NCBI GenBank assembly: GCA_030123625.1
Contig: CP126121.1
Location: forward strand, 391,001-455,000
Direction: 5' to 3'
DNA: 64,000 nucleotides
Origin: Nitrospira sp.
GTDB taxonomy: Bacteria > Nitrospirota > Nitrospiria > Nitrospirales > Nitrospiraceae
Shown: positions 1-64,000 of the stretch, piece after piece
How the letters are laid out: every line of letters starts with the position of its first letter
Numbering within the stretch: position 1 is the stretch's first letter
Notes under the pieces: model-generated
Told to the model about the DNA's origin: nothing
Seen by the model: the letters and a program-made list of their open reading frames with translations, nothing else
Databases searched by the model: none
Made by a program: the position numbers and the translations under genes

Positions 1-2
1 GC

Positions 3-104
3 GACGGATATGAGCGGAGTTACTATGAAGCACTGCAGCGCGCTCCCGACGTCGTCCTCGCGCATTGCGAAATGAAGAAGCTACTGACGTTGCCCTCTGT
101 GTAG
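3..104 (+). CDS. 3' end of an unidentified protein (partial)
   Basis: An open frame enters from the left edge and stops at TAG 102-104, giving 33 residues that begin DGYERSYYEAL and end with KKLLTLPSV. The composition is protein-like (charged and aromatic residues, no low complexity), whereas the other two plus frames stop early or look random. The family cannot be recognised from this fragment. It converges with the membrane protein gene on the other strand, 79 bp away. It could be a chance frame, hence the modest confidence. Confidence 0.45.
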   Translation, partial: DGYERSYYEALQRAPDVVLAHCEMKKLLTLPSV

Positions 105-183
105 ATCCTGCCGACTCTTCCATTGATGACGGCTCTTGGGGAATGCACAGAGCCTTCGCTAATTCGCACGGATTGAGTTCCCG

Positions 184-1335
184 TTATTGGTGAGAACCAT
201 CGTTCGTGATGGGATTATCCTGCGTCGCAGAATCCTGGCGACTCAACCAGAGATCGGCGACTACCACACATTCGAGACCGAACGGTAGATACCCGGCATA
301 GCCAAGCAACGGCATCTCGAATACCTGAAACCGATGCACGAACGGAATGGCGTACTCCCAATGGGCAAGGCTTTTCCAGTTCCAGAGCTCCCAAAAGAAT
401 CCGCAGGTGAAGGCCGCCAGTGCCGGTATCCACACATCCCGCCAATCGCCCTGCGCGAGTGATGAGAGGACAGTCGCTCCCCCGGCCAATTCCTGAAGCG
501 AGACCGTTAGCAACAGCGGTCCTATCCAGACAAGTGGAAACAGGTAATTGGGCCAACGGCCAATGGTGACCAATCCGAGACATGCCAACATAAGAAGCGA
601 CCAGCTGACTTGCTTTTTATTGTAGAGGCGTATTGGTCTGAACTGATCCATACCAGCACTGACGGCAGGATACGAGGTCAGCAGCTCCGCCGTGCCGAGA
701 ACGGCCGGCAGCACCGTGGAGAACGGCAGCATGGCTCGAACGATGTACTCGAGCGGCGACACTTCAACGACACCCACGTAATACCAGTTCTGCACAAAAC
801 GATTCAGGTACTCGAACATCCACCAGAAGGCAGCGCTCAGCGGGAACAGCGAGAGACAGTAGCGAGGGCGATGGAGCATCATGCATCGGCCGGTGCGGGC
901 GAATGTCGCGGCGTTCACGGTCACAATGTAGCCGAGCCATAGCGGCGTGAATGTATGTTCCTGAACGGCTGCTAGCCAAGGAAAGCGTGACCAAGCGACC
1001 ACCCACCAGAGTCCCGTCCATCCGATGCCGAGCCAGCCCCACCAGGGGAACGAGCGACAGGATTGAGTGTTGGGTCCTGAGTGCTGAGTTAAGGGAGGTG
1101 ACGGACGAAGGTTTGTCCTCGCTATCCGCAGAAGAACCGGTCCAACGATCAAAGCGATCAAGAATGCCAGGGCGATGAATACCGGCCAGGAGAACGGTTC
1201 ATGTTGCACATAATTGGTACGCGGAGGAAATTCAAGATAGCGCCCAAGCGGCTCACCGGTCAACAACAGCACGCCGAGAAGCGGAAGACCAAGCACCAGC
1301 GCAAGTGAAACGCAGATGACAACGGCCCGCCTCAT
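184..1335 (-). CDS. polytopic inner-membrane protein of unknown function
   Basis: The 383-residue product starts with a basic N-terminus (MRRAVV) and a strongly hydrophobic helix at residues 5-27. A second helix lies near 50-70, and several more hydrophobic segments follow at about 98-112, 130-146, 205-222, 245-285 and 305-320, so it should be a multi-span inner-membrane protein. It is rich in Trp and Phe. I recognise no catalytic motif and propose no function. The loop between helices 2 and 3 (about residues 80-93, read as PPLTQHSGPNTQSC) is encoded by a GTGCTGAGT-type repeat, so this piece of protein was probably added by repeat insertion. The start ATG at 1335 is kept because the signal-like helix follows directly. 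Confidence 0.75.
   Translation of the reverse strand: MRRAVVICVSLALVLGLPLLGVLLLTGEPLGRYLEFPPRTNYVQHEPFSWPVFIALAFLIALIVGPVLLRIARTNLRPSPPLTQHSGPNTQSCRSFPWWGWLGIGWTGLWWVVAWSRFPWLAAVQEHTFTPLWLGYIVTVNAATFARTGRCMMLHRPRYCLSLFPLSAAFWWMFEYLNRFVQNWYYVGVVEVSPLEYIVRAMLPFSTVLPAVLGTAELLTSYPAVSAGMDQFRPIRLYNKKQVSWSLLMLACLGLVTIGRWPNYLFPLVWIGPLLLTVSLQELAGGATVLSSLAQGDWRDVWIPALAAFTCGFFWELWNWKSLAHWEYAIPFVHRFQVFEMPLLGYAGYLPFGLECVVVADLWLSRQDSATQDNPITNDGSHQ
1062..1090. repeat. single-arm GTGCTGAGT-family repeat inside a coding frame
   Basis: The plus strand shows GAGTGTTGGGTCCTGAGTGCTGAGT, two degenerate copies of the unit found between genes elsewhere in this window. Only one arm is present and no inverted partner is seen nearby. 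It lies wholly within the minus-strand membrane protein gene and keeps that frame open. Confidence 0.6.
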
Positions 1336-2130
1336 GCCCCTGATCTTTACAGTCGACCTTCCTCAAGGTCAATCACATCAGCCCAGGTTGTAACAGACGG
1401 CAGGGAATTCACGGCCACGCCTCGTTGGCTGGCGATGTCCTGAAGACGACCTTGAAACCGCTGACGACCCGCCTCATCTTTTGGACCTGAGACAAGTCGA
1501 TAAACCGGCCTAGGTGAGCGATGCCGCCGAGTAAAACTTCGGAACTCCGAGGATAGGTTGACTGTGACACGGCTCAGTTATCCTCTATGAAGATTCAACA
1601 CACGATAAACAGGGAACCAGCAAAGTTTAGAGGAGCCGAAGAGAGAAAGCGGTTCAATAAACAAGCTCTCGACACTATTCTTTTCCCAACGACCACTTTA
1701 TTGTCAAATCGCCTCACACACCTACTTGTTCCTGTGTCGATTCCACCAGCGCTCCTGCGGTACGAAATTGTCCTAATCTATGGGAAAAGACTACATGTTC
1801 TATCATCGTGAAAATATTGAATTTAGCTCGCAATCAGTATGAGACTCTGCCCTCCTCGTACACATCACCAGTCATTCCCTTCTCGGCACTGATGATATTC
1901 CGGGGTTTTTCTCTACTCATTTTCCTAGTGCGGCGGCCCATATCTTGCGTAGCTGCCACGGTAACGTAATGAGGGATTCTGCTCTTCGGCATCTTCTTGG
2001 GTGAGCAGTCAGTTGAGCCATTCACCCATGGGCCTTCACATGAGATGTGCGCATCTCGCGTTGGACCGTTATGCCCATAACACTAATTAGTTTATTCTAA
2101 GTAATTGTGCAATATGGGAGGACTATTTGC
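1336..2130. other. gene-poor region upstream of the first FN3 protein
   Basis: I see no convincing gene in these 795 bp. The right half (from about 1710) is recognisably similar to about 3690-4118, upstream of the paralogous gene. Shared blocks include CACACCTACTTGTTCCTGT, TCTCTACTC and a GAGATG-N4-CATCTC palindrome. The left half (1336-1700) holds nothing I can assign. Confidence 0.6.
2042..2057. promoter_or_regulatory. palindrome conserved upstream of both FN3 paralogues (copy A)
   Basis: GAGATGTGCGCATCTC is a near-perfect dyad 74 bp before the ATG at 2131. The equivalent place before the second paralogue has GAGATGCGCGTATCTC. The dyad is kept while neighbouring bases differ, which suits an operator or a small RNA hairpin. 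Confidence 0.4.
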
Positions 2131-3417
2131 ATGAGCTGGGTAACTGCAATTGCCACTGTTCTTGTGCTGTGGTCTGGTACAGCGTGGGGGGCCACCTTGA
2201 AGTGGAACGCTAGCAGCGGGCCGGACTTAGCAGGATATCGCGTCTATCAATGCAGCCAGCTGCCATGCTTCCAATCAGCCGACACGGCGACGCTGCTCAG
2301 TACACTGGGAACCACCACTACTTTCAATATTGGAACACCAGCCGTGGTTCAGTACTATGTGGTCACAGCGTACAACTCTGCCAATGTCGAATCGGGCCCG
2401 AGCAACGTTGCCACCTATACCCCAGCCGGGACATCCCCTCCGCCAGCCGGGACTTCAACGCCCCCTCCCACGGTGACGCTGACCATTCTTGGATCGCCGA
2501 CTTCGGGTCAGCCCTGGACTGTTCAGGCGTACCCCGCCAATGTGGCGGGGACCGTTTCTGTGGAGTACTGGATCAACAACACCCTTGATCACATGGAGAA
2601 TGTCGCTCCCTATTGCCCATTCGACGGCGATGATGATGGCACGCATTGCGTGACGAGATTGAGGCCCTTCGGGTCCTATACCATTGAGGCGCGTGTGCGG
2701 AGCAATGGGACCGAAGTCGCTCGTCAGGCCATTATGGTTCAAGCATCCGCAACTCCTCCGCCAACTCCTTTGCCAACTCCCTCGGCAATTCCTCCGCCAA
2801 CTCCTCCGGCCACTTCCGGTCCCACGGTGACGCTGACCGTTCTTGGATCGCCGACTTCGGGTCAACCCTGGACTGTTCAGGCGTACCCCGCCAATGTGGC
2901 GGGGACCGTTTCTGTGGAGTACTGGATCAACAACACCCTTGATCACATGGAGAATGTCGCTCCCTATTGTCCGTTCGACGGCGATGATGATGGCACGCAT
3001 TGCGTGACGAGATTGAGGCCCTTCGGGTCCTATACCATTGAGGCGCGTGTGCGGAGCAACGGGACCGAAGTCGCTCGCGAGGCCATTATAGTTCAAGCAT
3101 CCGCAACTCCCCCGGCAACCTCCGGTCCCACGGTGACGCTGACCGTTCTTGGATCGCCGACGTCGGGTCAACCCTGGACCATTCAGGCATACCCCGCCAG
3201 CATGGCTGGGAGTGTTTCCGTGCAATTCCGGATCAACAACACCGTGAATCGCATTGAAGGTTTTGCCCCCTATTGCCCGTTCGATGGCGCTGACGATGGC
3301 ACGCATTGTCTTACGAAATTGAGGCCTTTCGGGTTCTACACTATTGAGGCGCGTGTGGTGAACAATGGGACCGAAGTCACTCGTCAGGTCATTGTCGTCA
3401 AAGCAAGTAGTCAGTAA
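2131..3417 (+). CDS. exported fibronectin-III-like protein with three C-terminal repeats (paralogue A)
   Basis: The 428-residue product starts at ATG 2131, chosen because GGGAGGAC lies 8-15 bases upstream and a clear signal peptide follows (MSWVTAIATV..GTAWGA, cleavage after about residue 21). Residues about 22-100 form an FN3-like domain (TLKWNASSGPDLAGYRVY ... YYVVTAYNSANVESGPSNV). A Pro/Thr linker then leads to three about 95-residue repeats (PTVTLTILGSP ... YCPFDG..DGTHC ... TIEARV). Each repeat has two Cys that could form a disulfide. It is a surface or periplasmic protein, possibly a ligand-binding or adhesion module; no enzymatic motif is visible. The next gene downstream is a shorter paralogue on the same strand. 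Confidence 0.85.
   Translation: MSWVTAIATVLVLWSGTAWGATLKWNASSGPDLAGYRVYQCSQLPCFQSADTATLLSTLGTTTTFNIGTPAVVQYYVVTAYNSANVESGPSNVATYTPAGTSPPPAGTSTPPPTVTLTILGSPTSGQPWTVQAYPANVAGTVSVEYWINNTLDHMENVAPYCPFDGDDDGTHCVTRLRPFGSYTIEARVRSNGTEVARQAIMVQASATPPPTPLPTPSAIPPPTPPATSGPTVTLTVLGSPTSGQPWTVQAYPANVAGTVSVEYWINNTLDHMENVAPYCPFDGDDDGTHCVTRLRPFGSYTIEARVRSNGTEVAREAIIVQASATPPATSGPTVTLTVLGSPTSGQPWTIQAYPASMAGSVSVQFRINNTVNRIEGFAPYCPFDGADDGTHCLTKLRPFGFYTIEARVVNNGTEVTRQVIVVKASSQ
2467..3414 (+). repeat. three tandem intragenic repeats (306-bp unit plus a 48-bp linker)
   Basis: Repeats start at 2467, 2821 and 3127. The last interval is 306 bp, as in the paralogue. The first is 354 bp because of an extra Pro/Thr-rich 48-bp linker. 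Repeats 1 and 2 differ at only about nine positions by eye, while repeat 3 is clearly diverged and resembles the terminal repeat of the paralogue. Confidence 0.85.
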
Positions 3418-4118
3418 TCCTGAAATTGGCCTTTCGACCAAAACAAAATACAGGGTCGCCTATTGTGGTCTTCTTCCGCTCGCTGTGTAATCCTGGGGAT
3501 TGACTGGTGTGGCCCGGCTGGGGGCCGACATCAATGCGGAGGACAAGTGGGATATGAGGGAGATGTACGTCTTGACCAGAGGAAAAACCATGGTATGCAT
3601 ACACCTGTCTGCAGCCAAGAAGTGCGCGTGAGGCATTGCCTCTTGACCGGAGTCTTCTGGATGAGCGACCCCCTTCATAAATAGTCCGAGCTCTCACACC
3701 TACTTGTTCCTGTATCGATTCCACTACCGCCCATTCTGTGCGATCTGTAGAATCTATAGGCAAATGACTACATCGCCTATCCTATAGAAAACATTGCATT
3801 TAACTTGTAATCGTCTACAGGACTCAGTGTTCCGCCTACACATGGTCAGTGATTCTCTTCTCGGCACGGCTGGATATTCTAAGCTTTTTCTCTACTCTCT
3901 TTGCTAGCGCAACGGCCCACATCTTGCTCATTCGCCACAGGAATGGGATGGATGCTTCTACTCTTCGGTCTCTTCTTGGCTGACCAAGTCGGTTGAGAAT
4001 TTATCCATAGATTCCCGAGATTCCCCAGATGAGATGCGCGTATCTCAAACGCAATTGTATACGCACACAACATACTAATGTATTTTATTTAAGTAAGTTG
4101 ATTGGAAAGGATATATGC
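3418..4118. other. gene-poor region between FN3 paralogues, partly a duplicate of the 1710-2130 region
   Basis: There is no convincing gene. From about 3690 the sequence aligns by eye with the region before paralogue A (CTCACACCTACTTGTTCCTG, TTCTCTTCTCGGCAC, TTTTTCTCTACTC, GATGAGATG), with substitutions and small gaps. The first 270 bp hold nothing I can assign. Confidence 0.6.
4031..4046. promoter_or_regulatory. palindrome conserved upstream of both FN3 paralogues (copy B)
   Basis: GAGATGCGCGTATCTC lies 73 bp before the ATG at 4119, matching in place and symmetry the dyad at 2042-2057. One side has changed, but a G-T pair would still form in RNA. Confidence 0.4.
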
Positions 4119-5057
4119 ATGGGTTGGATAACTGCAATTGTTACAGGGCTTGTGCTGTGGTCTGGTACAGCGTGGGGAGCCACATTGACGTGGAACGCTA
4201 GCAACGGACCGGACTTAGCAGGATATCGCGTCTATAAATGCAGCCAGCTCCCATGCTCGCAATCAGCTGACACGGCGATGCTGCTCAGTACACTGGGAAC
4301 CACTACTAGTTTCAATATTGGAACACCAGCCGTGGTTCAGTATTATGTGGTTACAGCGTACAATTCTGCCAACATCGAATCGAGCGCGAGCAACGTTGCC
4401 ACCTATACCCCAGCCGGGACTTCACTATCCTCTCCACCAGCCGGGTCTTCAACACCCGCTCCAACGGTGACGCTGACCATTCTTGGATCGCCGACTTCAG
4501 GTCAGTCTTGGACCGTTCAGGCGTACCCCGCCAATGTGGCGGGGACCGTTTCTGTGGAGTACTGGATCAACAACACCCTTGATCACATGGAGAATGCCGC
4601 CCCCTATTGCCCATTCGACGGCGCTGACGATGGTACCCATTGCGTGACGAGATTGAGACCTTTCGGGTTTTACACTATTGAGGCGCGTGTGCGGAGCAAT
4701 GGGACCGAAGTCGCTCGTCAGGCCATTATGGTTCAAGCATCCGCAACTCCCCCGGCAACCTCCGCTCCAAAAGTGACGCTGAGCGTTCTCGGATCGCCGA
4801 CGTCGGGTCAGCCCTGGACCGTTCAGGCGTATCCCGCCAACGTGGCGGGGACCGTTTCCGTGCAATTTTTAATCAACAACACCGTGAATCGCATCGAAGC
4901 TTTTGCTCCCTATTGCCCGTTCGACGGCGCTGACGATGGCGCACATTGTCTTACGAAATTGAAACCATTTGGGTTCTACACTCTTGAGGCGCGTGTGCTG
5001 AGCAATGGGACCGAAGTCACTCGTCAGGTCATTGTCGTCAAAGCAAGTAGCCAGTGA
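4119..5057 (+). CDS. exported fibronectin-III-like protein with two C-terminal repeats (paralogue B)
   Basis: The 312-residue product has its start set at ATG 4119 because GGAAAGG sits 9 bases upstream and the signal peptide (MGWITAIVTGLVLWSGTAWG) begins there. It has the same layout as the upstream paralogue: signal peptide, FN3-like domain (about 22-100), Ser/Pro linker, then two about 95-residue repeats carrying YCPFDGADDG..HC. It differs mainly in having two repeats instead of three. Function is unknown; export and FN3 architecture suggest an envelope or extracellular role. No gene follows on this strand for more than 6 kb. Confidence 0.85.
   Translation: MGWITAIVTGLVLWSGTAWGATLTWNASNGPDLAGYRVYKCSQLPCSQSADTAMLLSTLGTTTSFNIGTPAVVQYYVVTAYNSANIESSASNVATYTPAGTSLSSPPAGSSTPAPTVTLTILGSPTSGQSWTVQAYPANVAGTVSVEYWINNTLDHMENAAPYCPFDGADDGTHCVTRLRPFGFYTIEARVRSNGTEVARQAIMVQASATPPATSAPKVTLSVLGSPTSGQPWTVQAYPANVAGTVSVQFLINNTVNRIEAFAPYCPFDGADDGAHCLTKLKPFGFYTLEARVLSNGTEVTRQVIVVKASSQ
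4461..5054 (+). repeat. two tandem 306-bp intragenic repeats
   Basis: The units start at 4461 and 4767. The first matches repeats 1 and 2 of paralogue A (EYWINNTLDHMEN). The second matches repeat 3 of A (VNRIE.FAPYCPF), so the terminal repeat is positionally conserved. Confidence 0.8.
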
Positions 5058-5733
5058 TCCTAAAATTGGTCGATTAGAAAAAATGCAATCATATCAAATT
5101 CGTTGAGGAAATCATATTTCTTATGGCTTATCTACTCCGCAGCACACTTCATAATCTCACTGCGTCCAGCGAATAACTGCGATTCATTTCGCCCGTCCTC
5201 TGCGTCAAGTTGGTTCAAGGCACCAAGCTGGAAGGAGAGCTGGCTACTTTGAATGGATGCCAGATCGGAAAAACGAACGCATTCTCGTTTTCCGATCAAC
5301 CACTCCTGAGCATGGAGGCTACAAGGCGATCGCAGTTCGATGAGCCCCATCGCGTCCCATTCTTCCTGTGTCATTATCCGTCTCGCTTTCAAGGCTCCGG
5401 TTGCAAAGGAAAGCGGCAACGCCTTCAACAATTGCCGAGACATCGGGCGCTTTGAAAGGATTACAGGAGAACGCGAATGGCAGGAAAAAGGGAAGGAAGG
5501 AAGATAAATTACAGGATCGCTGTCTTTACCCCGTAGCCAACCGACGTCTGATTCTCGTTCAGACTTCTACTTGAGCAGCGCTTTCATCCGTGGGAGAAGG
5601 CTCAACCAGCGGCGATCTATAGGCAGCATCCATTTCTAAATTTTTATTTCTGATGGAGTATACCGTATCTCATCAGCGATAACGTGGTTCACTCTGTGCC
5701 AGCAATCTCGATAAGCTCTCCCTTCTTTCTTCG
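5058..5733. other. gene-poor region after FN3 paralogue B
   Basis: I find no gene I can support. A minus-strand frame at 5132-5443 lacks a ribosome site and family resemblance. A strong stem-loop lies at 5263-5297 (GATCGGAAAA ... TTTTCCGATC), with no T-run after it on either strand. The end near 5650-5690 has another small dyad (CTGATGGAG / CTCATCAG). Confidence 0.5.
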
Positions 5734-7170
5734 TCATTTCACCGTCGCCTTCGTCGACTTGTCGACTTGCAGATACTTATCGATCCCGGCCGCCATTTTA
5801 CGCCCTTCGGCGATAGCCCAGACGATGAGCGAGGCGCCGCGTTTGGTGTCGCCACCGGCAAAGACTCCATCACGGTTGGTCATGAAGTTTTCGTCTACAG
5901 CTACCGCTCCACGCGCATCATACGTCACGCCCAGGCCGTCGAGCAGGCCGTTCTTCACCGGTCCGGTAAAGCCCATGGCCAGCAGCACCAGATCGACGTT
6001 CATTTCGAAGTCGGTGTTGGGAACAGGTGTGAACTTGCCCTTATTGAACTGTACGCGATGCGCATGCAGTTTGGTGACATGGCCATCATGGCCGGTAAAC
6101 TTCGTGGTAGACAAACTCCATTGGCGGTCACAGCCTTCTTCATGGGCGTGCGACGTGCGAAGTTGCATCGGCCAGAGCGGCCAGGGAGTCGATTCTGCCC
6201 GCTGGGGAGGCGGTTCCGGCAGCAATTCAAATTGGTGCGCTTCGACGCAGCCTTGGCGGTGCGCGGTGCCGAGACAGTCCGACCCCGTATCGCCTCCGCC
6301 GATAATGACAACGCGCTTCCCCTTCGCGGTGATCGGCTCATCGCTGAAAGGAATGCCGGCCGTACGTTTGTTCTGCTGTGTCAGATATTCCATCGCGAGG
6401 TGCACGCCCTTCAGCTCTCGTCCCGGAATCGGCAGCTCGCGGGCCTGCTCGGCGCCCATTGTGAGGCCCACCGCATCGAACTGTCGCCGCAACTGTTCGC
6501 CGGTGATGTCCTTGCCGACAGCGACGCCGGTTTGAAACTTCACCCCTTCGGCCTTCATCTGTTCCAGCCGTCTGTCGATCACCCACTTCTCCATTTTGAA
6601 GTCGGGAATGCCATAGCGAAGCAGGCCGCCGATCCGATCGGATTTTTCGAAGACAGTCACCTCGTGTCCGAACCGAGCCAGTTGCTGCGCAGCAGCCAAA
6701 CCTGCCGGACCGGAACCCACGATCGCTACGGTCTTCCCCGTCTTGACCACCGGCAGGATAGGGGTCACCAGTCCATCGTTGAACCCGCGATCGACGATAT
6801 TCCATTCGATGATACGGATGGAGACCGGATCTTCATTGATTCCCAGCACACAGGCGCCTTCGCAGGGCGCCGGACAGAGCCGACCGGTGAACTCGGGAAA
6901 GTTGTTTGTCGTATGCAGAGCTTTAAGCGCGTCTTTCCAGCGACCGCGATAGACAAGATCGTTCCATTCGGGAATCAAATTCACGACCGGACAACCGGTG
7001 TGGCCTTGGCAAAACGGCACACCACAATCCATGCAGCGCGCGCCCTGAGTCTTCAGCTTATCCTCGGAGATCGGCTCGTACATCTCCTTCCAATCAAGCA
7101 CACGCAACTCGATCGGCTTGCGTTTCGGGCCCTCTCGGGGGTATTTCATGAAACCCTTTGGATCACCCAT
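5734..7170 (-). CDS. gltD: glutamate synthase small (beta) subunit
   Basis: The 478-residue protein has the standard GltD layout. The N-terminal Fe-S region has CMDCGVPFC, then GCPVVNLIPEWNDL, then CPAPCEGAC at about residues 46-110. An FAD-binding GSGPAGLAAAQQL follows near 152, and an NADPH-type GGGDTGSDC near 292. The beta subunit passes electrons from NADPH to the large subunit, which makes two glutamates from glutamine and 2-oxoglutarate. The N-terminus MGDPKGFMKYPRE matches the family, which fixes the start although the ribosome site (AGAAGAG) sits very close. It lies downstream of gltB, separated by an 84-bp gap filled by a palindromic repeat. Confidence 0.96.
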   Translation of the reverse strand: MGDPKGFMKYPREGPKRKPIELRVLDWKEMYEPISEDKLKTQGARCMDCGVPFCQGHTGCPVVNLIPEWNDLVYRGRWKDALKALHTTNNFPEFTGRLCPAPCEGACVLGINEDPVSIRIIEWNIVDRGFNDGLVTPILPVVKTGKTVAIVGSGPAGLAAAQQLARFGHEVTVFEKSDRIGGLLRYGIPDFKMEKWVIDRRLEQMKAEGVKFQTGVAVGKDITGEQLRRQFDAVGLTMGAEQARELPIPGRELKGVHLAMEYLTQQNKRTAGIPFSDEPITAKGKRVVIIGGGDTGSDCLGTAHRQGCVEAHQFELLPEPPPQRAESTPWPLWPMQLRTSHAHEEGCDRQWSLSTTKFTGHDGHVTKLHAHRVQFNKGKFTPVPNTDFEMNVDLVLLAMGFTGPVKNGLLDGLGVTYDARGAVAVDENFMTNRDGVFAGGDTKRGASLIVWAIAEGRKMAAGIDKYLQVDKSTKATVK

Positions 7171-7179
7171 CTCTTCTAG

Positions 7180-7252
7180 TCCTGAGTGCTGAGTTCTGAG
7201 TGCTCAGTGAAAACCCGACACCCAGCACTTAGCACTTTCTTGCTCAGCACTT
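7180..7252. repeat. GTGCTGAGT-family palindromic repeat between gltB and gltD
   Basis: The left arm TCCTGAGTGCTGAGTTCTGA and the right arm CAGCACTTAGCAC..GCTCAGCACTT are in inverted orientation around a short spacer, so the transcript could fold into a long imperfect hairpin. It fills nearly all the space between the two subunit genes. Confidence 0.8.
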
Positions 7253-7254
7253 CC

Positions 7255-10200
7255 CTAGTGCACCGCGCTCGCTTTGCGTTTCCGTTCCTCTAGGACGCGC
7301 TTGTAATCGACCGGCATGACTTTTACAAACTTCTGCAAGGTGACTTCGAACGCATCGAGCACTTGCTTGGCCTTACGGCTACCCGTATACATGAAATGCT
7401 TGGTGATCAATCCGTGGAGCAGCTGCTTGTCTACCTTCGTCACCGGTTCCAGTTCGACCATCCCGGTGTTACAACGGCTCTGGAAGGTGCCCGCGTCGTC
7501 CAGTACGAACGCCACTCCCCCGGACATACCGGCGGCAAAGTTGCGGCCTGTCCGACCGAGCACCACGACGACGCCACCCGTCATGTACTCACATCCGTGA
7601 TCGCCCGTCCCTTCGACGACGGCATGCGCCCCGCTGTTTCGGACGGCAAACCGTTCACCGGCCATCCCATAGAAATAGGCTTCGCCCTGTGTTGCTCCGT
7701 AGAGCGACGTATTGCCGATCAAAATCGTCTCTTCCGGATTATACAGAATGTCCTTCGGTGGGAAGACGACGATCTTGCCCCCGGATAATCCCTTGCCGAT
7801 ATAGTCGTTGGACTCCCCTTCCAGCGTCAGCGTGATGCCTTTCGCGAGGAAAGCCCCGAACGATTGTCCGGCGGAACCGGAAAACTTGATCGAGATCGTG
7901 TCTTCCGGCAACCCGTCCGGCCCATACCTCTTCGCGATCTTGCTCGAGAGCACCGTGCCGGTCGTCCGGTTAATGTTCCTGATCGGGAGATCGAGCTTGA
8001 TCTTCTCGCCCTTCTCGATCGCGGCCTTGCAGAGATCAACCAGCTTGTTGTCGAGGATGTCGGCGAGACCATGGTCCTGCATCTGCACGCAATAGCGCGG
8101 CACATCCACAGGAACATCAGGAGCCGTCAGCAGCGGCGTGAGGTCCAACCCCTTGGCTTTCCAGTGGTCAATGGCTCTGGTGATCTTGAGTTTGTCGACG
8201 CGGCCGACCATCTCATTGATCGTCCGGAAGCCAAGTCTCGCCATCAATTGCCGCGCTTCTTCGGCCACGAAGAACAGGTAGTTGACAATGTGCTCCGGCT
8301 TGCCGTTGAATTTCTTGCGCAATTCAGGGTCCTGTGTCGCGATCCCGACCGGGCAGGTGTTCAGATGACACTTGCGCATCATGATGCAGCCTTCGACGAT
8401 GAGGGGAGCCGTCGCGAACCCGTATTCTTCTGCGCCAAGCAGTGTGGCGATGACCACGTCGCGGCCGGTCTTCATCTGGCCGTCCGTTTCAACACGGATA
8501 CGCCCGCGCAGATCGTTGAGAACCAGCGTCTGATGGGTTTCCGCCAATCCTAACTCCCACGGGATGCCGGCGTACTTGATCGATGACAATGGCGACGCAC
8601 CCGTACCGCCGGAATCGCCGCTGATGAGCACCTTATCCGCATGGGCCTTGGCGACACCGGCTGCGATGGTGCCGACACCGACCTCCGCCACCAGTTTCAC
8701 GGAGACACCGGCATCGGGATTGGAATTTTTCAGGTCGAAAATGAGCTGGGCCAAATCCTCGATCGAATAGATGTCGTGATGCGGCGGGGGCGAGATCAGT
8801 TGCACACCCGGTGTTGCATAACGAAAGCGCGCGATGTTTTCGTCCACCTTGTGGCCGGGCAGTTGGCCGCCTTCTCCGGGCTTGGCCCCCTGCGCCATCT
8901 TGATCTGCAATTCCCGCGCGTTCACGAGGTAATGCGCCGTGACCCCGAATCGGGCCGACGCCACCTGCTTGATGTAGCTGTTCTTCGAATCTCCGTTCGG
9001 CAAGGGTGTGAACCGCTCGGGATCTTCACCGCCTTCGCCCGTATTGCTCTTGCCGCCAAGCCGGTTCATCGCGATGGCCAACGTCTCGTGCGCTTCCTTG
9101 CTGATCGACCCGAACGACATGGCTCCGGTGTTGAAGCGTTTCACGATTTCCTTGGCCGGCTCCACTTCTTCGATGGGAATCGGCTGGGGATCGAACTTGA
9201 AATCCAGTAGACCCCGCAAATTCGACCGTCGCTGACTCTCGTCGTTCACGATCCGCGCGAATTCGGCATAGGTCTTCGGGTCGTTCGAACGGCTGGCGTG
9301 CTGCAGTTTGTAGATCGTCTCAGGATTCCAGTTATGATGTTCACCCTGGATGCGATAGTGGACCTCACCCCCGAAATCGAGTTGGCGAATCGCCACCGGC
9401 TCATACGCCACGCGGTGACGGCGCAAGGTTTCTTCGCCGATGTCGCGGATCCCGACTCCTGCCACGCGCGAAGGGGTCCCGGTGAAGTAGCGGTCGATGA
9501 GTTCGCAATTCAATCCGATCGCCTCAAAGATCTGCGCGCCGCAGTAGGACTGCACCGTGGAAATCCCCATTTTTGAGAAGATCTTGAGCAGACCCTTGTT
9601 AATGGCCTTGATGAATTTACCCTCCGCCGTCTGCGCGTCGAGGCCTTCCGGCAAATAGTTATCGCGCTCCATGTCGACAAGCGATTCGAAGACCAGATAA
9701 GGGTTGATCGTTCCGGCACCATAGCCGATCAGACAGGCGAACTGATGTACATCGCGCGGCTCGCCGGTTTCCACGATCAAGCCTACTTCGGTTCTCGTAC
9801 ACTCACGAACCAGGTGGTGATGGACCGCCGAGATGCCGAGCAAGCTCGGGATCGGAGCCCATTGTTCATCGACACCGCGATCGCTCAAGATGAGAAATTT
9901 GTAGCCTTCCTTGATGGCCAGGGAGGCCTGTCGGCACAAGTCGTCCACCGCTTCTCCGAGGCCGTCCGGCCCTTCGGCGACGCGGAACAACATGCGAAGG
10001 GTCTTGCTCTTGAAGTGCGGATCGGAGATGCCGCGGATCTTTTGCAAATCGGCATTCGTGAGAATCGGTTGCTGCACCTTGATGCGGCGGCAAGACTCCG
10101 GCGATTCGTCCATTAAGTTCGGCTTTGGGCCGATGTTCGTCACGAGCGACATCACGAGCTGTTCGCGGATCGGGTCGATGGGAGGATTCGTCACCTGCGC

Positions 10201-11769
10201 GAAGAGTTGTTTAAAATACTTGAACAGGAGCTGCGGCCGATCGGACAACACCGCCAATGGGGTATCGGTGCCCATCGAGGAGATCGCTTCTTCGCCCGTC
10301 ACGATCATCGGCGTGATGACCATCTTCAGTTCTTCGACCGTGTAGCCGAAGGCTTGTTGCCGCTGGCGGATCGTCGGGTGATCCGGCTGCGGGACGTTCA
10401 ACGGCTCCGGCAACTCGTCCAGCGACACCCCGTACTGCGTGACCCAACTACGATAGGGTTTGCGTCCGACGATGTCGGCCTTAATTTCTTCATCATCGAT
10501 GATCCGACCCTGCACCGTATCGACAAGAAACATCCGACCCGGTTGGAGACGGCCTTTCATGCGAATATCTTTCGCTTCAGTCGGCAAGACGCCCGCTTCG
10601 GATGCCAGGACCACGAGACCGTCCGTCGTCACCTGATAGCGGCAGGGGCGCAGCCCGTTCCGGTCCAACGTCGCGCCGATCATCTTGCCGTCGGTGAAAC
10701 AGACCGCGGCAGGCCCGTCCCACGGCTCCATCATCGCCGCGTGATATTGATAGAAGCCCCGACGATCCAAATCCATCTGGGCATTTGCCACCCACGGTTC
10801 GGGAATCAACATCATCATGGCATGCGGCAGCGAACGGCCACCGAGCAGCAGAAATTCGAGGGTATTGTCCAAACAAGCCGAATCACTTTGATTCTCGGAG
10901 ACGATCGGAAACAGCTTCTCCATGTCTTTTCCGAAAAGCTCCGAATGGAGACGGCCTTGGCGAGCCTTCATCCAATTGACGTTGCCCTTCAGCGTGTTGA
11001 TTTCCCCATTGTGACACACATACCGATAGGGATGAGCCCGCGGCCAGGTGGGAAAAGTGTTCGTGCTGAAACGCGAGTGCACCAAGGCCAGCGCGCTCAC
11101 CATTCGTTCATCGGTGAGGTCCTGATAGTAGGCCGCCATTTGATGCGGCAACAGCAGCCCCTTATAGACGATGGTGTTGGCCGACAAACTGGATACATAG
11201 AAGTGTTCCCGTCCTTGAATGGCCGACTCCGCCACGGCCTTTTCGACCCGCTTGCGGACCACATATAGCTTTCTCTCGAACTGCGCCTCGTTCAAGGCGT
11301 CGCGCGCGATGAAGATCTGCCGCATGAACGGCTCCGTCGTTCGCGCTTGGTCGCCGATCCGGTCACTCTTGACCGGCACGTCTCGCCAACCGAGCAAACG
11401 CAGGCCTTCTTCCACAAGAATTTCGACGAACAGCTTTTCACACAGTCGTCGGGAATCCGCGTCGGGCGGAAGAAACAGCTGTCCCACTCCATACTCGCCG
11501 ACATCCGGCAACGATACGCCGACATCCCCCGCGACCCGTTTGAAGAACGTGTGCGAGATTTGCAAAAGAATTCCGGCCCCATCTCCCGTGTAGGGATCAC
11601 TGCCCTGCGCTCCACGATGGGTAAGATTCTCCAATACTTGAAGTCCTTTACGGACTATGTCATGTGATTTCTTCCCTTTGATGTTGACCACGAAGCCGAT
11701 CCCGCAGGAATCCGTTTCATATTGGGGATCGTAAAGTCCTTGGCGGCGGGGAAACCCGGGAATGTTCAT
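7255..11769 (-). CDS. gltB: glutamate synthase large (alpha) subunit
   Basis: The 1504-residue protein is full length for the family. The start at 11769 gives [20 protein letters not shown] before Cys22. That Cys (SCGIGF) is the amidotransferase nucleophile exposed by propeptide removal; the frame extends further upstream from a GTG, which would give an unusually long propeptide. Order: class-II glutamine amidotransferase (about 22-430), central domain, FMN-binding synthase domain (about 800-1200) with the 3Fe-4S cysteines in [14 protein letters not shown], and a C-terminal GXGXG beta-helix. It makes glutamate with gltD downstream, giving the main route of ammonium assimilation with glutamine synthetase. 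Confidence 0.95.
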
Positions 11770-11952
11770 ATGTCTATCTCGTTCAAAGAAAGAGAGTTTC
11801 CTTATTGGATGGAGAACGGGCAAGCGAGAAACGTTGGAGTGGATTTGCCCCCATAGCACTCAGGGTGAACCCCACCCGCTTGTTAGGATGGGAACTTACT
11901 GGATGGGTCATTCTTCTGTCAAGGTTACTAAGTTTATACCGCTTTCAATTGC

Positions 11953-11982
11953 TTGACTTTATTTCCTCGGCTGCCATACCAT
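11953..11982 (+). promoter_or_regulatory. possible sigma-70 promoter of the polyprenyl synthase gene
   Basis: TTGACT (11953-11958), an 18-bp spacer and TACCAT (11977-11982) resemble a -35/-10 pair. The start codon at 11990 would fall at or next to the predicted transcription start, and no Shine-Dalgarno is visible between, so the mRNA may be leaderless. Confidence 0.35.
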
Positions 11983-11989
11983 CCGCCGC

Positions 11990-12994
11990 ATGGCACAAGG
12001 TCCAGCGATCGCAACCCTACACAGCATGTCGGACGTGTGGGATGCCTACCGTAGTGAACTGGACGGAGTGGAGGATCGAGTCAAGAAGAACCTTGACTCC
12101 AGCGTGACCTTGGTCAATACGGTCGCCGCTCACATCTTGAGCGGTGGCGGCAAACGCATCAGGCCCCTACTCCTCCTCTTGGCGGCTCGCCTCTGTGGCT
12201 ATCCCGGAACCGAGCACCATCAGCTCGGCAGCATCGTGGAATTCATCCATACCGCTACCCTCTTACACGACGATGTCGTTGATGACGCCGATCTTCGGAG
12301 AGGCAGAAGAACCGCTCGCAAGGTCTGGGGAAACCAGATCAGCATTCTGGTCGGCGACTATCTCTATACGAAGGCCATGTGCAAAGTCGTAGAATTCCAA
12401 AGCCAGGGAATCAATGAAGTCCTTGCCGAAGCCTGCAAGAAAATGGCGGAAGGTGAAGTCCTTCAATTGTACTATAACGGGAACCCCTCGATGCCGGAGA
12501 TCGATTATATCAAGATCGTCGAGCACAAGACCGCTGGTTTGATTGCCGCGGCCTGCCGCATGGGGGCCATTTTGGCCGAGGTTTCGGAAACACAACAGAC
12601 GGCGCTGTTCCGCTTCGGCCAGTATCTCGGCATCGCCTTTCAAGTCGCCGACGATACCTTGGATTACATCGCAAACGGCGAGTCGCTCGGGAAAACAATC
12701 GGCCAAGACCTCCGGCAGGGAAAAGCGACGCTGCCCCTGCTGCATCTGTTGCAGCATTGCTCAGAGCAGGACCGCCAGATGATCAAGGATCGAATGGAAA
12801 CACGGACTCTCAGCACCGCCGATCTTGAACGTATCCTGTTCCTGATGGCCGATTTCGGCTCGATTACCTATGCTATGGACCGCGCGAGCGCCTATATCGC
12901 CGCCGCCAAACATGAGCTCGAACGCTTCGACGATAGCACTGCACGGCGCGCGCTGTCCGTCACCGCTGATTATATGATTACCCGCGACCGGTAG
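11990..12994 (+). CDS. polyprenyl diphosphate synthase (octaprenyl/heptaprenyl type)
   Basis: The 334-residue protein matches trans-isoprenyl diphosphate synthases. It has GGGKRIRP near residue 52, the first Asp-rich motif DDVVDD (about 94-99), KTAGL near 180, and the second Asp-rich motif DDTLD near 222. It condenses isopentenyl diphosphate units onto an allylic primer, most likely to make the menaquinone or ubiquinone side chain; product length cannot be read from sequence. It is divergent from gltB and starts a plus-strand run with the DUF1015 gene. The ATG at 11990 has no obvious ribosome site. Confidence 0.92.
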   Translation: MAQGPAIATLHSMSDVWDAYRSELDGVEDRVKKNLDSSVTLVNTVAAHILSGGGKRIRPLLLLLAARLCGYPGTEHHQLGSIVEFIHTATLLHDDVVDDADLRRGRRTARKVWGNQISILVGDYLYTKAMCKVVEFQSQGINEVLAEACKKMAEGEVLQLYYNGNPSMPEIDYIKIVEHKTAGLIAAACRMGAILAEVSETQQTALFRFGQYLGIAFQVADDTLDYIANGESLGKTIGQDLRQGKATLPLLHLLQHCSEQDRQMIKDRMETRTLSTADLERILFLMADFGSITYAMDRASAYIAAAKHELERFDDSTARRALSVTADYMITRDR

Positions 12995-13119
12995 CTGCTT
13001 CCCGCCAGCTGGAAGGACGCTGGGCCGTAGGAACGGCACGGCGTAGGGCGAAAGGATCCTACTCTCTCCTGTAACCATCAAACCGTCGTCGCCGTCACGA
13101 CATTGCCGAGAGGTTGTTC

Positions 13120-14445
13120 ATGTCACAGATCATTCCGTTTCAGGGCATGCTGTACGACCAGACGCTCGTAGGTTCCATCAGCGATGTGGTCGCCCCGCCG
13201 TACGATATCATTGATGCGGAGGAACAGAAACGGCTCCACGACCGCCACCCTCACAACATTATCCGAATGGAATTAGGGCTTGACCAGACCGGTGACAACC
13301 CTGCTCACAACCGGTATACCCGCGCTGCGACCACGCTGCAGACCTGGCTCAATGAAGGTATTCTCAAGCGTGACGCACGACCGGCCGTCTACTATCACAC
13401 GATTGAGTACACTCCTCCCTACTCACCCGCCGACGCTCCGAAGAAGATGCTTCGGGGATTCCTCGCGCTGGCAAAACTGGAGTCGCTCGACTCCGGACAT
13501 ATTTATCCTCACGAGAACACACGCACCGCGGCAAAAACTGACCGCCTGAATCTGATCGAAGCCTGTTGCTCAAACTTCAGCCCGATCTGGTCCCTCTACT
13601 CCGATCCACTCGGTGCCATCATCCAACTCCTGGAAACCGCGGTAAAAGGCAAGCCGGTGCGTTACGACTTTCAAGACGATGCAGGCTGTCGCGAATGCCT
13701 GTGGGCCGTAACCGATGAAACCGTGCTGAAACAGGTGACCGCTGCGATGCACAGCAAACCGCTCTTCATCGCCGACGGTCACCATCGCTATGAAACGGCG
13801 TTGAACTATCAGAAGCTCCGGCGGCAGCAGACCGGCCTTCAAACCGAGTGGCAACCCTACGACTCCGTGCTCATGCTGCTCACCCCGCTTGAAGATCCAG
13901 GATTGACGGTATTACCGACGCACCGAGTGACGACTACTCCCTTGCCTTCCTCAGAGCGGATCAAGACGGTACTCGGAGACACGTTCGAGTTTCAAGAATT
14001 CCCCTTCAGCTCATCCACACAACAGCAGGCGAGGTCACAGTTCCTGACCAGCTTGCGGACGGAAGGAAAAAATGCCCCGGTGTTCGGGCTGACGCGACAA
14101 GGCGACGACCGATACGTCACCCTCACGCTGAGGCCGGCCCATCGACCTTCCACGCAAGCCTCACCTCGAGCCAAACTCGACGTCTCCCTTCTGCAACAAC
14201 TGATCGTGACCAGGCTCTGTCCGACGCAGCAGGAACAAGAGGCCATTCTCTACACCAAAGACGACCACGAAGCCCTGGACTGGGTGGCTAAGGGAACAGG
14301 AACGGGCGCATTCCTGCTCAACGCCACAAAGGTGAGTGAAGTCCAAGCGGTCGCCGCTGCAGGCGAACGAATGCCGCATAAATCAACGTATTTTTACCCG
14401 AAGCCGTTGACGGGATTGGTTATTAATGTGATGGAGAACCCGTGA
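13120..14445 (+). CDS. DUF1015 family protein
   Basis: The 441-residue protein starts at ATG 13120, preceded by GAGAGG. Residues 1-40 carry the family signature (IIPFQGMLYD, VVAPPYDIID), followed by HPHNIIRMELG, and IADGHHRYETAL sits near 215. DUF1015 proteins are cytosolic and of unproven function; the conserved DGHHRYE has been taken as an active-site-like element, which is inference. The gene ends with a hydrophobic tail (TGLVINVMENP) and is followed by a palindromic repeat. It lies in a plus-strand run after the polyprenyl synthase, 125 bp downstream, perhaps co-transcribed. Confidence 0.9.
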   Translation: MSQIIPFQGMLYDQTLVGSISDVVAPPYDIIDAEEQKRLHDRHPHNIIRMELGLDQTGDNPAHNRYTRAATTLQTWLNEGILKRDARPAVYYHTIEYTPPYSPADAPKKMLRGFLALAKLESLDSGHIYPHENTRTAAKTDRLNLIEACCSNFSPIWSLYSDPLGAIIQLLETAVKGKPVRYDFQDDAGCRECLWAVTDETVLKQVTAAMHSKPLFIADGHHRYETALNYQKLRRQQTGLQTEWQPYDSVLMLLTPLEDPGLTVLPTHRVTTTPLPSSERIKTVLGDTFEFQEFPFSSSTQQQARSQFLTSLRTEGKNAPVFGLTRQGDDRYVTLTLRPAHRPSTQASPRAKLDVSLLQQLIVTRLCPTQQEQEAILYTKDDHEALDWVAKGTGTGAFLLNATKVSEVQAVAAAGERMPHKSTYFYPKPLTGLVINVMENP

Positions 14446-14533
14446 GGGGTAAGGGGTGATGCGTCAGGTGATGGAATTACGATGGTCTCCTGATCATGCA
14501 GTGAGCCCCTCGCCTCACGTTTAACGCCTCACA
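14442..14533. repeat. second palindromic repeat type (GTGAGGGG/CCTCAC)
   Basis: GTGAGGGGTAAGGGGTGATG starts at the stop codon of the DUF1015 gene, and CCCCTCGCCTCACGTTTAAC..GCCTCAC lies inverted before the next gene. The layout copies the GTGCTGAGT family, but the unit is different. Confidence 0.6.
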
Positions 14534-14542
14534 AGCTGAAGT

Positions 14543-15907
14543 ATGAACGCCAAGATTCTTATTGTCGACGATGATCTTGACATCGTCATGATGCTCGAGG
14601 ACCGGCTCCAAGCCTCCGGATACGAGACCGTCGTGGCTACCGAGGGACAACAGGCGATCGACCAAATCGTTCACGAGTCTCCGCAGCTTATCCTCTTGGA
14701 CCTCACACTGCCCAAAGTATCGGGGCTTGATGTCCTCAAACGTCTGTCCCAAATGAAGCCGTCGGACACTATTCCCGTTATCGTCATGACCGCGCATGCA
14801 TCCATTGAAGCTGCGGTGGAGGCCATGAAGGAAGGTGCGTATGACTTCCTGACCAAACCCCTCGACAGAGACCATCTCTTGATCGTGATTCGCAAAGCCT
14901 TGGAACGGGATGCGCTCCGGCGACAAGTCGCCTATCTGCGTTCCGAGGTCGACGGACGGTACGCCTCCATCGTCGGCAACAGTTCGTCCGTGAGATCCGT
15001 CGTGGAAGCGGCACAACGGGCCGCCAAATCCGATGCGAGTGTGTTGCTCCTCGGTGAAAGCGGGACCGGCAAGGAACTCTTCGCCCGATCGATCCATCAT
15101 TGGAGCCATCGTTGTGCCATGCCGCTCATCGTCATCAACTGCGTCGCCTTGACGGAGACGTTGCTGGAGAATGAACTGTTCGGACACGAGCGAGGGGCGT
15201 TCACCGGAGCCGATCGGCAGCAGAAGGGCAAGCTGGAAATGGCCGACGGGGGAACCGTCTTCCTCGACGAGATCGGAGATATGTCCCTTCCTTTGCAAGC
15301 TAAGCTGTTACGCGTCTTGCAAGACCGGGAGTTTCACCGCGTCGGCGGCTCCAAAACCGTCTCTGTGAATATTCGCATCATTGCGGCCACGAACAAGGAT
15401 CTTCGGCAAGCTGTGAGAGCAGGCCAATTCCGTGAAGATCTCTATTTTCGACTCAATGTCGTGAGTCTGACCCTGCCGCCGCTTCGCGAACGAGTAGGGG
15501 ATGTCGCGGCCCTGGCCCAGTTCTTTTTGGATCGACATATGAGAGATGCGAAACGACCGGGCATGACTCTGAGTGCCGCCGCACTCGATGCCTTGATCCG
15601 CTACCCCTGGCCGGGAAACATTCGGGAATTGGATAATGTGATCGCGCGCGCCGTCGTCTTGAGCCAGAAGGACATCATCGAACCTGAGACGTTGGCACTA
15701 TTGGCGGATGACACCATCCTCCGCCGAAGAGACGATGCTTCCCTGCCGTATCTGAATCTGCCCTACCATGAATCGATGGAGCAACACAGCCGCTACATCA
15801 TCACGCGGGCCATGGAACAGGCCGAAGGCAATCAGACGAAAGCCGCCGAATCGCTCAAGCTTCAGCGAACCTACCTGGCTCGATTGCTCAAACAACAAAA
15901 GGAATAG
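14543..15907 (+). CDS. NtrC-type sigma-54-dependent response regulator
   Basis: The 454-residue protein has three parts. The receiver domain (1-120) holds the acidic pocket VDDD and phosphoacceptor Asp53 (LLDLTLP). An AAA+ domain (about 140-370) has Walker A GESGTGKE, the sigma-54 contact loop GAFTGA and Walker B VFLDEIGD. A Fis-type HTH at the C-terminus reads QTKAAESLKLQRTYLARLL. It should activate sigma-54 promoters when phosphorylated. No histidine kinase is adjacent, so it is an orphan here; the neighbouring amgK/murU genes point the other way. The start ATG follows a palindromic repeat and has a weak AAGCTGAAG ribosome site. Confidence 0.94.
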   Translation: MNAKILIVDDDLDIVMMLEDRLQASGYETVVATEGQQAIDQIVHESPQLILLDLTLPKVSGLDVLKRLSQMKPSDTIPVIVMTAHASIEAAVEAMKEGAYDFLTKPLDRDHLLIVIRKALERDALRRQVAYLRSEVDGRYASIVGNSSSVRSVVEAAQRAAKSDASVLLLGESGTGKELFARSIHHWSHRCAMPLIVINCVALTETLLENELFGHERGAFTGADRQQKGKLEMADGGTVFLDEIGDMSLPLQAKLLRVLQDREFHRVGGSKTVSVNIRIIAATNKDLRQAVRAGQFREDLYFRLNVVSLTLPPLRERVGDVAALAQFFLDRHMRDAKRPGMTLSAAALDALIRYPWPGNIRELDNVIARAVVLSQKDIIEPETLALLADDTILRRRDDASLPYLNLPYHESMEQHSRYIITRAMEQAEGNQTKAAESLKLQRTYLARLLKQQKE

Positions 15908-15970
15908 GGACAATGGGAAGATGACCGGCCGGCAATCGGTGGCGCGCCGTGGGCGGTGCACTTGCTTCTT

Positions 15971-16729
15971 TTATTGGAGCAAAACGCGCGGCTCAAGAAG
16001 CTGCCGGTCTTCCAAACGAATCAGTCCCGCTCGGACATCTCGTTCTGCCTGCGCATAGCGCTCGGTCGTGCCGATGTCGGACCAATATCCTTTCAGGTCA
16101 TACCCATGCACCGGTTCTCCCCGTTCGATGGCCCTGACATAGGGATCGATGATTGAGGACGGCGTTCCTTTCGGCACCTCCCTGAGCAGCCGAGGATGCA
16201 AGATGTGAATCCCGGCGAACATGCGCGAAGCCGCTGAAACGGAACCCACGAGCCCTTTTCCGGTAATCCGCAGAATCTGTCCCCCGTCTCCCACTTCAAC
16301 TAAGCCCCAACGGGCAGCGTCCGGGTCTTCCCGGAGCACTAAGGTTGCCGCCGCATTGCGCAAGCGGTGAAAATCGCAGAGCGCCTCAAGATCCAATTCC
16401 ACCAATGTATCTCCGTTGAGAATCAGAACCGGCTCTCCCGAAAAATACGGCTCGGCCTGTTTAATCCCACCGCCGGTCCCCAGGATGACCGGCTCATGAG
16501 AGTAAACGATCCGAATTCCGAATTTCGACCCCGTGCCCAACGCCTGTTCAATCATGGGGCCCAGATGATGCAGGTTGATGACGACTTGACGGAACCCATG
16601 CCGCTTCAACAGCAACAAGCTCCAGACGATGAGCGGCGCTCCGCCGACCGGCAGCAAGGGTTTGGGAATGGTATTCGTCAGCGGTCTCAAGCGGGTGCCG
16701 AGACCAGCCGCCAGAATCATGGCTCTCAT
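15971..16729 (-). CDS. murU: sugar-1-phosphate nucleotidyltransferase, probably N-acetylmuramate-1-phosphate uridylyltransferase
   Basis: The 252-residue protein has the nucleotidyltransferase signature LAAGLGTRLRPLTNTIPKPLLPV at the N-terminus and the metal/sugar motif NGDTLVELDLEAL near 108-120. It is short, without a left-handed beta-helix, as in MurU. Directly upstream on the same strand is an aminoglycoside-phosphotransferase-like kinase resembling AmgK. That pairing is known from cell-wall recycling in Pseudomonas, where AmgK phosphorylates MurNAc and MurU converts it to UDP-MurNAc. The start ATG 16729 is preceded by AGGA with 7-base spacing. The alternative is a mannose- or glucose-1-phosphate transferase; context makes MurU more likely. 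Confidence 0.8.
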   Translation of the reverse strand: MRAMILAAGLGTRLRPLTNTIPKPLLPVGGAPLIVWSLLLLKRHGFRQVVINLHHLGPMIEQALGTGSKFGIRIVYSHEPVILGTGGGIKQAEPYFSGEPVLILNGDTLVELDLEALCDFHRLRNAAATLVLREDPDAARWGLVEVGDGGQILRITGKGLVGSVSAASRMFAGIHILHPRLLREVPKGTPSSIIDPYVRAIERGEPVHGYDLKGYWSDIGTTERYAQAERDVRAGLIRLEDRQLLEPRVLLQ

Positions 16730-16740
16730 GGGCAAATCCT

Positions 16741-16822
16741 CAGTGCCGAGTCCTGAGTGCTGAGAGAGTAAGCAAGCCCGATCATCTGCTCAGCACTCAG
16801 CACTTTAAGCTCAGTACTTCTT
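16741..16822. repeat. GTGCTGAGT-family palindromic repeat between amgK and murU
   Basis: The left arm (GCCGAGTCCTGAGTGCTGAG) and right arm (GCTCAGCACTCAGCACTT plus a degenerate GCTCAGTACTT) are inverted around a spacer of about 23 bp. It fills most of the gap between the two genes. Confidence 0.8.
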
Positions 16823-16828
16823 ATTGTC

Positions 16829-17932
16829 TTATTGCAGTTCCGGCACATGCGGGCTGAGGTGCTTCCGAAGCGTATCCAATTCCGGATATTTTTTAAGGTT
16901 GCGTTTGACGTAGCTCAAGACGCGCGGGATATCGGCTAAGAATTTTGGGTTACCTTTCACTCGATCAATGTAGACAAACCGGCCGGCCGCCTTCAGATTG
17001 CGTTGAATACTCGTCAAATCAAACAGTCGTCGGAACGCGGCGCGATTGGTCCATACGAAACGTCGTTCGGCCAGCTGATCGAGGTAGTACCCAACCAAAT
17101 CATCGACGAGGGCTTCGTCGAGCCGAATGTAGGCGTCCCGAAGCAGCGAGGCAAGATCGTAGGTGGCCGGTCCCATTAAGGCATCCTGAAAGTCGATCAC
17201 GCCGAGCCGCAACCCGTCGACCATCAAATTGCGGGAGTGATAATCACGATGCGTGAAGACGCGCGGCTGCCCGGCTAGTAGTTCCGCAATCTCTTCGAAC
17301 TCTCCCCTTATTGCCGTAGCGTCCTCATCCGACAACGGTGTGCCGCTGCGTGCCACGATTCCATACTCCAGAAAATGATCGAACTCCCACATCAACAGCG
17401 GCACGTCAAAGCTACGGTGAAACGCGACGCACCCGGGATCCGCCGGTGTCGTGGCATTGACCTGCATCTGGACCAAGACATTGACGGCCTGTTTGTACCG
17501 AGACTCCAAGCTCGGCGCATCCGCTTGGCTGACCGCCTCCGCCAACGTCACATCTCCGAAATCTTCTAGGTAGAGCAATCCTGCGGATTGATCATAGTAG
17601 TGGAGTGTAGGCACCGGTATATTTGTTTTGGCCAAATGCGACATGATGTTGATGAACGGCAGTTCGGAGATCTGATGGATAGCCCCGCTCACCGCCTCTT
17701 CAGACTGTTTGAATCCTTCCGGCTCAGCCAGCTGCATCACGATCACTGAGTGCGGTGGTCCGCCCCCAACGGCGGCTCGATAGTAGCGCCGATTGGAGGC
17801 ATCTCCTGCCAATGGCGTCAGAGCCCTCACAAAAAGGCCTGAAGAAAGACGAGTCTCAATGGTTTGAGCGATGAGTGCTTGATCGGAAGGAGACAGCGGA
17901 GCTTTGGAAGGAGTTGAGTTGGCTGATAACAT
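16829..17932 (-). CDS. amgK: aminoglycoside-phosphotransferase-fold sugar kinase, probably AmgK (MurNAc/GlcNAc kinase)
   Basis: The 367-residue protein has the phosphotransferase catalytic motif HRDYHSRNLM (HxDxxxxN, about residue 228), then the metal-binding LGVIDFQDA and YDLASLLRDAY, which are hallmarks of the AmgK subgroup rather than antibiotic-resistance enzymes. In that pathway it phosphorylates MurNAc/GlcNAc at the anomeric carbon, feeding MurU, the next gene downstream. The pair would let the cell recycle peptidoglycan sugars past fosfomycin-sensitive MurA; this is inferred from Pseudomonas. The start ATG 17932 has only a weak GAG upstream. Confidence 0.8.
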   Translation of the reverse strand: MLSANSTPSKAPLSPSDQALIAQTIETRLSSGLFVRALTPLAGDASNRRYYRAAVGGGPPHSVIVMQLAEPEGFKQSEEAVSGAIHQISELPFINIMSHLAKTNIPVPTLHYYDQSAGLLYLEDFGDVTLAEAVSQADAPSLESRYKQAVNVLVQMQVNATTPADPGCVAFHRSFDVPLLMWEFDHFLEYGIVARSGTPLSDEDATAIRGEFEEIAELLAGQPRVFTHRDYHSRNLMVDGLRLGVIDFQDALMGPATYDLASLLRDAYIRLDEALVDDLVGYYLDQLAERRFVWTNRAAFRRLFDLTSIQRNLKAAGRFVYIDRVKGNPKFLADIPRVLSYVKRNLKKYPELDTLRKHLSPHVPELQ

Positions 17933-18002
17933 AACTCAATGAATTATAGCGAGCGTCCCGCCACTTGTCACGAACACCACGTATTCGATCGGTGCTGGAA
18001 GC

Positions 18003-18178
18003 CTTGTCCGACATTGCCGTTCGTGACAAGGCGAAGCAGGCGCTCGCAGATGCAAGGCCACAGGCCTCGAAAAACCGGAGACGTATTCACTGGAATACGT
18101 TGAGGATTTTTCGGGGCCGGGAACGACGCAGATGCCGGTGCATCCTTCGCCGCAGTAGAAGGTCAATGTCGGACAGGT
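18003..18178. repeat. 176-bp palindromic element bounded by inverted TTGTCCGACATTG ends
   Basis: CTTGTCCGACATTG at the left and CAATGTCGGACAGG at the right are inverted copies. Inside, GCCTCGAAAAA ... TTTTTCGGGGC and ACGTATTC-ACTG-GAATACGT form nested arms, so the whole unit can fold into one long hairpin. It lies between convergent-side ends of amgK and vanZ and carries no gene. It may be a non-autonomous mobile element or a structured RNA. Confidence 0.65.
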
Positions 18179-18180
18179 TC

Positions 18181-18582
18181 CTAGGGCAGCGCCTCCGGAA
18201 TCGAGTCGACCGGTCTGAGACTCATCACCCGATGCATGGCCGTCACTCCGAGCGCGGCTCCAACGGTATCTGCCAGCCAATCAAGCCAATTCGAATCTCG
18301 AAAAGGGACGAACGCTTGGTGAACCTCGTCGCTCATACCATACACCGAAGCCAGTAGAATGGCCGCTGGAATCGCGTGTTGTCTCCATACAGCATTTCCG
18401 CTTCCACGAATAGCCCGGTAGCACAACGCTCCGAATACCGCATATTCGACGGCATGCAAAAACTTATCGCTGAAATACGTGACGAACGGCACATGGGTTT
18501 CCGGATGAGGCTGCGCGGATAAATAAAAAATGAGCCCGGCATATCCGCACACCGGCCCCCAGTATCGAAGAAATATCGTCAT
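18181..18582 (-). CDS. VanZ-like membrane protein
   Basis: The 133-residue protein has about four hydrophobic segments (6-22, 45-60, 68-85, 98-115) and the VanZ-type pattern DKFLHAVEYAVFGALCYRA, then SDEVHQAFVPFRDSNWLDWLADTVGA. VanZ proteins are small membrane proteins of unclear activity, first named from teicoplanin resistance. The start ATG 18582 is supported by GGAG five bases upstream. It is divergent from the GH57 gene, with a 97-bp shared upstream region. Confidence 0.88.
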   Translation of the reverse strand: MTIFLRYWGPVCGYAGLIFYLSAQPHPETHVPFVTYFSDKFLHAVEYAVFGALCYRAIRGSGNAVWRQHAIPAAILLASVYGMSDEVHQAFVPFRDSNWLDWLADTVGAALGVTAMHRVMSLRPVDSIPEALP

Positions 18583-18679
18583 CTCAGCTCCTCATGCGAG
18601 GTTCAATCATAAATCCATCCGCAGATTGCATGCTCATACCCCCTATGACATACTCGCCGAAAGAAAGGAAATCGCATCG

Positions 18680-20881
18680 ATGAAGCATATCCACGTGTGT
18701 TTCCTGTGGCATATGCACCAACCTTATTACACCGATCCAGTGGCCGGATCGGCCAGTATGCCGTGGGTACGCTTGCATGCGACCAAGGCCTATTATGATA
18801 TGGCTTATTTGGTGGAACAATTTCCCGGGGTTCGCGCCACATTTAATTTTACGCCCTCTCTTCTCTTGCAGTTGCAGGAAATCGGCACCGGTAAGATTCT
18901 CGATCTTTTTCTGGAACATGCACAACGCCCAGCGGCCAATCTGGCCCTTGAAGAAAAGGCCTTTTTAGTCCGTCATTTCTTTTCGGCCAACTGGGCGACA
19001 ATGGTACGGCCTTATCCACGATACCATGAGTTGCTGGTGAAACGGGGGTTGGACATAGCGAGTCATGATCTCCACTGCATTGCCCGTCAGTTTTCCACAC
19101 AAGAACTGCTGGATCTGCAAGTTTGGCACAATCTCGCCTGGTTCGGATACGGCACCGTTCAACAATATCCTCGTCTGGCCGCGCTGCGCCAGAAAAATCG
19201 CGGCTTCACCGAGGACGATAAGCGCGAAGTATTGGAACTGCAACGAATGGGGATACGAGCAATCATTCCCCTGTACCGACGACTCATGGAACGGGGGCAA
19301 ATCGAACTGACCACGACTCCCTTCTATCATCCAATTCTGCCGCTGGTCATCGATACCGATATCAACCGGCGGGCCAGGCCGGACCTTCCCTTGCCCGCCC
19401 GCTTCCATGCCCCGGATGATGCCGCAGCCCAACTTCAACAAGCCGTCGATTTTCACCATCAAACATTCGGCCGGCCTCCGACAGGGTTATGGCCGTCAGA
19501 AGGATCGGTTTGCCCGGAGATGCTTCCTCTTATCCATCAGGCCGGACTTCGCTGGTTTGCCACGGACGAAGGTATCCTCGCACGCTCTCTGGGCATGTGC
19601 GGCAGTCCATGGCACCGACAGTCCGCGCTCTATCAACCCTATCGCATCGGTGACGCCGAGCATCCGTTGACCGTCTTGTTCCGCGACCGTGACATCTCCG
19701 ACGCATTCGGATTCGTTTACCACAAGACCACGCCCGAATCCGCGGCCGAAGATGTCCTGCGGCGTTTGCGGGGCATTCTCTACGATGCGCCACAAGAGAA
19801 GATCGTCATCGCCATCGTGTTGGACGGGGAAAACCCGTGGGAACACTATCACGACGGCGGCGAACGATTTCTATCTCTCCTGTACGAAGCCTTCACAAGC
19901 CATGAACTGGATCAAGCCGGACAGATCGTGGCCCAAACATCGACGATTTCCGATGCGATCGCCTCCGTTCAACCCACGCAGCATCTGCCCTGTCTTCATT
20001 CAGGCTCCTGGATCAATTCCGATTACAAGATTTGGATCGGGCACCAGGAAGACAATCGCGGATGGGATCTCCTCGGTCACACCCGCGCACGACTTATGGA
20101 GGTCACGCCGACTCTTCCATCTGATCGTGCGCGGGCGGCCTGGCACGAATTGTACGCCGCCGAAGGCAGCGACTGGTTCTGGTGGTACGGCGATGATTTC
20201 GATACCGATTTCAAGCCGGAATTCGACCGCCTCTTTCGTACGCATCTCCGCAATGTCTGGACTCATATGGGCCTTCCGCCTCCTGATCGACTGAACAATC
20301 CGATCTGCACCAACACCATCGCCTCCGAGTCCGATTCGGTCCAACCGCCGCTTGTCCTGTTGAATCCCACAATCGACGGTATGGTGACCGATTTTTTCGA
20401 ATGGCGCGGCGCCGGGATCATCAATACCCGACCTCCGCTTGGCGCCATGTGGAAAGCTGACGAACTCTTCACCACGATCCGATTCGGTTGGAGCCATGAT
20501 CATCTCGTGATGAGATTCGACCCCGACGAGGCGAGCACGACACGACAGAGCCTGGACATCGACATCATCGTGCAAGGACCTCAATTCACGTTTCGGCTGA
20601 CGTTTCCGCTTTCCGTCCCGGGCCCGGAGACATTTCTCTTGTTTCGTCAGACCGAGGCGGATGCCTGGCAGAAGATCGGTTCCTATGGGTCGATCAATGC
20701 CCGCACCATTCTGGAATTGGCCGTTCCCTGGAAAGATCTGTGCCTGGAACCGGGGAATGCGGTTCAGCTGTCCATCATCGTGCGGGAACACGGCCTTGAA
20801 GTATCCCGCTATCCCGACCATTTTCCGGCCGTCCTCACCGTGCCAGGACCGGAATTTGAGGCCGGACTGTGGAGAGTGTAA
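18680..20881 (+). CDS. glycoside hydrolase family 57 protein (alpha-amylase/4-alpha-glucanotransferase type)
   Basis: The 733-residue protein starts at ATG 18680 (AAAGGA upstream). GH57 signature regions are visible: WHMHQPYY at about 9-16, a nucleophile region GLWPSEGSVCPE near 270, and the acid/base region VLDGENPWEHYHDGG near 380. A C-terminal part (about 540-733), with beta-rich sequence ending in DHFPAVLTVPGPEFE, may be a carbohydrate-binding or accessory domain. There is no signal peptide, so it is cytosolic and acts on alpha-glucans such as glycogen. galT follows on the same strand, which fits a sugar-storage role. Exact specificity (amylase, branching or glucanotransferase) cannot be read here. 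Confidence 0.88.
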   Translation: MKHIHVCFLWHMHQPYYTDPVAGSASMPWVRLHATKAYYDMAYLVEQFPGVRATFNFTPSLLLQLQEIGTGKILDLFLEHAQRPAANLALEEKAFLVRHFFSANWATMVRPYPRYHELLVKRGLDIASHDLHCIARQFSTQELLDLQVWHNLAWFGYGTVQQYPRLAALRQKNRGFTEDDKREVLELQRMGIRAIIPLYRRLMERGQIELTTTPFYHPILPLVIDTDINRRARPDLPLPARFHAPDDAAAQLQQAVDFHHQTFGRPPTGLWPSEGSVCPEMLPLIHQAGLRWFATDEGILARSLGMCGSPWHRQSALYQPYRIGDAEHPLTVLFRDRDISDAFGFVYHKTTPESAAEDVLRRLRGILYDAPQEKIVIAIVLDGENPWEHYHDGGERFLSLLYEAFTSHELDQAGQIVAQTSTISDAIASVQPTQHLPCLHSGSWINSDYKIWIGHQEDNRGWDLLGHTRARLMEVTPTLPSDRARAAWHELYAAEGSDWFWWYGDDFDTDFKPEFDRLFRTHLRNVWTHMGLPPPDRLNNPICTNTIASESDSVQPPLVLLNPTIDGMVTDFFEWRGAGIINTRPPLGAMWKADELFTTIRFGWSHDHLVMRFDPDEASTTRQSLDIDIIVQGPQFTFRLTFPLSVPGPETFLLFRQTEADAWQKIGSYGSINARTILELAVPWKDLCLEPGNAVQLSIIVREHGLEVSRYPDHFPAVLTVPGPEFEAGLWRV

Positions 20882-20887
20882 GAGGAG

Positions 20888-20961
20888 CAGTGCTGAGTGT
20901 TGAGTTGTGAGATTCTTCTCCTCTGGCACACTACGCACTCAAGGCTCAACACTCAGAACTT
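20888..20961. repeat. GTGCTGAGT-family palindromic repeat between GH57 and galT
   Basis: Left arm CAGTGCTGAGTGTTGAGTTG; right arm CACTCAAGGCTCAACACTCAGAACTT, inverted. It ends about 10 bp before the galT ribosome site, so a hairpin here could affect galT expression. Confidence 0.8.
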
Positions 20962-20981
20962 TTCAACAGAGTGGAGCATAT

Positions 20982-21986
20982 ATGCCCGATCTAAGACGCG
21001 ATCCCGTTGTGGGCCGCTGGGTGATCATTTCCACTGAGCGGAGAGGCCGCCCACATGACTTCGTCAAATTCCAGCAGACCCAACCCGTGTCGACGGCCCT
21101 CTGCCCGTTTTGCCCGGGACAAGAACGGCTCACGCCAAAAGAAATCATGGCCTATCGACCGCAGCCCAGCGGGCCCAATTCCCCCAACTGGACCGTGCGT
21201 GTCGTGCCGAATAAATTTCCCGCGCTGCAAGTCGAAGGTGACATGGGTCGCGAGGGGGTCGGACTCTACGACCGCATGAACGGCGTGGGCGCACACGAAG
21301 TCATCATCGAAACGCCCAACCATGCCGAAGGCCTCGCCGAACTCCCGAGCAAAAAAATCGAAGACGTGCTGTGGGCCTATCGGGATCGGATTCTCGACCT
21401 GAGAAAGGATCTTCGGCTCCGTTACATTTTAATTTTCAAGAACCACGGCGCGTCCGCTGGGGCCACCTTGGAACACAGCCATTCGCAGCTGATCGCGCTC
21501 CCCATCGTCCCGACCAACGTGCAAGAGGAGCTTGACGGATGCCGCAATCACTACCGGCTGAAGGAGCGCTGCATCTACTGCGACATCCTCCGTCAGGATC
21601 TCTCGGATGGAGACCGCATCGTCGCCGAGAATCCGGAATTCCTGTGCGTGACGCCTTTCGCGCCACGGTTTCCATTCGAGATGTGGATCCTTCCCAAGCG
21701 CCATGCGGCGTATTTTGAGGAAAGTCAGAAGTCTCAGTTCGAATTTCTGGCCCCCATCCTTTCAGAATCGTTGCACCGCATGGACAAGGTGCTGTCCCGC
21801 CCCCCGTACAACTTCATTCTCCACAGCTCTCCCCTGCATGAAAAGACCGGCGATTACTACCATTGGCACCTGGAAATCATCCCCAAACTGACGCAGGTCG
21901 CCGGCTTCGAATGGGGCACGGGTTTCTACATCAATCCGGTGTCACCGGAAGAAGCTGCGACATTCCTCCGCGAAGCGGGGATCTAA
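20982..21986 (+). CDS. galT: galactose-1-phosphate uridylyltransferase
   Basis: The 334-residue protein starts at ATG 20982 after GTGGAG. It shows the N-terminal MPDLRRDPVVGRWVIISTERRGRP, zinc-type CPFCPGQE near 42, and the active-site region NHGASAGATLEHSHSQL near 155-173, in which the family His-x-His sits. A second zinc site carries CIYCD, and YHWHLEIIPKL lies in the C-terminal half. It transfers UMP between UDP-glucose and galactose-1-phosphate; some homologues act on other sugar phosphates. It is followed without a gap by the CCA-enzyme gene. Confidence 0.92.
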   Translation: MPDLRRDPVVGRWVIISTERRGRPHDFVKFQQTQPVSTALCPFCPGQERLTPKEIMAYRPQPSGPNSPNWTVRVVPNKFPALQVEGDMGREGVGLYDRMNGVGAHEVIIETPNHAEGLAELPSKKIEDVLWAYRDRILDLRKDLRLRYILIFKNHGASAGATLEHSHSQLIALPIVPTNVQEELDGCRNHYRLKERCIYCDILRQDLSDGDRIVAENPEFLCVTPFAPRFPFEMWILPKRHAAYFEESQKSQFEFLAPILSESLHRMDKVLSRPPYNFILHSSPLHEKTGDYYHWHLEIIPKLTQVAGFEWGTGFYINPVSPEEAATFLREAGI

Positions 21987-23369
21987 GTGCCGACCCGCTT
22001 TCGTCTTGACGATCCCGACCTCCGGGAAATTCTTCGACGTATCGAACACACCATTCGCCGTGGGGGAGGAAGAGTCTGGCTGGTTGGCGGCTCTGTCCGC
22101 GATCTCGCGCTCGGTCGACAACCTCGGGATCTGGACATTGAAGTCGTCGGACTGTCGCCCGGCCACGTCCACGCTCTGCTGGCCGAGCACTTCTCCGTCC
22201 AATTCGTCGGAAAAGCCTTCCAGGTCTTCAAGTTGCAAGGTCTGCCAGTCGATCTTTCCATTCCCTCCCGCAGGCCCGCCGACGACACATCCCTTCCGGG
22301 CTCGCAGAGACAAGCCGATCCCAGCATGCCGATCGACGAGGCGCTTGCCCGGCGGGATTTTACGATAAACGCGATGGCCTGGGATCCCGACACCATGGAG
22401 CTTCGCGATCCCTTCAACGGCCGCGGCGACTTGGATGCTCGGATATTGCGCCACGTATCTCATCGGTTCGCCGAAGACCCTCTCCGGGTCTTGCGGGGCA
22501 TGCAGCTGTCCGCCCGTTTTGAGCTCACGGTCGCGCCTGAGACGGTGGCCCTGTGCCGGACATTGTCACAAGAGGGCCAGCCGAGCGAGCGATTGTGGGA
22601 GGAATGGAAGAAGCTGCTCCTTCAAGGACGCAAGCCGTCGCTGGGTTTACAATTCTTGCGTCACTGCGGCTGGCTCCGTTTCTATCCCGAGCTCGCCGCC
22701 CTCCAAGGCTGCCCGCAAGATCCCGTCTGGCACCCGGAAGGCGATGTCTGGATCCATACGCTGCACTGTCTGGACTGGTTCGCTGCGGAGAGAACCGGTG
22801 ACGAGACGGACGACCTTGTCGTCGGATTGGGGGTCCTTTGTCATGACTTCGGTAAACCGGCCACGACCAAAGAGGAATATGGGCACGTCACCTCACGGGG
22901 ACACGAAGCGGAAGGGGTGGACCCGACGAGACGGTTTCTCGAACGAGTGACCAACCAGCACGATCTCATCGATGAGGTGGTTCCCCTGGTGTGTTGCCAT
23001 CTCCGCCCTCGCGCGCTCTATGACGCCAACGCTTCGGACAGCGCCGTCCGCCGATTGGCAAAGCACGTCCGCCGCATCGACCGATTGGTGCGTGTGGCGC
23101 GGGCCGACCATGCGGGCCGTCCGCCGAAACAGTTTGATGGATTTCCCGCGGGCGAGTGGCTATTGACCAGAGCACAGCGGCTGGCAGTGGACCGCCGTGC
23201 TCCTCTTCCCATCGTCATGGGCCGTCACCTATTGAAATTGGGAGTCCAGCCAGGTCCTGACATGGGCCGACTCCTTGATGATTGTTATGAGGCTCAGCTT
23301 GATGGAGATGTGAGAACGCTTGAGGATGGCCTCGCCTATGTAAAAAATCGACTTTCCGGTCCGAGCTAA
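21987..23369 (+). CDS. CCA-adding-type tRNA nucleotidyltransferase with HD domain
   Basis: The 460-residue protein begins with GTG directly after the galT stop codon, so the two are likely co-translated. The N-terminal nucleotidyltransferase core has VGGSVRDLALGRQPRDLDIEV (GGxxRD and DxD) near 30-50, and RRDFTINAMAW near 130. The RNA-binding ERFEAEDPLRVLRG-type region reads HRFAEDPLRVLRG. An HD domain (CHDFGKPATT near 290, then H...D) resembles E. coli Cca phosphohydrolase. It adds or repairs the CCA end of tRNA; a poly(A) polymerase role is the alternative. The tRNA in this window encodes its own CCA, so repair may dominate. Confidence 0.9.
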   Translation: MPTRFRLDDPDLREILRRIEHTIRRGGGRVWLVGGSVRDLALGRQPRDLDIEVVGLSPGHVHALLAEHFSVQFVGKAFQVFKLQGLPVDLSIPSRRPADDTSLPGSQRQADPSMPIDEALARRDFTINAMAWDPDTMELRDPFNGRGDLDARILRHVSHRFAEDPLRVLRGMQLSARFELTVAPETVALCRTLSQEGQPSERLWEEWKKLLLQGRKPSLGLQFLRHCGWLRFYPELAALQGCPQDPVWHPEGDVWIHTLHCLDWFAAERTGDETDDLVVGLGVLCHDFGKPATTKEEYGHVTSRGHEAEGVDPTRRFLERVTNQHDLIDEVVPLVCCHLRPRALYDANASDSAVRRLAKHVRRIDRLVRVARADHAGRPPKQFDGFPAGEWLLTRAQRLAVDRRAPLPIVMGRHLLKLGVQPGPDMGRLLDDCYEAQLDGDVRTLEDGLAYVKNRLSGPS

Positions 23370-23452
23370 TCAGCTTATCTGCGGTTTTTAAACTCCGTAC
23401 TCATCGCTTTGACCCCCTTGCCCCTTAGTCGCTGAAATGTTTATCATTGGCC

Positions 23453-23647
23453 ATGCATGTACAATTGAACCACCCGTCGCGATTGATAGAAATCAAGGGG
23501 CCGAAGCGAGCAAAAGAACTGCTACGTGAATTGAACCTTCTGGCTGAAGCACACTTGGTGATTCGGGGCAACGAATTAGTTACCGAAGACGAGATACTCT
23601 CCGACAAGGATCAGATCGAAATTCGCCCGGTGATTTCGGGTGGGTGA
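23453..23647 (+). CDS. ThiS/MoaD-like sulfur-carrier protein
   Basis: This 64-residue protein has a beta-grasp pattern and ends in the diagnostic SGG (VISGG), the terminal Gly-Gly being adenylated and thiocarboxylated in ThiS/MoaD/TtuB proteins. KGPKRAKELLRELNLLAEAHLVIRGNEL is typical of the group. It could serve tRNA thiolation, thiamine or molybdopterin synthesis; the usual partner gene is not seen because an insertion sequence starts 40 bp downstream. No strong ribosome site is visible. The start is taken at ATG 23453, with TTG 23447 also possible. Confidence 0.8.
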   Translation: MHVQLNHPSRLIEIKGPKRAKELLRELNLLAEAHLVIRGNELVTEDEILSDKDQIEIRPVISGG

Positions 23648-23686
23648 TGCCGGCCCGATTTAAAAGGCCTATCAAGCCATCCGAAT

Positions 23687-25151
23687 TTCTTACCCGAGCC
23701 CTGATCGTTGCGTCATCTGAAATTCTTACCAGGTTGCGGCACTGGCGGAGAGCCCACATTCCCCCCTACCGCCAACTTGCCCATCGCGCCGATCGTGGTT
23801 CCTGCGCCAACTGTGTGCGTCGAATTTCTGTGGGACATGGCCCGTGCCTGGGAGGCTCGTGGACTGAAGGTCCAGTCGCGCCACCGGATGCCTGGCCGGG
23901 AAGCGGGGTGTGCTGCCCGACTCCGCAGGAGAGCCAGGCGCTCCAGGTGTTGCTCAATGCGCTGTGCGAGGACAAAGGGATCAGTACGCCGGAAGAGGCG
24001 CTTGAGGACAGCCACCTTGGCGGCATCGACGTCGGCACAGGCCCGCACCCGTTCCAAGGGCGTCTGCGGACAGTCGTAGCGGCGTAGGAGTCGGGAGCCG
24101 CGCCGTTCTTTGCGCAGCAGCTTCATCGAGGGCTGAAAGAGATTCTGGAAGAGCCGCAGCTCGGCATAGAGCGCGTTGAGCGCGGCCTGCGCCTTCGGCG
24201 TGTCATACCGATCCCAGCCCACGAGCTTGCGCACGTGGGTCCAGTTCTTTTGCTCCACATGGGCGTTGTCATCCTTCTTATACGGGCGCGAGCGGGTGAA
24301 CTGAACGCGGCGTCGCTCGCAGAATGCGACCAGATGATGGTTAATGAACTCGCTCCCATTGTCCGAATCCAGACCACGCAGGGCAAAGGGGAGCTGCTGC
24401 TCGATCGTGGTCAGGGCCTGCAGGATGCCGTGCTGACCTTTGCCCATGACCGCTTGCCGCTCGACCCAGCCGGTGTGAATGTCCACCACATCTAGCGTGT
24501 GCAGGAACTCGCCCGCCGCCGAGGCTCCCGAGTGCGAGACCAGATCAATCTCCAAAAAGCCCGGCTGGGTCACGTCCCAATGGTCCGTCTTCAAGGGCAC
24601 CAGGTGTTTGAGCAACGTGCCCGGCCGCGTGGTCCCATAGAGCCGCCGCTTCAGCCGAAGTTTGTGTGCCTGCAGTCGCCGATCGATCTGTCGGGCACTG
24701 ATGGTGCGGAGCGCACGTTCCACCGCTGGACCCATGGGCCTCCGCTGCCGAACCCATGGGAGCCAAATCGGCACCGCCGCCTTCAACCGCGTCGCACACA
24801 GATAGCCGGCCTGTTCCCAGATCCAGGCCAGCACGCTGATGACCTCCGCGCTGTAGGTCGGCCGCCGGTGCGCCACACGCCGTGGGCAAGGCCGCCGCGG
24901 ATGCCGCTGATTCAACACCCCAATGGCGTACTTGCGGTGATACCCACACATCCGCGTCACTTCATCCAAGAGGGCCGAGCGCTCGGCTCGGTCTGCGTGC
25001 TGATACCGCTGCCACATGATTTGGAGATACTCATGCTTCGATCGTCGCGCCATGCCACTTGCCTCCATCCGCACCCTCCTTCGGCCCCGCACCATGCAGG
25101 GATGGAGGGTAAGATTTGCAAATGACGCAACGATCTGTCCCTGGGTAAGAT
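23687..25151 (-). mobile_element. complete insertion sequence with long imperfect inverted ends
   Basis: The ends share ATCGTTGCGTCAT exactly (23704-23716 and, inverted, 25122-25134). Each end also carries two TTCTTACC-like blocks, one inside and one outside this core, at equal spacing: TTCTTACCC 23687-23695, and GGGTAAGAT 25143-25151 on the right. One integrase-type transposase fills the inside. I see no clear target duplication outside these limits, so the exact ends are uncertain by several bases. It sits just after the sulfur-carrier gene. Confidence 0.82.
23713..25068 (-). CDS. IS transposase with DDE integrase core
   Basis: The 451-residue protein starts at ATG 25068, chosen for AGGAGG six bases upstream; a second ATG at 25053 is possible. 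The N-terminal 130 residues are basic and helical (DNA binding). The rve core has the DDE set: first Asp in FLEIDLVSHSG, second in LDSDNGSEF, Glu in DDNAHVEQKNW. It cuts and joins the element ends. The last codons run into the left inverted repeat, so protein and end evolve together. The frame is intact, so the element may be active. It resembles integrase-core transposases of the IS481/ISNCY kind; I cannot fix the family. Confidence 0.9.
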   Translation of the reverse strand: MEASGMARRSKHEYLQIMWQRYQHADRAERSALLDEVTRMCGYHRKYAIGVLNQRHPRRPCPRRVAHRRPTYSAEVISVLAWIWEQAGYLCATRLKAAVPIWLPWVRQRRPMGPAVERALRTISARQIDRRLQAHKLRLKRRLYGTTRPGTLLKHLVPLKTDHWDVTQPGFLEIDLVSHSGASAAGEFLHTLDVVDIHTGWVERQAVMGKGQHGILQALTTIEQQLPFALRGLDSDNGSEFINHHLVAFCERRRVQFTRSRPYKKDDNAHVEQKNWTHVRKLVGWDRYDTPKAQAALNALYAELRLFQNLFQPSMKLLRKERRGSRLLRRYDCPQTPLERVRACADVDAAKVAVLKRLFRRTDPFVLAQRIEQHLERLALLRSRAAHPASRPGIRWRDWTFSPRASQARAMSHRNSTHTVGAGTTIGAMGKLAVGGNVGSPPVPQPGKNFR

Positions 25152-25544
25152 TTTACACGGCGCAATACGAAAGGTAGAATCGAATACCTACATCGCGATA
25201 CACTCGCAGATCTTGCATAGCGTCCCAGAACTATCTCCTGTCCTTGAACTTCTCCGCTTGACCTTCTGAATAGAATTAGCAGCACGGAGGGTATTCGTGA
25301 TCAACCGTGTTAAGTACTGGAATGAGGCAGTTTAGTCGTCTCCTTACCATTCTGCTACAACACCCTGTATGAAGAATCATGCGCAGTTTCATGAGAAAAA
25401 TTTCATAACTTACTGATTAATCAATAGTCTGTGTCTTATCTTACGAATAGGGCAGAACGGCACTACCTTTGCTGAACATCCGAGTAAGTGCCCAGCGAGT
25501 GGCACACATTTTTAATAATTTTTATTTATAAGGGGGTTCTTATA
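25152..25544. other. intergenic region right of the IS
   Basis: There is no supported gene. A plus frame ending at 25268 (…VPELSPVLELLRLTF) could be the tail of a gene interrupted by the IS, but it has no recognisable partner on the left side. From about 25380 the DNA is A+T rich, as expected for the promoter of the strongly signalled small gene that follows. Confidence 0.4.
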
Positions 25545-25778
25545 ATGAAGAGCATGTTGATGGCAATCATGGCAGTGGCAGTAGCAGTGACCTTCAGCGC
25601 ACCAGCCTTCGCCGGCGAGAAGAAGGAAGAGAAGAAGAGCGGCCATGTTGTAATGGCCGAAGAAAAGAAGAAGGACGGTCATAAGGCCGATGACACCTTC
25701 GGCGAAGAAAAGAAAGAGAAGAAGGGTGGGCATGTCGACACCTTCGGCGAAGACAAGAAGGACAAGGGCGGCAAGTAA
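25545..25778 (+). CDS. small lysine-rich exported protein
   Basis: The 77-residue product starts at ATG 25545 with a very strong AGGGGGT eight bases upstream. A signal peptide (MKSMLMAIMAVAVAV...APAFA) is followed by a mature part of only about 53 residues made of Lys/Glu/Gly/His repeats: GEKKEEKKSGHV, EEKKKDGHKADDTFGEEKKEKKGGHVDTFGEDKKDKGGK. This is unfolded-looking and highly charged. A perfect terminator follows 23 bp downstream, so it is a short monocistronic and probably abundant transcript. Histidines next to charged repeats could bind metal, which is speculation. No family is recognised. Confidence 0.85.
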   Translation: MKSMLMAIMAVAVAVTFSAPAFAGEKKEEKKSGHVVMAEEKKKDGHKADDTFGEEKKEKKGGHVDTFGEDKKDKGGK

Positions 25779-25800
25779 AATTCAGCTGAGTGAGCTGGTT

Positions 25801-25843
25801 CGGGGGGCTTCCTACTGCGTAGAAAGCCCCCCGGCTATTTATT
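25801..25843 (+). terminator. rho-independent terminator
   Basis: CGGGGGGCTT pairs with AAGCCCCCCG around an inner CTAC-TGC-GTAG stem, followed by CTATTTATT. It closes the small Lys-rich gene. Confidence 0.9.
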
Positions 25844-26091
25844 ATTGCTTGAGCATGTGAGCCGCTCCCTCCCCCAGTCCCTCTTACAACGACAAAAGTA
25901 ACAAATTCCGGCGAAGCTGCATGATTCTGCCTTCACTCCCCGAGAGGTCCGCCCTGCTGATCACTCTAACGATCGCTATTGTTCCTTGTACTTCCAAAGA
26001 CTTCTGTAAGGAATGAACGCGGGGTACCTCCGGTACAAGCCTTGCTCAAGCGTAGGCCACCAAACAAACTGTCACGCCGTAGGAGTGAGAT

Positions 26092-26457
26092 ATGGGCTTC
26101 GTGAGATCGATAGTGAACCATTATCATTGGCTTCTGATCTGCTTCTTTCAGTTCGCCATTATTGCGTGCGCTTCACCAGACTCCGCGCCAACCAGTGAAA
26201 CGGCTGCAGCAACCAGCGAAACAGCCACTCTATCGTGGGATGCCAATAGCGAACCGGACCTTCAGGGGTACAAGATCTATCTGGCAACGATCCCAGGAGG
26301 GTATGGTGCACCGATTACCACGTTGCCCATGGATGTCACCAGTTACACCGTGACAGGTCTCGAAACCGGCACCACCTATTTCTTCTCGGTCACCGCGTAT
26401 AATTCCAGTGGCGCCGAAAGTTCCTTCTCGAACGAAGTGACCAAGACCATCCTCTAA
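26092..26457 (+). CDS. fibronectin-III domain lipoprotein
   Basis: The 121-residue protein starts at ATG 26092 with AGGAG about 8 bases upstream. A hydrophobic leader with lipobox-like IIAC (Cys near residue 24) suggests a lipoprotein. A Thr/Ser/Ala linker (SETAAATSETA) leads to one FN3 domain (LSWDANSEPDLQGYKIYLATIPGGY ... YFFSVTAYNSSGAESSFSNEV), close in motif to the FN3 part of the paralogues at 2-5 kb but without their C-terminal repeats. It is an envelope protein of unknown partner. The 80 bp before it can form small hairpins (GTACC-TCC-GGTAC), but no known riboswitch fits. Confidence 0.82.
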   Translation: MGFVRSIVNHYHWLLICFFQFAIIACASPDSAPTSETAAATSETATLSWDANSEPDLQGYKIYLATIPGGYGAPITTLPMDVTSYTVTGLETGTTYFFSVTAYNSSGAESSFSNEVTKTIL

Positions 26458-26550
26458 CCGACCTTCGCCGACGCCGGATCTCGGCTCCAGGCTTTTCCCG
26501 GTCGTCTCTTGACCCTTTCTCTCCGAGAACTGTATAACCTCTGACTCTGG

Positions 26551-26657
26551 GCAGTGCTGAGTTAACGGTGCCGAGTGCTGAGGCGACATGCAGTCTTGAG
26601 CAATCTCACCAAGCTTATCGTTTAACGCAGAATTCAGCACTCCCGACTCAGCACTTC
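26551..26657. repeat. GTGCTGAGT-family palindromic repeat before tRNA-Arg
   Basis: Left arm CAGTGCTGAGTTAACGGTGC then CGAGTGCTGAGG; right arm TTCAGCACTCCCGACTCAGC with a matching GTTTAACGC. The inverted arms frame a spacer of about 45 bp and end 9 bp before the tRNA. Confidence 0.8.
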
Positions 26658-26665
26658 TTCGGAAG

Positions 26666-26741
26666 GCGCCCGTAGCTCAATGGATAGAGCACCAGACTAC
26701 GGATCTGGGGGTTACAGGTTCAAGTCCTGTCGGGCGCACCA
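26666..26741 (+). tRNA. tRNA-Arg (anticodon ACG)
   Basis: The acceptor stem GCGCCCG pairs with CGGGCGC, discriminator A, encoded CCA at 26739-26741. The D arm has GCTC-AATGGATA-GAGC. The anticodon stem CCAGA/TCTGG holds loop CTACGGA (anticodon ACG, read as ICG). The T arm ACAGG-TTCAAGT-CCTGT is normal. All canonical stems form. Confidence 0.97.
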
Positions 26742-26967
26742 ACCCCATCTCTAACACTAACCCACTGAAATATCGAAAAAAGCCAACAAAAATAGTAGAT
26801 ACGCCAGTCAAGGCCTACCTACTCCTCCCGCCAATGTTTGGCGTAGTGCTTGCTTCTACCTGGTCATTTGTCGTGGTTTTCGACCCCAGTAGTTAGCAAA
26901 ATATTAGCACCTGTAACCGTCTAATCTCGGTTTAGACTTTACGAATAATCAGTAATCCTTACGCAAA

Positions 26968-27132
26968 CTAAGCTGCGTGCCCGTCGTGCTCAAATTCGTA
27001 TTCGTACTTCCTAAAAAATGCCTCCGCCTCGTCCCGAGAGTACTCGGGAAAGAAGCTACGCGCGTTGCGCTTGGCTACTTCTGATAGCTCGTCATAGGTG
27101 TACAGCGTGATTATGGTTTGTCGTGACATCAT
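26968..27132 (-). CDS. small phage-like protein (54 residues)
   Basis: The frame starts ATGATG at 27132 with GAAGGTGG just upstream and ends at TAG 26968. It reads YTYDELSEVAKRNARSFFPEYSRDEAEAFFRKYEYEF, whose Y-x-Y-DELSE-A-K--AR pattern is like small hypothetical proteins common in phages. It begins six bases after the stop of the lipoprotein gene, so the two could be one transcript. Location right after a tRNA supports an old phage or integrative-element origin. Function unknown. Confidence 0.6.
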   Translation of the reverse strand: MMSRQTIITLYTYDELSEVAKRNARSFFPEYSRDEAEAFFRKYEYEFEHDGHAA

Positions 27133-27138
27133 CCACCT

Positions 27139-27798
27139 TCATCGAAATGATTGATCGAGATGCGCAATGGCAACGGATACCGCGCGATCAAGACCGGCGC
27201 GCACAGTAGACTGCAATTCAATGTCATTCACATACCGTTCACTCTTACCCAAGGGGGGAGCCGGAATGATCCGCACGATGTCGTAATAGAGGATTTCTCC
27301 TGTCTCCACTGCAATGATCTTGATCGAAACCACCACTGGAGCCATCCGTTCATAATCGCGAGCTAACAACCGGTCCCGCCATCGTGGTTGGTCGATCTGA
27401 AACACCGCCAGACTATCCGCACCAAGCCACTTCCCAATATGCATGGCACTGTCGTCCGCCACTCTTCCAGAGATCTGGAGTCGTTGCTCATCTCTCACAG
27501 TTTCAAGATACCGCCGTTCCACAATCCTAATCCCCGACCGGCGTTTCTTGAGGTGGAAGATCGCCTGCTCCAGCTTCTTGTACCCATACGAGGTGTCATG
27601 ATCCTCTGTGCTGGGGTACCAGACGGCTAATCGCGCAATGTGGGACGGGACCGGGTCAGATTCTGGCACGAAATGGTCTGATGAGTCTCCGGCGCTGCCG
27701 CTTGGGCTCAGCCGACAGGCCGTCAGCGACCAAGCGAAGAGGGCAGCCACAGCCGTCGCCACACGGACCACATGTCTGGTTCGAGCAAAAGCCGCCAT
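27139..27798 (-). CDS. predicted lipoprotein with CsgG/LpoB-like features
   Basis: The 219-residue protein has a basic N-terminus, a hydrophobic segment and a lipobox (SLTAC, Cys28). The mature part reads IARLAVWYPSTED, then RIVERRYLETVRDEQRLQISGRVADDSAMHIGKWLGADSLAVFQID, the layout of CsgG/LpoB-type periplasmic proteins in which an ERxxLxxVxxEQ segment precedes a GxxLGAD segment. That assignment is a resemblance, not proof. It would be anchored to the outer membrane. It lies between tRNA-Arg and a degenerate copy of its 3' end, so it may be cargo of an integrated element. Confidence 0.7.
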   Translation of the reverse strand: MAAFARTRHVVRVATAVAALFAWSLTACRLSPSGSAGDSSDHFVPESDPVPSHIARLAVWYPSTEDHDTSYGYKKLEQAIFHLKKRRSGIRIVERRYLETVRDEQRLQISGRVADDSAMHIGKWLGADSLAVFQIDQPRWRDRLLARDYERMAPVVVSIKIIAVETGEILYYDIVRIIPAPPLGKSERYVNDIELQSTVRAGLDRAVSVAIAHLDQSFR

Positions 27799-28167
27799 AA
27801 CGTCAGGCTAGATCAGCCGCTGAAGACCGGCTATCCTACGATTAGGAGGTAACATGCCCTGAAAGCATGCTGGAGCACGGCGGTGATGGCGTAAAAGAAA
27901 TCTAGACTGGCGACTCATCCGGGCACAGCCGTTCATCCTTGCGCCGCCGGATAAATACCAACTGTGTTTCTTCTCAACGGATCTAGGCTATCACATTCAG
28001 TCCTGTCGGACGCAGTAGACCGTACATCGTGTGTACGACGTGTGTACGACCATCTCTCTCTTTCTCTTTAAAATTTGTGAAATTGCCGGCGTCAATAAGC
28101 ACACCTCCAGCGGCCATGTTCTCATGGTATCTCAAGGGTATTCCCTCGTTGTGCGGTTGAGACGGAT
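27799..28167. other. intergenic region between lipoprotein and oxidoreductase genes
   Basis: No gene is supported. It contains the degenerate tRNA 3' copy, a GTGTACGACGTGTGTACGAC direct repeat (about 28030-28050) and a short A+T-rich stretch that could hold the promoter of the next gene. Confidence 0.4.
27999..28014 (+). repeat. degenerate copy of the tRNA-Arg 3' end (possible att site)
   Basis: AGTCCTGTCGGACGCA matches 26723-26738 of the tRNA (AGTCCTGTCGGGCGCA) at 15 of 16 positions, in the same orientation, preceded by TTC in both. Such a copy is what site-specific integration at a tRNA 3' end leaves at the far side of the inserted DNA. Confidence 0.5.
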
Positions 28168-29718
28168 ATGGACCAATTAGGCACTATGAAAAAGAATATC
28201 AGTGGAACTCAATCGATTTGGATGAGCTCATCGGTGGAGTCAGCCTTACGCCCACTCGATCGCTCTTTGGAAACGGATGTGTGTGTTGTTGGAGCCGGAA
28301 TCGCCGGTTTATCCACCGCCTATTCTCTATCGTGTGAGGGCAAATCGGTGGTCGTTCTCGACGACGGCCCGATCGGCGGAGGCATGACAGAACGTACCAC
28401 GGCGCATCTGTCGAACGCCATTGACGACGGCTATGTGGCAATCGAACGGCTTCACGGCAAACATGGTGCCCGGATGGCTGCCGCCAGCCATACTGCGGCG
28501 ATCAATCGAATCGAAACCGTCATTGTAACCGAACGTTTCGACTGCGATTTCGAGCGGGTCGATGGCTTTCTCTTTCCGGCACCGGATCAACCTCCGGAAC
28601 GACTCGAAGAAGAACGATTGGCTGCTCTCCGTGCCGGCCTCGTGGGTGTGGAACGGATTGAACGGCCTGCAGGTCCTGTCCTTGAAACGGGAGGGTGCCT
28701 CAGGTTTCCCCGCCAGGCGCAATTTCATCCATTAAAGTTTGTGACCGGTCTTGCGCAGGCGATTGAACGATGTGGCGGACGCATCTTCACGGACACCCAT
28801 GTGAACACGGTGAAGGGTGGGCAACAAGCTCGCATCGAAACTCAACAGGGCCATGTCATCCACGCACAATCCGTTGTTGTTACTACGAATACACCTATTA
28901 ACGACATGGTCGCCATACACACCAAGCAGGCGCCCTATACCACGTATGTGTTGGGAGCCGGCGTGCCGAAGGACTCCGTACCCGTCGCGTTGTATTGGGA
29001 CCAAGCAGATCCATATCACTACGTAAGAATCCAAAAAGACGCAGCCGCGAATGGCCATGATCTATTGATCGTCGGCGGTGAAGACTACAAAACAGGTCAG
29101 GCGAACGATGGAGCTCAGCGCTATCAACGATTGGAACGTTGGGCTCGCAAACGGTTTCCCATGATGGAACACATTGAATATCGATGGTCGGGTCAGGTCA
29201 TGGAGCCGACGGATGGTCTGGCGTTAATCGGTCGGAATCCCGATGATACATCAAATGTCTATATCGCCACCGGCGATTCGGGCATGGGAATGACGCATGG
29301 CATGATCGCCGGCATGCTCATTACCGATCTCATTCAGGAGCGCGCCAATGACTGGGCCGCGTTATACGATCCGTCCCGTAAGTCCTTGAAGTCGATCGGC
29401 ACGTTTGTTCAAGAAAATCTGAATGTGGCGGCGCAGTATGCGGACTGGGTTTCGTCGGGTGACATCGGATCCGAAGGTCAAATTCCCAAAGAGAGTGGAG
29501 CGGTACTTCGAAGCGGCGTGCAGAAGGTGGCCGTGTATCGCGATGAGGACGGGACATTACATCGCCGCTCAGCCGTGTGTCCTCACCTGAAGTGTATTGT
29601 TGCATGGGATTCCATAGAACGCACCTGGAATTGCCCATGCCACGGATCCCGCTTCAATGCGTACGGCAAAGTGCTAAATGGTCCAGCGAACAGCGATCTT
29701 TCTCCGATCGAGACGTAG
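28168..29718 (+). CDS. FAD-dependent oxidoreductase with C-terminal Rieske [2Fe-2S] domain
   Basis: The 516-residue protein has an N-terminal FAD-binding domain of the DAO type: CVVGAGIAGLSTAYSL near 40-55, GGGMTERTTAH near 70, GDSGMGMTHG near 375. A Rieske domain at about 425-516 has cluster ligands CPHLKC and CPCHGSRF. A flavin and an Fe-S centre in one chain suggest electron transfer to or from the flavin; the substrate (an amino acid or amine in most DAO relatives) is not known. No signal peptide, so cytosolic. The start at ATG 28168 has GAGACGG upstream; ATG 28186 is an alternative. Confidence 0.9.
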   Translation: MDQLGTMKKNISGTQSIWMSSSVESALRPLDRSLETDVCVVGAGIAGLSTAYSLSCEGKSVVVLDDGPIGGGMTERTTAHLSNAIDDGYVAIERLHGKHGARMAAASHTAAINRIETVIVTERFDCDFERVDGFLFPAPDQPPERLEEERLAALRAGLVGVERIERPAGPVLETGGCLRFPRQAQFHPLKFVTGLAQAIERCGGRIFTDTHVNTVKGGQQARIETQQGHVIHAQSVVVTTNTPINDMVAIHTKQAPYTTYVLGAGVPKDSVPVALYWDQADPYHYVRIQKDAAANGHDLLIVGGEDYKTGQANDGAQRYQRLERWARKRFPMMEHIEYRWSGQVMEPTDGLALIGRNPDDTSNVYIATGDSGMGMTHGMIAGMLITDLIQERANDWAALYDPSRKSLKSIGTFVQENLNVAAQYADWVSSGDIGSEGQIPKESGAVLRSGVQKVAVYRDEDGTLHRRSAVCPHLKCIVAWDSIERTWNCPCHGSRFNAYGKVLNGPANSDLSPIET

Positions 29719-29993
29719 GTTGTTCTCGTGGTGTTGCATTCCGTTTTACACCGACTGAACATCTTTCCTTCGTTGAACCATCCCGTTCAGTCAGACTTCC
29801 GTATCAGCATCCATCCCAGCATATAGTCCAGATAAATCAATTAAGCACTTCCCAGATTAAGTGCGGCCGCGTCTGATTCCTTCCAACCTAAGTAACCTCT
29901 CTTCAGACCAGTTTACTAGGGAACGAGCTAGTCGATGGCGACCTTGTCATACCTTAAAAAGATACTGAAAATATTAATGCCCCAGGGCTGATA

Positions 29994-30164
29994 TGGACGC
30001 AAAGGAGAATGGGGCAGTTTACCGATGACGATTTGACGTAGATCGAAGGGAACAACTATGACAAGTTCAGAGGCAAAGTCCAAGAATGTTATGGCGACCG
30101 GAAAGACGAACTCAACACTAGGGCTGACAAATGGCATGCGGATTTAAACGGCACGACGAAATAG
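29994..30164 (+). pseudogene. CsbD-like stress protein, broken by an in-frame stop
   Basis: One plus frame reads GQFTDDDLT, then TAG (30039-30041), then IEGNNYDKFRGKVQECYGDR and KDELNTRADKW up to TAG 30162-30164. This is the CsbD family pattern (GKLTDDDL.IEG..D.L.GK.QE.YG), with the stop codon in the middle of the conserved core. The N-terminal part is also degraded. CsbD proteins are small soluble stress proteins. The remaining intergenic DNA (29719-30209) shows nothing else. Confidence 0.75.
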
Positions 30165-30209
30165 GGCAAGAAACCGCAATAATGCAATAATAAAGAGGAG
30201 CGGAATACT

Positions 30210-30827
30210 ATGCGCGCTATGCACTGGTTGACGAGGGGCAAACCATTGCCCATTACAGCTACACTGGCTTTCCTGGTCTTCTTCCCGATCGGAGTGTCCC
30301 ATGCGGTAGATAGGACGACCAATTGGTTAGGCATGCCGCAAATGGACATCGGCTTTTTCTCCGTTGGCGGCCGCGCCACCTATTTCGACCCGAAAGAGGG
30401 AGAGGCGAAATGGTTTGGCGGCGCGCAGCTACGTTTCTATCCATTGCGCTATCTGGCCATAGAGGGGTCTGCCGACTATCGCCGAGAGGATTTCGGGGGC
30501 GGAACGAAATCCCATACCTATCCCGTGCAAGGGTCCTTGCTCGTCTACCCCCTCGGCACGACTCGTTTGGCTCCGTTCATTCTCGGCGGCGGTGGTTGGT
30601 ACTATTCCACCATCGATGGGCCCGGCGGCTTCTCCGACACGCAACATCGGTTCGGAGGGCATGTCGGCGGCGGTTTACAGTTCTTCATCACGGACCATTT
30701 CTCTATTGACAGCACATATCGCCACATCTGGCTGGAACGTCTGGAGTCTAAAAATCAGAATCTTGAAGACAAGAAATTCAATGACAATGGCCACATGGTC
30801 ACGATCGGCTTGAACGTTCACTTTTAG
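30210..30827 (+). CDS. outer-membrane beta-barrel protein
   Basis: The 205-residue protein starts at ATG 30210 with AAAGAGGAG upstream and a signal peptide ending VSHA. The mature chain alternates polar and hydrophobic residues (RATYFDPKEGEAKWFGGAQLRFYPLRYLAIEG, LAPFILGGGGWYYST, GGHVGGGLQFFI) and ends in Phe (VHF), the usual signal for beta-barrel assembly. It resembles OmpA/OmpW-size barrels of eight strands. Its role is unknown. It is followed after 5 bp by another outer-membrane gene, so the two form an operon, perhaps with the TPR gene. Confidence 0.85.
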   Translation: MRAMHWLTRGKPLPITATLAFLVFFPIGVSHAVDRTTNWLGMPQMDIGFFSVGGRATYFDPKEGEAKWFGGAQLRFYPLRYLAIEGSADYRREDFGGGTKSHTYPVQGSLLVYPLGTTRLAPFILGGGGWYYSTIDGPGGFSDTQHRFGGHVGGGLQFFITDHFSIDSTYRHIWLERLESKNQNLEDKKFNDNGHMVTIGLNVHF

Positions 30828-30832
30828 CGGTT

Positions 30833-32023
30833 ATGCCGTCCTCCGCAGAAACCCGAGGCCGACGGAAATCCCGCACGGGACCATCCGCCGGCACAGGCTT
30901 TCCAACAGGACCTGTATTTCATGTCGTCAAGCCATTCCTAATATGTCTGATAATTCTTTCGTGTTTCTTTCTAGTCAATGCACACCCGGCATGGTCGCAA
31001 GTCGCCACCGACGAATATATTGCCGGTTTTGCCACGGCGGTCTTACGACATGAGTTCAAAGCGACCGATTCGACGCTGCAGGTACACAATGGCGTGGTCC
31101 GCGCCAATGTGCGATCGCTCGGCGGACTCGACCGAGAAAAGGTCAAACGCGCATTAGCGGGCATTGCTGGCGTGAAAGACGTTGTGCTGGTGGAGGACGA
31201 AGACATCGCCTCCGCGCCGCCGCCCGCTCGCAGTATCCGGGTGGACATTCCCGAGACGGAGTCCAGCTTTCTGCCACGCGGCCTTCTGTTTGCTCCGCTT
31301 CACGCAGACCCTCGATGGCCCCATTTCTCCGCGGCCTATCGCGGGTACCGCACAAATAATCTCACGGCGACTTTTGGAGGCAATTTCGGCGAAACATTTT
31401 CGATCTATCGCAATCGCGCTCCGTTGAACGGTCAGTGGGAATTCGTGATCCAGGCGGGTCTCTTCAGCCTGTTCAATCTCAACTCCACATCGTTCAACCT
31501 CATCAATGCCGACTATACCGTGGGAGCGCTGGCGACCTATCGCTCCGGTCACTTTTCAAGTTTTTTGCGCCTGCACCATCAAAGCTCCCATTTGGGCGAT
31601 GAATTCCTCCTCACAAATCCAGGGGTCCGGCGGATCAATCTAAGTTATGAAGAAGTCGACCTCAAACTTTCCTATGAATTATCCGAGTGGGTGCGTATGT
31701 ACGGGGGCGGAGGATATTTAGTCCATCGTGATCCGGCCGACGTGAAGCCTGTCTCGACGGAATGGGGTCTTGAGTTGGCCAGTCCCCTCTCATTTTTTGA
31801 CGGCTCGATCAGGCCCGTCTGCTATGCGGACTTTCAGGTCAATGAGCGCGCACATTGGTCCGTCGCTCAATCCGTCATGGCGGGCCTGAGGTTCGAAAAT
31901 GCACGAATCGGAAATCGTCAATTACAACTCTTGGCTGAATATTTCGCAGGCCCCTCGCCCAACGGCCAGTTCTATGTCCGACATGAGCACTGGTTCGGCA
32001 TCGGTCTCCACTTCTATTTCTGA
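30833..32023 (+). CDS. BON-like plus DUF1207 outer-membrane protein
   Basis: The 396-residue protein has a long basic N-terminus, then a hydrophobic signal (about 31-54, ending AWSQ). A BON-like segment follows (about 60-115: VLRHEFKATDSTLQVHNGVVRANVRSL ... GIAGVKDVVLV), then a DUF1207 barrel from about 140 (FLPRGLLFAPLHADPRWPHF ... HFYF). DUF1207 proteins are predicted outer-membrane barrels of unknown role. The true start may be internal, since the first about 30 residues are unusual for a signal. It begins 5 bp after the preceding barrel gene. Confidence 0.8.
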   Translation: MPSSAETRGRRKSRTGPSAGTGFPTGPVFHVVKPFLICLIILSCFFLVNAHPAWSQVATDEYIAGFATAVLRHEFKATDSTLQVHNGVVRANVRSLGGLDREKVKRALAGIAGVKDVVLVEDEDIASAPPPARSIRVDIPETESSFLPRGLLFAPLHADPRWPHFSAAYRGYRTNNLTATFGGNFGETFSIYRNRAPLNGQWEFVIQAGLFSLFNLNSTSFNLINADYTVGALATYRSGHFSSFLRLHHQSSHLGDEFLLTNPGVRRINLSYEEVDLKLSYELSEWVRMYGGGGYLVHRDPADVKPVSTEWGLELASPLSFFDGSIRPVCYADFQVNERAHWSVAQSVMAGLRFENARIGNRQLQLLAEYFAGPSPNGQFYVRHEHWFGIGLHFYF

Positions 32024-32085
32024 CGCCGTCTTATCAAGGGGACTTCCGAGTATCGGAAGTAAGCCCGGAACGATAAGTTATCGAT

Positions 32086-32838
32086 ATGAAACTTGTCATG
32101 ATATTAGCCTCGATACTCATCGCACTACTTCTGTTCTTCGACCGCATGCCGAGCAGAGCGCAGGTCACGTTGTGGGAAACGTATCAGTCGGCAGGACACC
32201 AGGCCATAGAAGATCGGCGTGTGGCCGATGCCGAACGGTTACTGCTCGCCGCAGCCAAGCACATTGAGACCATCAGTCGTGACGATCCCCGCCTCGCCAA
32301 TACTCTCAACGACCTGGGCGTGTTGTACGGCATGCAAAATCGAGACATTGAAGCCGAGCCGCTCTTTGAACGGGCATTGGCCATTAATGAAAAAGCCTTC
32401 GGACGACAACATCCTTCCGTCGTCTTGGCGTTGCAAAATCTCAGCGTGATTTACGCCTCGCAGAATAAATTCTCCGAGGCGGACAAAGCGGCGCGCGAAG
32501 GTTTGGAGATCGGTCTTCAGCTGTTTGGAGCCTACCATCCTCGTATTGGGTCCATTTGTAGGACGGTGGCGACGGTCTATACGCTGCAAGGTAAATATGA
32601 GGAAGCTGAGGGCTTCGCGGAACGATCGATCGTCATCCTTGAAAATACCTTGGGCGAACGCCACCCGGAGACGGCTCAGAGCCTCGAAATGATGATCAAG
32701 CTCATGTGGAAGACTCATCGAGAACGCGAAGCCCAGAGATTAGAGGCCCGCCTTCATACTATTCGCCGGAGCCCAAGTTCTGCCTCTGAATCGGCTGATG
32801 AAGTCGATCACAATGACGACAAGAACCCAGCACATTGA
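32086..32838 (+). CDS. tetratricopeptide-repeat protein, exported or anchored
   Basis: The 250-residue protein has an N-terminal hydrophobic segment (residues 4-18) ending near SRAQ, then at least four TPR-type helices pairs. They follow the kinesin-light-chain style (NTLNDLGVLYGMQNRDIEAEPLFERALAI, ALQNLSVIYASQNKFSEADKAAREGL, TVATVYTLQGKYEEAEGFAERSI), between about 30 and 210, with an acidic low-complexity tail. TPR proteins mediate protein contacts; its partner is not known. It lies 62 bp after the DUF1207 gene and shares its strand, so a common transcript with the two barrels is plausible. Confidence 0.85.
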   Translation: MKLVMILASILIALLLFFDRMPSRAQVTLWETYQSAGHQAIEDRRVADAERLLLAAAKHIETISRDDPRLANTLNDLGVLYGMQNRDIEAEPLFERALAINEKAFGRQHPSVVLALQNLSVIYASQNKFSEADKAAREGLEIGLQLFGAYHPRIGSICRTVATVYTLQGKYEEAEGFAERSIVILENTLGERHPETAQSLEMMIKLMWKTHREREAQRLEARLHTIRRSPSSASESADEVDHNDDKNPAH

Positions 32839-32903
32839 GGGAGAACTGCATTCCGTCCGCAGTCAGTCGTGCAGTCATCGTTTGATCCTAAGGAGGTGTC
32901 ACC

Positions 32904-33071
32904 ATGCTGAGCTGGGCGATAACATTTCTGATCATCGCAATCATTGCAGGTATTTTTGGCCTGTCGGGAGTTGCAGGTACCGCGACCAACATCGCCTATA
33001 TCCTCTCTGTCATCTTCCTCATCGTCGCTATCGTCGGTCTGGTCTTGGGTCGACGACCGCCGGTTACGTAA
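32904..33071 (+). CDS. DUF1328 small membrane protein
   Basis: The 55-residue protein starts at ATG 32904 with perfect AAGGAGG upstream and reads [25 protein letters not shown] ... [23 protein letters not shown]. Two transmembrane segments (4-24, 29-48) and this sequence are typical of DUF1328 (YtjA-like) proteins, often linked to envelope stress. It is followed by a strong hairpin and ends the plus-strand run that starts at 30210. Confidence 0.93.
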
Positions 33072-33088
33072 CGATTTCCTCGATTTTT

Positions 33089-33114
33089 ACCCGGGGTGAC
33101 TGAACACCCCGGGT
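33089..33114 (+). terminator. perfect 10-bp stem-loop after the DUF1328 gene
   Basis: ACCCGGGGTG-ACTGAA-CACCCCGGGT is a perfect hairpin 17 bp after the stop codon. A T-run precedes rather than follows it, so termination is likely but not of the textbook kind. Confidence 0.6.
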
Positions 33115-33223
33115 GGCCATACGGCGTTCTGGCCCGATCCGCATTCCTCGTCAGAGTTATTCATCCGTAAAGATAAGGCCTGAGGAATCGTAGTGCGTGA
33201 GTTTTCCCTTGTGGCATGAGAGC

Positions 33224-33583
33224 TTATTGCACCGCAGATGGGGGACTCGGAAGTTCGCCCGGCGGAATTTCCATGACCTTAACAGCCTGACCCTGTTCAT
33301 TCATTCCGATTGTCACACGCTGCCCCACCGACAACCGTCTGAATAACTCAGGCCGGACCATCTCAAAGAATACCGGTTTACCGAGATCGGTTTTCAGCAA
33401 CCCCTTGCCTGTGTCGAAATCAAGTTGGCCCAAAGTACCGGTGACGACGTGGTGGGATTGATCTTCGCCGGGGGAACTATCGGCGGATTCCGTCGTTTGT
33501 ACGGCATATCCCGGATCGCCAATATGCCATGCCAGCAGCGCGAGACCAAGACGGACGATTTTATTCGACACATTCCATCCCAT
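33224..33583 (-). CDS. small exported protein, OB/SH3-like
   Basis: The 119-residue protein has a signal-like N-terminus (VRLGLALLAWHIGDPGYA) and AAGGAG five bases before the start ATG at 33583. The mature part (VTGTLGQLDFDTGKGLLKTDLGKPVFFEMVRPELFRRLSVGQRVTIGMNEQGQAVKVMEIP) is beta-rich and resembles a small OB-type or DUF5666-type binding fold. Function unknown. It is convergent with the DUF1328 gene, with the hairpin between. Confidence 0.8.
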   Translation of the reverse strand: MGWNVSNKIVRLGLALLAWHIGDPGYAVQTTESADSSPGEDQSHHVVTGTLGQLDFDTGKGLLKTDLGKPVFFEMVRPELFRRLSVGQRVTIGMNEQGQAVKVMEIPPGELPSPPSAVQ

Positions 33584-33656
33584 CTCGTCTCCTTATCAAT
33601 CTCATTGTCGCTCGATACATACCTTAATGGCTTCGTGACGTTCTGATACTCGGAAG

Positions 33657-33754
33657 GCCTCTAGCAGGGACGCCGAAAAAGTCCGCCGGCGCTCACACGC
33701 GTGCCGCGCTTATCCGACGCGGCGAATATCAGGGGCTCAGCAGCCTGCTAGGAG
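33657..33754. repeat. 98-bp palindrome-ended element (CTAGCAGG/CCTGCTAG)
   Basis: The left end CTCTAGCAGGGACGCCG and right end CAGCCTGCTAGGAG are inverted copies with one gap. Inside is G+C-rich sequence with CCGCCGGCG and GCGTGCCGCGC. No gene is within. It has the look of a small MITE- or REP-like unit. Confidence 0.5.
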
Positions 33755-34588
33755 AATCATCGGACAATCCATACATTCCTGTCACTCGCGTCTGAGTGCG
33801 TGGGGTTTGCCTAGTGGCCGTGGATCGGCATACTTCATACGATGACGCCCATGGGGGTCGCCGACTATTTCAACTTTACCTTATATTGACCGGGCTCTTT
33901 TCCTCAGCATCATCGAGCAGTGATATCACGCGCTCCGAGTTCAGTTTTTCTGGATGGTATGTGATCCGATGGAAGTCACCTCTACCTCTTTAGACGATCG
34001 CCGACGCCTCTACACATCATGTCTGCTCCGCGGCGGGTCGGATTTCGTCGCCATCGCCGTCCCATCCGACATCCCAGCCAACGGTGCTGCTCATATGGTT
34101 TTGAGCTCACCACGCTTGACTGCCTGGTCGGAGAAGTCGGCCTGATTCGTAAGGCGGTGTACCGGAATACATTGTTGACCTCGGCGGTAGCCGAAATGAA
34201 GTGGTGGATCACTCTCGAAGAACGACTTGTAAAGAAGCTTTGTCGATGGGCGACCCCATTGGCGCTGTGGATGGAAGGCTCATCTTCCTGAGGCAGCGCC
34301 ACATGGCTCGATGTGTATTGCCGCAAACCAGCGACACCGTTTCGCACTTCGGATCCGGCACCAGGGGTATTTCCAGTAGGCGCCCATTGCGTTTTGGATC
34401 ACACTGTTGCTTAAAACTATGCATAACATATCCGATCGAGACAATTTGTGCTCATGGCTGAAGCCGGTGTACTGGTCGCCTGGTGCCGTCACCGCCCCAC
34501 CGGGCACAAGACAGTGATGACGGTGAATGACACCTGGCTCCACGCTGGATTACGTGCATTCTGACGTATCGACGAATAAGCACGCTTG
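33755..34588. other. gene-poor stretch
   Basis: About 830 bp without a frame that has both a ribosome site and family resemblance. Several short overlapping frames exist on both strands, and the sequence may be decayed coding DNA, but I cannot name the ancestor. Confidence 0.5.
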
Positions 34589-34789
34589 TCACCGCGCGAC
34601 AGTTGCTTGTCGCCTTCGTGAATGATTCGTCCTTCGTCCGGCGCTTGCTTGACTGGAATCAATGGGTTGAATATTGGTAATTGCTCCACAATTCACACAG
34701 CGAGAACCCAAACATTGCCACGCAAAATAATCCGTGGCGCCGTAGAAATAATCATGAATTTTAAATCCACCGCATCGTTCGCAAACCAT
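34589..34789 (-). CDS. small zinc-ribbon protein
   Basis: The 66-residue protein starts at ATG 34789, with AAAGGAG seven bases upstream. It reads MVCERCGGF ... RCVNCGAITN, two CxxC pairs that would bind one zinc ion, followed by a basic tail (GRRTNHSRRRQATVAR). The middle holds GATDYFAWQCLGS. Small zinc ribbons of this kind are common in Nitrospira-like genomes without assigned role; nucleic-acid binding is possible given the basic tail. The frame continues upstream of this ATG but with no protein-like pattern. Confidence 0.75.
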   Translation of the reverse strand: MVCERCGGFKIHDYFYGATDYFAWQCLGSRCVNCGAITNIQPIDSSQASAGRRTNHSRRRQATVAR

Positions 34790-35124
34790 GGCAGTGCTCC
34801 TTTCGTTCATTGTGAAATGACATGCCTCCCATTTGAGTGGAACATGTATCTGCTGCCATGGATTAAGCACGAACACTGCCAGACAGATGCGTTGAGCGAA
34901 GTCATTGAGAAACCAGCGTTCCCAGCATGCCGCTTGACTACAAGTCCCCTCCGACGAATGGGACAATCTGTTCCTGCTTATCGACGACATGTCATGAGCC
35001 GTCTTGGTCGGCACAACGATGACGCTGTGTGCAGCCTTCGTCGGCTGTGCCTGTACAATGCCCATAGATCGACCGTACGCGAAGAGCGCAACAATGGCAC
35101 GCCATTGCCGTAATGGAGTGAACT
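34790..35124. other. intergenic region upstream of the NtrC-type regulator
   Basis: No gene is supported in these 335 bp between divergent genes. The last bases (AATGGAGTGAACT) provide the ribosome site for the regulator gene. I see no clear promoter. Confidence 0.5.
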
Positions 35125-36585
35125 ATGCACCGTCCCACTATTTTGATCGTAGATGATGACGCCGAAACGCAGACATTGCTCCGAGATGCTTTATTGAAGG
35201 AGGAGTACGATGTCGACACGGCGGCCGATGGAAAGATCGCCCTGGATAGGATCACTCGGCAGGCGCCGGACCTCGTGATATCCGACATCAATATGCCGGG
35301 GCTCGACGGCCTCGGCCTCCTCGGGGAGTTACGTTCTCTCGGACACGACATGCCCGTGATTCTCATGACGGCCTATGGAAGCCTGAAGACGGCGGTGGAC
35401 GGCATCCGAGCAGGGGCGTTCGACTACCTGAGTAAACCGTTCATCATGGATGATGTACGGTTGGTGGTCCATCGGGCGCTCGAACATACTCAGCTATCCC
35501 GGCAGAACCAGCAGCTCAAAGAGCAACTTCGCGATCGTTATCGGTTTGACAATCTCGTCGGCAGCAGCCCGGCCGTCGTGTCCGTTTACAAATCCATCGC
35601 TCGGGTGGCTCAGACGGACAGCACGGTGTTGCTGGAGGGCGAAAGCGGAACCGGCAAAGAACTCATCGCCCGTGCCATTCATGTCAACAGTGCGCGTAGT
35701 ACCGGCCCTTTCGTGACGGTCGATGGCGGGGCATTGACCGAAACGTTGCTCGAATCGGAACTGTTCGGGCATGAACGAGGCGCGTTCACCGGCGCAGTGG
35801 GCTCCAAGAAGGGTTTATTGGAGAAGGCCCATCTCGGCACCTGTTTCCTCGACGAAGTGGCCGATCTGTCGCCGGCGCTGCAGGGGAAATTGCTTCGGGT
35901 TATTCAAGAAAAGGAATTCCGGCGCGTCGGCAGTACCATGACCACGACCGTCGACGTACGCATTATTGCCGCATCAAAAAAAGACTTGAGCTCGCTCGTG
36001 CAGGCGGGAACGTTTCGCGAAGACCTGTATTATCGGTTGAATGTGGTGACGATACGGATCCCGCCGTTACGGGAGCGCATGGAAGACGTGCCGCTCTTGG
36101 CACAACATTTCGTGCAGATCTATGGTTCCTCCAAACCGAAGCCGGTCACGGGAATGTCGGCCGAAGCCATCTCGGTTTTGACCCGATACTGGTGGCCGGG
36201 AAACGTGCGGGAACTCGAACATGCCATTGAGCGAGCGGTTGCCCTCACTCCGCATCCCATTATTTATCCCGAAGACCTTCCACATGCCGTGCATACGGCG
36301 ACGGTGCAGACGGCGGCTCAAGCGCAAGGATGGGTCACCTTGGAGGAATTAGAACGAGAGCATATCGTACGGGTCTTGAAGCATCATCATCAGGATCTGG
36401 GTCGGTCTGCTGCGATTTTGGGAATTCATCGAAAAACATTGTTACGCAAACTGCGGCAATACGGTCTTGCCAATGGGCAGCGGACAAAATATCTGCCTCC
36501 GGACATCTTGTCTACGCCGCCTATCCACAACGAGCCGTCTCCCGCAATTCCCAATCCGCAGGAATTGGACTCATCACGCTTCTAA
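35125..36585 (+). CDS. NtrC-type sigma-54-dependent response regulator
   Basis: The 486-residue protein has a receiver (VDDDAE, phosphoacceptor Asp54 in ISDINMP, Lys in YLSKPF), and an AAA+ domain with Walker A GESGTGKE, GAFTGA loop and Walker B CFLDEVAD. A Fis-type HTH reads LGRSAAILGIHRKTLLRKL near 440, then a 40-residue Pro-rich tail. The ribosome site GGAG lies eight bases before ATG 35125. It activates sigma-54 promoters upon phosphorylation. No kinase gene is near, but a stand-alone receiver gene follows 91 bp downstream on the same strand; the two may share a transcript or compete for the same phosphodonor. Confidence 0.94.
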   Translation: MHRPTILIVDDDAETQTLLRDALLKEEYDVDTAADGKIALDRITRQAPDLVISDINMPGLDGLGLLGELRSLGHDMPVILMTAYGSLKTAVDGIRAGAFDYLSKPFIMDDVRLVVHRALEHTQLSRQNQQLKEQLRDRYRFDNLVGSSPAVVSVYKSIARVAQTDSTVLLEGESGTGKELIARAIHVNSARSTGPFVTVDGGALTETLLESELFGHERGAFTGAVGSKKGLLEKAHLGTCFLDEVADLSPALQGKLLRVIQEKEFRRVGSTMTTTVDVRIIAASKKDLSSLVQAGTFREDLYYRLNVVTIRIPPLRERMEDVPLLAQHFVQIYGSSKPKPVTGMSAEAISVLTRYWWPGNVRELEHAIERAVALTPHPIIYPEDLPHAVHTATVQTAAQAQGWVTLEELEREHIVRVLKHHHQDLGRSAAILGIHRKTLLRKLRQYGLANGQRTKYLPPDILSTPPIHNEPSPAIPNPQELDSSRF

Positions 36586-36676
36586 GTCGGTGGACTGTTC
36601 TTTGCTTGTATTCTGAGGCGAGGTATGAGTTTCGACGAGAAGAACGACACAGCCGCCATACGCGGGAGGGTGTGAA

Positions 36677-37144
36677 ATGGATGGGTATGGTAAACGTGCA
36701 CTGATCATAGATGACAATGAGGACATCCTGCATTTGACGGGGGTAACTCTGATGGATCGCGGCTATAACGTGTACACGGCTTCCGACGGCTTCGGAGGGT
36801 CGGAACAGATGAGAAAAAGACGTTATGACGTCGTGCTGGTGGACTACCACATGCCTCGGCTTAACGGCCTGCAATTTATCGAGATATGCCGCAGGATGTG
36901 GCCTCAGACCCCTATTATTCTGATGTCGGTCGATACCTCTGTGACCGATCATTCCGATCTTGCCAAGGGAATCTTCGGGTGTATCGCCAAACCGTTTGAA
37001 CTTCCTCGGTTAATTGAACTCGTGAATCAGGCTTGTCGCAACCTTCCGCAAAGAGAGTCTTGTAACGGCAATACAACCGGTCCACGATCCTTTCCATCAC
37101 AAGGGCATGGCACCGGCCTTCAAGCGACGAGGTGGTTCCACTGA
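36677..37144 (+). CDS. stand-alone receiver-domain response regulator
   Basis: The 155-residue protein is a single CheY-like receiver: acidic pocket IDDNED, phosphoacceptor Asp56 (LVDYHMPRLNG), Ser/Thr in LMSVDTS and Lys in IAKPFELP. A short disordered tail follows (QRESCNGNTTGPRSF). There is no output domain, so it acts through protein contact or as a phosphate sink. GGGAGGG six bases before ATG 36677 supports the start. It follows the NtrC-type gene by 91 bp. Confidence 0.9.
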   Translation: MDGYGKRALIIDDNEDILHLTGVTLMDRGYNVYTASDGFGGSEQMRKRRYDVVLVDYHMPRLNGLQFIEICRRMWPQTPIILMSVDTSVTDHSDLAKGIFGCIAKPFELPRLIELVNQACRNLPQRESCNGNTTGPRSFPSQGHGTGLQATRWFH

Positions 37145-37425
37145 CCAATTAAGAAAGACCGGTCTTCGCACTCATGCATAAGACGGCTGTCTTACGCCTT
37201 GATCAAGCATAAGATCCATTGGAGAACATTCATGGAGAGAACATCATGATGGCCTATCACCGGCACGCTTTGTTGGCGTACCTCCTGGTGAAGCGCTTTT
37301 CCGTCCGATTTCCCGAATATCCGTTCCATCACCGCAGCCGTTTTCCTCAACTCCGTGGATGCCGATCAATCACACATCTCGTTCTTCGATTCCGTACTGC
37401 GTCCTTCGTCAGGTCATAAGTCGGT

Positions 37426-37941
37426 ATGGCGTCCTCTCCTGTACGAATCGGCGATCTTGACCTCAACCAAGACCTCGACCTACAGCGAAAAACCTGGACC
37501 GTACAGCGCATCGGTTGGAGCGGCATGGCACTGATCATCCTGGCGGCGTTGGCCGGTGTGTTCGGAAGCGGACCTTTGGCTCGCACGGAGGTGACGGACC
37601 ATCCGCAAACCGTTCGGCTGTCGTACGATCGTTTCGGGCGCTATGAAGGCGAATTGGTCTTGCAGCTCGTCCTGACGCCTGAGGCGACGAAGACAAACCG
37701 AGTCACCGTCGAGATCGACCGGACATACTGGATCAGCCATGCCGTCGAACATATTACTCCGGGACCTCTCATCTCAAGCATCGGCATCGACGGATTTCTG
37801 TATACGTTTGAAACCAACACACCGTCTACCCCGGCGGTCATCGTCTTCCGTCTACGACCAAAGTACATCGGCGCGATGGACGGTCGCATTCGCGTCAACG
37901 ATTCCGGCCCGCTCCAATTCCATCAATTCATGTTTCCCTAG
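37426..37941 (+). CDS. membrane-anchored protein with periplasmic beta domain
   Basis: The 171-residue protein has a cytosolic start (DLDLNQDLDLQRKTWTVQR), one transmembrane helix (about 31-53) and a beta-rich periplasmic part of about 115 residues (TVRLSYDRFGRYEGELVLQLVL ... IVFRLRPKYIGAMDGRIRVNDSGPLQFHQFMFP). It precedes a DUF421 gene by 37 bp on the same strand, an arrangement that suggests a functional pair. Function unknown. The start ATG 37426 has weak upstream signals. Confidence 0.82.
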   Translation: MASSPVRIGDLDLNQDLDLQRKTWTVQRIGWSGMALIILAALAGVFGSGPLARTEVTDHPQTVRLSYDRFGRYEGELVLQLVLTPEATKTNRVTVEIDRTYWISHAVEHITPGPLISSIGIDGFLYTFETNTPSTPAVIVFRLRPKYIGAMDGRIRVNDSGPLQFHQFMFP

Positions 37942-37978
37942 GGCCGGGTCTTCATGCATTAAATCAGGGAGGTTCCGT

Positions 37979-38419
37979 ATGGAAACGGTTCTGCGGGCGC
38001 TGACCATTTATCTCGTGCTGTTGTTGGTTTTTCGGCTGGCCGGTCGCCGCACCCTCATGCAGATGACGAGCTTTGATTTCGTCTTGCTCCTGATCATCAG
38101 CGAAGCCTGCCAAAATGCCATGCTGGGCGACGACTACTCCATCACGGCCGGTGTATTGGCCATCGTGACCCTGGTCGGGGCGGACATTCTGCTCTCCTAT
38201 TGGAAACATCGCTCAGCGGCGACGGAGCGATGGTTGGATGGCCTGCCGATGATTGTCGTGGAAAACGGCATTCCTCTAAAGCCGCTGATGGACCGGGCGC
38301 GAATCGACGAGGACGATGTGCTGGCGGCCGCCAGGCAAGGCCCCGGGCTCGAGCGTATGGATCAAATCAAATATGCCGTCTTGGAGGTGGGAGGCGGCAT
38401 CTCCATCATACCAAAATAG
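37979..38419 (+). CDS. DUF421 (YetF-like) membrane protein
   Basis: The 146-residue protein starts at ATG 37979 with GGGAGG six bases upstream. The N-terminal half has three hydrophobic helices (METVLRALTIYLVLLLVFRLAGRR; FDFVLLLIISEACQNAML; TAGVLAIVTLVGADILL) and the family signature GRRTLMQMTSFDFV. The C-terminal half is the small soluble DUF421 domain (LPMIVVENGIPLKPLMDRARIDEDDVLAAAR). YetF-like proteins are membrane proteins of unknown biochemical role, often linked to spore or stress functions elsewhere. It forms a pair with the anchored beta-domain gene just upstream. Confidence 0.9.
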   Translation: METVLRALTIYLVLLLVFRLAGRRTLMQMTSFDFVLLLIISEACQNAMLGDDYSITAGVLAIVTLVGADILLSYWKHRSAATERWLDGLPMIVVENGIPLKPLMDRARIDEDDVLAAARQGPGLERMDQIKYAVLEVGGGISIIPK

Positions 38420-38605
38420 AATCACCGGAATGTTTCCGCCTGTTCCTCTGACTCAAGCAGCGTATGAATCAAAAGCCCATCGCAGCGCCAGTAGAACGGG
38501 ATGCTGGTCGGGAACGAGTCTCGGTAGGCCAGTTGCGGCGATACTCCCGCGAAAGAAGCCACCGTCCTCTCCGGTCGAACGACCGACCGCGAAACGTCTT
38601 GCCCA

Positions 38606-40327
38606 TCACACACCGGTGGCGGGAACCGTGTACCGTTCCTCAATGGCGGAACGTATCATCTGTCGGCTGCGTTCGGCGCTGACGGACGGCTGTTGTTCAA
38701 TCCGCCGAACGGCATCGGCCAAATGGGAGTCTTTAATACCCTCCGACATCCATTTACTGTAATCCCCCTGTCGAAGGTGGTGTAACCACGTCTTCTCGTC
38801 GACGCCCTCCGCGAGTTGCATGAAGAGAATGAGATTGTGCGCGCGCAAGTTCAACAGATTGTCCGGACCACGAAAAAAAAAGCTTCGATCCTCCGGCAAC
38901 TCGCCTTCGGCATATTTCCGGCGATGGCGCCGACGGTCTGCTTCACAGGGGGCTATGCGCAATGTGCAGGGCAAATCGGTAGACCGTCGATCCCAAAAGA
39001 CCGCTTCACCATGATCCAGCGATGTAGATTCTACCTTCGGCAAAGGCAGGCCAAGCGTGCGACAAAATCCCGTGATCGTACCAGCCGGATCATCGCCTAA
39101 GGCCACCACCACATCCACCGGAAGAAGCACCGATTTCGCGACATGGTCCGGGTGCACGGTGACATACACCATGCCGGTCAAATCTTTTGCCAGCACAGCT
39201 TGCACCGGTTGCCAGTCCCGAGGCAGTAAATGGTGCGTTTCATCGACGAGAATCCAATGGGGCCGACCGGATTTGGCCCGACGCTCCTGAAGGGCGGGCA
39301 AGAGAGCAAGGAAAAAGGCGGGACGATCTTGTAACGGCAAGCCCACGAGATTGATGATCACATTCGTGTCCGGACTTTCCAGCGCGGTCAAAATCTCCGT
39401 CATCCCCGGCCCCCGTTGCGGAGTCCCAAACATGACCGCTCCCGCAAACCCTTCGTAGTCTCCTTCAGGGTCGATGACACAAATCTGATACCCTTGCGCT
39501 ATCACACGCTCAAGAATCCCGGTGGCCAATGTCGATTTGCCGCTTCCCGAGGAGCCCGCCAACAACACGTTAAGTCCTGCGGCAGGTATCGACACCTCCT
39601 CACCGGTCCGGCGCATACCGATCAGGACATTGCGGCGACTCGCGCTGAACGGAGACACAGTAAGATCATGCGACACCAGTTCATCAATGACTTCGGCGAC
39701 TCCCTGTCCAGCCGCACCAATGGTGACCCAATCGGCGATGTCTTTGAGTGTCTGGACGGCGTTCGCTACAGCCACTGCATATTCACACTGATTGAGCAGG
39801 GCATGATCATTTTCCGCATCCCCGATCGCCACGACGTTGCGCGGCGATAAGCCTATCTCTTGCAATGCGGCCACAAGACCGCTGGCTTTGTTGATGCCGG
39901 ATGGGACGACCATGACGGAGTCGCGATTGAAAATAACTTGCAGTTCAAGACCCAGATCTCGAATGACCTCGAGCAGCGTCACCTCATGCGGACGAACCGT
40001 CCCGACAATGGAGTTTCCGAACGAAAGCTCGGGAACCCGCCGGCGGCGCAGCTCGTCGATGAACGCCGGAGGAATCGGAGGGGCCAACATCGTATGTTCG
40101 CGTGTCGCGGGACGATAGAGCACACCGCCGTTGTCGGCAACGACTCGTTCGCACAGCCCGATTTCGGGAAAGACGTCCAGAATATCCGGCAGCTGCCGTC
40201 CGGTCACCAGAATGATTTTCCGCCCCGATTGGATGAGGCGCTCAAGGGCGGCGATCGTCTTGCGTTCCACTCGGCCATCGACGGCCAGCGTGTTGTCGTA
40301 ATCCGTCGCGACGGCAACATATCTCAT
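38606..40327 (-). CDS. HAD-family phosphatase fused to a P-loop ATPase
   Basis: The 573-residue protein joins two domains. Residues 1-220 are a HAD-IIB/Cof-type phosphatase: the nucleophile motif is DYDNT (residues 9-13), then VTGR, a Lys before GLVAAL, and GDAENDHALL as motif 4. From about 230 a P-loop domain follows, with Walker A GSSGSGKST near 260, Walker B HWILVDETHH near 350, then PWGLP-type and C-terminal segments. The P-loop part resembles HerA/FtsK/VirB4-like ATPases rather than kinases. The role is unknown: a nucleotide- or sugar-phosphate sensor coupled to a DNA- or envelope-acting ATPase is possible. No signal peptide. Confidence 0.85.
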   Translation of the reverse strand: MRYVAVATDYDNTLAVDGRVERKTIAALERLIQSGRKIILVTGRQLPDILDVFPEIGLCERVVADNGGVLYRPATREHTMLAPPIPPAFIDELRRRRVPELSFGNSIVGTVRPHEVTLLEVIRDLGLELQVIFNRDSVMVVPSGINKASGLVAALQEIGLSPRNVVAIGDAENDHALLNQCEYAVAVANAVQTLKDIADWVTIGAAGQGVAEVIDELVSHDLTVSPFSASRRNVLIGMRRTGEEVSIPAAGLNVLLAGSSGSGKSTLATGILERVIAQGYQICVIDPEGDYEGFAGAVMFGTPQRGPGMTEILTALESPDTNVIINLVGLPLQDRPAFFLALLPALQERRAKSGRPHWILVDETHHLLPRDWQPVQAVLAKDLTGMVYVTVHPDHVAKSVLLPVDVVVALGDDPAGTITGFCRTLGLPLPKVESTSLDHGEAVFWDRRSTDLPCTLRIAPCEADRRRHRRKYAEGELPEDRSFFFRGPDNLLNLRAHNLILFMQLAEGVDEKTWLHHLRQGDYSKWMSEGIKDSHLADAVRRIEQQPSVSAERSRQMIRSAIEERYTVPATGV

Positions 40328-40452
40328 AGATGTTCGGCCATATGACGCAGAGTCGTCTTCGGTAGAGCGATATCCCTACGGACTGTTCACCGACGACGGA
40401 CTACTCCTCTCCTTGTCCCACTGGGGACCGAGCATACGGCATTCCTACGGGG

Positions 40453-41016
40453 CTAACTTCCCTGCACTCGAGTCCCTTCCCAGAAGGTATATGGCCGAAA
40501 GCCATAGTACCCATACCCATAGTACGGATGGTACGGATAAAAGTTGCTTGTATGCTTGCTCCACAATGTCATATCCCGGATGGCCACAATGGGCAGCTCA
40601 GATGATACCGGGTCAGACGATTTTGAGGATTCTCCCTCAATCTCACCGATGATGGTGACTTTCGATCCCTTTTCGAAGATGGCAGGATCGATGATCTCCT
40701 GCCGAGTATCCCACGCCAAAAATCTCCCCTGCGACGCTGCCTTGTTGTCCACCTCAGGCATATGATCCTTATTCAACGGCAGTTGCAGCACTTCGAGTTT
40801 CGTCCGATCGCCTTGGCGAACGGCACTCAGTACTTCCCCTCCCCATACCACGGTCTGCCCTCGATAGGTTTCCGGAGAGTGTCTCACTTGATCATACGAT
40901 AGCTGTTCATTGACTTGCTTCACCAGATGATCCGGAATGACCTGATATCGGTTACACCCGCTCACGACAACCGCGAGGAGCGCGCATCCGATCCAGAACC
41001 CAACATTGACTCTCAT
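40453..41016 (-). CDS. Slp-family outer-membrane lipoprotein
   Basis: The 187-residue protein starts at ATG 41016 with AGAGGTG upstream. The signal ends in a lipobox (VVVSGC, Cys near 21). The mature part has VIPDHLVKQVNEQLSYDQVRHSPETYRGQTVVWGGEV and a second beta segment (KGSKVTIIGEIEGE), the Slp pattern, and ends in a Tyr-rich tail (YPYHPYYGYGYYGFRPYTFW). Slp lipoproteins are starvation- or acid-induced outer-membrane proteins. It closes a minus-strand set with two PRC-barrel genes (gaps 47-63 bp), each with its own ribosome site. Confidence 0.9.
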   Translation of the reverse strand: MRVNVGFWIGCALLAVVVSGCNRYQVIPDHLVKQVNEQLSYDQVRHSPETYRGQTVVWGGEVLSAVRQGDRTKLEVLQLPLNKDHMPEVDNKAASQGRFLAWDTRQEIIDPAIFEKGSKVTIIGEIEGESSKSSDPVSSELPIVAIRDMTLWSKHTSNFYPYHPYYGYGYYGFRPYTFWEGTRVQGS

Positions 41017-41079
41017 AGAGCACCTCTTCTCGTAGAGCAGCAATCAGCGAGGCGTCGTATAGACGCCTCGCCCACTCTT

Positions 41080-41751
41080 TTACCGCTTGCTGCTCGGATG
41101 GTCGCCTTCATAACCCGGAGCCGGACCCGGCGGAGGTCCCGATGATCCAAAGCCACCCACGGATTCAAACGGAAGGCCTGGGGCGCCTGGACCTTCGCCC
41201 TTTGGCTTCGGTTGCTCGCGAAGCTTATTGATCTCACCCATGTACTGGGAGACTTCCGGTGACATATCTTTGGAGTAGACGGAACTCGCGATCGGATACA
41301 AATCTTTTTTGGAGGCATTCAACGTCAGATGGCCCTTTTCCTGTTTGAACTGGCTCCACTGGATAGGCAGCTGATCTTTTGTCTCTTCCAACTCAAGGAC
41401 GGCATATTGAATCTTTCCCGTCTTGGTGTCCTTCAGGACCTTCTCGATGGTGCCTAAGGTTTCACCCTTCTTATTTTTAACGGTTTGATCCAACGGTCCT
41501 CCCTTGTCGTCGACCAACTTACCGCGAAGAACCGGTACAACGTCATATTTCCCGACAATCCCCTCTCGGCCTCCGGTCATATCGGTCGCTTGTTTCTCGA
41601 AGGACGATTCCGACTGATTCATGTTTTGATCGACCATCGCGTCACCGGGTCGCTCACTGCGGGTACCCTCGGCGAGGCCCCAAACCGGTGTCAGCACTAT
41701 CGCGGCGGCAATGAGCATCATACGGCCCAATCCATTACTCTCCTTCTTCAT
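41080..41751 (-). CDS. PRC-barrel domain protein, exported
   Basis: The 223-residue protein starts at ATG 41751, with GGAGG five bases upstream and a signal peptide (MLIAAAIVLTPVWGLAEG). The PRC-barrel-type core (about 68-150) reads LRGKLVDDKGGPLDQTVKNKKGETLGTIEKVLKDTKTGKIQYAVLELEE. A Gly/Pro-rich tail follows (GGFGSSGPPPGPAPGYEGDH). PRC-barrels bind proteins or RNA and are common in envelope and stress proteins; here export makes an envelope role likely. It lies between Slp and a longer PRC-barrel gene. Confidence 0.88.
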   Translation of the reverse strand: MKKESNGLGRMMLIAAAIVLTPVWGLAEGTRSERPGDAMVDQNMNQSESSFEKQATDMTGGREGIVGKYDVVPVLRGKLVDDKGGPLDQTVKNKKGETLGTIEKVLKDTKTGKIQYAVLELEETKDQLPIQWSQFKQEKGHLTLNASKKDLYPIASSVYSKDMSPEVSQYMGEINKLREQPKPKGEGPGAPGLPFESVGGFGSSGPPPGPAPGYEGDHPSSKR

Positions 41752-41798
41752 GGCTACCTCCAATCTATCATTTATGAACAGTATAGAATCCTGGACGT

Positions 41799-42617
41799 TC
41801 AATTGGTGGACGTTTTGCCGGTTGCAACCCCTTCAGGAATTTGAAGCCCGGCGGACTGGGAAAGCTTCATAATGGCGTGCATCATATGTTCGGTCGCATC
41901 CGTGGTCTGCTGTTTTTCTCCATGCTCGATCGCTTCGCCCAATGCATAGACGCCTTCGTTGAGCCGCTCATTATGGCCGCTCCGTTGCGCACGCTTGGCC
42001 GAATCGAGCGATTGCTTGGCATGTGTCACCAACGCCTCGGTTTTTCCTTGCTTTCCCGACGACTCCGCTTCCATGGCATGCTTCAATGCTTCCTGCACCG
42101 TGTTCTTAAAATCCACGCTTGCCTCTTCCTTCATCGTCTGGGATACTTCGGCGGACAAGGAATGGGATGCACCCTTCGAGCTATTCGGAACCAAATCGTA
42201 GAACTGATAGACCACCACGGCCCACTCGGGACGCGACATGTCGGGCCACTTATCTTTGTCGAATCCCGGCGCATTTTTCAGTCGCTCTTCCTTCACATTC
42301 AAAATGAAATGTTCCTTGTCGCTGCTCAGCACTAAAAGCTCCCACGGAACCGCAAAGTACTTGTCGCCCACACCAAGAAACCCACCGAAGGAAAGGACGG
42401 CATATTCGATATAGCCTCCGCTTCGCCAGTTGATGACCAAGTCCTTGATCTCCCCCAGGTTTTTCCCCTCCAAATTCGTCACTTCCTTACCGATCAGGTT
42501 CGTCGCTTTTGTCACTCCCACTAATTGATCTGCATAGACGATTTCTCCTTGTGACGCGACGATCACCGCCACTGCTGCGATGCCGAATGCAAGCAGCACA
42601 ATTCGTATCCTCCCCAT
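41799..42617 (-). CDS. PRC-barrel protein with helical C-terminal half, exported
   Basis: The 272-residue protein starts at ATG 42617 with AAGGAGG and good spacing. A signal peptide ends near VYADQ. The PRC-barrel (about 35-115) contains NLIGKEVTNLEGKNLGEIKDLVIN and GYIEYAVLSFGGFLGVGDKYFAVPWELL. The rest (about 150-272) is helical and charged (EVSQTMKEEASVDFKNTV ... AKQSLDSAKRAQRSGHNERL ... HMMHAIMKLSQ), like small metal-binding or cytochrome-like helical repeats without Cys. A degraded copy sits just upstream (42705-43210). Exact role unknown. Confidence 0.9.
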   Translation of the reverse strand: MGRIRIVLLAFGIAAVAVIVASQGEIVYADQLVGVTKATNLIGKEVTNLEGKNLGEIKDLVINWRSGGYIEYAVLSFGGFLGVGDKYFAVPWELLVLSSDKEHFILNVKEERLKNAPGFDKDKWPDMSRPEWAVVVYQFYDLVPNSSKGASHSLSAEVSQTMKEEASVDFKNTVQEALKHAMEAESSGKQGKTEALVTHAKQSLDSAKRAQRSGHNERLNEGVYALGEAIEHGEKQQTTDATEHMMHAIMKLSQSAGLQIPEGVATGKTSTN

Positions 42618-42704
42618 GTCGATGCCTCCTTATTGACTATTCCCTCTTCTGCGCGATTCACAACAGTCGTTCTTGGACTGGTGTCCTCTGCATCGTCACG
42701 ACAT

Positions 42705-43210
42705 TCACCTCGTGTTTATCGTCGGTGGACCTTCGCTTCCATGGGCATATGGCATATCGAGCGACCGCGCGACCGAAACATTCAGATCAGACCCGCTGTC
42801 GCCCTTCATCACACGGGCGGATGAAACGACAGCCGATCCACCGTCTCGGTAGGCGACAGCCGAGGAGCGATCGTAAAAGTGATACACCACGAACCCGGGA
42901 GCGCTTCTGAGATGTTCTTCCTTCACATTCAGCACGAAATGTTCCCTGTTATGACTCGGCGTCAATGCTCCCCAGGGCACCGCAATGGAGTATTCGTCTT
43001 CCAATCCCCAAAACCCGCCGGAGGACAATACGGCATATTCGATATACCCGTCGCTCCGCCAATGATAATCAGATCTTTAATCTTCCCGAGGCTCTTCCCG
43101 TCGAGATTTTTTACGAGTTTGCCGACCATATCCATGGAATGCGACATTCCCACCGGCTGTTCCTCGGCGTGAGTGAAGGTCCCCATCCAGACAAACCCGA
43201 CAAGCGTCAA
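42705..43210 (-). pseudogene. PRC-barrel paralogue broken by a frameshift
   Basis: Two overlapping frames together match the intact neighbour. The first gives MSHSMDMVGKLVKNLDGKSL then GKIKDLII; near 43060 a base is missing and the second continues with a GYIEYAVLSSGGFWGLEDEYS-like reading and PWGALTPSHNREHFVLNVKE. Compared with the neighbour, 15 residues after APGF are deleted, and the helical half is gone. The start has no clear ATG (TTG at 43210 after a strong GGGGGAGG). The set suggests a duplication followed by decay. Confidence 0.8.
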
Positions 43211-43595
43211 TATGACGATTCCTCCCCCTCATTCACTCACTCGCTCCCGCGTTGATTTAGAGGATGGTCGCTGTCAATCACCCGACAGTAAAACACATCT
43301 GCAAAACATAGGCCGCTTCCGGCCATCCATGTTCCTTCCTCTCCTTCCGACTAATGGTCACGCCCTTCAATCTATCGTTCTATCGTTGAATGCCTTGCTC
43401 ATACACGTGAGAGAAAAAATGGATGGACGGAACAGAAGAAATCACCAGGACAGACTTGGACAAGATGTCTGTCCTGAGACAAGTCTTCCATGAACGCTCG
43501 ATTCAAAGATGCAGTTGGTGGGACCCTGTCAGCACAAGCGCCTACACGGACCAGGCACCTCGCTTGCATGATTCTTTGAGCCGGGAGGTGTCGCT
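43211..43595. other. intergenic region between PRC pseudogene and ASRT-like gene
   Basis: No gene is supported. A short plus frame at 43423 has no family resemblance. The divergent genes on either side imply a promoter region for both. Confidence 0.4.
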
Positions 43596-43973
43596 ATGGA
43601 AAGTATCGGACGCAGACGATGGGCCATTGCAGAAGGCTATATTCCTGCAAGCAGCCATGGTCCCTCGCCGCAGATGACGAGTCATGAAACAGTGTGCCTG
43701 TTGAACACATCCGATCGAGAGGCTCATGTACACATCACCATCTTTTATAGCGACCGTGAACCGGTTGGGCCGTACCGACTTATGGTGCCGGGACGACGAA
43801 CGAGGCATATTCGCTTCAACGATCTCCATGATCCGGAGCCGATCCCGCACGATACCGACTTTGCCAGTCTTGTCGAATCGGATGTACCGATCGTCGTACA
43901 ACACACCCGGCTTGATTCGCGGCAGGCCGAAAACGCCTTGCTCAGCACCATTGCATTCGCGGGTGACATGTGA
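43596..43973 (+). CDS. sensory-rhodopsin-transducer (ASRT) family protein
   Basis: The 125-residue protein starts at ATG 43596 with GGGAGGTG upstream. It follows the Anabaena sensory rhodopsin transducer pattern closely: RRWAIAEGYIPASSHGP, SHETVCLLNTSDREAHVHITIFYSDREPVGPYRL, VPGRRTRHIRFNDL and the C-terminal VPIVVQHTRLDSRQAENALLSTIA. ASRT is a soluble beta-sandwich tetramer that partners a rhodopsin; homologues also occur without rhodopsin and resemble carbohydrate-binding folds. No rhodopsin is in this window. A sugar- or nucleic-acid-binding sensor role is inference. Confidence 0.9.
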   Translation: MESIGRRRWAIAEGYIPASSHGPSPQMTSHETVCLLNTSDREAHVHITIFYSDREPVGPYRLMVPGRRTRHIRFNDLHDPEPIPHDTDFASLVESDVPIVVQHTRLDSRQAENALLSTIAFAGDM

Positions 43974-44094
43974 TCCGCGTAACCCCTCCTTGTTATCGTC
44001 CTTATCATCGTTGTAGTTGTAACGGCTCTGGTGTCGGCCGTTCCCGAGGGCATAAGGGATACGGTCCGGCCGCGCTTGAATATGCCGTGATTCG

Positions 44095-45255
44095 ATGAGT
44101 TCGCTTCGTCCTACGCCGGGGCCCTCGCCACCAGAAGAACCTGTGCATAACAAGCCGGGAATCGACCGGCATCTGTGGGAAATCCGCCCTATTCGCGATC
44201 TGTTCATCTTCGGCGCCTTCGCCGGGTTGCTCTGGTTCCTCTTCGAATTACACAGTGTCTTTTTGCCTGTGTTTATCGCGCTCCTATTTGCCTATCTGGT
44301 CAATCCATTTGTCGATCATTCGCTCACACGCTGGTCGATTCCGCGTCCCGTCACGGTAGGAATTCTTATGTTTATCCTGGCTCTCGCCGGCATCGGTATT
44401 GGGCTGTGGCTCGTGCCACTCTTGGTGGAGCAAGCCCAGTCGCTCATACAGAAGATGCCGGTCTACGTGCGCAATATCTCAGAACGGTATCAGACCCTAT
44501 TCAGCGGCTGGTCGTTGAGTTTGGGAGATCTCCTCGGTCGTCTGACTGACGATCCGCTCGCGACGCTCCAACCTCTTCTCTTGGGGACGGGTCATGCCTT
44601 CGGCCTGCTGGGGCAATTGTTGGGGATTACGGTCAATGCCGCCCTCTATGTAATCCTGATTCCGATCTACTTTTTCTTCTTTGCTTGGCATTTTGAAAGC
44701 ATGAGTCGTACCGTCGTTCCCCTGATACCTATTGCACATCGACCGCATACTCTGCATGTTTTGCGTCGAATGGATACAGCCGTGCGGGGCTTTTTCTTCG
44801 AACGTTTCCTCATCGCGGTGATTACCGGTGTGCTGTATGCGGTAGGCTGGGCATTAACCGACGTCCCCTATTGGTTTCTCCTGGGAGTGGCTACCGGCCT
44901 CGCGTGCCTGGTGCCCTATCTCTCCGCCGTCGGGTGGCCGTTGGCCCTCATACTAAAGTATGCCGACGCCGTGACCGCCGGCCAGTTCGTAGAGACCGGA
45001 TGGATGGCCATTGTATTGTGGCCGAGCGTCTCCTATCTCATAGTGCAATTCATCGAAAGCTGGGTTCTGACTCCGTGGTTGCAACGCCATTCCACGGATA
45101 TGAGTGCAGTGACCATTCTTATCGTGGTCTTCATCGGCGGCGCGGTCGGGGGATTGTTCGGATTGATCTTTGCCATTCCGGTGGCGGCCTGTCTCAAAAT
45201 TCTGGTCGAGGAATTTATCAAGCCGCGATGGCTCCAATGGGTACGAGAGGCCTAG
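44095..45255 (+). CDS. AI-2E/PerM-family membrane transporter
   Basis: The 386-residue protein has about eight hydrophobic segments (from IRDLFIFGAFAGLLWFLFEL near 33 onward), the family features PVFIALLFAYLVNPFVDH near 62-80, and a long central helical loop. The C-terminal half has PYWFLLGVATGLACLVPYLSAVGWPLALIL, then GGAVGGLFGLIFAIPVAACLKILVEEF. Members include YhhQ/PerM/TqsA-like exporters of quorum signals or ions. The start ATG 44095 lacks a good ribosome site. It follows the ASRT gene on the same strand. Confidence 0.92.
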   Translation: MSSLRPTPGPSPPEEPVHNKPGIDRHLWEIRPIRDLFIFGAFAGLLWFLFELHSVFLPVFIALLFAYLVNPFVDHSLTRWSIPRPVTVGILMFILALAGIGIGLWLVPLLVEQAQSLIQKMPVYVRNISERYQTLFSGWSLSLGDLLGRLTDDPLATLQPLLLGTGHAFGLLGQLLGITVNAALYVILIPIYFFFFAWHFESMSRTVVPLIPIAHRPHTLHVLRRMDTAVRGFFFERFLIAVITGVLYAVGWALTDVPYWFLLGVATGLACLVPYLSAVGWPLALILKYADAVTAGQFVETGWMAIVLWPSVSYLIVQFIESWVLTPWLQRHSTDMSAVTILIVVFIGGAVGGLFGLIFAIPVAACLKILVEEFIKPRWLQWVREA

Positions 45256-45429
45256 GAAGAGCCGTCCGGTACCGGGAGCATCATGGGGAATAGGAATGCC
45301 CTTCGCAATGGCCCACATTCAGCGGTGATCTAGGGTATGACCGAGTACAGCCTTCTAAAGAGCCTGCGTACAGTAGGGGCAGGTCAAGATATCGGCGCGA
45401 GCAGCGGTATGGGAAGAAAGGAGCCTGCC

Positions 45430-45882
45430 ATGGCACCAGAGGGAAAGTATCTTTCCTTTTTACTCGTATTTCTGTTGGGAGCTGCGGGATGCGACGCGAC
45501 CAAAGAACTGGTCAAAGCGCCCTTTGAGGCGACAACGGCGCTGTCCAATGGGACGACGCAGGCGACAAGTGAACTTCTCGAACCGCTCAAGGAGTTTACT
45601 TCCAGCACCACTCCCGGTGCAATGTATAACGATCCCCTGAAAGCCAAACATCGATTCCAGGCATTTGTCGCCTACACCTTCGATAACGTCCAGCGAGACA
45701 TCGCCCAAGGGCAAGGGGAATATTTGACGTCGCTCGCAACACTTGCAGGCATCCCTCAAGAACGGCGCCCCCAATTTTTTGCCATGCTGCAAGATCGCTA
45801 TGCCACCATCTATTCCGCAGACACGGCGCCGATCGAATCCTTGCATCGGTTAACAACCGTGGCGTGGCCTGAGAGGAACTGA
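45430..45882 (+). CDS. lipoprotein of unknown function
   Basis: The 150-residue protein starts at ATG 45430, with AAAGGAG eight bases upstream. A short signal with lipobox (LLGAAGC, Cys near 18) precedes a mature part with Thr/Ser-rich helical start (APFEATTALSNGTTQATSELLEPLKEF). A helical, charged C-terminal half follows (AKHRFQAFVAYTFDNVQRDIAQGQGEYL ... IPQERRPQFFAMLQDRYATIY). No family is recognised with confidence. It would sit in the envelope. It belongs to a plus-strand run with DUF6335 and Cys-rich genes. Confidence 0.78.
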   Translation: MAPEGKYLSFLLVFLLGAAGCDATKELVKAPFEATTALSNGTTQATSELLEPLKEFTSSTTPGAMYNDPLKAKHRFQAFVAYTFDNVQRDIAQGQGEYLTSLATLAGIPQERRPQFFAMLQDRYATIYSADTAPIESLHRLTTVAWPERN

Positions 45883-45949
45883 GCGCAAATTTCAACCCAG
45901 TAGTCCCTCACAGCATCTTGTGAGCAGACCGCACAGTGAAGGATAGATT

Positions 45950-46456
45950 ATGTCACAACCGAAACATATAGACGCCGATCGCCTTATCCGTCGGTACTAT
46001 GAAGGAGAAGACGCCGCCCAAGAGGGGGCTTTTCGTGAAGATACCATGGAACCTGTCTCGAGCGTCTCTCCGCCCTCTTCCGATACGACCGCGCCGGACG
46101 CCACGCTGTCCGGCGGCGATATCGATGCGACCTGGAGCGGGACGGACGACGGTGAAGAGGCGGTAGGCGGTTCGACTCCAACCCCGGATCAGGACGTGGT
46201 CGACGAATTGGGAAAGGCGGTCGGCATCACATACGATGACGCCGAGCCTTTACGGTTCGGCGATAAAGTGGCCGATCGCGATGCGCAGCGATGGGAACTG
46301 AACCCCGCTTCTTCAGAGGGATATCAGGAACGATTGCGGGAACTCACCGAGCCCGGCACACCGACACCGACAAGTCCGCCGCGGGCGAAACAACCGGGAC
46401 GAGCCGCCAAAACCAAAAGGTCCGGCGGCAGAAAGGCGCCACGGAAAAAGCACTGA
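45950..46456 (+). CDS. DUF6335-like acidic protein
   Basis: The 168-residue protein has the features of DUF6335: TLSGGDIDATWSGTDDGEEAVGGSTPTPDQDVVDELGKAVGITYDD, then VADRDAQRWELNPASSEGYQER. It is very acidic for 140 residues and ends in a Lys/Arg-rich tail (KQPGRAAKTKRSGGRKAPRKKH) that could bind nucleic acid. No signal peptide or Cys. Function unknown. It lies 67 bp after the lipoprotein gene, in the same run. Confidence 0.85.
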   Translation: MSQPKHIDADRLIRRYYEGEDAAQEGAFREDTMEPVSSVSPPSSDTTAPDATLSGGDIDATWSGTDDGEEAVGGSTPTPDQDVVDELGKAVGITYDDAEPLRFGDKVADRDAQRWELNPASSEGYQERLRELTEPGTPTPTSPPRAKQPGRAAKTKRSGGRKAPRKKH

Positions 46457-46514
46457 TATGTATTTTATAAATGAGTCGATGCCGGACGTTGACCTTCACC
46501 GAAAGGAGCCGATT

Positions 46515-46892
46515 ATGATGAAGACTCTATCGCAACAGCATCAGAATTGCCTGAACGCGTGTTTCTCATGCGCGCAAATCTGCGAAGCCTGCGCGAATGA
46601 TATGATCGGCATGGAACATCACGACCACCATCATAATGACTTGATGACACGTTGTATCAGACTCTGCCGCGATTGCGCCGACATCTGTATCCTTGCGGCA
46701 CAATTCATCAGCCGCTCCTCGCAGCGAGCCGAGTCGCTGTGCCGGCTCTGCGCGGAGATTTGCGACGAGTGTGCCGAGGTGTGCGAGCGCCATGCGCCGC
46801 AACATGCTATGTGCGGTCCATGCGCGGAAGAGTGTCGTCGGTGCGCGGATCTCTGTCGCGAAATGGTCGGGACTGCGGCTCACTCTGCATGA
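46515..46892 (+). CDS. four-helix-bundle Cys-rich (copper-binding) protein
   Basis: The 125-residue protein starts at ATG 46515, with AAAGGAG seven bases upstream. It has regularly spaced Cys pairs (CLNACFSCAQICEACAND, CIRLCRDCADICILA, CRLCAEICDECAEVCERH, CGPCAEECRRCADLC) and a His cluster (HHDHHHN). This is the DUF326/Csp-like four-helix pattern known to hold many Cu(I) ions inside a helical bundle. There is no signal peptide, so it would be a cytosolic copper store. A copper-type RND pump lies 10 kb away on the same strand. Confidence 0.9.
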   Translation: MMKTLSQQHQNCLNACFSCAQICEACANDMIGMEHHDHHHNDLMTRCIRLCRDCADICILAAQFISRSSQRAESLCRLCAEICDECAEVCERHAPQHAMCGPCAEECRRCADLCREMVGTAAHSA

Positions 46893-46937
46893 TTTGTACG
46901 GGAGCCGGAACCGGGGACTTTTCTGAGGGAGAGGCGC

Positions 46938-47165
46938 ATGCGGAGTGTTGTTGTCGTCAATCTGCTGTTTGTGGCCTGCTTAATAACCGCCCCGATGGAG
47001 GCAGCGATCATAGTCGACCTGCAGGAAGCCGGTCCGCCTACCGATCCCAGTCCGGGACCGACCGACCCGACTCCCAAACCGTCCGGGCCGATTCCGCCTC
47101 CTCAGCCTGTTCCAAAGCCCAATCCATCGCACTCGCCGCCTTCACCGGCCCTTGGCTCGGCGTGA
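46938..47165 (+). CDS. small Pro-rich exported protein
   Basis: The 75-residue protein starts at ATG 46938 after GAGGGAGAGG. A signal peptide (MRSVVVVNLLFVACLITAPMEA) is followed by about 50 residues rich in Pro, Thr and Ser (TDPSPGPTDPTPKPSGPIPPPQPVPKPNP). It cannot be a folded domain and may be a cell-wall-like or linker peptide. A real gene is supported by the ribosome site and signal peptide, but function is unknown and it could be spurious. Confidence 0.6.
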   Translation: MRSVVVVNLLFVACLITAPMEAAIIVDLQEAGPPTDPSPGPTDPTPKPSGPIPPPQPVPKPNPSHSPPSPALGSA

Positions 47166-47331
47166 AGAGGTTGAGCAGGCTTCAAATGGCATGAAATGTC
47201 TCCGTACGATGTCGCATCCTGGATGTGCCTACGGCCCTCCATGAGGCCTCATCTTCTCAGGCGTGAGTCGTCTCATCTATGCAGGAACATAATCAGTAGC
47301 TTGAACAGGAACCACTTTAGGGAGTAACACG

Positions 47332-47982
47332 ATGCACACCGAAACGATGCAACGAACGTATGAACCGCGATCCTATGATCTCCACGGCCTTCAGGGCATT
47401 TCGGACCGGACGCTTGCCATGCATTTCAAACTCTACGAAGGATACGTCAAAGAGACGAACAATCTCACGGCGCGCATTCATCAACTCGTGGAGGACGGAA
47501 CAGTCGATCAGGAAGAGATGCCGGTCTACTCGGAGCTCAAACGGCGATACGGGTTCGAATACAACGGTATGGTCTTGCACGAATACTATTTCGACAATCT
47601 CATGACCAATGGATCGGCCGATCCCGGGGCGCATTCCGCGTTCCGACAAGCGGCTGAAAGCAGCTTTGGCACGTATGAAGTCTGGAAAGGCGATTTCATC
47701 GGCGTGGGGAAGATGCGAGGGGTCGGGTGGGCCGTCTGTTACCTCAATCCTTATAACGGCAGACTCACCAATCATTGGATTACGCTGCATGAAACCGGCA
47801 ATGTGGCCGGCTTCGCCCCTGTGCTGGTCATGGATGTGTGGGAACATGCCTTCATCCTCGATTACAAGCCTTCGGAACGCGTCTCCTACATCGAGGCTTT
47901 TTTTTCCAATATCAACTGGAAGGCCGTGGAGCATCGGCTGGAGCGAACGATGATGCCGACCTCCATTCCGTCACTGAAGTGA
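47332..47982 (+). CDS. Fe/Mn-type superoxide dismutase family protein
   Basis: The 216-residue protein starts at ATG 47332 after GGGAG. Metal-ligand positions are visible: His in LAMHFKLYEGYV (about 31), His in VLHEYYFDNL (about 82), and Asp and His in VMDVWEHAF (about 165-170). NWKAVEHRL ends the family pattern. The core is a close match to Fe/Mn SOD, which converts superoxide to oxygen and peroxide in the cytosol or periplasm; no signal peptide is seen. The first ligand stretch is MHF rather than the usual HH, a small variation. It ends the plus run after the Cys-rich gene. Confidence 0.9.
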   Translation: MHTETMQRTYEPRSYDLHGLQGISDRTLAMHFKLYEGYVKETNNLTARIHQLVEDGTVDQEEMPVYSELKRRYGFEYNGMVLHEYYFDNLMTNGSADPGAHSAFRQAAESSFGTYEVWKGDFIGVGKMRGVGWAVCYLNPYNGRLTNHWITLHETGNVAGFAPVLVMDVWEHAFILDYKPSERVSYIEAFFSNINWKAVEHRLERTMMPTSIPSLK

Positions 47983-48004
47983 TATCGATATTCGTGGGTT
48001 ACAA

Positions 48005-48030
48005 GCGGGCTACAATTGCGGGCTACAATT
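48005..48030. repeat. perfect 13-bp tandem duplication
   Basis: GCGGGCTACAATT occurs twice without a gap. The second copy carries the stop codon of the minus-strand nuclease gene; the first lies just outside it. It is probably a recent slippage product. Confidence 0.8.
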
Positions 48031-48682
48031 GGATGACCGCTCTCACAGGCAGATGATCTGAAGCCACACGCGAGAGGGTTGTCTTATGAGTTCGGATGTC
48101 GATGACGCTGCCGGGAGGCCGAATCCAGATACGGTCGAGGGCAAAAATAGGCCGGGGAGAGGGAAATGATCGGAGTGAAGGCGTATGCCCGAAAATCCTC
48201 GTAATCCACCGAAGAGGCCGTCCCCATAAAAACCATTCGTTGATGTCCCCCATGAGAATGCAATGGCGCGTGCCGAACCGTTTGAGGAGTTCGCGCACTT
48301 GCCAGCGTCGCTCCCTGGGTCGTAAACCAAGATGTGTCGCAATGACCTGCAGCCGCTCCTTCCCGCACATCACATCGACATCGATGGCGCCGCGAGGCTC
48401 ATGTCCGCGGAAGCTGAGATCAACCAGCCGGAGTTCTCCCAGCTTGCACGTCGTCAATACGCCGTTGCCGTATGCGCCGTGGCGACGTAAATTCGGTCCG
48501 GCGATCTGGGTCATGCTCAAATGAACGGCCAACCACTGCAAGGTGTCTTCCTCATCCACTTCTTGAAGTGCAATGAGATCTGCCTGCAATTCTTGAAGCA
48601 CCGCAAGGATACGTTCGCGGCTATACCGTCCATCCCATCCGATGCAGCGATGGACATTATATGTGGCCACCGTGAGGCGCAT
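48023..48682 (-). CDS. endonuclease/exonuclease/phosphatase family protein
   Basis: The 219-residue protein has EEP-fold motifs in order: TYNVHRCIGWDGR, LQEVDEED (metal-binding Glu), THLGLRPRERRWQVREL (catalytic His), MGDINEW (Asp and Asn), DRIWI and SDHLPVRAVI (His). The family cleaves phosphodiesters or phosphomonoesters in DNA, RNA or lipids with Mg. No signal peptide. It is convergent with the SOD gene, ending 41 bp away. The start ATG 48682 has no strong ribosome site. Confidence 0.9.
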   Translation of the reverse strand: MRLTVATYNVHRCIGWDGRYSRERILAVLQELQADLIALQEVDEEDTLQWLAVHLSMTQIAGPNLRRHGAYGNGVLTTCKLGELRLVDLSFRGHEPRGAIDVDVMCGKERLQVIATHLGLRPRERRWQVRELLKRFGTRHCILMGDINEWFLWGRPLRWITRIFGHTPSLRSFPSPRPIFALDRIWIRPPGSVIDIRTHKTTLSRVASDHLPVRAVIQL

Positions 48683-49027
48683 GGTTGCGACACCGTCACT
48701 AGAAAATTTACGGTGATCCAGCAGGACTGCAATCGTGATGCCTGTGGCGTCTCGACTAACTCACAGAAGAGGTCGGTACCTTGCCCACTTTGAGCGCATC
48801 CAGGAATTATGCGCGTGAGAGGACAACTTGTCCCCTCTTTATGCATGAAGCGCGAGAGAAAGAAATGCATCAGCGGCCCGCCCTTGAAAAAACCGATGCA
48901 TTGTGGAGATTGATTTCTAAAATTTTTTATTGGGGAAGCAATGCAAAGGAGACGGGTGCGGTCTCATTTTTGCACATCAGGAAAAAGTACTGTCACCGAT
49001 CCACACTTCAACACGAAGGAGCTGATC
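48683..49027. other. intergenic region before the DksA/TraR gene
   Basis: There is no supported gene. The last bases (CGAAGGAGCTG) provide the ribosome site of the DksA/TraR gene. An A+T-rich stretch at 48915-48940 could hold its promoter. Confidence 0.5.
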
Positions 49028-49447
49028 ATGGCTAAGACACTCATTGAATCTACTTTCACATCAACGGACGAGCTTCGGGCCATGCTGCTCGAAAGGCGCT
49101 CAGCGGTTCAACAACAGATCCATGATCTCTTGGCGCAATATCGAGAGCACCACTCGGCGAACCACAATGACTCCGTTCTTGACCTTGAAGATATGTCCCT
49201 ACGTGACAGCACCGGCGAACAACAATTGTCGTTGCTGGAGGCGCGTAACCGCACTCGCATGATGCTCGATACCGCACTCCGCCGACTAGACGATGGAGAA
49301 TACGGATTGTGCGAGGATTGCGGTGCCAAAATAGGCGCGGGGCGTTTAAAGGCCCTCCCTTTCGCAAAACGTTGTTTGTCGTGCCAACATCAGGCCGAAG
49401 TGCTGGAGAAGATTGCGCGGCAAGAGGACCGGCGGGACGACGCGTAG
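49028..49447 (+). CDS. DksA/TraR-family zinc-finger protein
   Basis: The 139-residue protein starts at ATG 49028, preceded by AAGGAG. A coiled-coil N-terminal part (TSTDELRAMLLERRSAVQQQIHDLLAQ ... SLLEARNRTRMMLDTALRRLDDGEYG) leads to a Cys4 zinc finger (CEDCGAKIGAGRLKALPFAKRCLSCQ). The coiled-coil tip should carry the Asp pair of DksA, and the sequence DLEDMSLRDS sits there. DksA-like proteins bind the RNA polymerase secondary channel and change promoter activity, often with ppGpp. A palindromic hairpin follows 60 bp downstream. Confidence 0.92.
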   Translation: MAKTLIESTFTSTDELRAMLLERRSAVQQQIHDLLAQYREHHSANHNDSVLDLEDMSLRDSTGEQQLSLLEARNRTRMMLDTALRRLDDGEYGLCEDCGAKIGAGRLKALPFAKRCLSCQHQAEVLEKIARQEDRRDDA

Positions 49448-49504
49448 CAAGGCACGGTGGTCTGCTCTTCCGCTGATTTCCTCTCTTGAGTCATCGGCAG
49501 CTAT

Positions 49505-49532
49505 GGAGCATGCCGCCCGTTGCGCATGCTCC
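49505..49532 (+). terminator. possible terminator hairpin after the DksA/TraR gene
   Basis: GGAGCATGC-CGCCCGTTGC-GCATGCTCC is a perfect 9-bp stem with a 10-base loop. Only a short T/C run (TTCC) follows, so its terminator role is uncertain. Confidence 0.45.
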
Positions 49533-49692
49533 TTCCGATTGCGTTGGTCTAGTGGCCCAACCGTGGTGTGTCCCTACTCCCTCACATCGGACCTGCACAT
49601 GAATTAATCCATCGATCGACTAGGGGTTCGACCAGTCCTGCCCGTAATTCACTCTATGAGATAATCCTAGCTTTTATAAGTTTTCCCGCTTA

Positions 49693-51261
49693 GTGTATGG
49701 TGCAGCACATCGCACCGGGGGCACTATCACACGAGCGGGATTCCATAGTCGCAGCTTCTGTGCTCTTGCCATCACCACCGTCTTGTCTTGCCTAGGGCTG
49801 TTCGCTGCATGGCCTGCCTGGGGATTGACGGCAGGCGATCTGTACCGTTCCGGCAAAGGAGCGACGGCGCTCGTCATCGGAATCGATGATGAAACACACG
49901 CCCTGTCTTTCGGCAGCGGCGTGTTCGTCTCTCAAGACGGCTTGCTGATTACCAACGCCCATGTCATCCATGAAGCCACACGCATCATGGTCTATGGAGC
50001 GGCCGATGGCCGGACATCGACTCCAGAGATTCTGGCGGTGGATCCCGATCTCGACCTCGCGGCGCTACGCCTCACCTACCCTCATCCCGTTCCGTACTTG
50101 TCGTTGGCCACGGAGCCGGCTGAAGACGGCATGTCTGCGGTGACCATTGGATATCCTCGCTTGCCGGACGTCCTTCAGACGGGATTAACGATCCATCCGA
50201 CTGTGTTCCCCGTGACGGTGAGCGGGGAAGCGATGGGGCAATCCCGCATCGCCCACAGGCCTCTGCCTTTTGTTCACATTACCGGGCTCATGAATGCGGG
50301 AAGCAGCGGTGGTCCCCTCATCGACGCCGCGTCCGGGCATATCGCAGGACTCATGGTGCATACTGTTCCGTATCTGGAGACCGCTAAAAATATGCAGGGC
50401 GAATCGGTCGGACGGGTGATGTTACGAGCAGGTTTGAGTTATTGCATTCCCTCGACGAGGATCCGCGAATGGCTTGACGCCAATCACCTCTCGGCGGACG
50501 AGTCTGATGATCCTCCCGGTCGAACACCGCGCGCCATTGCGAAGCCGACTGCGTTCGATGCACATGTTGCGACGGCTCACTTACTACAATTGATGGCCGA
50601 CGTCATACGGAAAGATCCCGACCTCCTGGATATGGCGATCCGACACTATGAGTCGGCCTTGATGGTGGAATCGAATCGGCCCGATATTTTACATGATCTC
50701 GGCCGGGCATTGGCTTCCAAGGGCCACACCGATGATGCATGGGCGAGATATGAACTGGCTTTGACCCTCATGCCCGATGATTTCAAACTCTTGACCGACG
50801 CCGGCGATCTTCATCGTCATCAGCAACAATTCGACAAGGCGGAGGTGTTCTACCGAAGGGCCTTGCAACAAGACCCCTGCTATTCCCCCGCCCTGCTAAG
50901 TCTGGGGACTATGAAATCCGAACAGGGTGACTCTCGCGAAGCCAGGCGGATGTTTCAAGTCGCGGCCCGTTGTCCATCCCCTTCCTCACTAGCGGCCTAT
51001 CAACTCGGCATTGAGCTCGAACGCCGCGGCGAGTCGACCGGGGCATTGGCCGTATGGGAACAAGCACTAGGGCGGCTTTCACAGCGGGATCCGATTGAAC
51101 AAGACCTACTCACGCGCATACGTCATCGCGCGAGCCAATTGAAGAGCCGTCTCCAGACACCGTCCGCACAAACCGATGATTTCCGTTTAAGTATAGCCGG
51201 AATCGGTAGCGCCAAGGATAGTACGGCGATCAATACCAGCCGGAGCGATCATGTTCAATAG
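49693..51261 (+). CDS. trypsin-like serine protease fused to TPR repeats
   Basis: The 522-residue protein starts at GTG 49693 (no clear ribosome site) and has a hydrophobic signal near 22-45 (SFCALAITTVLSCLGLFAAWPAWG). A HtrA/Do-type protease domain (about 55-260) shows the triad: His in ITNAHV, Asp in DPDLDLAALR, Ser in MNAGSSGGPL. TPR-type repeats occupy about 300-470 (MAIRHYESALMVESNRPDILHDLGRALASKG; AEVFYRRALQQDPCY). Such proteins act in the periplasm in proteolysis or protein complex assembly. Target unknown. It is not preceded by any related gene. Confidence 0.9.
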   Translation: MYGAAHRTGGTITRAGFHSRSFCALAITTVLSCLGLFAAWPAWGLTAGDLYRSGKGATALVIGIDDETHALSFGSGVFVSQDGLLITNAHVIHEATRIMVYGAADGRTSTPEILAVDPDLDLAALRLTYPHPVPYLSLATEPAEDGMSAVTIGYPRLPDVLQTGLTIHPTVFPVTVSGEAMGQSRIAHRPLPFVHITGLMNAGSSGGPLIDAASGHIAGLMVHTVPYLETAKNMQGESVGRVMLRAGLSYCIPSTRIREWLDANHLSADESDDPPGRTPRAIAKPTAFDAHVATAHLLQLMADVIRKDPDLLDMAIRHYESALMVESNRPDILHDLGRALASKGHTDDAWARYELALTLMPDDFKLLTDAGDLHRHQQQFDKAEVFYRRALQQDPCYSPALLSLGTMKSEQGDSREARRMFQVAARCPSPSSLAAYQLGIELERRGESTGALAVWEQALGRLSQRDPIEQDLLTRIRHRASQLKSRLQTPSAQTDDFRLSIAGIGSAKDSTAINTSRSDHVQ

Positions 51262-51327
51262 AAACATGAGGTGAGAACTGCCTGGCATGAGGCTGCAGAG
51301 ATACGCTGCGGCCAGATGAATGTGCCC

Positions 51328-51774
51328 CTATTGGTGCACCACTTTCTTGAGAGGAGGCACCTCAGACTCGACATCCTGGTCCTTCCATGAAGCCCCGCGA
51401 TCGACGCTCAATCGTCCCGATCCGTATATGGCCACATACAACAGTCCACCCATCATTGCGAGATTCTTCATGAAGTGAATAGTCTGATTCTGATCGCCGA
51501 AGTTCGTATGGAATATCAGCGTGGTCGGTATCATGAAGGCGATGAGCGCTGTAGCGCCCCATCTCGACCACACCCCAAGCAACAATGATAATCCGCCGGC
51601 CAGTTCTATAAAAACAGCTCCCGCATAAAGAAATGTCGTCGCGGTCGTGATGCCCATCGCGGCCATATACTGTTGTGTTCCCTGGGGATCGGCAATCTTA
51701 CCGACACCTGACATCACAAAAATCAAACCGATCAATACCCGTCCGATGAGAGTGCCATACGCCTTCTCTGTCAT
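51328..51774 (-). CDS. DoxX-family membrane protein
   Basis: The 148-residue protein starts at ATG 51774, with AAAGGCG about eight bases upstream. It has four hydrophobic segments (LIGRVLIGLIFVMSGVGKI; ATTFLYAGAVFIELAGGLSLLLGV; GATALIAFMIPTTLIF; AMMGGLLYVAIYGSG) and the DoxX signature RVLIGLIFVMSGVGKIADP. These small membrane proteins take part in redox or quinone-linked stress. It is in the minus-strand run that includes the phosphoesterase pair and BON proteins. Confidence 0.9.
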   Translation of the reverse strand: MTEKAYGTLIGRVLIGLIFVMSGVGKIADPQGTQQYMAAMGITTATTFLYAGAVFIELAGGLSLLLGVWSRWGATALIAFMIPTTLIFHTNFGDQNQTIHFMKNLAMMGGLLYVAIYGSGRLSVDRGASWKDQDVESEVPPLKKVVHQ

Positions 51775-51868
51775 CGTCGTCGCCTTTCTCCCGTCTATCG
51801 GAGCACACCGGAGCGCCTCTTTACGCAAAACTTGCGCCTGTCACGATAGTATTCCGGCATCGCGACGT

Positions 51869-52717
51869 TTACGCCGCTGGCTCCGACACCTCCGGATGCC
51901 TATCATGCGGTGCGCCGTCTTGCTCCTCTTGAAACCGCTCAGTCACCAATTTGGTCTCACCGGCCGTGAGCGATCCGCGCGGACAGTGGCGAGCATCTTT
52001 ATACTCTCCACATGCGATGTGATCGAGATATTGTCTCCACGACAGCAGGGTTCCCTGGCACACATCGCGATCCGACGACAGGGTCTGCATTTCCATATCG
52101 AGTCGATGAATGAGTTCGCGCATCAGCCAGTGGGGGATTTGCAAGCGGCGTCCAGGATAGACGAAGCCGAACAACACGAGATGGCTGAACAAGACGCGCC
52201 ACTGACGATCAAATCGCCACAACAACCGTCCCCAATCCAGCTTTTCGGACCGTGCATGCAACAGATGCGCGATGTCCGCCCCGTCGTACCGCTCACGTTC
52301 CATGATAAACGCTTTGGACCAAATCATTTCCTCGGCGGGCACCAATCGGACTCGTTCCCCCATGATCGTCGCAGTCGGCGCTGCGTCGAACCATTTCTGA
52401 TCGACGGCGCAAATCCCGTTACCCGACCCGAAAATGATGTCGATAACATGGCCGCCTTTATGCGCTTTACTGATCCAATGAGGAAACCGGACTTCCGTCT
52501 CATACCCCGCAGCGGCGAGGAATCGCATGAGGCCGTCCACATTCTCCCGCAATGCGAAGACATCGAGATCCTTGGTGCGCCGAACCACGCCCGTATAGCT
52601 CTCCAACGCAAATGCACCGCCTACCAAAAAAGGAACTCCCGATCGCTGGATATCCTGCAATCCGAGACGGTACGGATTCGGCCCGGATTGATTGACCGAC
52701 ATCGCGCGAGGGCTCAT
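51869..52717 (-). CDS. nucleotidyltransferase-fold protein (AbiEii/MNT-like)
   Basis: The 282-residue protein has the nucleotidyltransferase motif VGGAFALESYTGVVRRTKDLDVF (GG...DxD) near 30-52, then IDIIFGSGNG, PAEEMIWSKAFIMERERYDGADIAHLL, the sequence set seen in AbiEii/MNT-type enzymes. The C-terminal 110 residues are unassigned. Its start ATG overlaps the stop codon of the phosphoesterase gene (ATGA overlap at 52714-52717), so the two are translationally coupled. Type IV toxin-antitoxin and antibiotic-resistance relatives exist; the true substrate is unknown. Confidence 0.82.
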   Translation of the reverse strand: MSPRAMSVNQSGPNPYRLGLQDIQRSGVPFLVGGAFALESYTGVVRRTKDLDVFALRENVDGLMRFLAAAGYETEVRFPHWISKAHKGGHVIDIIFGSGNGICAVDQKWFDAAPTATIMGERVRLVPAEEMIWSKAFIMERERYDGADIAHLLHARSEKLDWGRLLWRFDRQWRVLFSHLVLFGFVYPGRRLQIPHWLMRELIHRLDMEMQTLSSDRDVCQGTLLSWRQYLDHIACGEYKDARHCPRGSLTAGETKLVTERFQEEQDGAPHDRHPEVSEPAA

Positions 52718-53505
52718 GTCACCTGTACCTGTTGTTGAATCGGAACGTGAAGTATCGGCACGGGCGCTTGAGCCGGCGCCGCGCGACGAAGCAACGGAAG
52801 CGCGACGTTGTACACGGGGATGCCGTCGCGGGTTCGTCCCTCCAACGCACCGTGATGCGCATGCCCATGAAACACCGCCGTGGCACCGTAGCGGTTGATG
52901 GGCTCCTCCAAGCGACTGGTACCCAAAAACGGGATAATTTCCGGGGCTTCCCCCAGCACGGTGTCCACGATAGGCGCATAATGCAGGAGCACCACCCGCG
53001 TCGATGTCGTGAGTTTTGCCAATGCCGATTCGAGCTTGATGGCCTCCTCCGCCGCTTCATGCACGAACTGTTTGAGCACCGGTTCTCCCCAAGGCTGCAA
53101 CAACCGATCGCCGAATCCTCCGGCAAATCCTTTGACGCCGGCAAATCCGACGCCATGCACTTCCACCGCCGTGCCGTCAAGCACCCGTACACCGTACCGC
53201 TCCAAGATCTCGGTCACGCGGTCGGCTTGCCCGCCTTCATAATCGTGATTGCCTAATACGGCCAAAATGGGAATTCCCTTCAGAACGGCGAGATGCGCGG
53301 CATACTGAAGCGCTTCTTCCGGTTTGCCGTAGTCAGTAATGTCCCCACACAGCAGAACGACATCCGACTGCTCTCCCAACTGAGTGAACAACCCGCGCAG
53401 CTCCGCTTCTCCAATCCGGGGCCAATGCAAATCACCCACAGCGCCGATTCTCAATTTGCCGTTATCCCCATGTCCCCATCGTAAAGAACTGATGGCTCTC
53501 TGCAT
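52714..53505 (-). CDS. calcineurin-like metallophosphoesterase
   Basis: The 263-residue protein has the standard metal-binding set in order: GDLHWPRI (Asp, His), LLCGDITDYG, LAVLGNHDYEGG (Asn, His), VLLHYAPI and GHAHHG (two His). These bind two metal ions and hydrolyse phosphomono- or diesters. No signal peptide. It is followed by the nucleotidyltransferase gene in an ATGA overlap, so they are made in one ratio and may form a complex. A DNA-, RNA- or nucleotide-repair or signalling cycle is possible; this is inference. Confidence 0.9.
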   Translation of the reverse strand: MQRAISSLRWGHGDNGKLRIGAVGDLHWPRIGEAELRGLFTQLGEQSDVVLLCGDITDYGKPEEALQYAAHLAVLKGIPILAVLGNHDYEGGQADRVTEILERYGVRVLDGTAVEVHGVGFAGVKGFAGGFGDRLLQPWGEPVLKQFVHEAAEEAIKLESALAKLTTSTRVVLLHYAPIVDTVLGEAPEIIPFLGTSRLEEPINRYGATAVFHGHAHHGALEGRTRDGIPVYNVALPLLRRAAPAQAPVPILHVPIQQQVQVT

Positions 53506-53535
53506 CTGGCTATTCCGTGATTTGCCCGAATGCGC

Positions 53536-53880
53536 TTACTGCTGCTTGGCGGCCTGCACCTGGAGATTGTTGGTGACGCGCTTGACGCCGTTGACCTCTC
53601 GGACCAGCTGTTCCGCGCGAGCTTTCTGCTCTGCCGTTTGGACCACCCCACTGAGAGTCACATCCCCTCGTTCTGTCTGCACATCGATCCGGACCAAGGT
53701 CTTCGAACTCATGTGATTGATATTATCGGCCGCCAGTTTCCCTTTTACGGCAGATGTGATTGAACCGTCGTTCAAGCTTTCTAAGGCGGTTTTGTCGGTG
53801 GCGGCCTCCCCGGCCATAGCGCCGCCGACTCCGCTCAGGACGAGAATGAGAAGTACGGGAACAAGCGACAACATTCTCAT
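53536..53880 (-). CDS. single-BON-domain exported protein
   Basis: The 114-residue protein starts at ATG 53880, with GGGAATG nine bases upstream. A signal peptide (MRMLSLVPVLLILVLSGVGG) is followed by one BON domain (LESLNDGSITSAVKGKLAADN ... LVRIDVQTERGDVTLSGVVQTAEQKARAEQLVREVNGVKRVTNNLQV). BON domains bind membranes or osmotic-stress partners, as in OsmY. It is very similar to the C-terminal half of the next gene upstream, so they share a duplication. It lies in the minus-strand envelope/stress run. Confidence 0.9.
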   Translation of the reverse strand: MRMLSLVPVLLILVLSGVGGAMAGEAATDKTALESLNDGSITSAVKGKLAADNINHMSSKTLVRIDVQTERGDVTLSGVVQTAEQKARAEQLVREVNGVKRVTNNLQVQAAKQQ

Positions 53881-54002
53881 ACGAAGCATTCCCTATAAAA
53901 TATAAAGACGGTATCTTCTATGTTCCAATTCTCAACTTCCCGCCTTCATGGAGAAGGTGGTTTCGGTCGGCATCGAGTCGTCTGTAATCATGCCGGATGC
54001 GC

Positions 54003-54584
54003 TCACCGATGCTTGACCGTTTGGACTTGAAGATTGTTGGTGACACCATTGACGCCATTCACCTGTCTAGCAAGCTGTTCTGCGCGAGCTTTCTGCTCCG
54101 AGGTTCCCACCACGCCGTTGAGAATTACGGTCCCTCGTTCCGTCTGCACTTCGACCTGCGCAAAAGCCACCACGTTCATATTTTGAAGATTATCGGCCGC
54201 CAGTTTTCCCTCTACGGCCGCCGTGATTGAATCATCATTCAATTTTTCTAAGGCGGTTTTGCTCGTCGTGGCTTGATCGGCCATGAGCTCGCTCACCTGA
54301 AGGTTATTGTGAACGCGCCTGACACCAGCGACTTGTTTCGCAAGATCCTCCGCCCGTGCCCTTTGTTCGGATGTTTGTACCGCTCCGCTGAGTTGCACAA
54401 TACCCTGATTCGTATCGACATCGACTCGCGTAAAATTAGCCGCTCGCTCGGAGGTGAGCTTCTTTTGCACAGCCACCGTAACCGAGGCGTCATCCATGGT
54501 CTGGGAAGCCGATTTTCCTGTCGTAGCTTGGCACGCAGCAAGACTTCCCATGGTCAGCGCCAAGGCAATCAATAATCGCCCCAT
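54003..54584 (-). CDS. double-BON-domain lipoprotein
   Basis: The 193-residue protein starts at ATG 54584, with AGGAGG upstream. It carries a lipobox (GSLAAC, Cys near 18) and then two BON domains. BON1 (about 27-90) has VTVAVQKKLTSERAANFTRVDVDTNQG and ...VAGVRRVHNNLQV. BON2 (about 110-190) has SITAAVEGKLAADNLQ and ...VNGVTNNLQV. The second is close in sequence to the single-BON protein next door. It would be an outer-membrane or periplasmic stress protein of the OsmY type. Confidence 0.9.
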   Translation of the reverse strand: MGRLLIALALTMGSLAACQATTGKSASQTMDDASVTVAVQKKLTSERAANFTRVDVDTNQGIVQLSGAVQTSEQRARAEDLAKQVAGVRRVHNNLQVSELMADQATTSKTALEKLNDDSITAAVEGKLAADNLQNMNVVAFAQVEVQTERGTVILNGVVGTSEQKARAEQLARQVNGVNGVTNNLQVQTVKHR

Positions 54585-54615
54585 GCAGCCTCCTCCTGCT
54601 AACACCCGTCCTTAT

Positions 54616-54999
54616 TTACAGGGCTGAACGTCCCGGCTCGCGGGCCACGTCTTGGGCTTGTTTGGCAAAGTCCTTTGCCGACCGTCCGGCATCCTTCACT
54701 GCCTCCTGTCCCTGCTTTGCAAATTCCCTCGCTGATCGTCCGGCATCTCGAATGACTTCTTCTCCCTTCTCATAGTATTCTCTTCCTCGCTCCACCGCGC
54801 TATCCCATGCCTCTTGGCCCTTATCGATCAAATCATCCTTCGCGCGGTTGGCGTAATTACGCAGCATGCCGCGCAGCTCTGAGCCGGGCTGAGGAGCAAA
54901 CAGGAGTGCGACGCCCGCACCAATCAACGCTCCAGCCATAAACGCGGACCAACCCGTCGCATCCTCAATCCCTTCATCGTAATAGCGTCCGTTACGCAT
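54616..54999 (-). CDS. YtxH-like protein with Ala/Lys-rich helical repeats
   Basis: The 127-residue protein starts at ATG 54999, with AAAGGAGG upstream. A short hydrophobic stretch GWSAFMAGALIGAGVALLFAPQPGSELR near 16-45 is the YtxH signature. The rest is a helical repeat (AGRSAREFAKQGQEAVKDAGRSAKDFAKQAQDVA) of about 17 residues, like apolipoprotein- or LEA-type helices. YtxH proteins are small stress proteins of uncertain role, usually membrane-anchored. It belongs to the minus-strand run. Confidence 0.9.
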   Translation of the reverse strand: MRNGRYYDEGIEDATGWSAFMAGALIGAGVALLFAPQPGSELRGMLRNYANRAKDDLIDKGQEAWDSAVERGREYYEKGEEVIRDAGRSAREFAKQGQEAVKDAGRSAKDFAKQAQDVAREPGRSAL

Positions 55000-55035
55000 A
55001 AGATCATCCTCCTTTTGGTCTAAAACACACTGTGA

Positions 55036-55440
55036 CTACACTCGAATTTGCCGTTCCGCTTCAAACCAATGGGCCCAGTCGTTGCCATGTTCACAACCAT
55101 TCTCTTGAAACAGCATGAATGCCCGCTCCGCGACTCGACGATGCCTCTCCGAATCATCCTCACGACCTTGATGTCCATTCTCAGCAGAAGCAGTTGAAAG
55201 AATGTCCTCGGACAATATGTTCATTTCGTCTACATCAGCAGACGGCTCCTGTAGACGCTGCTGCTCTTGCCGCTCTGTGGCTGGTTCCAATGAATGGTGT
55301 TGAGCGAAATCTTCGCCTCTGACCGGTCCGAGAGATTCCGCGTTCGAGTCATCCGCCTGACCGGCCTTCATCTTCTTTTTCTTATCCACCGACTTGTCCA
55401 ACGGTTTGCTTTTACTTTTGCCCGATCGTCCTCGTGCCAT
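55036..55440 (-). CDS. DUF2934-like protein with basic N-terminus
   Basis: The 134-residue protein starts MARGRSGKSKSKPLDKSVDKKKKMKAGQ, highly basic, then has an acidic Glu/Gln-rich middle. It ends with DUF2934-type sequence (RRVAERAFMLFQENGCEHGNDWAHWFEAERQIRV). DUF2934 is a small helical domain often in stress-related genes of soil bacteria. A role in DNA or RNA binding by the basic part is conjecture. The ribosome site GGGAGAGG lies upstream of 55440. Confidence 0.85.
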   Translation of the reverse strand: MARGRSGKSKSKPLDKSVDKKKKMKAGQADDSNAESLGPVRGEDFAQHHSLEPATERQEQQRLQEPSADVDEMNILSEDILSTASAENGHQGREDDSERHRRVAERAFMLFQENGCEHGNDWAHWFEAERQIRV

Positions 55441-55502
55441 CTCCTCTCCCGGCGCGTATCTGTTTTTATTGTGAACGAAGCCCTTCCCCTTAGAATGCTC
55501 GA

Positions 55503-56213
55503 TTATTCTCCGCTTCGCGACGACAACAACTGCTTGATCGACGTCGCGGTACCCATGTCGGAAGCCTCGACTCGGACGTGGTCACCTTCTTTGAATGCAC
55601 ATTGGCCGACCTGGAATCCGGAACCGCGGGCCACATCTTCGTTCGCACGCGGATCCGTGGAACCTACCGTCCCCTTCATTGTGGATGGATCACGGGAAGG
55701 CGGCGCGGTGGCATGTTGCTGCAAGTGCCGTTGATCGGACACCTCTGCTCGTTGAGAATGGCCTTTTTTCTCTCGGGATTGCTGTTGCATGTGTGGAGTC
55801 GGAGGAATTTCCGCGCGCTCCCGAACGCCTTCCTGTCCGGATGAGACTTTGGCCTGATCGCTGGACGGACACACCTTGTTCGTATCGGTCGTGACCCGAA
55901 TGCGTACATTTTGTCCGCGATCTCCTTCGATCGTATATTCTTCGCCTTCGATCTTTGTGATGGAACCGACGATGATTTCAGGGCCTGCAAGGACCGGTGA
56001 CGACGAACCGGCGTCAACGCCCAACCCCTGCTGGCCGGCTTGCTGACTCGCTTCACCCTTCGCAACGCCTTTCGCAGCGCCTTGTTTGTTTTCCGCTCCT
56101 ATCCCTACCGTGGTGCCATACCCTGACCAACCGATGAGGAGCACGGTGGCACAGATGAGAATTTTGTTTCGCGGTTTCATCATCTCCTTCATTATGGCTC
56201 GTGTCGATTCCAT
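55503..56213 (-). CDS. exported hydrophilic protein with OB-like segment
   Basis: The 236-residue protein starts at ATG 56213 with AAGGGA about 10 bases upstream; a later ATG pair near 56190 with AAGGAG is an alternative. A signal-like helix (ILICATVLLIGWSGYGTTVG) is followed by a Gln/Gly/Ala-rich stretch, then GSITKIEGEEYTIEGDRGQNVRIRVTTDTN, which looks like an OB-type beta segment. A second similar segment at the end reads FKEGDHVRVEASDMGTATSIKQL. Residues between are disordered and Pro/Gln/Arg-rich. It is the upstream-most gene of the minus run. Function unknown. Confidence 0.7.
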   Translation of the reverse strand: MESTRAIMKEMMKPRNKILICATVLLIGWSGYGTTVGIGAENKQGAAKGVAKGEASQQAGQQGLGVDAGSSSPVLAGPEIIVGSITKIEGEEYTIEGDRGQNVRIRVTTDTNKVCPSSDQAKVSSGQEGVRERAEIPPTPHMQQQSREKKGHSQRAEVSDQRHLQQHATAPPSRDPSTMKGTVGSTDPRANEDVARGSGFQVGQCAFKEGDHVRVEASDMGTATSIKQLLSSRSGE

Positions 56214-56615
56214 GACATTTTTATCCCTTCTCTTTTCTTTATGGCACATTCCTCAACTTATGCGATTCCTTTGTCGGGCGACCATGGATCACGACAATCG
56301 AAGAGGCGCATGCTACGAGGAGGCGCTCGGCGACTGTGTCTTCGATGAATGTAGAACACGCGGTGATCGGACGTCAGAGCCCAACACCCTGGAGCCAGCC
56401 ATCGCACAAACATGATTCCCTCCCCATTTGATGAAGCGCTTATTGCATATCCCGCTTCCACACGCGTGTCATCGACCATGCTTCACCTTATCCGACGTGC
56501 CTTCGATCATTAACTAGGAGACCGCCTAGGTTTGTCTAAGTCGGCAGGCTCGGTATGTTCTGAGTGAGCCTTCGGAGGCCTCCATGCGAGAATATCTGCC
56601 CATCCCGGTAATGGG

Positions 56616-56777
56616 ATGGCCGCCGATGAACGGGTACGGCACCGCACTCGCATCGATTGTTCTCACGTTCGTCGCCTGCCAAAGCTTGCCGCACTTCTCG
56701 CCAACGGCGAAGTAAGGGATGTCGCCATCAACGATCCGTTGTCGGCCGCTGCCATTCAGGTCAAATGGTGGAGATGA
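56616..56777 (+). CDS. possible small basic protein (53 residues)
   Basis: The frame reads MAADERVRHRTRIDCSHVRRL then PKLAALLANGEVRDVAINDPLSAAAIQVKWWR. Composition (RRxRIDxxHVRRLxxLAxLxAxGEV) is more protein-like than chance, but there is no ribosome site. It may also be the remnant of a longer gene, as no start with good signals lies upstream. Family not recognised. Confidence 0.3.
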   Translation: MAADERVRHRTRIDCSHVRRLPKLAALLANGEVRDVAINDPLSAAAIQVKWWR

Positions 56778-56931
56778 AATCCGCTGGACGAATAGGCTCA
56801 TGACTCCGGTGCGGATCACTTTTGTGGATTATGTGCCGGGCAAGCTATCGTGCCGCAACAACTTTAGCGGACACTTTTTTATAGTGGAGCGGAATCCATC
56901 CTCTCACCCAACGAAAGCGCCGGCTTGTGTT

Positions 56932-56961
56932 TTGACAAACCCCGGGACGATTCGCTATATC
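56932..56961 (+). promoter_or_regulatory. sigma-70-like promoter upstream of the RND operon
   Basis: TTGACA (56932-56937) is a perfect -35 box; TATATC (56956-56961) follows after 18 bp. The first gene starts about 275 bp downstream, leaving a long leader. Confidence 0.5.
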
Positions 56962-57237
56962 ATCAGAATGCAGTCGGATCTCCGTAATGGGGACATCGCC
57001 CGGTCCGGGCTGGTTTAGGTCCGAGCGTCTTCAAGACCACTTACGCAGAACGAATCTATCGCCGTTGCCCGCTATCGCCGTTGCCCCACCGTAACAGGGA
57101 GGACCCATGCATGGATGCACAGACCAAGACGGCCGTGGCGGTACAGGAACCCCTGTAAGAGTCAGTATGGGCCCGGAGTTCATTTGCTAAGTTGTCAACC
57201 ACAACAGTCTGCCTCCTCACCTCTCTTTTCCAACGAC

Positions 57238-58413
57238 ATGATCATGCGATGTGTTTTCTGCATGAGCCTGGCGTGGCTGCTTGCAGGGTGCAGCGACAAT
57301 CCAACGTCCGGCTCAGACGACGCACATGCTCCCGACACGAAACAGCAAGCCGGCATCGTCCGCCTGACAGCCGAGGAGATCCAGAGCGGAGAGATCGTCG
57401 TCCGCTCGGTGACCAGCGGCGATTTCAGAGTGCATCGTGAATTTCCGGCGACCGTGACTCCAAATCACCACGCCACGGCACAAATCACCGCTCTTGTCAG
57501 GGGACGCGTCCTCGAGGTGTACGCCGATTTCGGACAGGAAGTGAAAAGAGGAGAAGTGCTGGCCGTACTGTATAGCGGCGAACTCGGCATGGCCCAGTCC
57601 TCTTACTTAAAGTCCGGCGCGAGGCTTTACGTGACGGAACAGGCTTTTGAGCGCGGCAAAATGCTTCTGCGGGAAAAAGTCATCGCTCTGGCGGAGCTCC
57701 AGCGCCGCAAGGGTGAAATGTTGAGCGCGCGGGCCGAACGCCGGGAAGCGCAAGACCGCCTCCGCCTCCTCGGCATGGCGGATGACCAGATCGATCAACT
57801 GGATCAAGATCAAATAATCCGATCGAACATTCCGATCATGGCGCCGTTCAACGGCCGCATCATCTTCCGCAATTTGACCAAAGGCGAAGTCGTGGAAGTG
57901 ACGCACCATCTGTTTACGATCGCCGACCTCTCGGAAGTCTGGGTCTTGGCAAACATTCCCGAAAAAGACATTCCGTTCATCCGCAATGCCGAACGCACCG
58001 ACGGAGATCGCAGCGTCGAGGTGCGTATCAACGCCTACCCCGATGAGGTATTCCACGGCAAGGTGACGTACGTCGGCGATGTCCTGGACGTGGCCACGCG
58101 GACGATGAACCTCCGCATCGAGCTGCCGAATCGGGACCACTTGTTGAAGCCCGAGATGTACGCGACCGTTCGAGTATACTCGCAGCCCACCCGCGGCGTG
58201 TTGGCGGTGCCGGAGAACGCGATTCAACGTGACCGGGACCGATACTTCGTGTTCGTGCAGCGCGATCCACACACCTTCGAAGCCCGCGACGTCAGATTGG
58301 GAGACTCCAACGGGAAACAGGTCGCGATCGTCGAGGGCCTTCGTGAAGGAGAACAGGTCGTGACGAACGGAGGATTCATTCTAAAGTCTGAGTTGATGGG
58401 CGAAGAACTATAG
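57238..58413 (+). CDS. RND efflux periplasmic adaptor lipoprotein (CusB/CzcB type)
   Basis: The 391-residue protein starts at ATG 57238 (or 57244), with a lipobox LLAGC (Cys near 19). It has the membrane-fusion-protein pattern: a beta-barrel/lipoyl half (TAQITALVRGRVLEVYADFGQEVKRGEVLAVL), a helical hairpin (EQAFERGKMLLREKVIALAELQRRKGEMLSARAERREAQDRL), then lipoyl half two (IPIMAPFNGRIIFRNLTKGEVV). A beta-barrel follows (VEVRINAYPDEVFHGKVTYVGDVL), with a final domain at 330-391. It links the RND pump to an outer-membrane channel. It ends 3 bp before the pump gene, so they are one operon. No N-terminal His/Met-rich metal-binding segment is visible. Confidence 0.93.
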   Translation: MIMRCVFCMSLAWLLAGCSDNPTSGSDDAHAPDTKQQAGIVRLTAEEIQSGEIVVRSVTSGDFRVHREFPATVTPNHHATAQITALVRGRVLEVYADFGQEVKRGEVLAVLYSGELGMAQSSYLKSGARLYVTEQAFERGKMLLREKVIALAELQRRKGEMLSARAERREAQDRLRLLGMADDQIDQLDQDQIIRSNIPIMAPFNGRIIFRNLTKGEVVEVTHHLFTIADLSEVWVLANIPEKDIPFIRNAERTDGDRSVEVRINAYPDEVFHGKVTYVGDVLDVATRTMNLRIELPNRDHLLKPEMYATVRVYSQPTRGVLAVPENAIQRDRDRYFVFVQRDPHTFEARDVRLGDSNGKQVAIVEGLREGEQVVTNGGFILKSELMGEEL

Positions 58414-58416
58414 TTC

Positions 58417-61400
58417 ATGCTGACTTCCCTGCTCGAATTTTCCCTCCGGCAACGGATTCTCGTTCTTATTTTTTCCGCCGGTATGGCCGCCGGAGGGCTG
58501 TACGCATTCAAGGCGATCCCGATCGACGCTTTTCCTGACGTCACGACGATTCTGATACAAGTCGTCACCAAGGCCGAGGGACTGTCGCCCGCGGAAATCG
58601 AACGGTTCGTCACCTTCCCGATCGAATTGCAGTTGCGGGGCGCCCCAGGTCTGACGGACATCCGCTCCTTTTCCAAAGTCGGCGCTTCCATCATCACGGT
58701 GGTCTTCCGTGACGATATCGATATTTATTTGGCCCGTCAGATCGTCCTGGAGCGGGTTCTCGAGGTTCAAGGCCTGTTGCCGGCCGGCGCCACTTCTCAA
58801 CTTGTGCCCAACTACACCGGCCTGGGAGAGGTGTATCAATTTTACCTGGAGGGACCGCACGACAACGAACCGGGGTACCAGCCGACCGTCGAGGAATTGA
58901 CCGAACGGCGAACGTTGGTGGATTGGGTGATCCGTCCCATGCTCAAGGGGCTGCCGGACGTCGTGGATGTCAACTCGATGGGCGGCTATGTGAAACAATA
59001 TCAGGTCATCGTGAACCCCGGTCTCCTCCTCAAATATGATCTTGCGCTGCATGACGTCTTCCAAGCGGTCGCGAAGAACAACGCCAATGCCGGAGGGAAC
59101 ATCCTTGAAAAGGACGAAGAAAAGTATATCGTCCGCGGCATCGGACTGATCCATACCTTGCAGGACATCGGCAACATCATCTTGCGGGAAGTCCATGGCA
59201 CGCCCGTATACATCCGCGACGTGGCGGAGGTGCGGTTCGGCCATGCCGTGCGACACGGTGCCAGTGTGCTCAACGGCTCTCGCGAGGTCGTGTCCGGCCT
59301 GGTGCTCATGCTGCGTGGCGGCAACGCGCGGGAGGTCGTCCAAGCGGTCAAGGACAAAATCGACGAGATCCACCAGAAACATATTCTTCCGGGCGGTCTT
59401 CGCATTGTGCCGTTTTACGATCGCATGGAATTGGTCAATGCCGCGTTACACACGGTGTACAAAGCGCTCATCGAAGGCATCATCTTCGTCGTCATCGTCC
59501 TGTACTTGTATCTCGGCGATATCCGCAGCGCCCTGGCCGTGACGATCGTGCTGATCGTCGCGCCGCTGGGCACGTTCATCGTGATGAACTACTATGATCT
59601 GTCGGCCAATTTGATGTCGCTCGGGGGGTTGGCCATATCCTTGGGCATGATTACAGACGCCGCAATCATTCAAGTCGAGAACGTCTCACGCCATCTTTCG
59701 GAAGCCTCGGAAGAAGATCGACGGTCCATCGAACGCCGGCTCCCGATCGTGTTGAAGGGTGTCGCCGAGGTCCGTGGCCCCAGTCTATTTGGAGAATTGA
59801 TCATTGCATTGACCTTCTTCCCGATCCTGGGACTCGTGGGGATGGAGGGCAAAATGTTCGGCCCGCTGGCTCTCACCATCATGATGGCGCTGTTCGTTTC
59901 GCTGCTGTTATCGTTTACGCTGTCTCCGGCGCTTTGCCTGTTGCTCCTACGAGGAGAAGAACACGGCGATCCCTTTGTGGTGCGATGGGCCAAGCAGGGG
60001 TACCGTCCCATTTTGGAATGGGCCATGGCGCATCCCAAAATTCTCCTCAGCGGCGCCGGCGCTTTATTGATCGGCAGCCTGGCGCTCTTTCCATTTCTCG
60101 GCGGAGAATTCATCCCCATCCTCAATGAGGTCGCCATCACTCCGCAAACCATTCGCCACCCGAGCATCTCCCTGGAGGAGTCGATACAAATCGAAATGGA
60201 CATGCAGCGGGCCGTCATGGAATTTCCGGAGGTCACCAAGGTGGTCTCGAAGATCGGCCGCTCCGAGATCGGCAACGATCCGCAGGAACCGAACGCGAGC
60301 GATCCCGTCGTGTCGCTCAAGCCGATGGAAGAATGGACCACGGCGAAGAGCAAGACGGAATTGGATCAAGCCGTGCGCAAACGGCTCGAAAAAGTTCCCG
60401 GGGCCACGTTCTTGCTGAGCCAACCCATTCAACAGCGAGTCGATGAACTCTTATCCGGCGTCCGATCGGAGGCCACCGTCAAAGTCTTGGGGGACGATCT
60501 CAACGTGCTGCGCAAAACCGGCGAGCAGATCAGCGCCATCATGAGCGACATTCGAGGGGTCGCCGATGTCCGCATCGAGCAGCTCTTCGGGCAGGTCTAT
60601 TTGGCGATCGATATCGACCGGGGGAAAATCGCCCGATACGGCGTCAATGTCGCCCAGATCCAGGAAATCATCTCGACGGCGATCGGGATGGAGGCGGCCA
60701 CACAGGTCTACGAAGGCGAAAAACGTTTCGATTTGACGTTGCGCTATCCCGAGTCCGCCCGCAACAGCGTCGAGACCATCCGCAATATTCTGCTGCGCAC
60801 CACGACGGGCTCTCTCGTCCCATTGGGCGACCTCGCGCGAGTGGAACTCCGTGAAGGCCCCGCCTTGATCAGCCGGGAACAATTACAGCGGCGCATCTAC
60901 ATCGGCTTCAATACGTATGGTCGCGACATCGAAAGCATCGTCACGGAGGCGCAGAGCAAGATCGCCAAACTCAAACTGCCGCCCAGCTATCAAATCGTAT
61001 GGGGAGGGTCGTTTGACAACATGCGGCGGGCGATGTCCCGCTTGAAGATCATCGTTCCCATCACGATAGGAATCATCTTTCTATTTCTTTACGTCACATT
61101 CGACTCATTCCGATACGCGACGATGATCCTGCTCAACCTTCCATTGGCGCTCATCGGCGGCATCGTCGGGCTTTGGGTGACCGGAGAATATCTCAGTGTG
61201 CCGGCTTCGGTCGGATTCATTAACTTGTTCGGCGTTGCCGTGCTCAACGGCGTCGTGCTGGTGTCGTATATCGATCAACTGAGAAACGACGCCCCCTCGT
61301 TGAAGGAGGCGATCGTCCGCGGCTGTATGTTGAGGCTCCGGCCCGTGCTGATGACCGCCACGGTGGCGTTGCTCGCGTTGACGCCTCTCGCTTTGGCCAC

Positions 61401-61551
61401 GGGCGTCGGATCGGAGGTGCAGCGTCCGCTCGCCGTCGTCGTCATCAGCGGCCTTTTGACATCGACCACATTGACGCTGCTCGTGCTTCCCGTCTTGTTT
61501 CCGTGGTTCGAACGCAAACGGACCTCACCCGCATCCGGCCCTCAGGACTAG
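58417..61551 (+). CDS. RND heavy-metal-type efflux pump (CusA/CzcA family)
   Basis: The 1044-residue protein is full length for HME-RND pumps: about 12 transmembrane helices, and two large periplasmic loops (about 35-335 and 560-865). N-terminal RILVLIFSAGMAAGGLYAFKAIPIDAFPDVTTILIQV is typical of CusA/CzcA. The proton-relay Asp in TM4 (LGMITDAAIIQVENVSRHL) is present. It exports metal ions or small cations across the outer membrane with the adaptor and a TolC-type channel, which is not in this window. The metal (Cu/Ag versus Zn/Co/Cd) cannot be fixed. Confidence 0.94.
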   Translation: MLTSLLEFSLRQRILVLIFSAGMAAGGLYAFKAIPIDAFPDVTTILIQVVTKAEGLSPAEIERFVTFPIELQLRGAPGLTDIRSFSKVGASIITVVFRDDIDIYLARQIVLERVLEVQGLLPAGATSQLVPNYTGLGEVYQFYLEGPHDNEPGYQPTVEELTERRTLVDWVIRPMLKGLPDVVDVNSMGGYVKQYQVIVNPGLLLKYDLALHDVFQAVAKNNANAGGNILEKDEEKYIVRGIGLIHTLQDIGNIILREVHGTPVYIRDVAEVRFGHAVRHGASVLNGSREVVSGLVLMLRGGNAREVVQAVKDKIDEIHQKHILPGGLRIVPFYDRMELVNAALHTVYKALIEGIIFVVIVLYLYLGDIRSALAVTIVLIVAPLGTFIVMNYYDLSANLMSLGGLAISLGMITDAAIIQVENVSRHLSEASEEDRRSIERRLPIVLKGVAEVRGPSLFGELIIALTFFPILGLVGMEGKMFGPLALTIMMALFVSLLLSFTLSPALCLLLLRGEEHGDPFVVRWAKQGYRPILEWAMAHPKILLSGAGALLIGSLALFPFLGGEFIPILNEVAITPQTIRHPSISLEESIQIEMDMQRAVMEFPEVTKVVSKIGRSEIGNDPQEPNASDPVVSLKPMEEWTTAKSKTELDQAVRKRLEKVPGATFLLSQPIQQRVDELLSGVRSEATVKVLGDDLNVLRKTGEQISAIMSDIRGVADVRIEQLFGQVYLAIDIDRGKIARYGVNVAQIQEIISTAIGMEAATQVYEGEKRFDLTLRYPESARNSVETIRNILLRTTTGSLVPLGDLARVELREGPALISREQLQRRIYIGFNTYGRDIESIVTEAQSKIAKLKLPPSYQIVWGGSFDNMRRAMSRLKIIVPITIGIIFLFLYVTFDSFRYATMILLNLPLALIGGIVGLWVTGEYLSVPASVGFINLFGVAVLNGVVLVSYIDQLRNDAPSLKEAIVRGCMLRLRPVLMTATVALLALTPLALATGVGSEVQRPLAVVVISGLLTSTTLTLLVLPVLFPWFERKRTSPASGPQD

Positions 61552-61665
61552 GGAATCCCCTCGTTTCTTTGTCTCGACAATCCACATAGTCTCACACGGG
61601 TTGCCGAACGCATTGTTGCGGTCGATCAGCTCACACATCGCCAACCTACAGAGGAAAGGATTGAG

Positions 61666-62787
61666 ATGAAGATTGCTCAAGTCGCGCCGTTGCGGGAAAG
61701 CGTTCCTCCTCAACGTCATGGAGGCACAGAACGTGTCGTTTCTTATTTGACGGAAGAACTCGTGCGCCTCGGTCATGAGGTGACGCTGTTCGCAGCCGGT
61801 GATTCTTCCACCTCGGCCGCTCTGTCCGCCGCCTGCCCGTCCTCCTTACGCTCCACTCCGAAGATATTGTACCCGGACGCTCCCTGGTCTCTCCTCCTTG
61901 AGCGTGCGTTCGGGACCTACGCCGAGGACTTCGATCTCATCCATTCACACATCGATCTCTTGGGTTTTCCTCTCGCCCGTCGGTGCCGCACGCCGGTGTT
62001 GACGACATTATATTGTCGGCTCGATTTGCCGGAGCTGATTCCGGTGTTTGAGCGATTTTCCGAGTTACCTGTCGTCTCCGTATCGGAGACTCAGCGCGGG
62101 CCGATGCCTGGGATCAATTGGCAGAACACCATCCATCCGGGACTGCCTCGCCATCTGTATTCTATGCATCCAAATCTCGGCAGGTACCTCGCATTCTTGG
62201 GCCGAATCTCTCCCGACAGAGGCGTGGAGCAGGCGATCGAGCTGGCCAAACGCACTGATATGCCGATTCGGATCGCGGCCAGGGTGGACCCGGCGGATCG
62301 GAATTATTTTGAACATATCGCACCATTATTCGAACATCCGTTAGTGGAATATGTCGGTGAAGTCACCGACGGCGAGAAAGAGGATTTTCTCGGTGAGGCG
62401 TATGCGTTGATCTGCCCTGTCGAGCGGCCGGACCCCTTCGGCTTGGTCTTGATCGAAGCGCTCGCGTGCGGGACGCCTGTGCTGGCCTATCGACGGGAAG
62501 GCGTTTCAGAAATAGTGGATCACGGATCGACGGGATATTTCAGCGACACCTTGGAGGAGATGGTCCACACAGTGGCGTGGGTACCCAATATCGATCGCCG
62601 CCGCTGCCGATCAGCCTTCGAAGATCGGTTTACCGCCGAACGCATGGTGCAGGAGTATCTCTTGTTGTATCAACGATCGATGCACAAAGAAAAAGACCAG
62701 TCGGCTGATCAAGGTTCCTACCGCGTCATGCGGCAGTTTCCGCATTCAGCGGCCGCTGAGGAGGCCCGAGTCGAGGCAGCGGCCTGA
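61666..62787 (+). CDS. glycosyltransferase family 4 protein
   Basis: The 373-residue protein starts at ATG 61666 after GAAAGGA. It has a GT-B fold pattern: N-terminal IAQVAPLRESVPPQRHGGTERVVSYLTEELVRLGHEVTLFAAGDS with the Gly-rich GGTE, a linker, and a C-terminal half with LGRISPDRGVEQAIELAKRTDMPIRIAA. EVTDGEKEDFLGEAYALICPVERPDPFGLVLIEALACGTPVLAYRREGVSEI carries the EX7E-type motif. It transfers a sugar from a nucleotide donor to an unknown acceptor, probably for an envelope glycan. It follows the RND gene by 114 bp; no direct link is evident. Confidence 0.92.
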   Translation: MKIAQVAPLRESVPPQRHGGTERVVSYLTEELVRLGHEVTLFAAGDSSTSAALSAACPSSLRSTPKILYPDAPWSLLLERAFGTYAEDFDLIHSHIDLLGFPLARRCRTPVLTTLYCRLDLPELIPVFERFSELPVVSVSETQRGPMPGINWQNTIHPGLPRHLYSMHPNLGRYLAFLGRISPDRGVEQAIELAKRTDMPIRIAARVDPADRNYFEHIAPLFEHPLVEYVGEVTDGEKEDFLGEAYALICPVERPDPFGLVLIEALACGTPVLAYRREGVSEIVDHGSTGYFSDTLEEMVHTVAWVPNIDRRRCRSAFEDRFTAERMVQEYLLLYQRSMHKEKDQSADQGSYRVMRQFPHSAAAEEARVEAAA

Positions 62788-62880
62788 TACAGGACAATCG
62801 GTCATCCAGCCAAGTACCTGTGTAGTCCTCTCCAGTCGGATGAAATCGGCGGTGACCATAAGAAGAATCTTCTCCGGCCG

Positions 62881-64000
62881 TTAGTAGACTGGGCAAGCAG
62901 CCGTGTGCCGTTTTGATAATACGGCTTGTTCAATGGCGTGACACAACGCGTCAACGGCGCTCTCTTTCGTCAAATAGGCGAATGCGCCGGCCGCTTTCAT
63001 TTTTTGTTCCGTATCGGCCGATTGATTCACCGACAGGCCGATGACGACGGTAGCCGGATGATTCGCCTTGATCTGCTGCGTCGCTTCAATCCCATCCATC
63101 TTCGGCATATCGATGTCCATCACCACCACATCCGGATCGAGCCGCTTCGCGAGTTCGACCGCTTCCATCCCGTCGCCCGCTTCCCCGACAACTTCGAGAT
63201 GATCATACGCCGTCACGATGCTTCGCAAGCCTTGCCGCATCATCGGGTGGTCGTCCACCAGCAGCACACGGATTTTCGAGTGCTGCCGGAGTGCTGAGTC
63301 CTGAGACTTGAGTGCTGAGTTTTTTCCGGACAACTCGGCACTCAGCACTTTATTCTCGGCACTACTTCGGATCGGCAACGCCAACGTCGCCGTGGTGCCT
63401 CGTCCGGGAGCGGACTGCACGTCGAATGTGCCCCCTAGCGCGCGCATGCGTTCTTGGATGCTGAACAGCCCGAACTTGGACGAAATGCCTCCACTAGGTG
63501 TCCCAGCAGCAGCAGCAGCAGCAGCAGCAAGATCAAAGCCTACTCCTTGATCGCTCACCTCGATTCGCAACTGTCCGTCATACCGTTCCAGCCGAACGTC
63601 GGCTTCCCTGGTCCCCGCATGTTTGGAAGAATTGATCAGGAGTTCTCGAACCGATTGAAACAATAAGACGACCTGATCTTCCGGCAGTTTGAGATCGTCC
63701 GTTTCGGGCACGGTCACCGTCACGGTGATCTGATGCTTTTTCATGTACTCGCCCAGCCATTTCAACCCGGCCATCAACCCGTGATCGCGCAACACCGGGG
63801 GGCTGAGATCCGCCACCAAGGTGCGCGTGTAGGTGAGTGCCTCCGATAAGATGTCGTCCATCTTTTTCATCACATCAAAGCAAGCCGGCACGGGGGCAGC
63901 CGCCCGCTTGCCTTGGCCCACGAGGAGCCTGCCGAGTACCAAGGTCTGCTGGAGATGATCGTGTAATTCGGTAGCGAGCCGCTTGCGTTCCCGTTGCTCC
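62881..64000 (-). CDS. hybrid histidine kinase with C-terminal receiver domain (5' part outside window)
   Basis: The frame is open to the right edge, so the 5' part of the gene is missing. Read from the edge, it begins with an H-box like RKRLATELHDHLQQ, the NarX/DegS-type HisKA_3 site. An HATPase domain follows with RELLINSSKHA, DQGVGFD and GLFSIQERMRALGG. A receiver domain (VDDHPMMRQG, phosphoacceptor Asp in VVMDIDMP, Lys in YLTKES) ends the protein without an HTH. The linker between (ENKVLSAELSGKNSALKSQ then DSALRQ) is encoded by a GTGCTGAGT-family repeat, and an eight-Ala run sits inside the HATPase domain. Confidence 0.88.
   Translation of the reverse strand, partial: EQRERKRLATELHDHLQQTLVLGRLLVGQGKRAAAPVPACFDVMKKMDDILSEALTYTRTLVADLSPPVLRDHGLMAGLKWLGEYMKKHQITVTVTVPETDDLKLPEDQVVLLFQSVRELLINSSKHAGTREADVRLERYDGQLRIEVSDQGVGFDLAAAAAAAAGTPSGGISSKFGLFSIQERMRALGGTFDVQSAPGRGTTATLALPIRSSAENKVLSAELSGKNSALKSQDSALRQHSKIRVLLVDDHPMMRQGLRSIVTAYDHLEVVGEAGDGMEAVELAKRLDPDVVVMDIDMPKMDGIEATQQIKANHPATVVIGLSVNQSADTEQKMKAAGAFAYLTKESAVDALCHAIEQAVLSKRHTAACPVY
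63288..63363. repeat. GTGCTGAGT-family palindromic repeat inside the kinase-receiver gene
   Basis: Left arm GGAGTGCTGAGTCCTGAGAC then GAGTGCTGAGTTTTTT; right arm CTCGGCACTCAGCACTT then CTCGGCAC. The inverted arms are in frame and translated as the interdomain linker; they have the same arrangement as intergenic copies. Confidence 0.85.
63505..63528. repeat. (AGC)8 microsatellite encoding eight alanines
   Basis: Eight perfect AGC triplets (GCT on the coding strand) lie in the HATPase domain of the kinase between DQGVGFD and the GLFSIQERM motif. A change in number would keep the frame. Confidence 0.95.

Follow-up and report, generated by a model that had tools for sequence, protein, structure and literature searches.

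The published account of the trehalose operon msc-gt-tpsp of Thermoproteus tenax, in the parts on which we draw, describes an MscS channel, a glycosyltransferase and a synthase-phosphatase (PMC3634074). A protein of the same archaeon, OrfY, has a solved structure (4cso) to which its depositors gave the molecule name 'ORFY PROTEIN, TRANSCRIPTION FACTOR', and we found no description of OrfY, or of the domain family DUF5752, in the open-licence literature. A search of that literature likewise returned no description of a protein joining a HAD phosphatase to a HerA ATPase, although public records hold such proteins under the name 'HAD-IIB family hydrolase' or similar, which leaves well over half of their length unexplained. 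The Nitrospira protein analyzed here consists of parts of known kinds in a combination that we did not find described in open-licence sources.

The gene lies in a window of 64,000 nucleotides, the whole stretch of DNA that was analyzed, and is present in one copy in the host genome (a single contig of 4.69 Mb). Its reading frame begins with ATG, contains no internal stops and is bounded exactly by positions 38606 and 40327 of the minus strand. The AlphaFold model of the protein has a mean pLDDT of 89.3 and a pTM of 0.77, and the nearest relatives in the named genome collection are from Nitrospira MAGs. The three-domain architecture is secure; function and substrate we infer. The features are as follows:

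38606..40327, minus strand: whole gene, 573 aa, HAD-IIB phosphatase, HerA-like ATPase and a single DUF5752/OrfY-type unit
39665..40327, minus strand: HAD-IIB phosphatase domain, residues 1-221, from profiles and fold
40289..40303, minus strand: HAD motif I, DYDNT (D9, D11), with D9, D11 and T13 invariant in 78/78 sequences
39806..39823, minus strand: HAD motif IV, GDAEND, residues 169-174, with D170 and D174 invariant in 78/78
38930..39643, minus strand: HerA-like P-loop ATPase core, residues 229-466, from PF01935 and fold
39530..39556, minus strand: Walker A, GSSGSGKST, residues 258-266
39239..39253, minus strand: Walker B, ILVDE, residues 359-363
38627..38902, minus strand: C-terminal helical domain, residues 476-567, corresponding by homology to a single unit of the DUF5752/OrfY fold, which has two

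A sequence-only reading had described a HAD-IIB phosphatase joined to a P-loop ATPase, and profiles, the structural model and a comparison of 78 sequences all bear this out. Its division of the chain into 220 residues of HAD with the rest ATPase holds for the HAD domain and for an ATPase with Walker motifs, but a third, helical domain occupies residues ~476-566. The HAD-IIB part (residues ~5-219) matches PF08282 with 109 bits and TIGR01484 (HAD-IIB) with 86.2 bits against a cutoff of 41.8, and the nearest solved fold is that of PH1421 (1wr8; Z 27.5, rmsd 2.5 over 221 residues, 29% identity). Motifs I to IV of the HAD-IIB class (DxDxT, T/S, K and GDxxxD) are all found, with D9 in motif I presumably the nucleophile. 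N66 and K147 are as invariant as D9, D11, T13, D170 and D174 among the 78 complete homologs, a set that includes the window protein, while position 42 carries T in 76 of them and S in the other 2. From these motifs the domain is predicted to be a phosphatase. The models that score best against it are those for archaeal phosphoglycolate phosphatase and for Cof-type proteins, the score to the archaeal-type phosphoglycolate phosphatase equivalog (TIGR01487) being 106.8 bits, below the cutoff of 122.75. Trehalose-6-phosphate phosphatase and mannosyl-3-phosphoglycerate phosphatase, which are also HAD-IIB enzymes, are both among the structural matches of the fusion model. The trehalose-6-phosphate phosphatase family PF02358 is absent from the best 25 of the protein's 38 Pfam matches, and a search of the host genome with it returned one place only, elsewhere (C1:2745071-2745640).

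Homologs of the HAD domain alone occur at seven loci (L095, L096, L128, L129, which is shortened, L138, L139 and L083), and these stand-alone versions are possibly an ancestor or a split form of the fusion. A glycosyltransferase gene neighbors four of the seven, drawn from two pairs of related genomes, and is of family GT20 in L138 and L139 and of family GT4 in L095 and L096. The window itself contains a GT4 glycosyltransferase gene at 61666-62787 whose product is ~45% identical to the GT4 enzyme that adjoins the HAD-only genes of L095/L096 and that is also encoded close to the fusion in L085.

For the ATPase part, PF01935 scores 33.5 bits against a cutoff of 23.2. Residues 229-466 of the model superimpose on HerA 9x1m with Z 20.9 (rmsd 3.0, 229 residues aligned) and residues 233-464 on HerA 4d2i with Z 20.7. 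Of the two labels given in the sequence-only reading, HerA fits better than VirB4-like, as those ATPase structural matches with titles naming the molecule are HerA. The N-terminal HAS barrel of HerA is absent, residues 1-221 being HAD and the HerA match beginning at 229, and the fusion lacks the equivalent of ~170 residues of the HerA span (229 residues aligned over HerA residues 151-552). G258, G263 and K264 in the Walker A region are invariant in 78/78, and in alignment A1 the Walker B glutamate E363 is invariant and D362 is kept in at least 90% of sequences.

A scan of genome contigs found 262 encoded relatives, from which 80 loci were kept. Their labels include Nitrospira, Cyanobacteria, Planctomycetes (anammox genera among them), alpha-, beta- and gammaproteobacteria, Desulfobacterales, Acidobacteria, Chloroflexi, Ignavibacteria and Polyangiaceae. 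The fusion is spread patchily over about ten phyla. The 78-sequence set comprises the window protein and 77 complete relatives, the incomplete L007, L061 and L036 being left out. The same domain order recurs across these distant phyla with the HAD catalytic set and the Walker A GK kept in 78/78, and no loss of catalytic residues was seen on alignment: both enzyme domains are complete with intact motifs. Because all 78 share the join together with these invariant residues, the fusion is neither a chance event nor an artifact of joining. Nine further sequences (from 15, with L133-L137 and L188 not counted; the nine include L181-L184, which are closely related) also keep the trio of domains and the catalytic residues, except that Walker B D362 is E in L126. 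Within Nitrospira, matches occur in 23 of 59 genomes. They are close in 8 (one match being split into two pieces), ~30% identical over the same architecture in 12, and weak or partial in 3. Prevalence was 9/249 in a Pseudomonadota sample, 3/146 in a cyanobacterial one and 9/149 in an acidobacterial one, counts that include the seed genome and HAD-only matches. In the plasmid collection, 12 of 72,556 records carry relatives, including a Nonomuraea record.

The last ~90 residues of the fusion have strongly conserved aromatic and acidic positions. Against the Pfam DUF5752 model (PF19027) this tail scores 19.0 bits, below the cutoff of 23, a weakness explained by DUF5752 consisting of two tandem units where the fusion has one. 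In a profile comparison by hhalign, the tail profile aligned with the second unit of 22 DUF5752 proteins at E 4.2e-10 and with the first at E 2.9e-5. The tail-only profile gave 18 matches in 118 Nitrospirota genomes, 9 in frames of 577-622 aa, which are the fusion family, and 9 in shorter ones of 240-311 aa, 7 of the latter coinciding with places called by the DUF5752 model, and the divergent family member L123 passes the Pfam cutoff (24.2 versus 23 bits). A separate structural model of the tail (pLDDT 87.8) matches OrfY (4cso) with Z 9.5 and rmsd 2.9 over 92 residues, the next entry having Z 5.1. Chance alone can bring helical domains to Z 13, and the homology therefore rests chiefly on the profile comparisons, in which the tail finds 4cso by hmmsearch at E 3e-4, the corresponding value for a full DUF5752 protein being E 3.5e-28. 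By these sequence comparisons, the tail is homologous to one DUF5752 unit, which offers a first functional handle both on the fusion family and on DUF5752.

In all 25 full-length Nitrospirota DUF5752 loci counted (L097-L121, from 26 full-length places of which 25 had a locus, the weak or partial L122-L126 being left out), a trehalose-synthesis gene lies within ~1.5 kb of DUF5752. TreT is the neighbor in 20 loci and TreS in the remaining 5; MscS is also present in 13, OtsB in 3 and TreY in 2. The TreT and TreS queries came from L117 and L104, whose matches to them are therefore self-hits. Example neighbors were confirmed by profile (TreT_GT1, treS_nterm, T6PP, MscS domains and TreY). In L105, L106 and L110, DUF5752 and an MscS-type channel are encoded by a single frame flanked by OtsB and TreT, a fusion confirmed by profile for L106, and TreT also adjoins DUF5752 outside the Nitrospirota, in L195 of the Pseudomonadota sample. 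Queries for TreT, TreS, TreY, OtsB and GT20 matched none of 40 random 20-kb control regions from seven fusion-carrying genomes, the debranching-enzyme query being the only one to match any (2/40). The host genome has such a locus far from the window (C1:761176-764159), where a DUF5752 gene adjoins a TreS-like frame and TreT. The TreT/TreS and MscS neighbors suggest that DUF5752 is a trehalose or osmotic-stress domain. The sequence-only reading held that function could not be guessed; the tail that it missed supplies a lead, because relatives of this domain adjoin trehalose-synthesis genes in 25 of 25 loci.

The surroundings of the fusion gene are less uniform. In Nitrospira it lies downstream of Slp and PRC-barrel genes that share its strand, its immediate neighbor in the window being:

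40453..41043, minus strand: Slp-family outer-membrane lipoprotein gene, 125 bases upstream of the fusion

An Slp gene also precedes the fusion in L003, L004 and L005, and a shared transcript of the two genes within Nitrospira is possible; a promoter and terminator scan returned nothing on the minus strand. The window's upstream stretch (40453-42617) holds Slp and two PRC-barrel genes, one of them with an extra small metal-binding (SMBP) domain. Farther away, two adjacent genes (window 2107-3417 and 4029-5057) encode products in which repeated near-identical blocks were seen by eye, probably the result of recent internal duplication. Clustering of 736 predicted neighbor ORFs from the 80 loci, with Pfam scans of 243 of them (124 + 119, a hand-cut subset of 446 with Mesorhizobium and Nitrospira duplicates thinned), revealed no conserved family-wide partner gene. 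The widest cluster, of short-chain dehydrogenases, covers 17 loci, mostly Mesorhizobium, with close orthologs (>55% identity) in 11 Mesorhizobium and 2 Nitrosomonas loci, and in many Mesorhizobium loci the dehydrogenase gene is immediately upstream of the fusion. The earlier statement that the gene has no relevant neighbor thus largely holds, no gene family recurring beside it in the family as a whole. The absence of a conserved partner would be expected if the fusion is a self-contained enzyme.

Six of the 80 fusion loci have trehalose or glycogen genes nearby, and two of these six supplied query sequences; among random regions of comparable total length the figure is 2 of 40, a nonsignificant difference (Fisher p 0.72). 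Co-occurrence with TreT among Nitrospira genomes was not significant either for close members (7/8 versus 26/51 of the others, p 0.067) or for divergent ones (6/12, p 0.75). The idea that the fusion fills a missing trehalose-phosphatase step was rejected: the host genome has TreT and its own, separate TPP-type gene, so no missing phosphatase step calls for the fusion. A stress-island context was also considered, using tblastn with 21 stress-type or window-neighbor queries, and no convincing excess was found; among five plasmid records inspected, three look stress-rich (Synechococcus, Paraburkholderia and Agrobacterium).

We tentatively favor, at somewhat short of an even chance, a reading in which ATP controls the fusion's phosphatase activity toward a sugar- or osmolyte-phosphate, within osmotic or general-stress (trehalose-type) sugar metabolism. 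Besides the conserved trio of domains and the relatives of the tail, this reading draws on the trehalose-6-phosphate and mannosyl-3-phosphoglycerate phosphatases of the HAD-IIB class, on the glycosyltransferases beside HAD-only homologs and on the lack of a conserved partner. The HAD domain would take phosphate off a sugar- or osmolyte-phosphate, while the ATPase core, probably a HerA-like ring, would bind and hydrolyze ATP in order to switch the phosphatase or bring it into position, and not to pump DNA. The OrfY/DUF5752-type tail would tie the phosphatase to stress-sugar metabolism, docking the protein to a partner or sensing the osmotic or sugar state. Substrate class, ring assembly and the switch role of ATP we infer from the fold, and the earlier idea of a chain that could sense a sugar- or nucleotide-phosphate, or hydrolysis of such a compound coupled to ATP use, would be compatible with that fold. 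The docking role and the stress or osmolyte assignment would follow from the tail's relatives, provided that the trehalose link carries over from DUF5752 to the fusion family. The points against the stress-sugar reading are the nonsignificant association tests, the unconvincing excess of stress genes, the host's own TPP-type gene, the sub-threshold Pfam score of the tail and the 'transcription factor' label of 4cso.

That label is what speaks for a regulator whose OrfY-type tail acts on gene expression with the HAD domain as ligand sensor, but it is the depositors' own, with no paper on OrfY found in open-licence sources, and the strict retention of all HAD catalytic residues would be unusual for a pure sensor; we regard this as very improbable. 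Alternatively, the protein could be a house-cleaning phosphatase of phosphoglycolate or sugar-phosphate type, the ATPase and tail being only a scaffold or oligomerization device with no role in stress. The best HAD scores (archaeal phosphoglycolate phosphatase, Cof-type models and PH1421) agree with this, as does the existence of HAD-only homologs, which implies that the domain may act alone. The phosphoglycolate phosphatase score is nevertheless below its cutoff, and every aligned sequence keeps the Walker A GK and Walker B E, for which a mere scaffold would have no use, so that we consider this explanation unlikely.

The fusion could also be a DNA-linked effector of HerA type, whose ring engages DNA while the HAD domain, at the site that HerA complexes use for docking SIR2- and NurA-type effectors, hydrolyzes nucleotides or DNA-end phosphates in defense or repair. 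The ATPase core is clearly HerA (Z ~20), with anti-phage HerA complexes (8woc, 8xav) among its matches; there is a weak PADLOC match to mad8 (residues 234-309, 39 bits), and the distribution of the fusion is patchy. Set against these are the missing HAS barrel and missing part of the HerA span and a tail whose relatives are linked to trehalose and not to DNA. Among the neighbors, no NurA or SIR2 gene appears in the 17 PADLOC families upstream or in the 25 of 102 families listed downstream, and these listed families also include no recurrent defense genes beyond generic helicase and kinase matches, each found for 3 members. Such an effector seems to us quite unlikely. To return to the ATP-controlled phosphatase, the homology of the tail opens to testing the way in which cells link ATP and osmotic state with stress-sugar synthesis, and, if this reading is true, a HerA-family ATPase would act outside DNA processing. 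A broader version, somewhat unlikely at present, is that a HerA-type ATPase moved from DNA work to become the ATP-driven switch of a metabolic phosphatase in osmotic or desiccation sugar metabolism. An OrfY/DUF5752-type module, in use for MscS channels and trehalose synthases as well, would direct it there, the whole being an undescribed stress-signaling module common to distant phyla.

Compared with known systems, the fusion shares its ATPase core and both Walker motifs with HerA of archaeal HerA-NurA, SIR2-HerA and other defense complexes, but has HAD in place of the HAS barrel, is without a large part of the HerA span and has no NurA or SIR2 partner among the neighbors listed. With HAD-IIB phosphatases of Cof/SPP type (PH1421, trehalose-6-phosphate phosphatase and MpgP) it has the fold and all catalytic motifs in common, although those matched are stand-alone proteins and the Nitrospira enzyme has an ATPase and a tail on the same chain. 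The T. tenax msc-gt-tpsp operon (PMC3634074), whose text in the parts drawn on names no ATPase and no HAD-HerA fusion, differs from the Nitrospira fusion in this respect but resembles the DUF5752 neighborhoods in bringing MscS, a glycosyltransferase and a trehalose-phosphate phosphatase into one osmolyte unit. DUF5752/OrfY (4cso) proteins, finally, have two units and stand alone or are fused to an MscS-type channel, whereas the fusion carries a single homologous unit on an enzyme.

Follow-up and report, generated by a model that had tools for sequence, protein, structure and literature searches.

How does a palindromic repeat of intergenic type come to be translated as the linker between a histidine kinase and its receiver? 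The window, by which we mean the whole 64,000-nt stretch of Nitrospira DNA analyzed here (contig CP126121.1, positions 391,001 to 455,000), ends inside a gene that raises this question. An initial annotation had described a complete two-armed repeat at 63288-63363, in frame between the HATPase and the receiver, and had proposed either that it was inserted into a permissive linker or that it fused a kinase gene to a downstream regulator gene. Of these two proposals, insertion into, or replacement of, a permissive linker is supported, and fusion is not. We consider it probable that a copy of a dispersed heptanucleotide hairpin repeat of Nitrospira inserted into, or replaced, a pre-existing flexible linker of a hybrid kinase that was already fused.

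The heptamer hairpin and its host gene

The repeat is present where it had been annotated, as a two-armed hairpin element of AGTGCTG heptamers at 63290-63363, recognized by its inverted arms, heptamer cores and RNA fold. On the plus strand, AGTGCTG-type heptamer arms face each other across a short loop; one pair of arms (63297-63320 with 63340-63363) is 79% complementary and a second pair (63290-63305 with 63334-63349) 88%, and the RNA of the linker strand folds with -36.0 kcal/mol. The heptamers are repeated in tandem, with excess identity at lags of 7, 14 and 21. In the window, AGTGCTGAGT occurs nine times against 0.05 expected, with three of the nine copies belonging to the 63290-63363 element. 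Genome-wide, GAGTGCTGAGT is found in 50 copies, compared with 4 for the reversed control, and the exact core marks about 35 genomic loci, the window element among them. Complete elements average 82.5 nt (n=26) and range from about 60 to 110 nt. The AGTGCTG core is enriched in the genus and near background in sister families.

Other copies lie outside genes. One, at 26553-26655 of the window, is found immediately 5' of an apparent tRNA gene. At two pairs of paralogous intergenic sites (L031/L037 and L011/L018), the flanks are conserved and the hairpin loops differ, which suggests fast loop turnover.

The host gene is on the minus strand, where 62881-63999 is the 3' part of a gene for a 1976-aa hybrid histidine kinase, delimited by its open frame and Pfam domains and extending beyond the window to about G000:C1:459811. 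A single open frame of 1994 codons (1976 aa from a GTG) contains the element in frame and crosses the window end. The protein comprises PAS, GAF, HisKA, HATPase and receiver domains, followed by a second kinase module (HisKA_3) and a C-terminal receiver. The description of a hybrid kinase with a repeat at its junction was correct, but the kinase is larger than could be seen from the window, and the repeat is present at each of its two kinase-receiver junctions. At the C-terminal junction, the HisKA_3/HATPase module (approximate limits 63373-63990, minus strand; HisKA_3 at aa 1608-1674 and HATPase_c_2 at aa 1709-1790) is joined to the receiver (Response_reg, PF00072; 62929-63267, minus strand, or G000:C1:453929-454267, aa 1849-1961) by a 33-aa linker, IRSSAENKVLSAELSGKNSALKSQDSALRQHSK, at 63274-63372 of the minus strand. 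Extracted as the sequence between the kinase (HK) and receiver (REC) domains, this linker is mostly encoded by the element, whose minus strand reads VLSAELSGKNSALKSQDSAL in frame within it. The other junction carries its own in-frame copy, SVLSAESSDLISSDSGTRHSGLRTQHS, at L009:6720-6798 (G000:C1:457719-457797).

Elsewhere in the C-terminal kinase module, a CAG/GCT triplet run at 63507-63530 of the window encodes eight alanines in the ATP-lid region. The orthologues L084 and L085, 98-99% identical to each other, have 11 and 7 alanines at this run, so it looks like a length-variable microsatellite.

Every AGTGCTGA unit contains a TGA, which moves to another frame from one unit to the next since the 7-nt length is not divisible by 3. 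The degenerate unit of the window copy (AGAATAA) is the one that would place its TGA in frame, and by inspection the corresponding unit is also degenerate in L084, L085, L079, L073, L091 and L093. Since a degenerate second unit is also present in some copies beyond kinase linkers (e.g., L013 and L268), the degeneracy may be a property of the element itself and not an adaptation. Read-through of the element is not rare, since 18 of the 26 complete elements can be read through in one or more frames (on average, 1.08 of 6 frames are open). Upon synonymous recoding of the window linker, the 7-nt periodicity is lost (z 3.4) and the hairpin is weakened (MFE of -36.0 versus -27.5; z -2.05); the pattern in the DNA thus goes beyond what is needed to encode the protein.

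Linkers with and without the repeat

The comparison covered 61 kinase loci from the genus, 59 of which had both kinase and receiver in the fetched DNA. The two domains are fused in frame in 58 of the 59, with linkers of 19 to 51 aa. Recognizable AGTGCTG arms are present in about 16 of the 59, a share that may be inflated because the homologue query included the linker, and the range of linker lengths is the same with or without the repeat. What had been annotated as a single case thus recurs across a kinase family. A tree built from the domains only requires at least 11 changes between repeat and no repeat, a rough count given that many branches are weakly supported. In one clade, L073, L091 and L093 carry the repeat, while L098, L100, L104, L108, L109, L115 and L116 have unrelated linkers, with identities of 85-91% in HK and 81-90% in REC. 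Within the genus, linkers bearing the same residues as the repeat also keep the DNA pattern, with the exception of the decayed L094 and L099.

Kinase linkers are not the only coding sequence that the element occupies. A P-type cation ATPase carries the AGTGCTG element in the loop between VTGEGYEPxGEIRE and LPPGLRDLL (L270, L271, L276, L279-L283 and L286; in the genome of the window, at L021:481-638, G000:C1:2371900-2372057). In other species, the same loop is short and repeat-free (L293 and L298) or holds another repeat-like sequence (L274). Judged from these sequences, the occupied loop shows that existing genes are entered by the element and that no gene junction is needed for this. Together with near-orthologous kinases that have the same domains and unrelated, repeat-free linkers, the ATPase bears out the proposed insertion into a permissive site. 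The further proposal that an intergenic-type repeat can become protein sequence appears to hold as well, both for the linker, where the element is in frame, and for the ATPase loop.

Linkers change rapidly in sequence: near-orthologues have unrelated ones, and those of diverged paralogues are sometimes near-identical. The window locus itself showed no clean-flank insertion with a target duplication, and the event looks like replacement or sequence turnover rather than simple addition, since linker lengths are about equal with and without the repeat. The element may have arrived by its own mobility or by template switching and may then have spread among paralogues through short-tract gene conversion. 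Copies in coding DNA would survive mainly in unstructured joints, in a frame free of the AGTGCTGA TGA. The linker would then serve as an unstructured tether of which no sequence-specific function is required, its flexibility allowing it to tolerate the element.

The AGTGCTG heptamer array is also found in Nostocales, Chloroflexi, Chlorobiaceae, Planctomycetota, Acidobacteria and Betaproteobacteria (L132-L250). Among the 134 repeat clusters of these other phyla, 56 fall in long open frames, and none precedes a receiver motif.

Probable recurrent colonization and its alternatives

In the genome of the window, in-frame copies directly before receivers lie at 454289, 457719, 483746, 2244293 and 2398440, making up five of about 35 loci; for comparison, 115 receivers times 120 nt amounts to about 0.3% of the genome. 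The element is thus strongly concentrated in kinase-receiver linkers, which form a hot spot for it. At a further locus of this genome (L019:501-511, G000:C1:2225861), the element follows a receiver and is itself followed by the broken start of a second one (RVLLVMTTSW).

The strongest case for a linker hot spot is another Nitrospira genome, G076, which has its own AGCGTTG element in 15 exact copies, with none in the 16 other genomes compared; the same exact search found no AGTGCTG copies in G076. Eight of the AGCGTTG copies lie in kinase-receiver linkers, two of these eight kinases have a stop inside the match, and the remaining copies include complete hairpins outside such linkers (L260, L264 and L268). 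Additionally, the 43 linkers lacking the AGTGCTG repeat show a lag-7 identity of 0.322 versus 0.261, for which the pooled z of 9.6 overstates the evidence because homologous linkers among the 43 are not independent. Taken singly, L075, L087, L104 and L106 have lag-7 z values of 4.5-7.9, and other heptamer hairpins occur in the linkers of L075 (ATGGTGA-like) and L087 (GAGGGCC).

These linkers bear on an alternative history, in which one ancient insertion into an ancestral hybrid kinase was followed by duplication, vertical descent and decay, with no repeated colonization. Several repeat linkers have in common a TCCGGAA loop core and a degenerate second heptamer, and the linkers of L009 and L084/L085 are orthologous. 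The loop core would fit one ancient insertion with gene duplication for part of the set. As an account of the whole, we find this history unlikely, since the G076 linkers hold a G076-specific element, other heptamer families occupy the same site, and the linkers of some diverged paralogues are more alike than their domains. In G076, third codon positions of L096 and L101 match at 98% in the linker compared with 60% in HK and 59% in REC; between L072 (from the genome of the window) and L110 (from G016), they match at 82% in the linker compared with 36% and 49%, respectively. Other paralogue pairs depart from this pattern: the codon alignment is poor for the linkers of L072/L088 and of L088/L110, whose frames are offset by an indel. 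Descent at the rate of the domains cannot explain L096/L101 and L072/L110; such high-identity linkers require either gene conversion or more than one arrival of the same element.

Mosaic hybrid kinases, in which HK and REC have different nearest relatives with a switch near the linker, were observed in several groups (L074, L077 and L099; L086 and L092; L095, L107 and L090; L129 and L130). The repeat might be a recombination site at which hybrid kinases swap receivers, as the mosaicism is clear at the junction: L074 is 93% identical to L099 in HK and 95% identical to L077 in REC, while L086 and L092 are 83% identical in HK and 55% in REC, and AU p values are 8.5e-5 for L086+L092 and 0.10 and 0.075 for two others. 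We think it improbable, to about the same degree as a single ancient insertion or slightly more so, that the repeat plays this part. Mosaics also occur with linkers that lack the AGTGCTG repeat (L107/L095/L090), and the informative sites of L074 switch downstream of the repeat, about 50-70 nt into the receiver. Receivers are indeed swapped at this junction, but in L074, the one case with a sharp switch, the breakpoint is within the receiver, and we rejected the repeat as the crossover point.

The annotated alternative, in which read-through of an element located between separate kinase and regulator genes joined the two, would account for its position exactly at the domain junction. It could also draw on L111 (G010:C23), the sole split homologue of the 59, whose HK and REC differ in frame and are separated by a degenerate repeat. 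L111 nevertheless groups inside the fused set on the tree, and this nesting suggests a later frameshift rather than an ancestral separate state. The comparison of orthologues that had been recommended thus did yield fused kinases without the repeat, but the separate state only as this out-of-frame linker. Most of the 58 fused homologues lack the AGTGCTG repeat, including L077 and L114, whose domains are fused by repeat-free linkers of 19 aa, and the element also sits within the ATPase loop, away from gene junctions. We rejected fusion by the repeat, which is very improbable given that the fused state exists without it. Equally hard to credit is selection on the amino acid sequence of the linker with the DNA pattern as a by-product, for although orthologous linkers keep similar residues (73% alike in L009/L084), linkers are less conserved than domains among orthologues and unrelated in some near-orthologues, and most repeat linkers lose their 7-nt periodicity upon synonymous recoding.

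Insertion into, or replacement of, an existing linker can be carried further, to linkers as the preferred home of each genome's resident element, actively homogenized and forming an exchangeable, genome-specific cassette that may tune signaling or speed its rewiring. We regard this extension as doubtful.

Similarity to known repeat families

Among the papers listed by a text search of the literature for the motif, all seem unrelated judging by their titles, and a search for Nitrospira kinases with such repeat linkers found no paper. Like REP/BIME sequences with RAYT, the Nitrospira element is short, palindromic, present in many copies and mostly extragenic. Unlike them, it is built of heptamer units and does not flank the genome's four Y1/RAYT-type (Y1_Tnp) genes; with no linkage to these transposase genes, mobilization by RAYT was rejected. 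While REPs are single palindromes of 20-40 nt and seldom coding, the Nitrospira elements are longer, at the mean of 82.5 nt for the 26 complete copies, with several copies in frame.

Heptanucleotide tandem repeats are known from cyanobacteria, Xanthomonas and Beggiatoaceae, and PMC4692102 and PMC4679880 describe 7-nt units that are dispersed and mostly intergenic, among which TAACTGA-like units can be read as protein in one of the two orientations (PMC4679880). The tandem 7-nt unit of the Nitrospira element, evident from the excess at lags 7, 14 and 21, resembles these STRR-like repeats. They are described as head-to-tail arrays, whereas the Nitrospira element consists of two short arrays facing each other as a hairpin, and its coding copies lie at a defined domain junction.

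The closest behavior is that of the Rickettsia palindromic elements (RPEs; Ogata et al. 2000, 2002, cited in PMC3767692 and PMC5896051), which are dispersed both between and inside genes, where they are in frame. Different RPEs are reported at the same insertion sites, with PMC3767692 leaving open whether this reflects a hotspot or a common origin. Similar to RPEs, the Nitrospira palindromic repeat is found both outside genes and in frame inside them, orthologues lack the insert at the same site (the short ATPase loops of L293 and L298 and the unrelated linkers of kinase orthologues), and different elements occupy the same site in different genomes. It differs in its heptamer units and its size of about 60-110 nt, compared with the 100-150 bp of RPEs, and it belongs to another phylum, is concentrated in one type of interdomain linker and is spread among paralogues. 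By analogy, the Nitrospira element works like an RPE, a likeness in behavior and not family membership by sequence.

Repeat DNA is apparently a recurring source of protein linkers in Nitrospira sensors; some relatives bear a repeat and others none, and the repeat at a given site can differ from genome to genome. The system makes it possible to ask by what means the elements move, what makes an interdomain linker tolerant of them and whether signaling is affected. As far as sequence comparison goes, it is a clear and naturally replicated case of an RPE-like protein-coding repeat outside Rickettsia.
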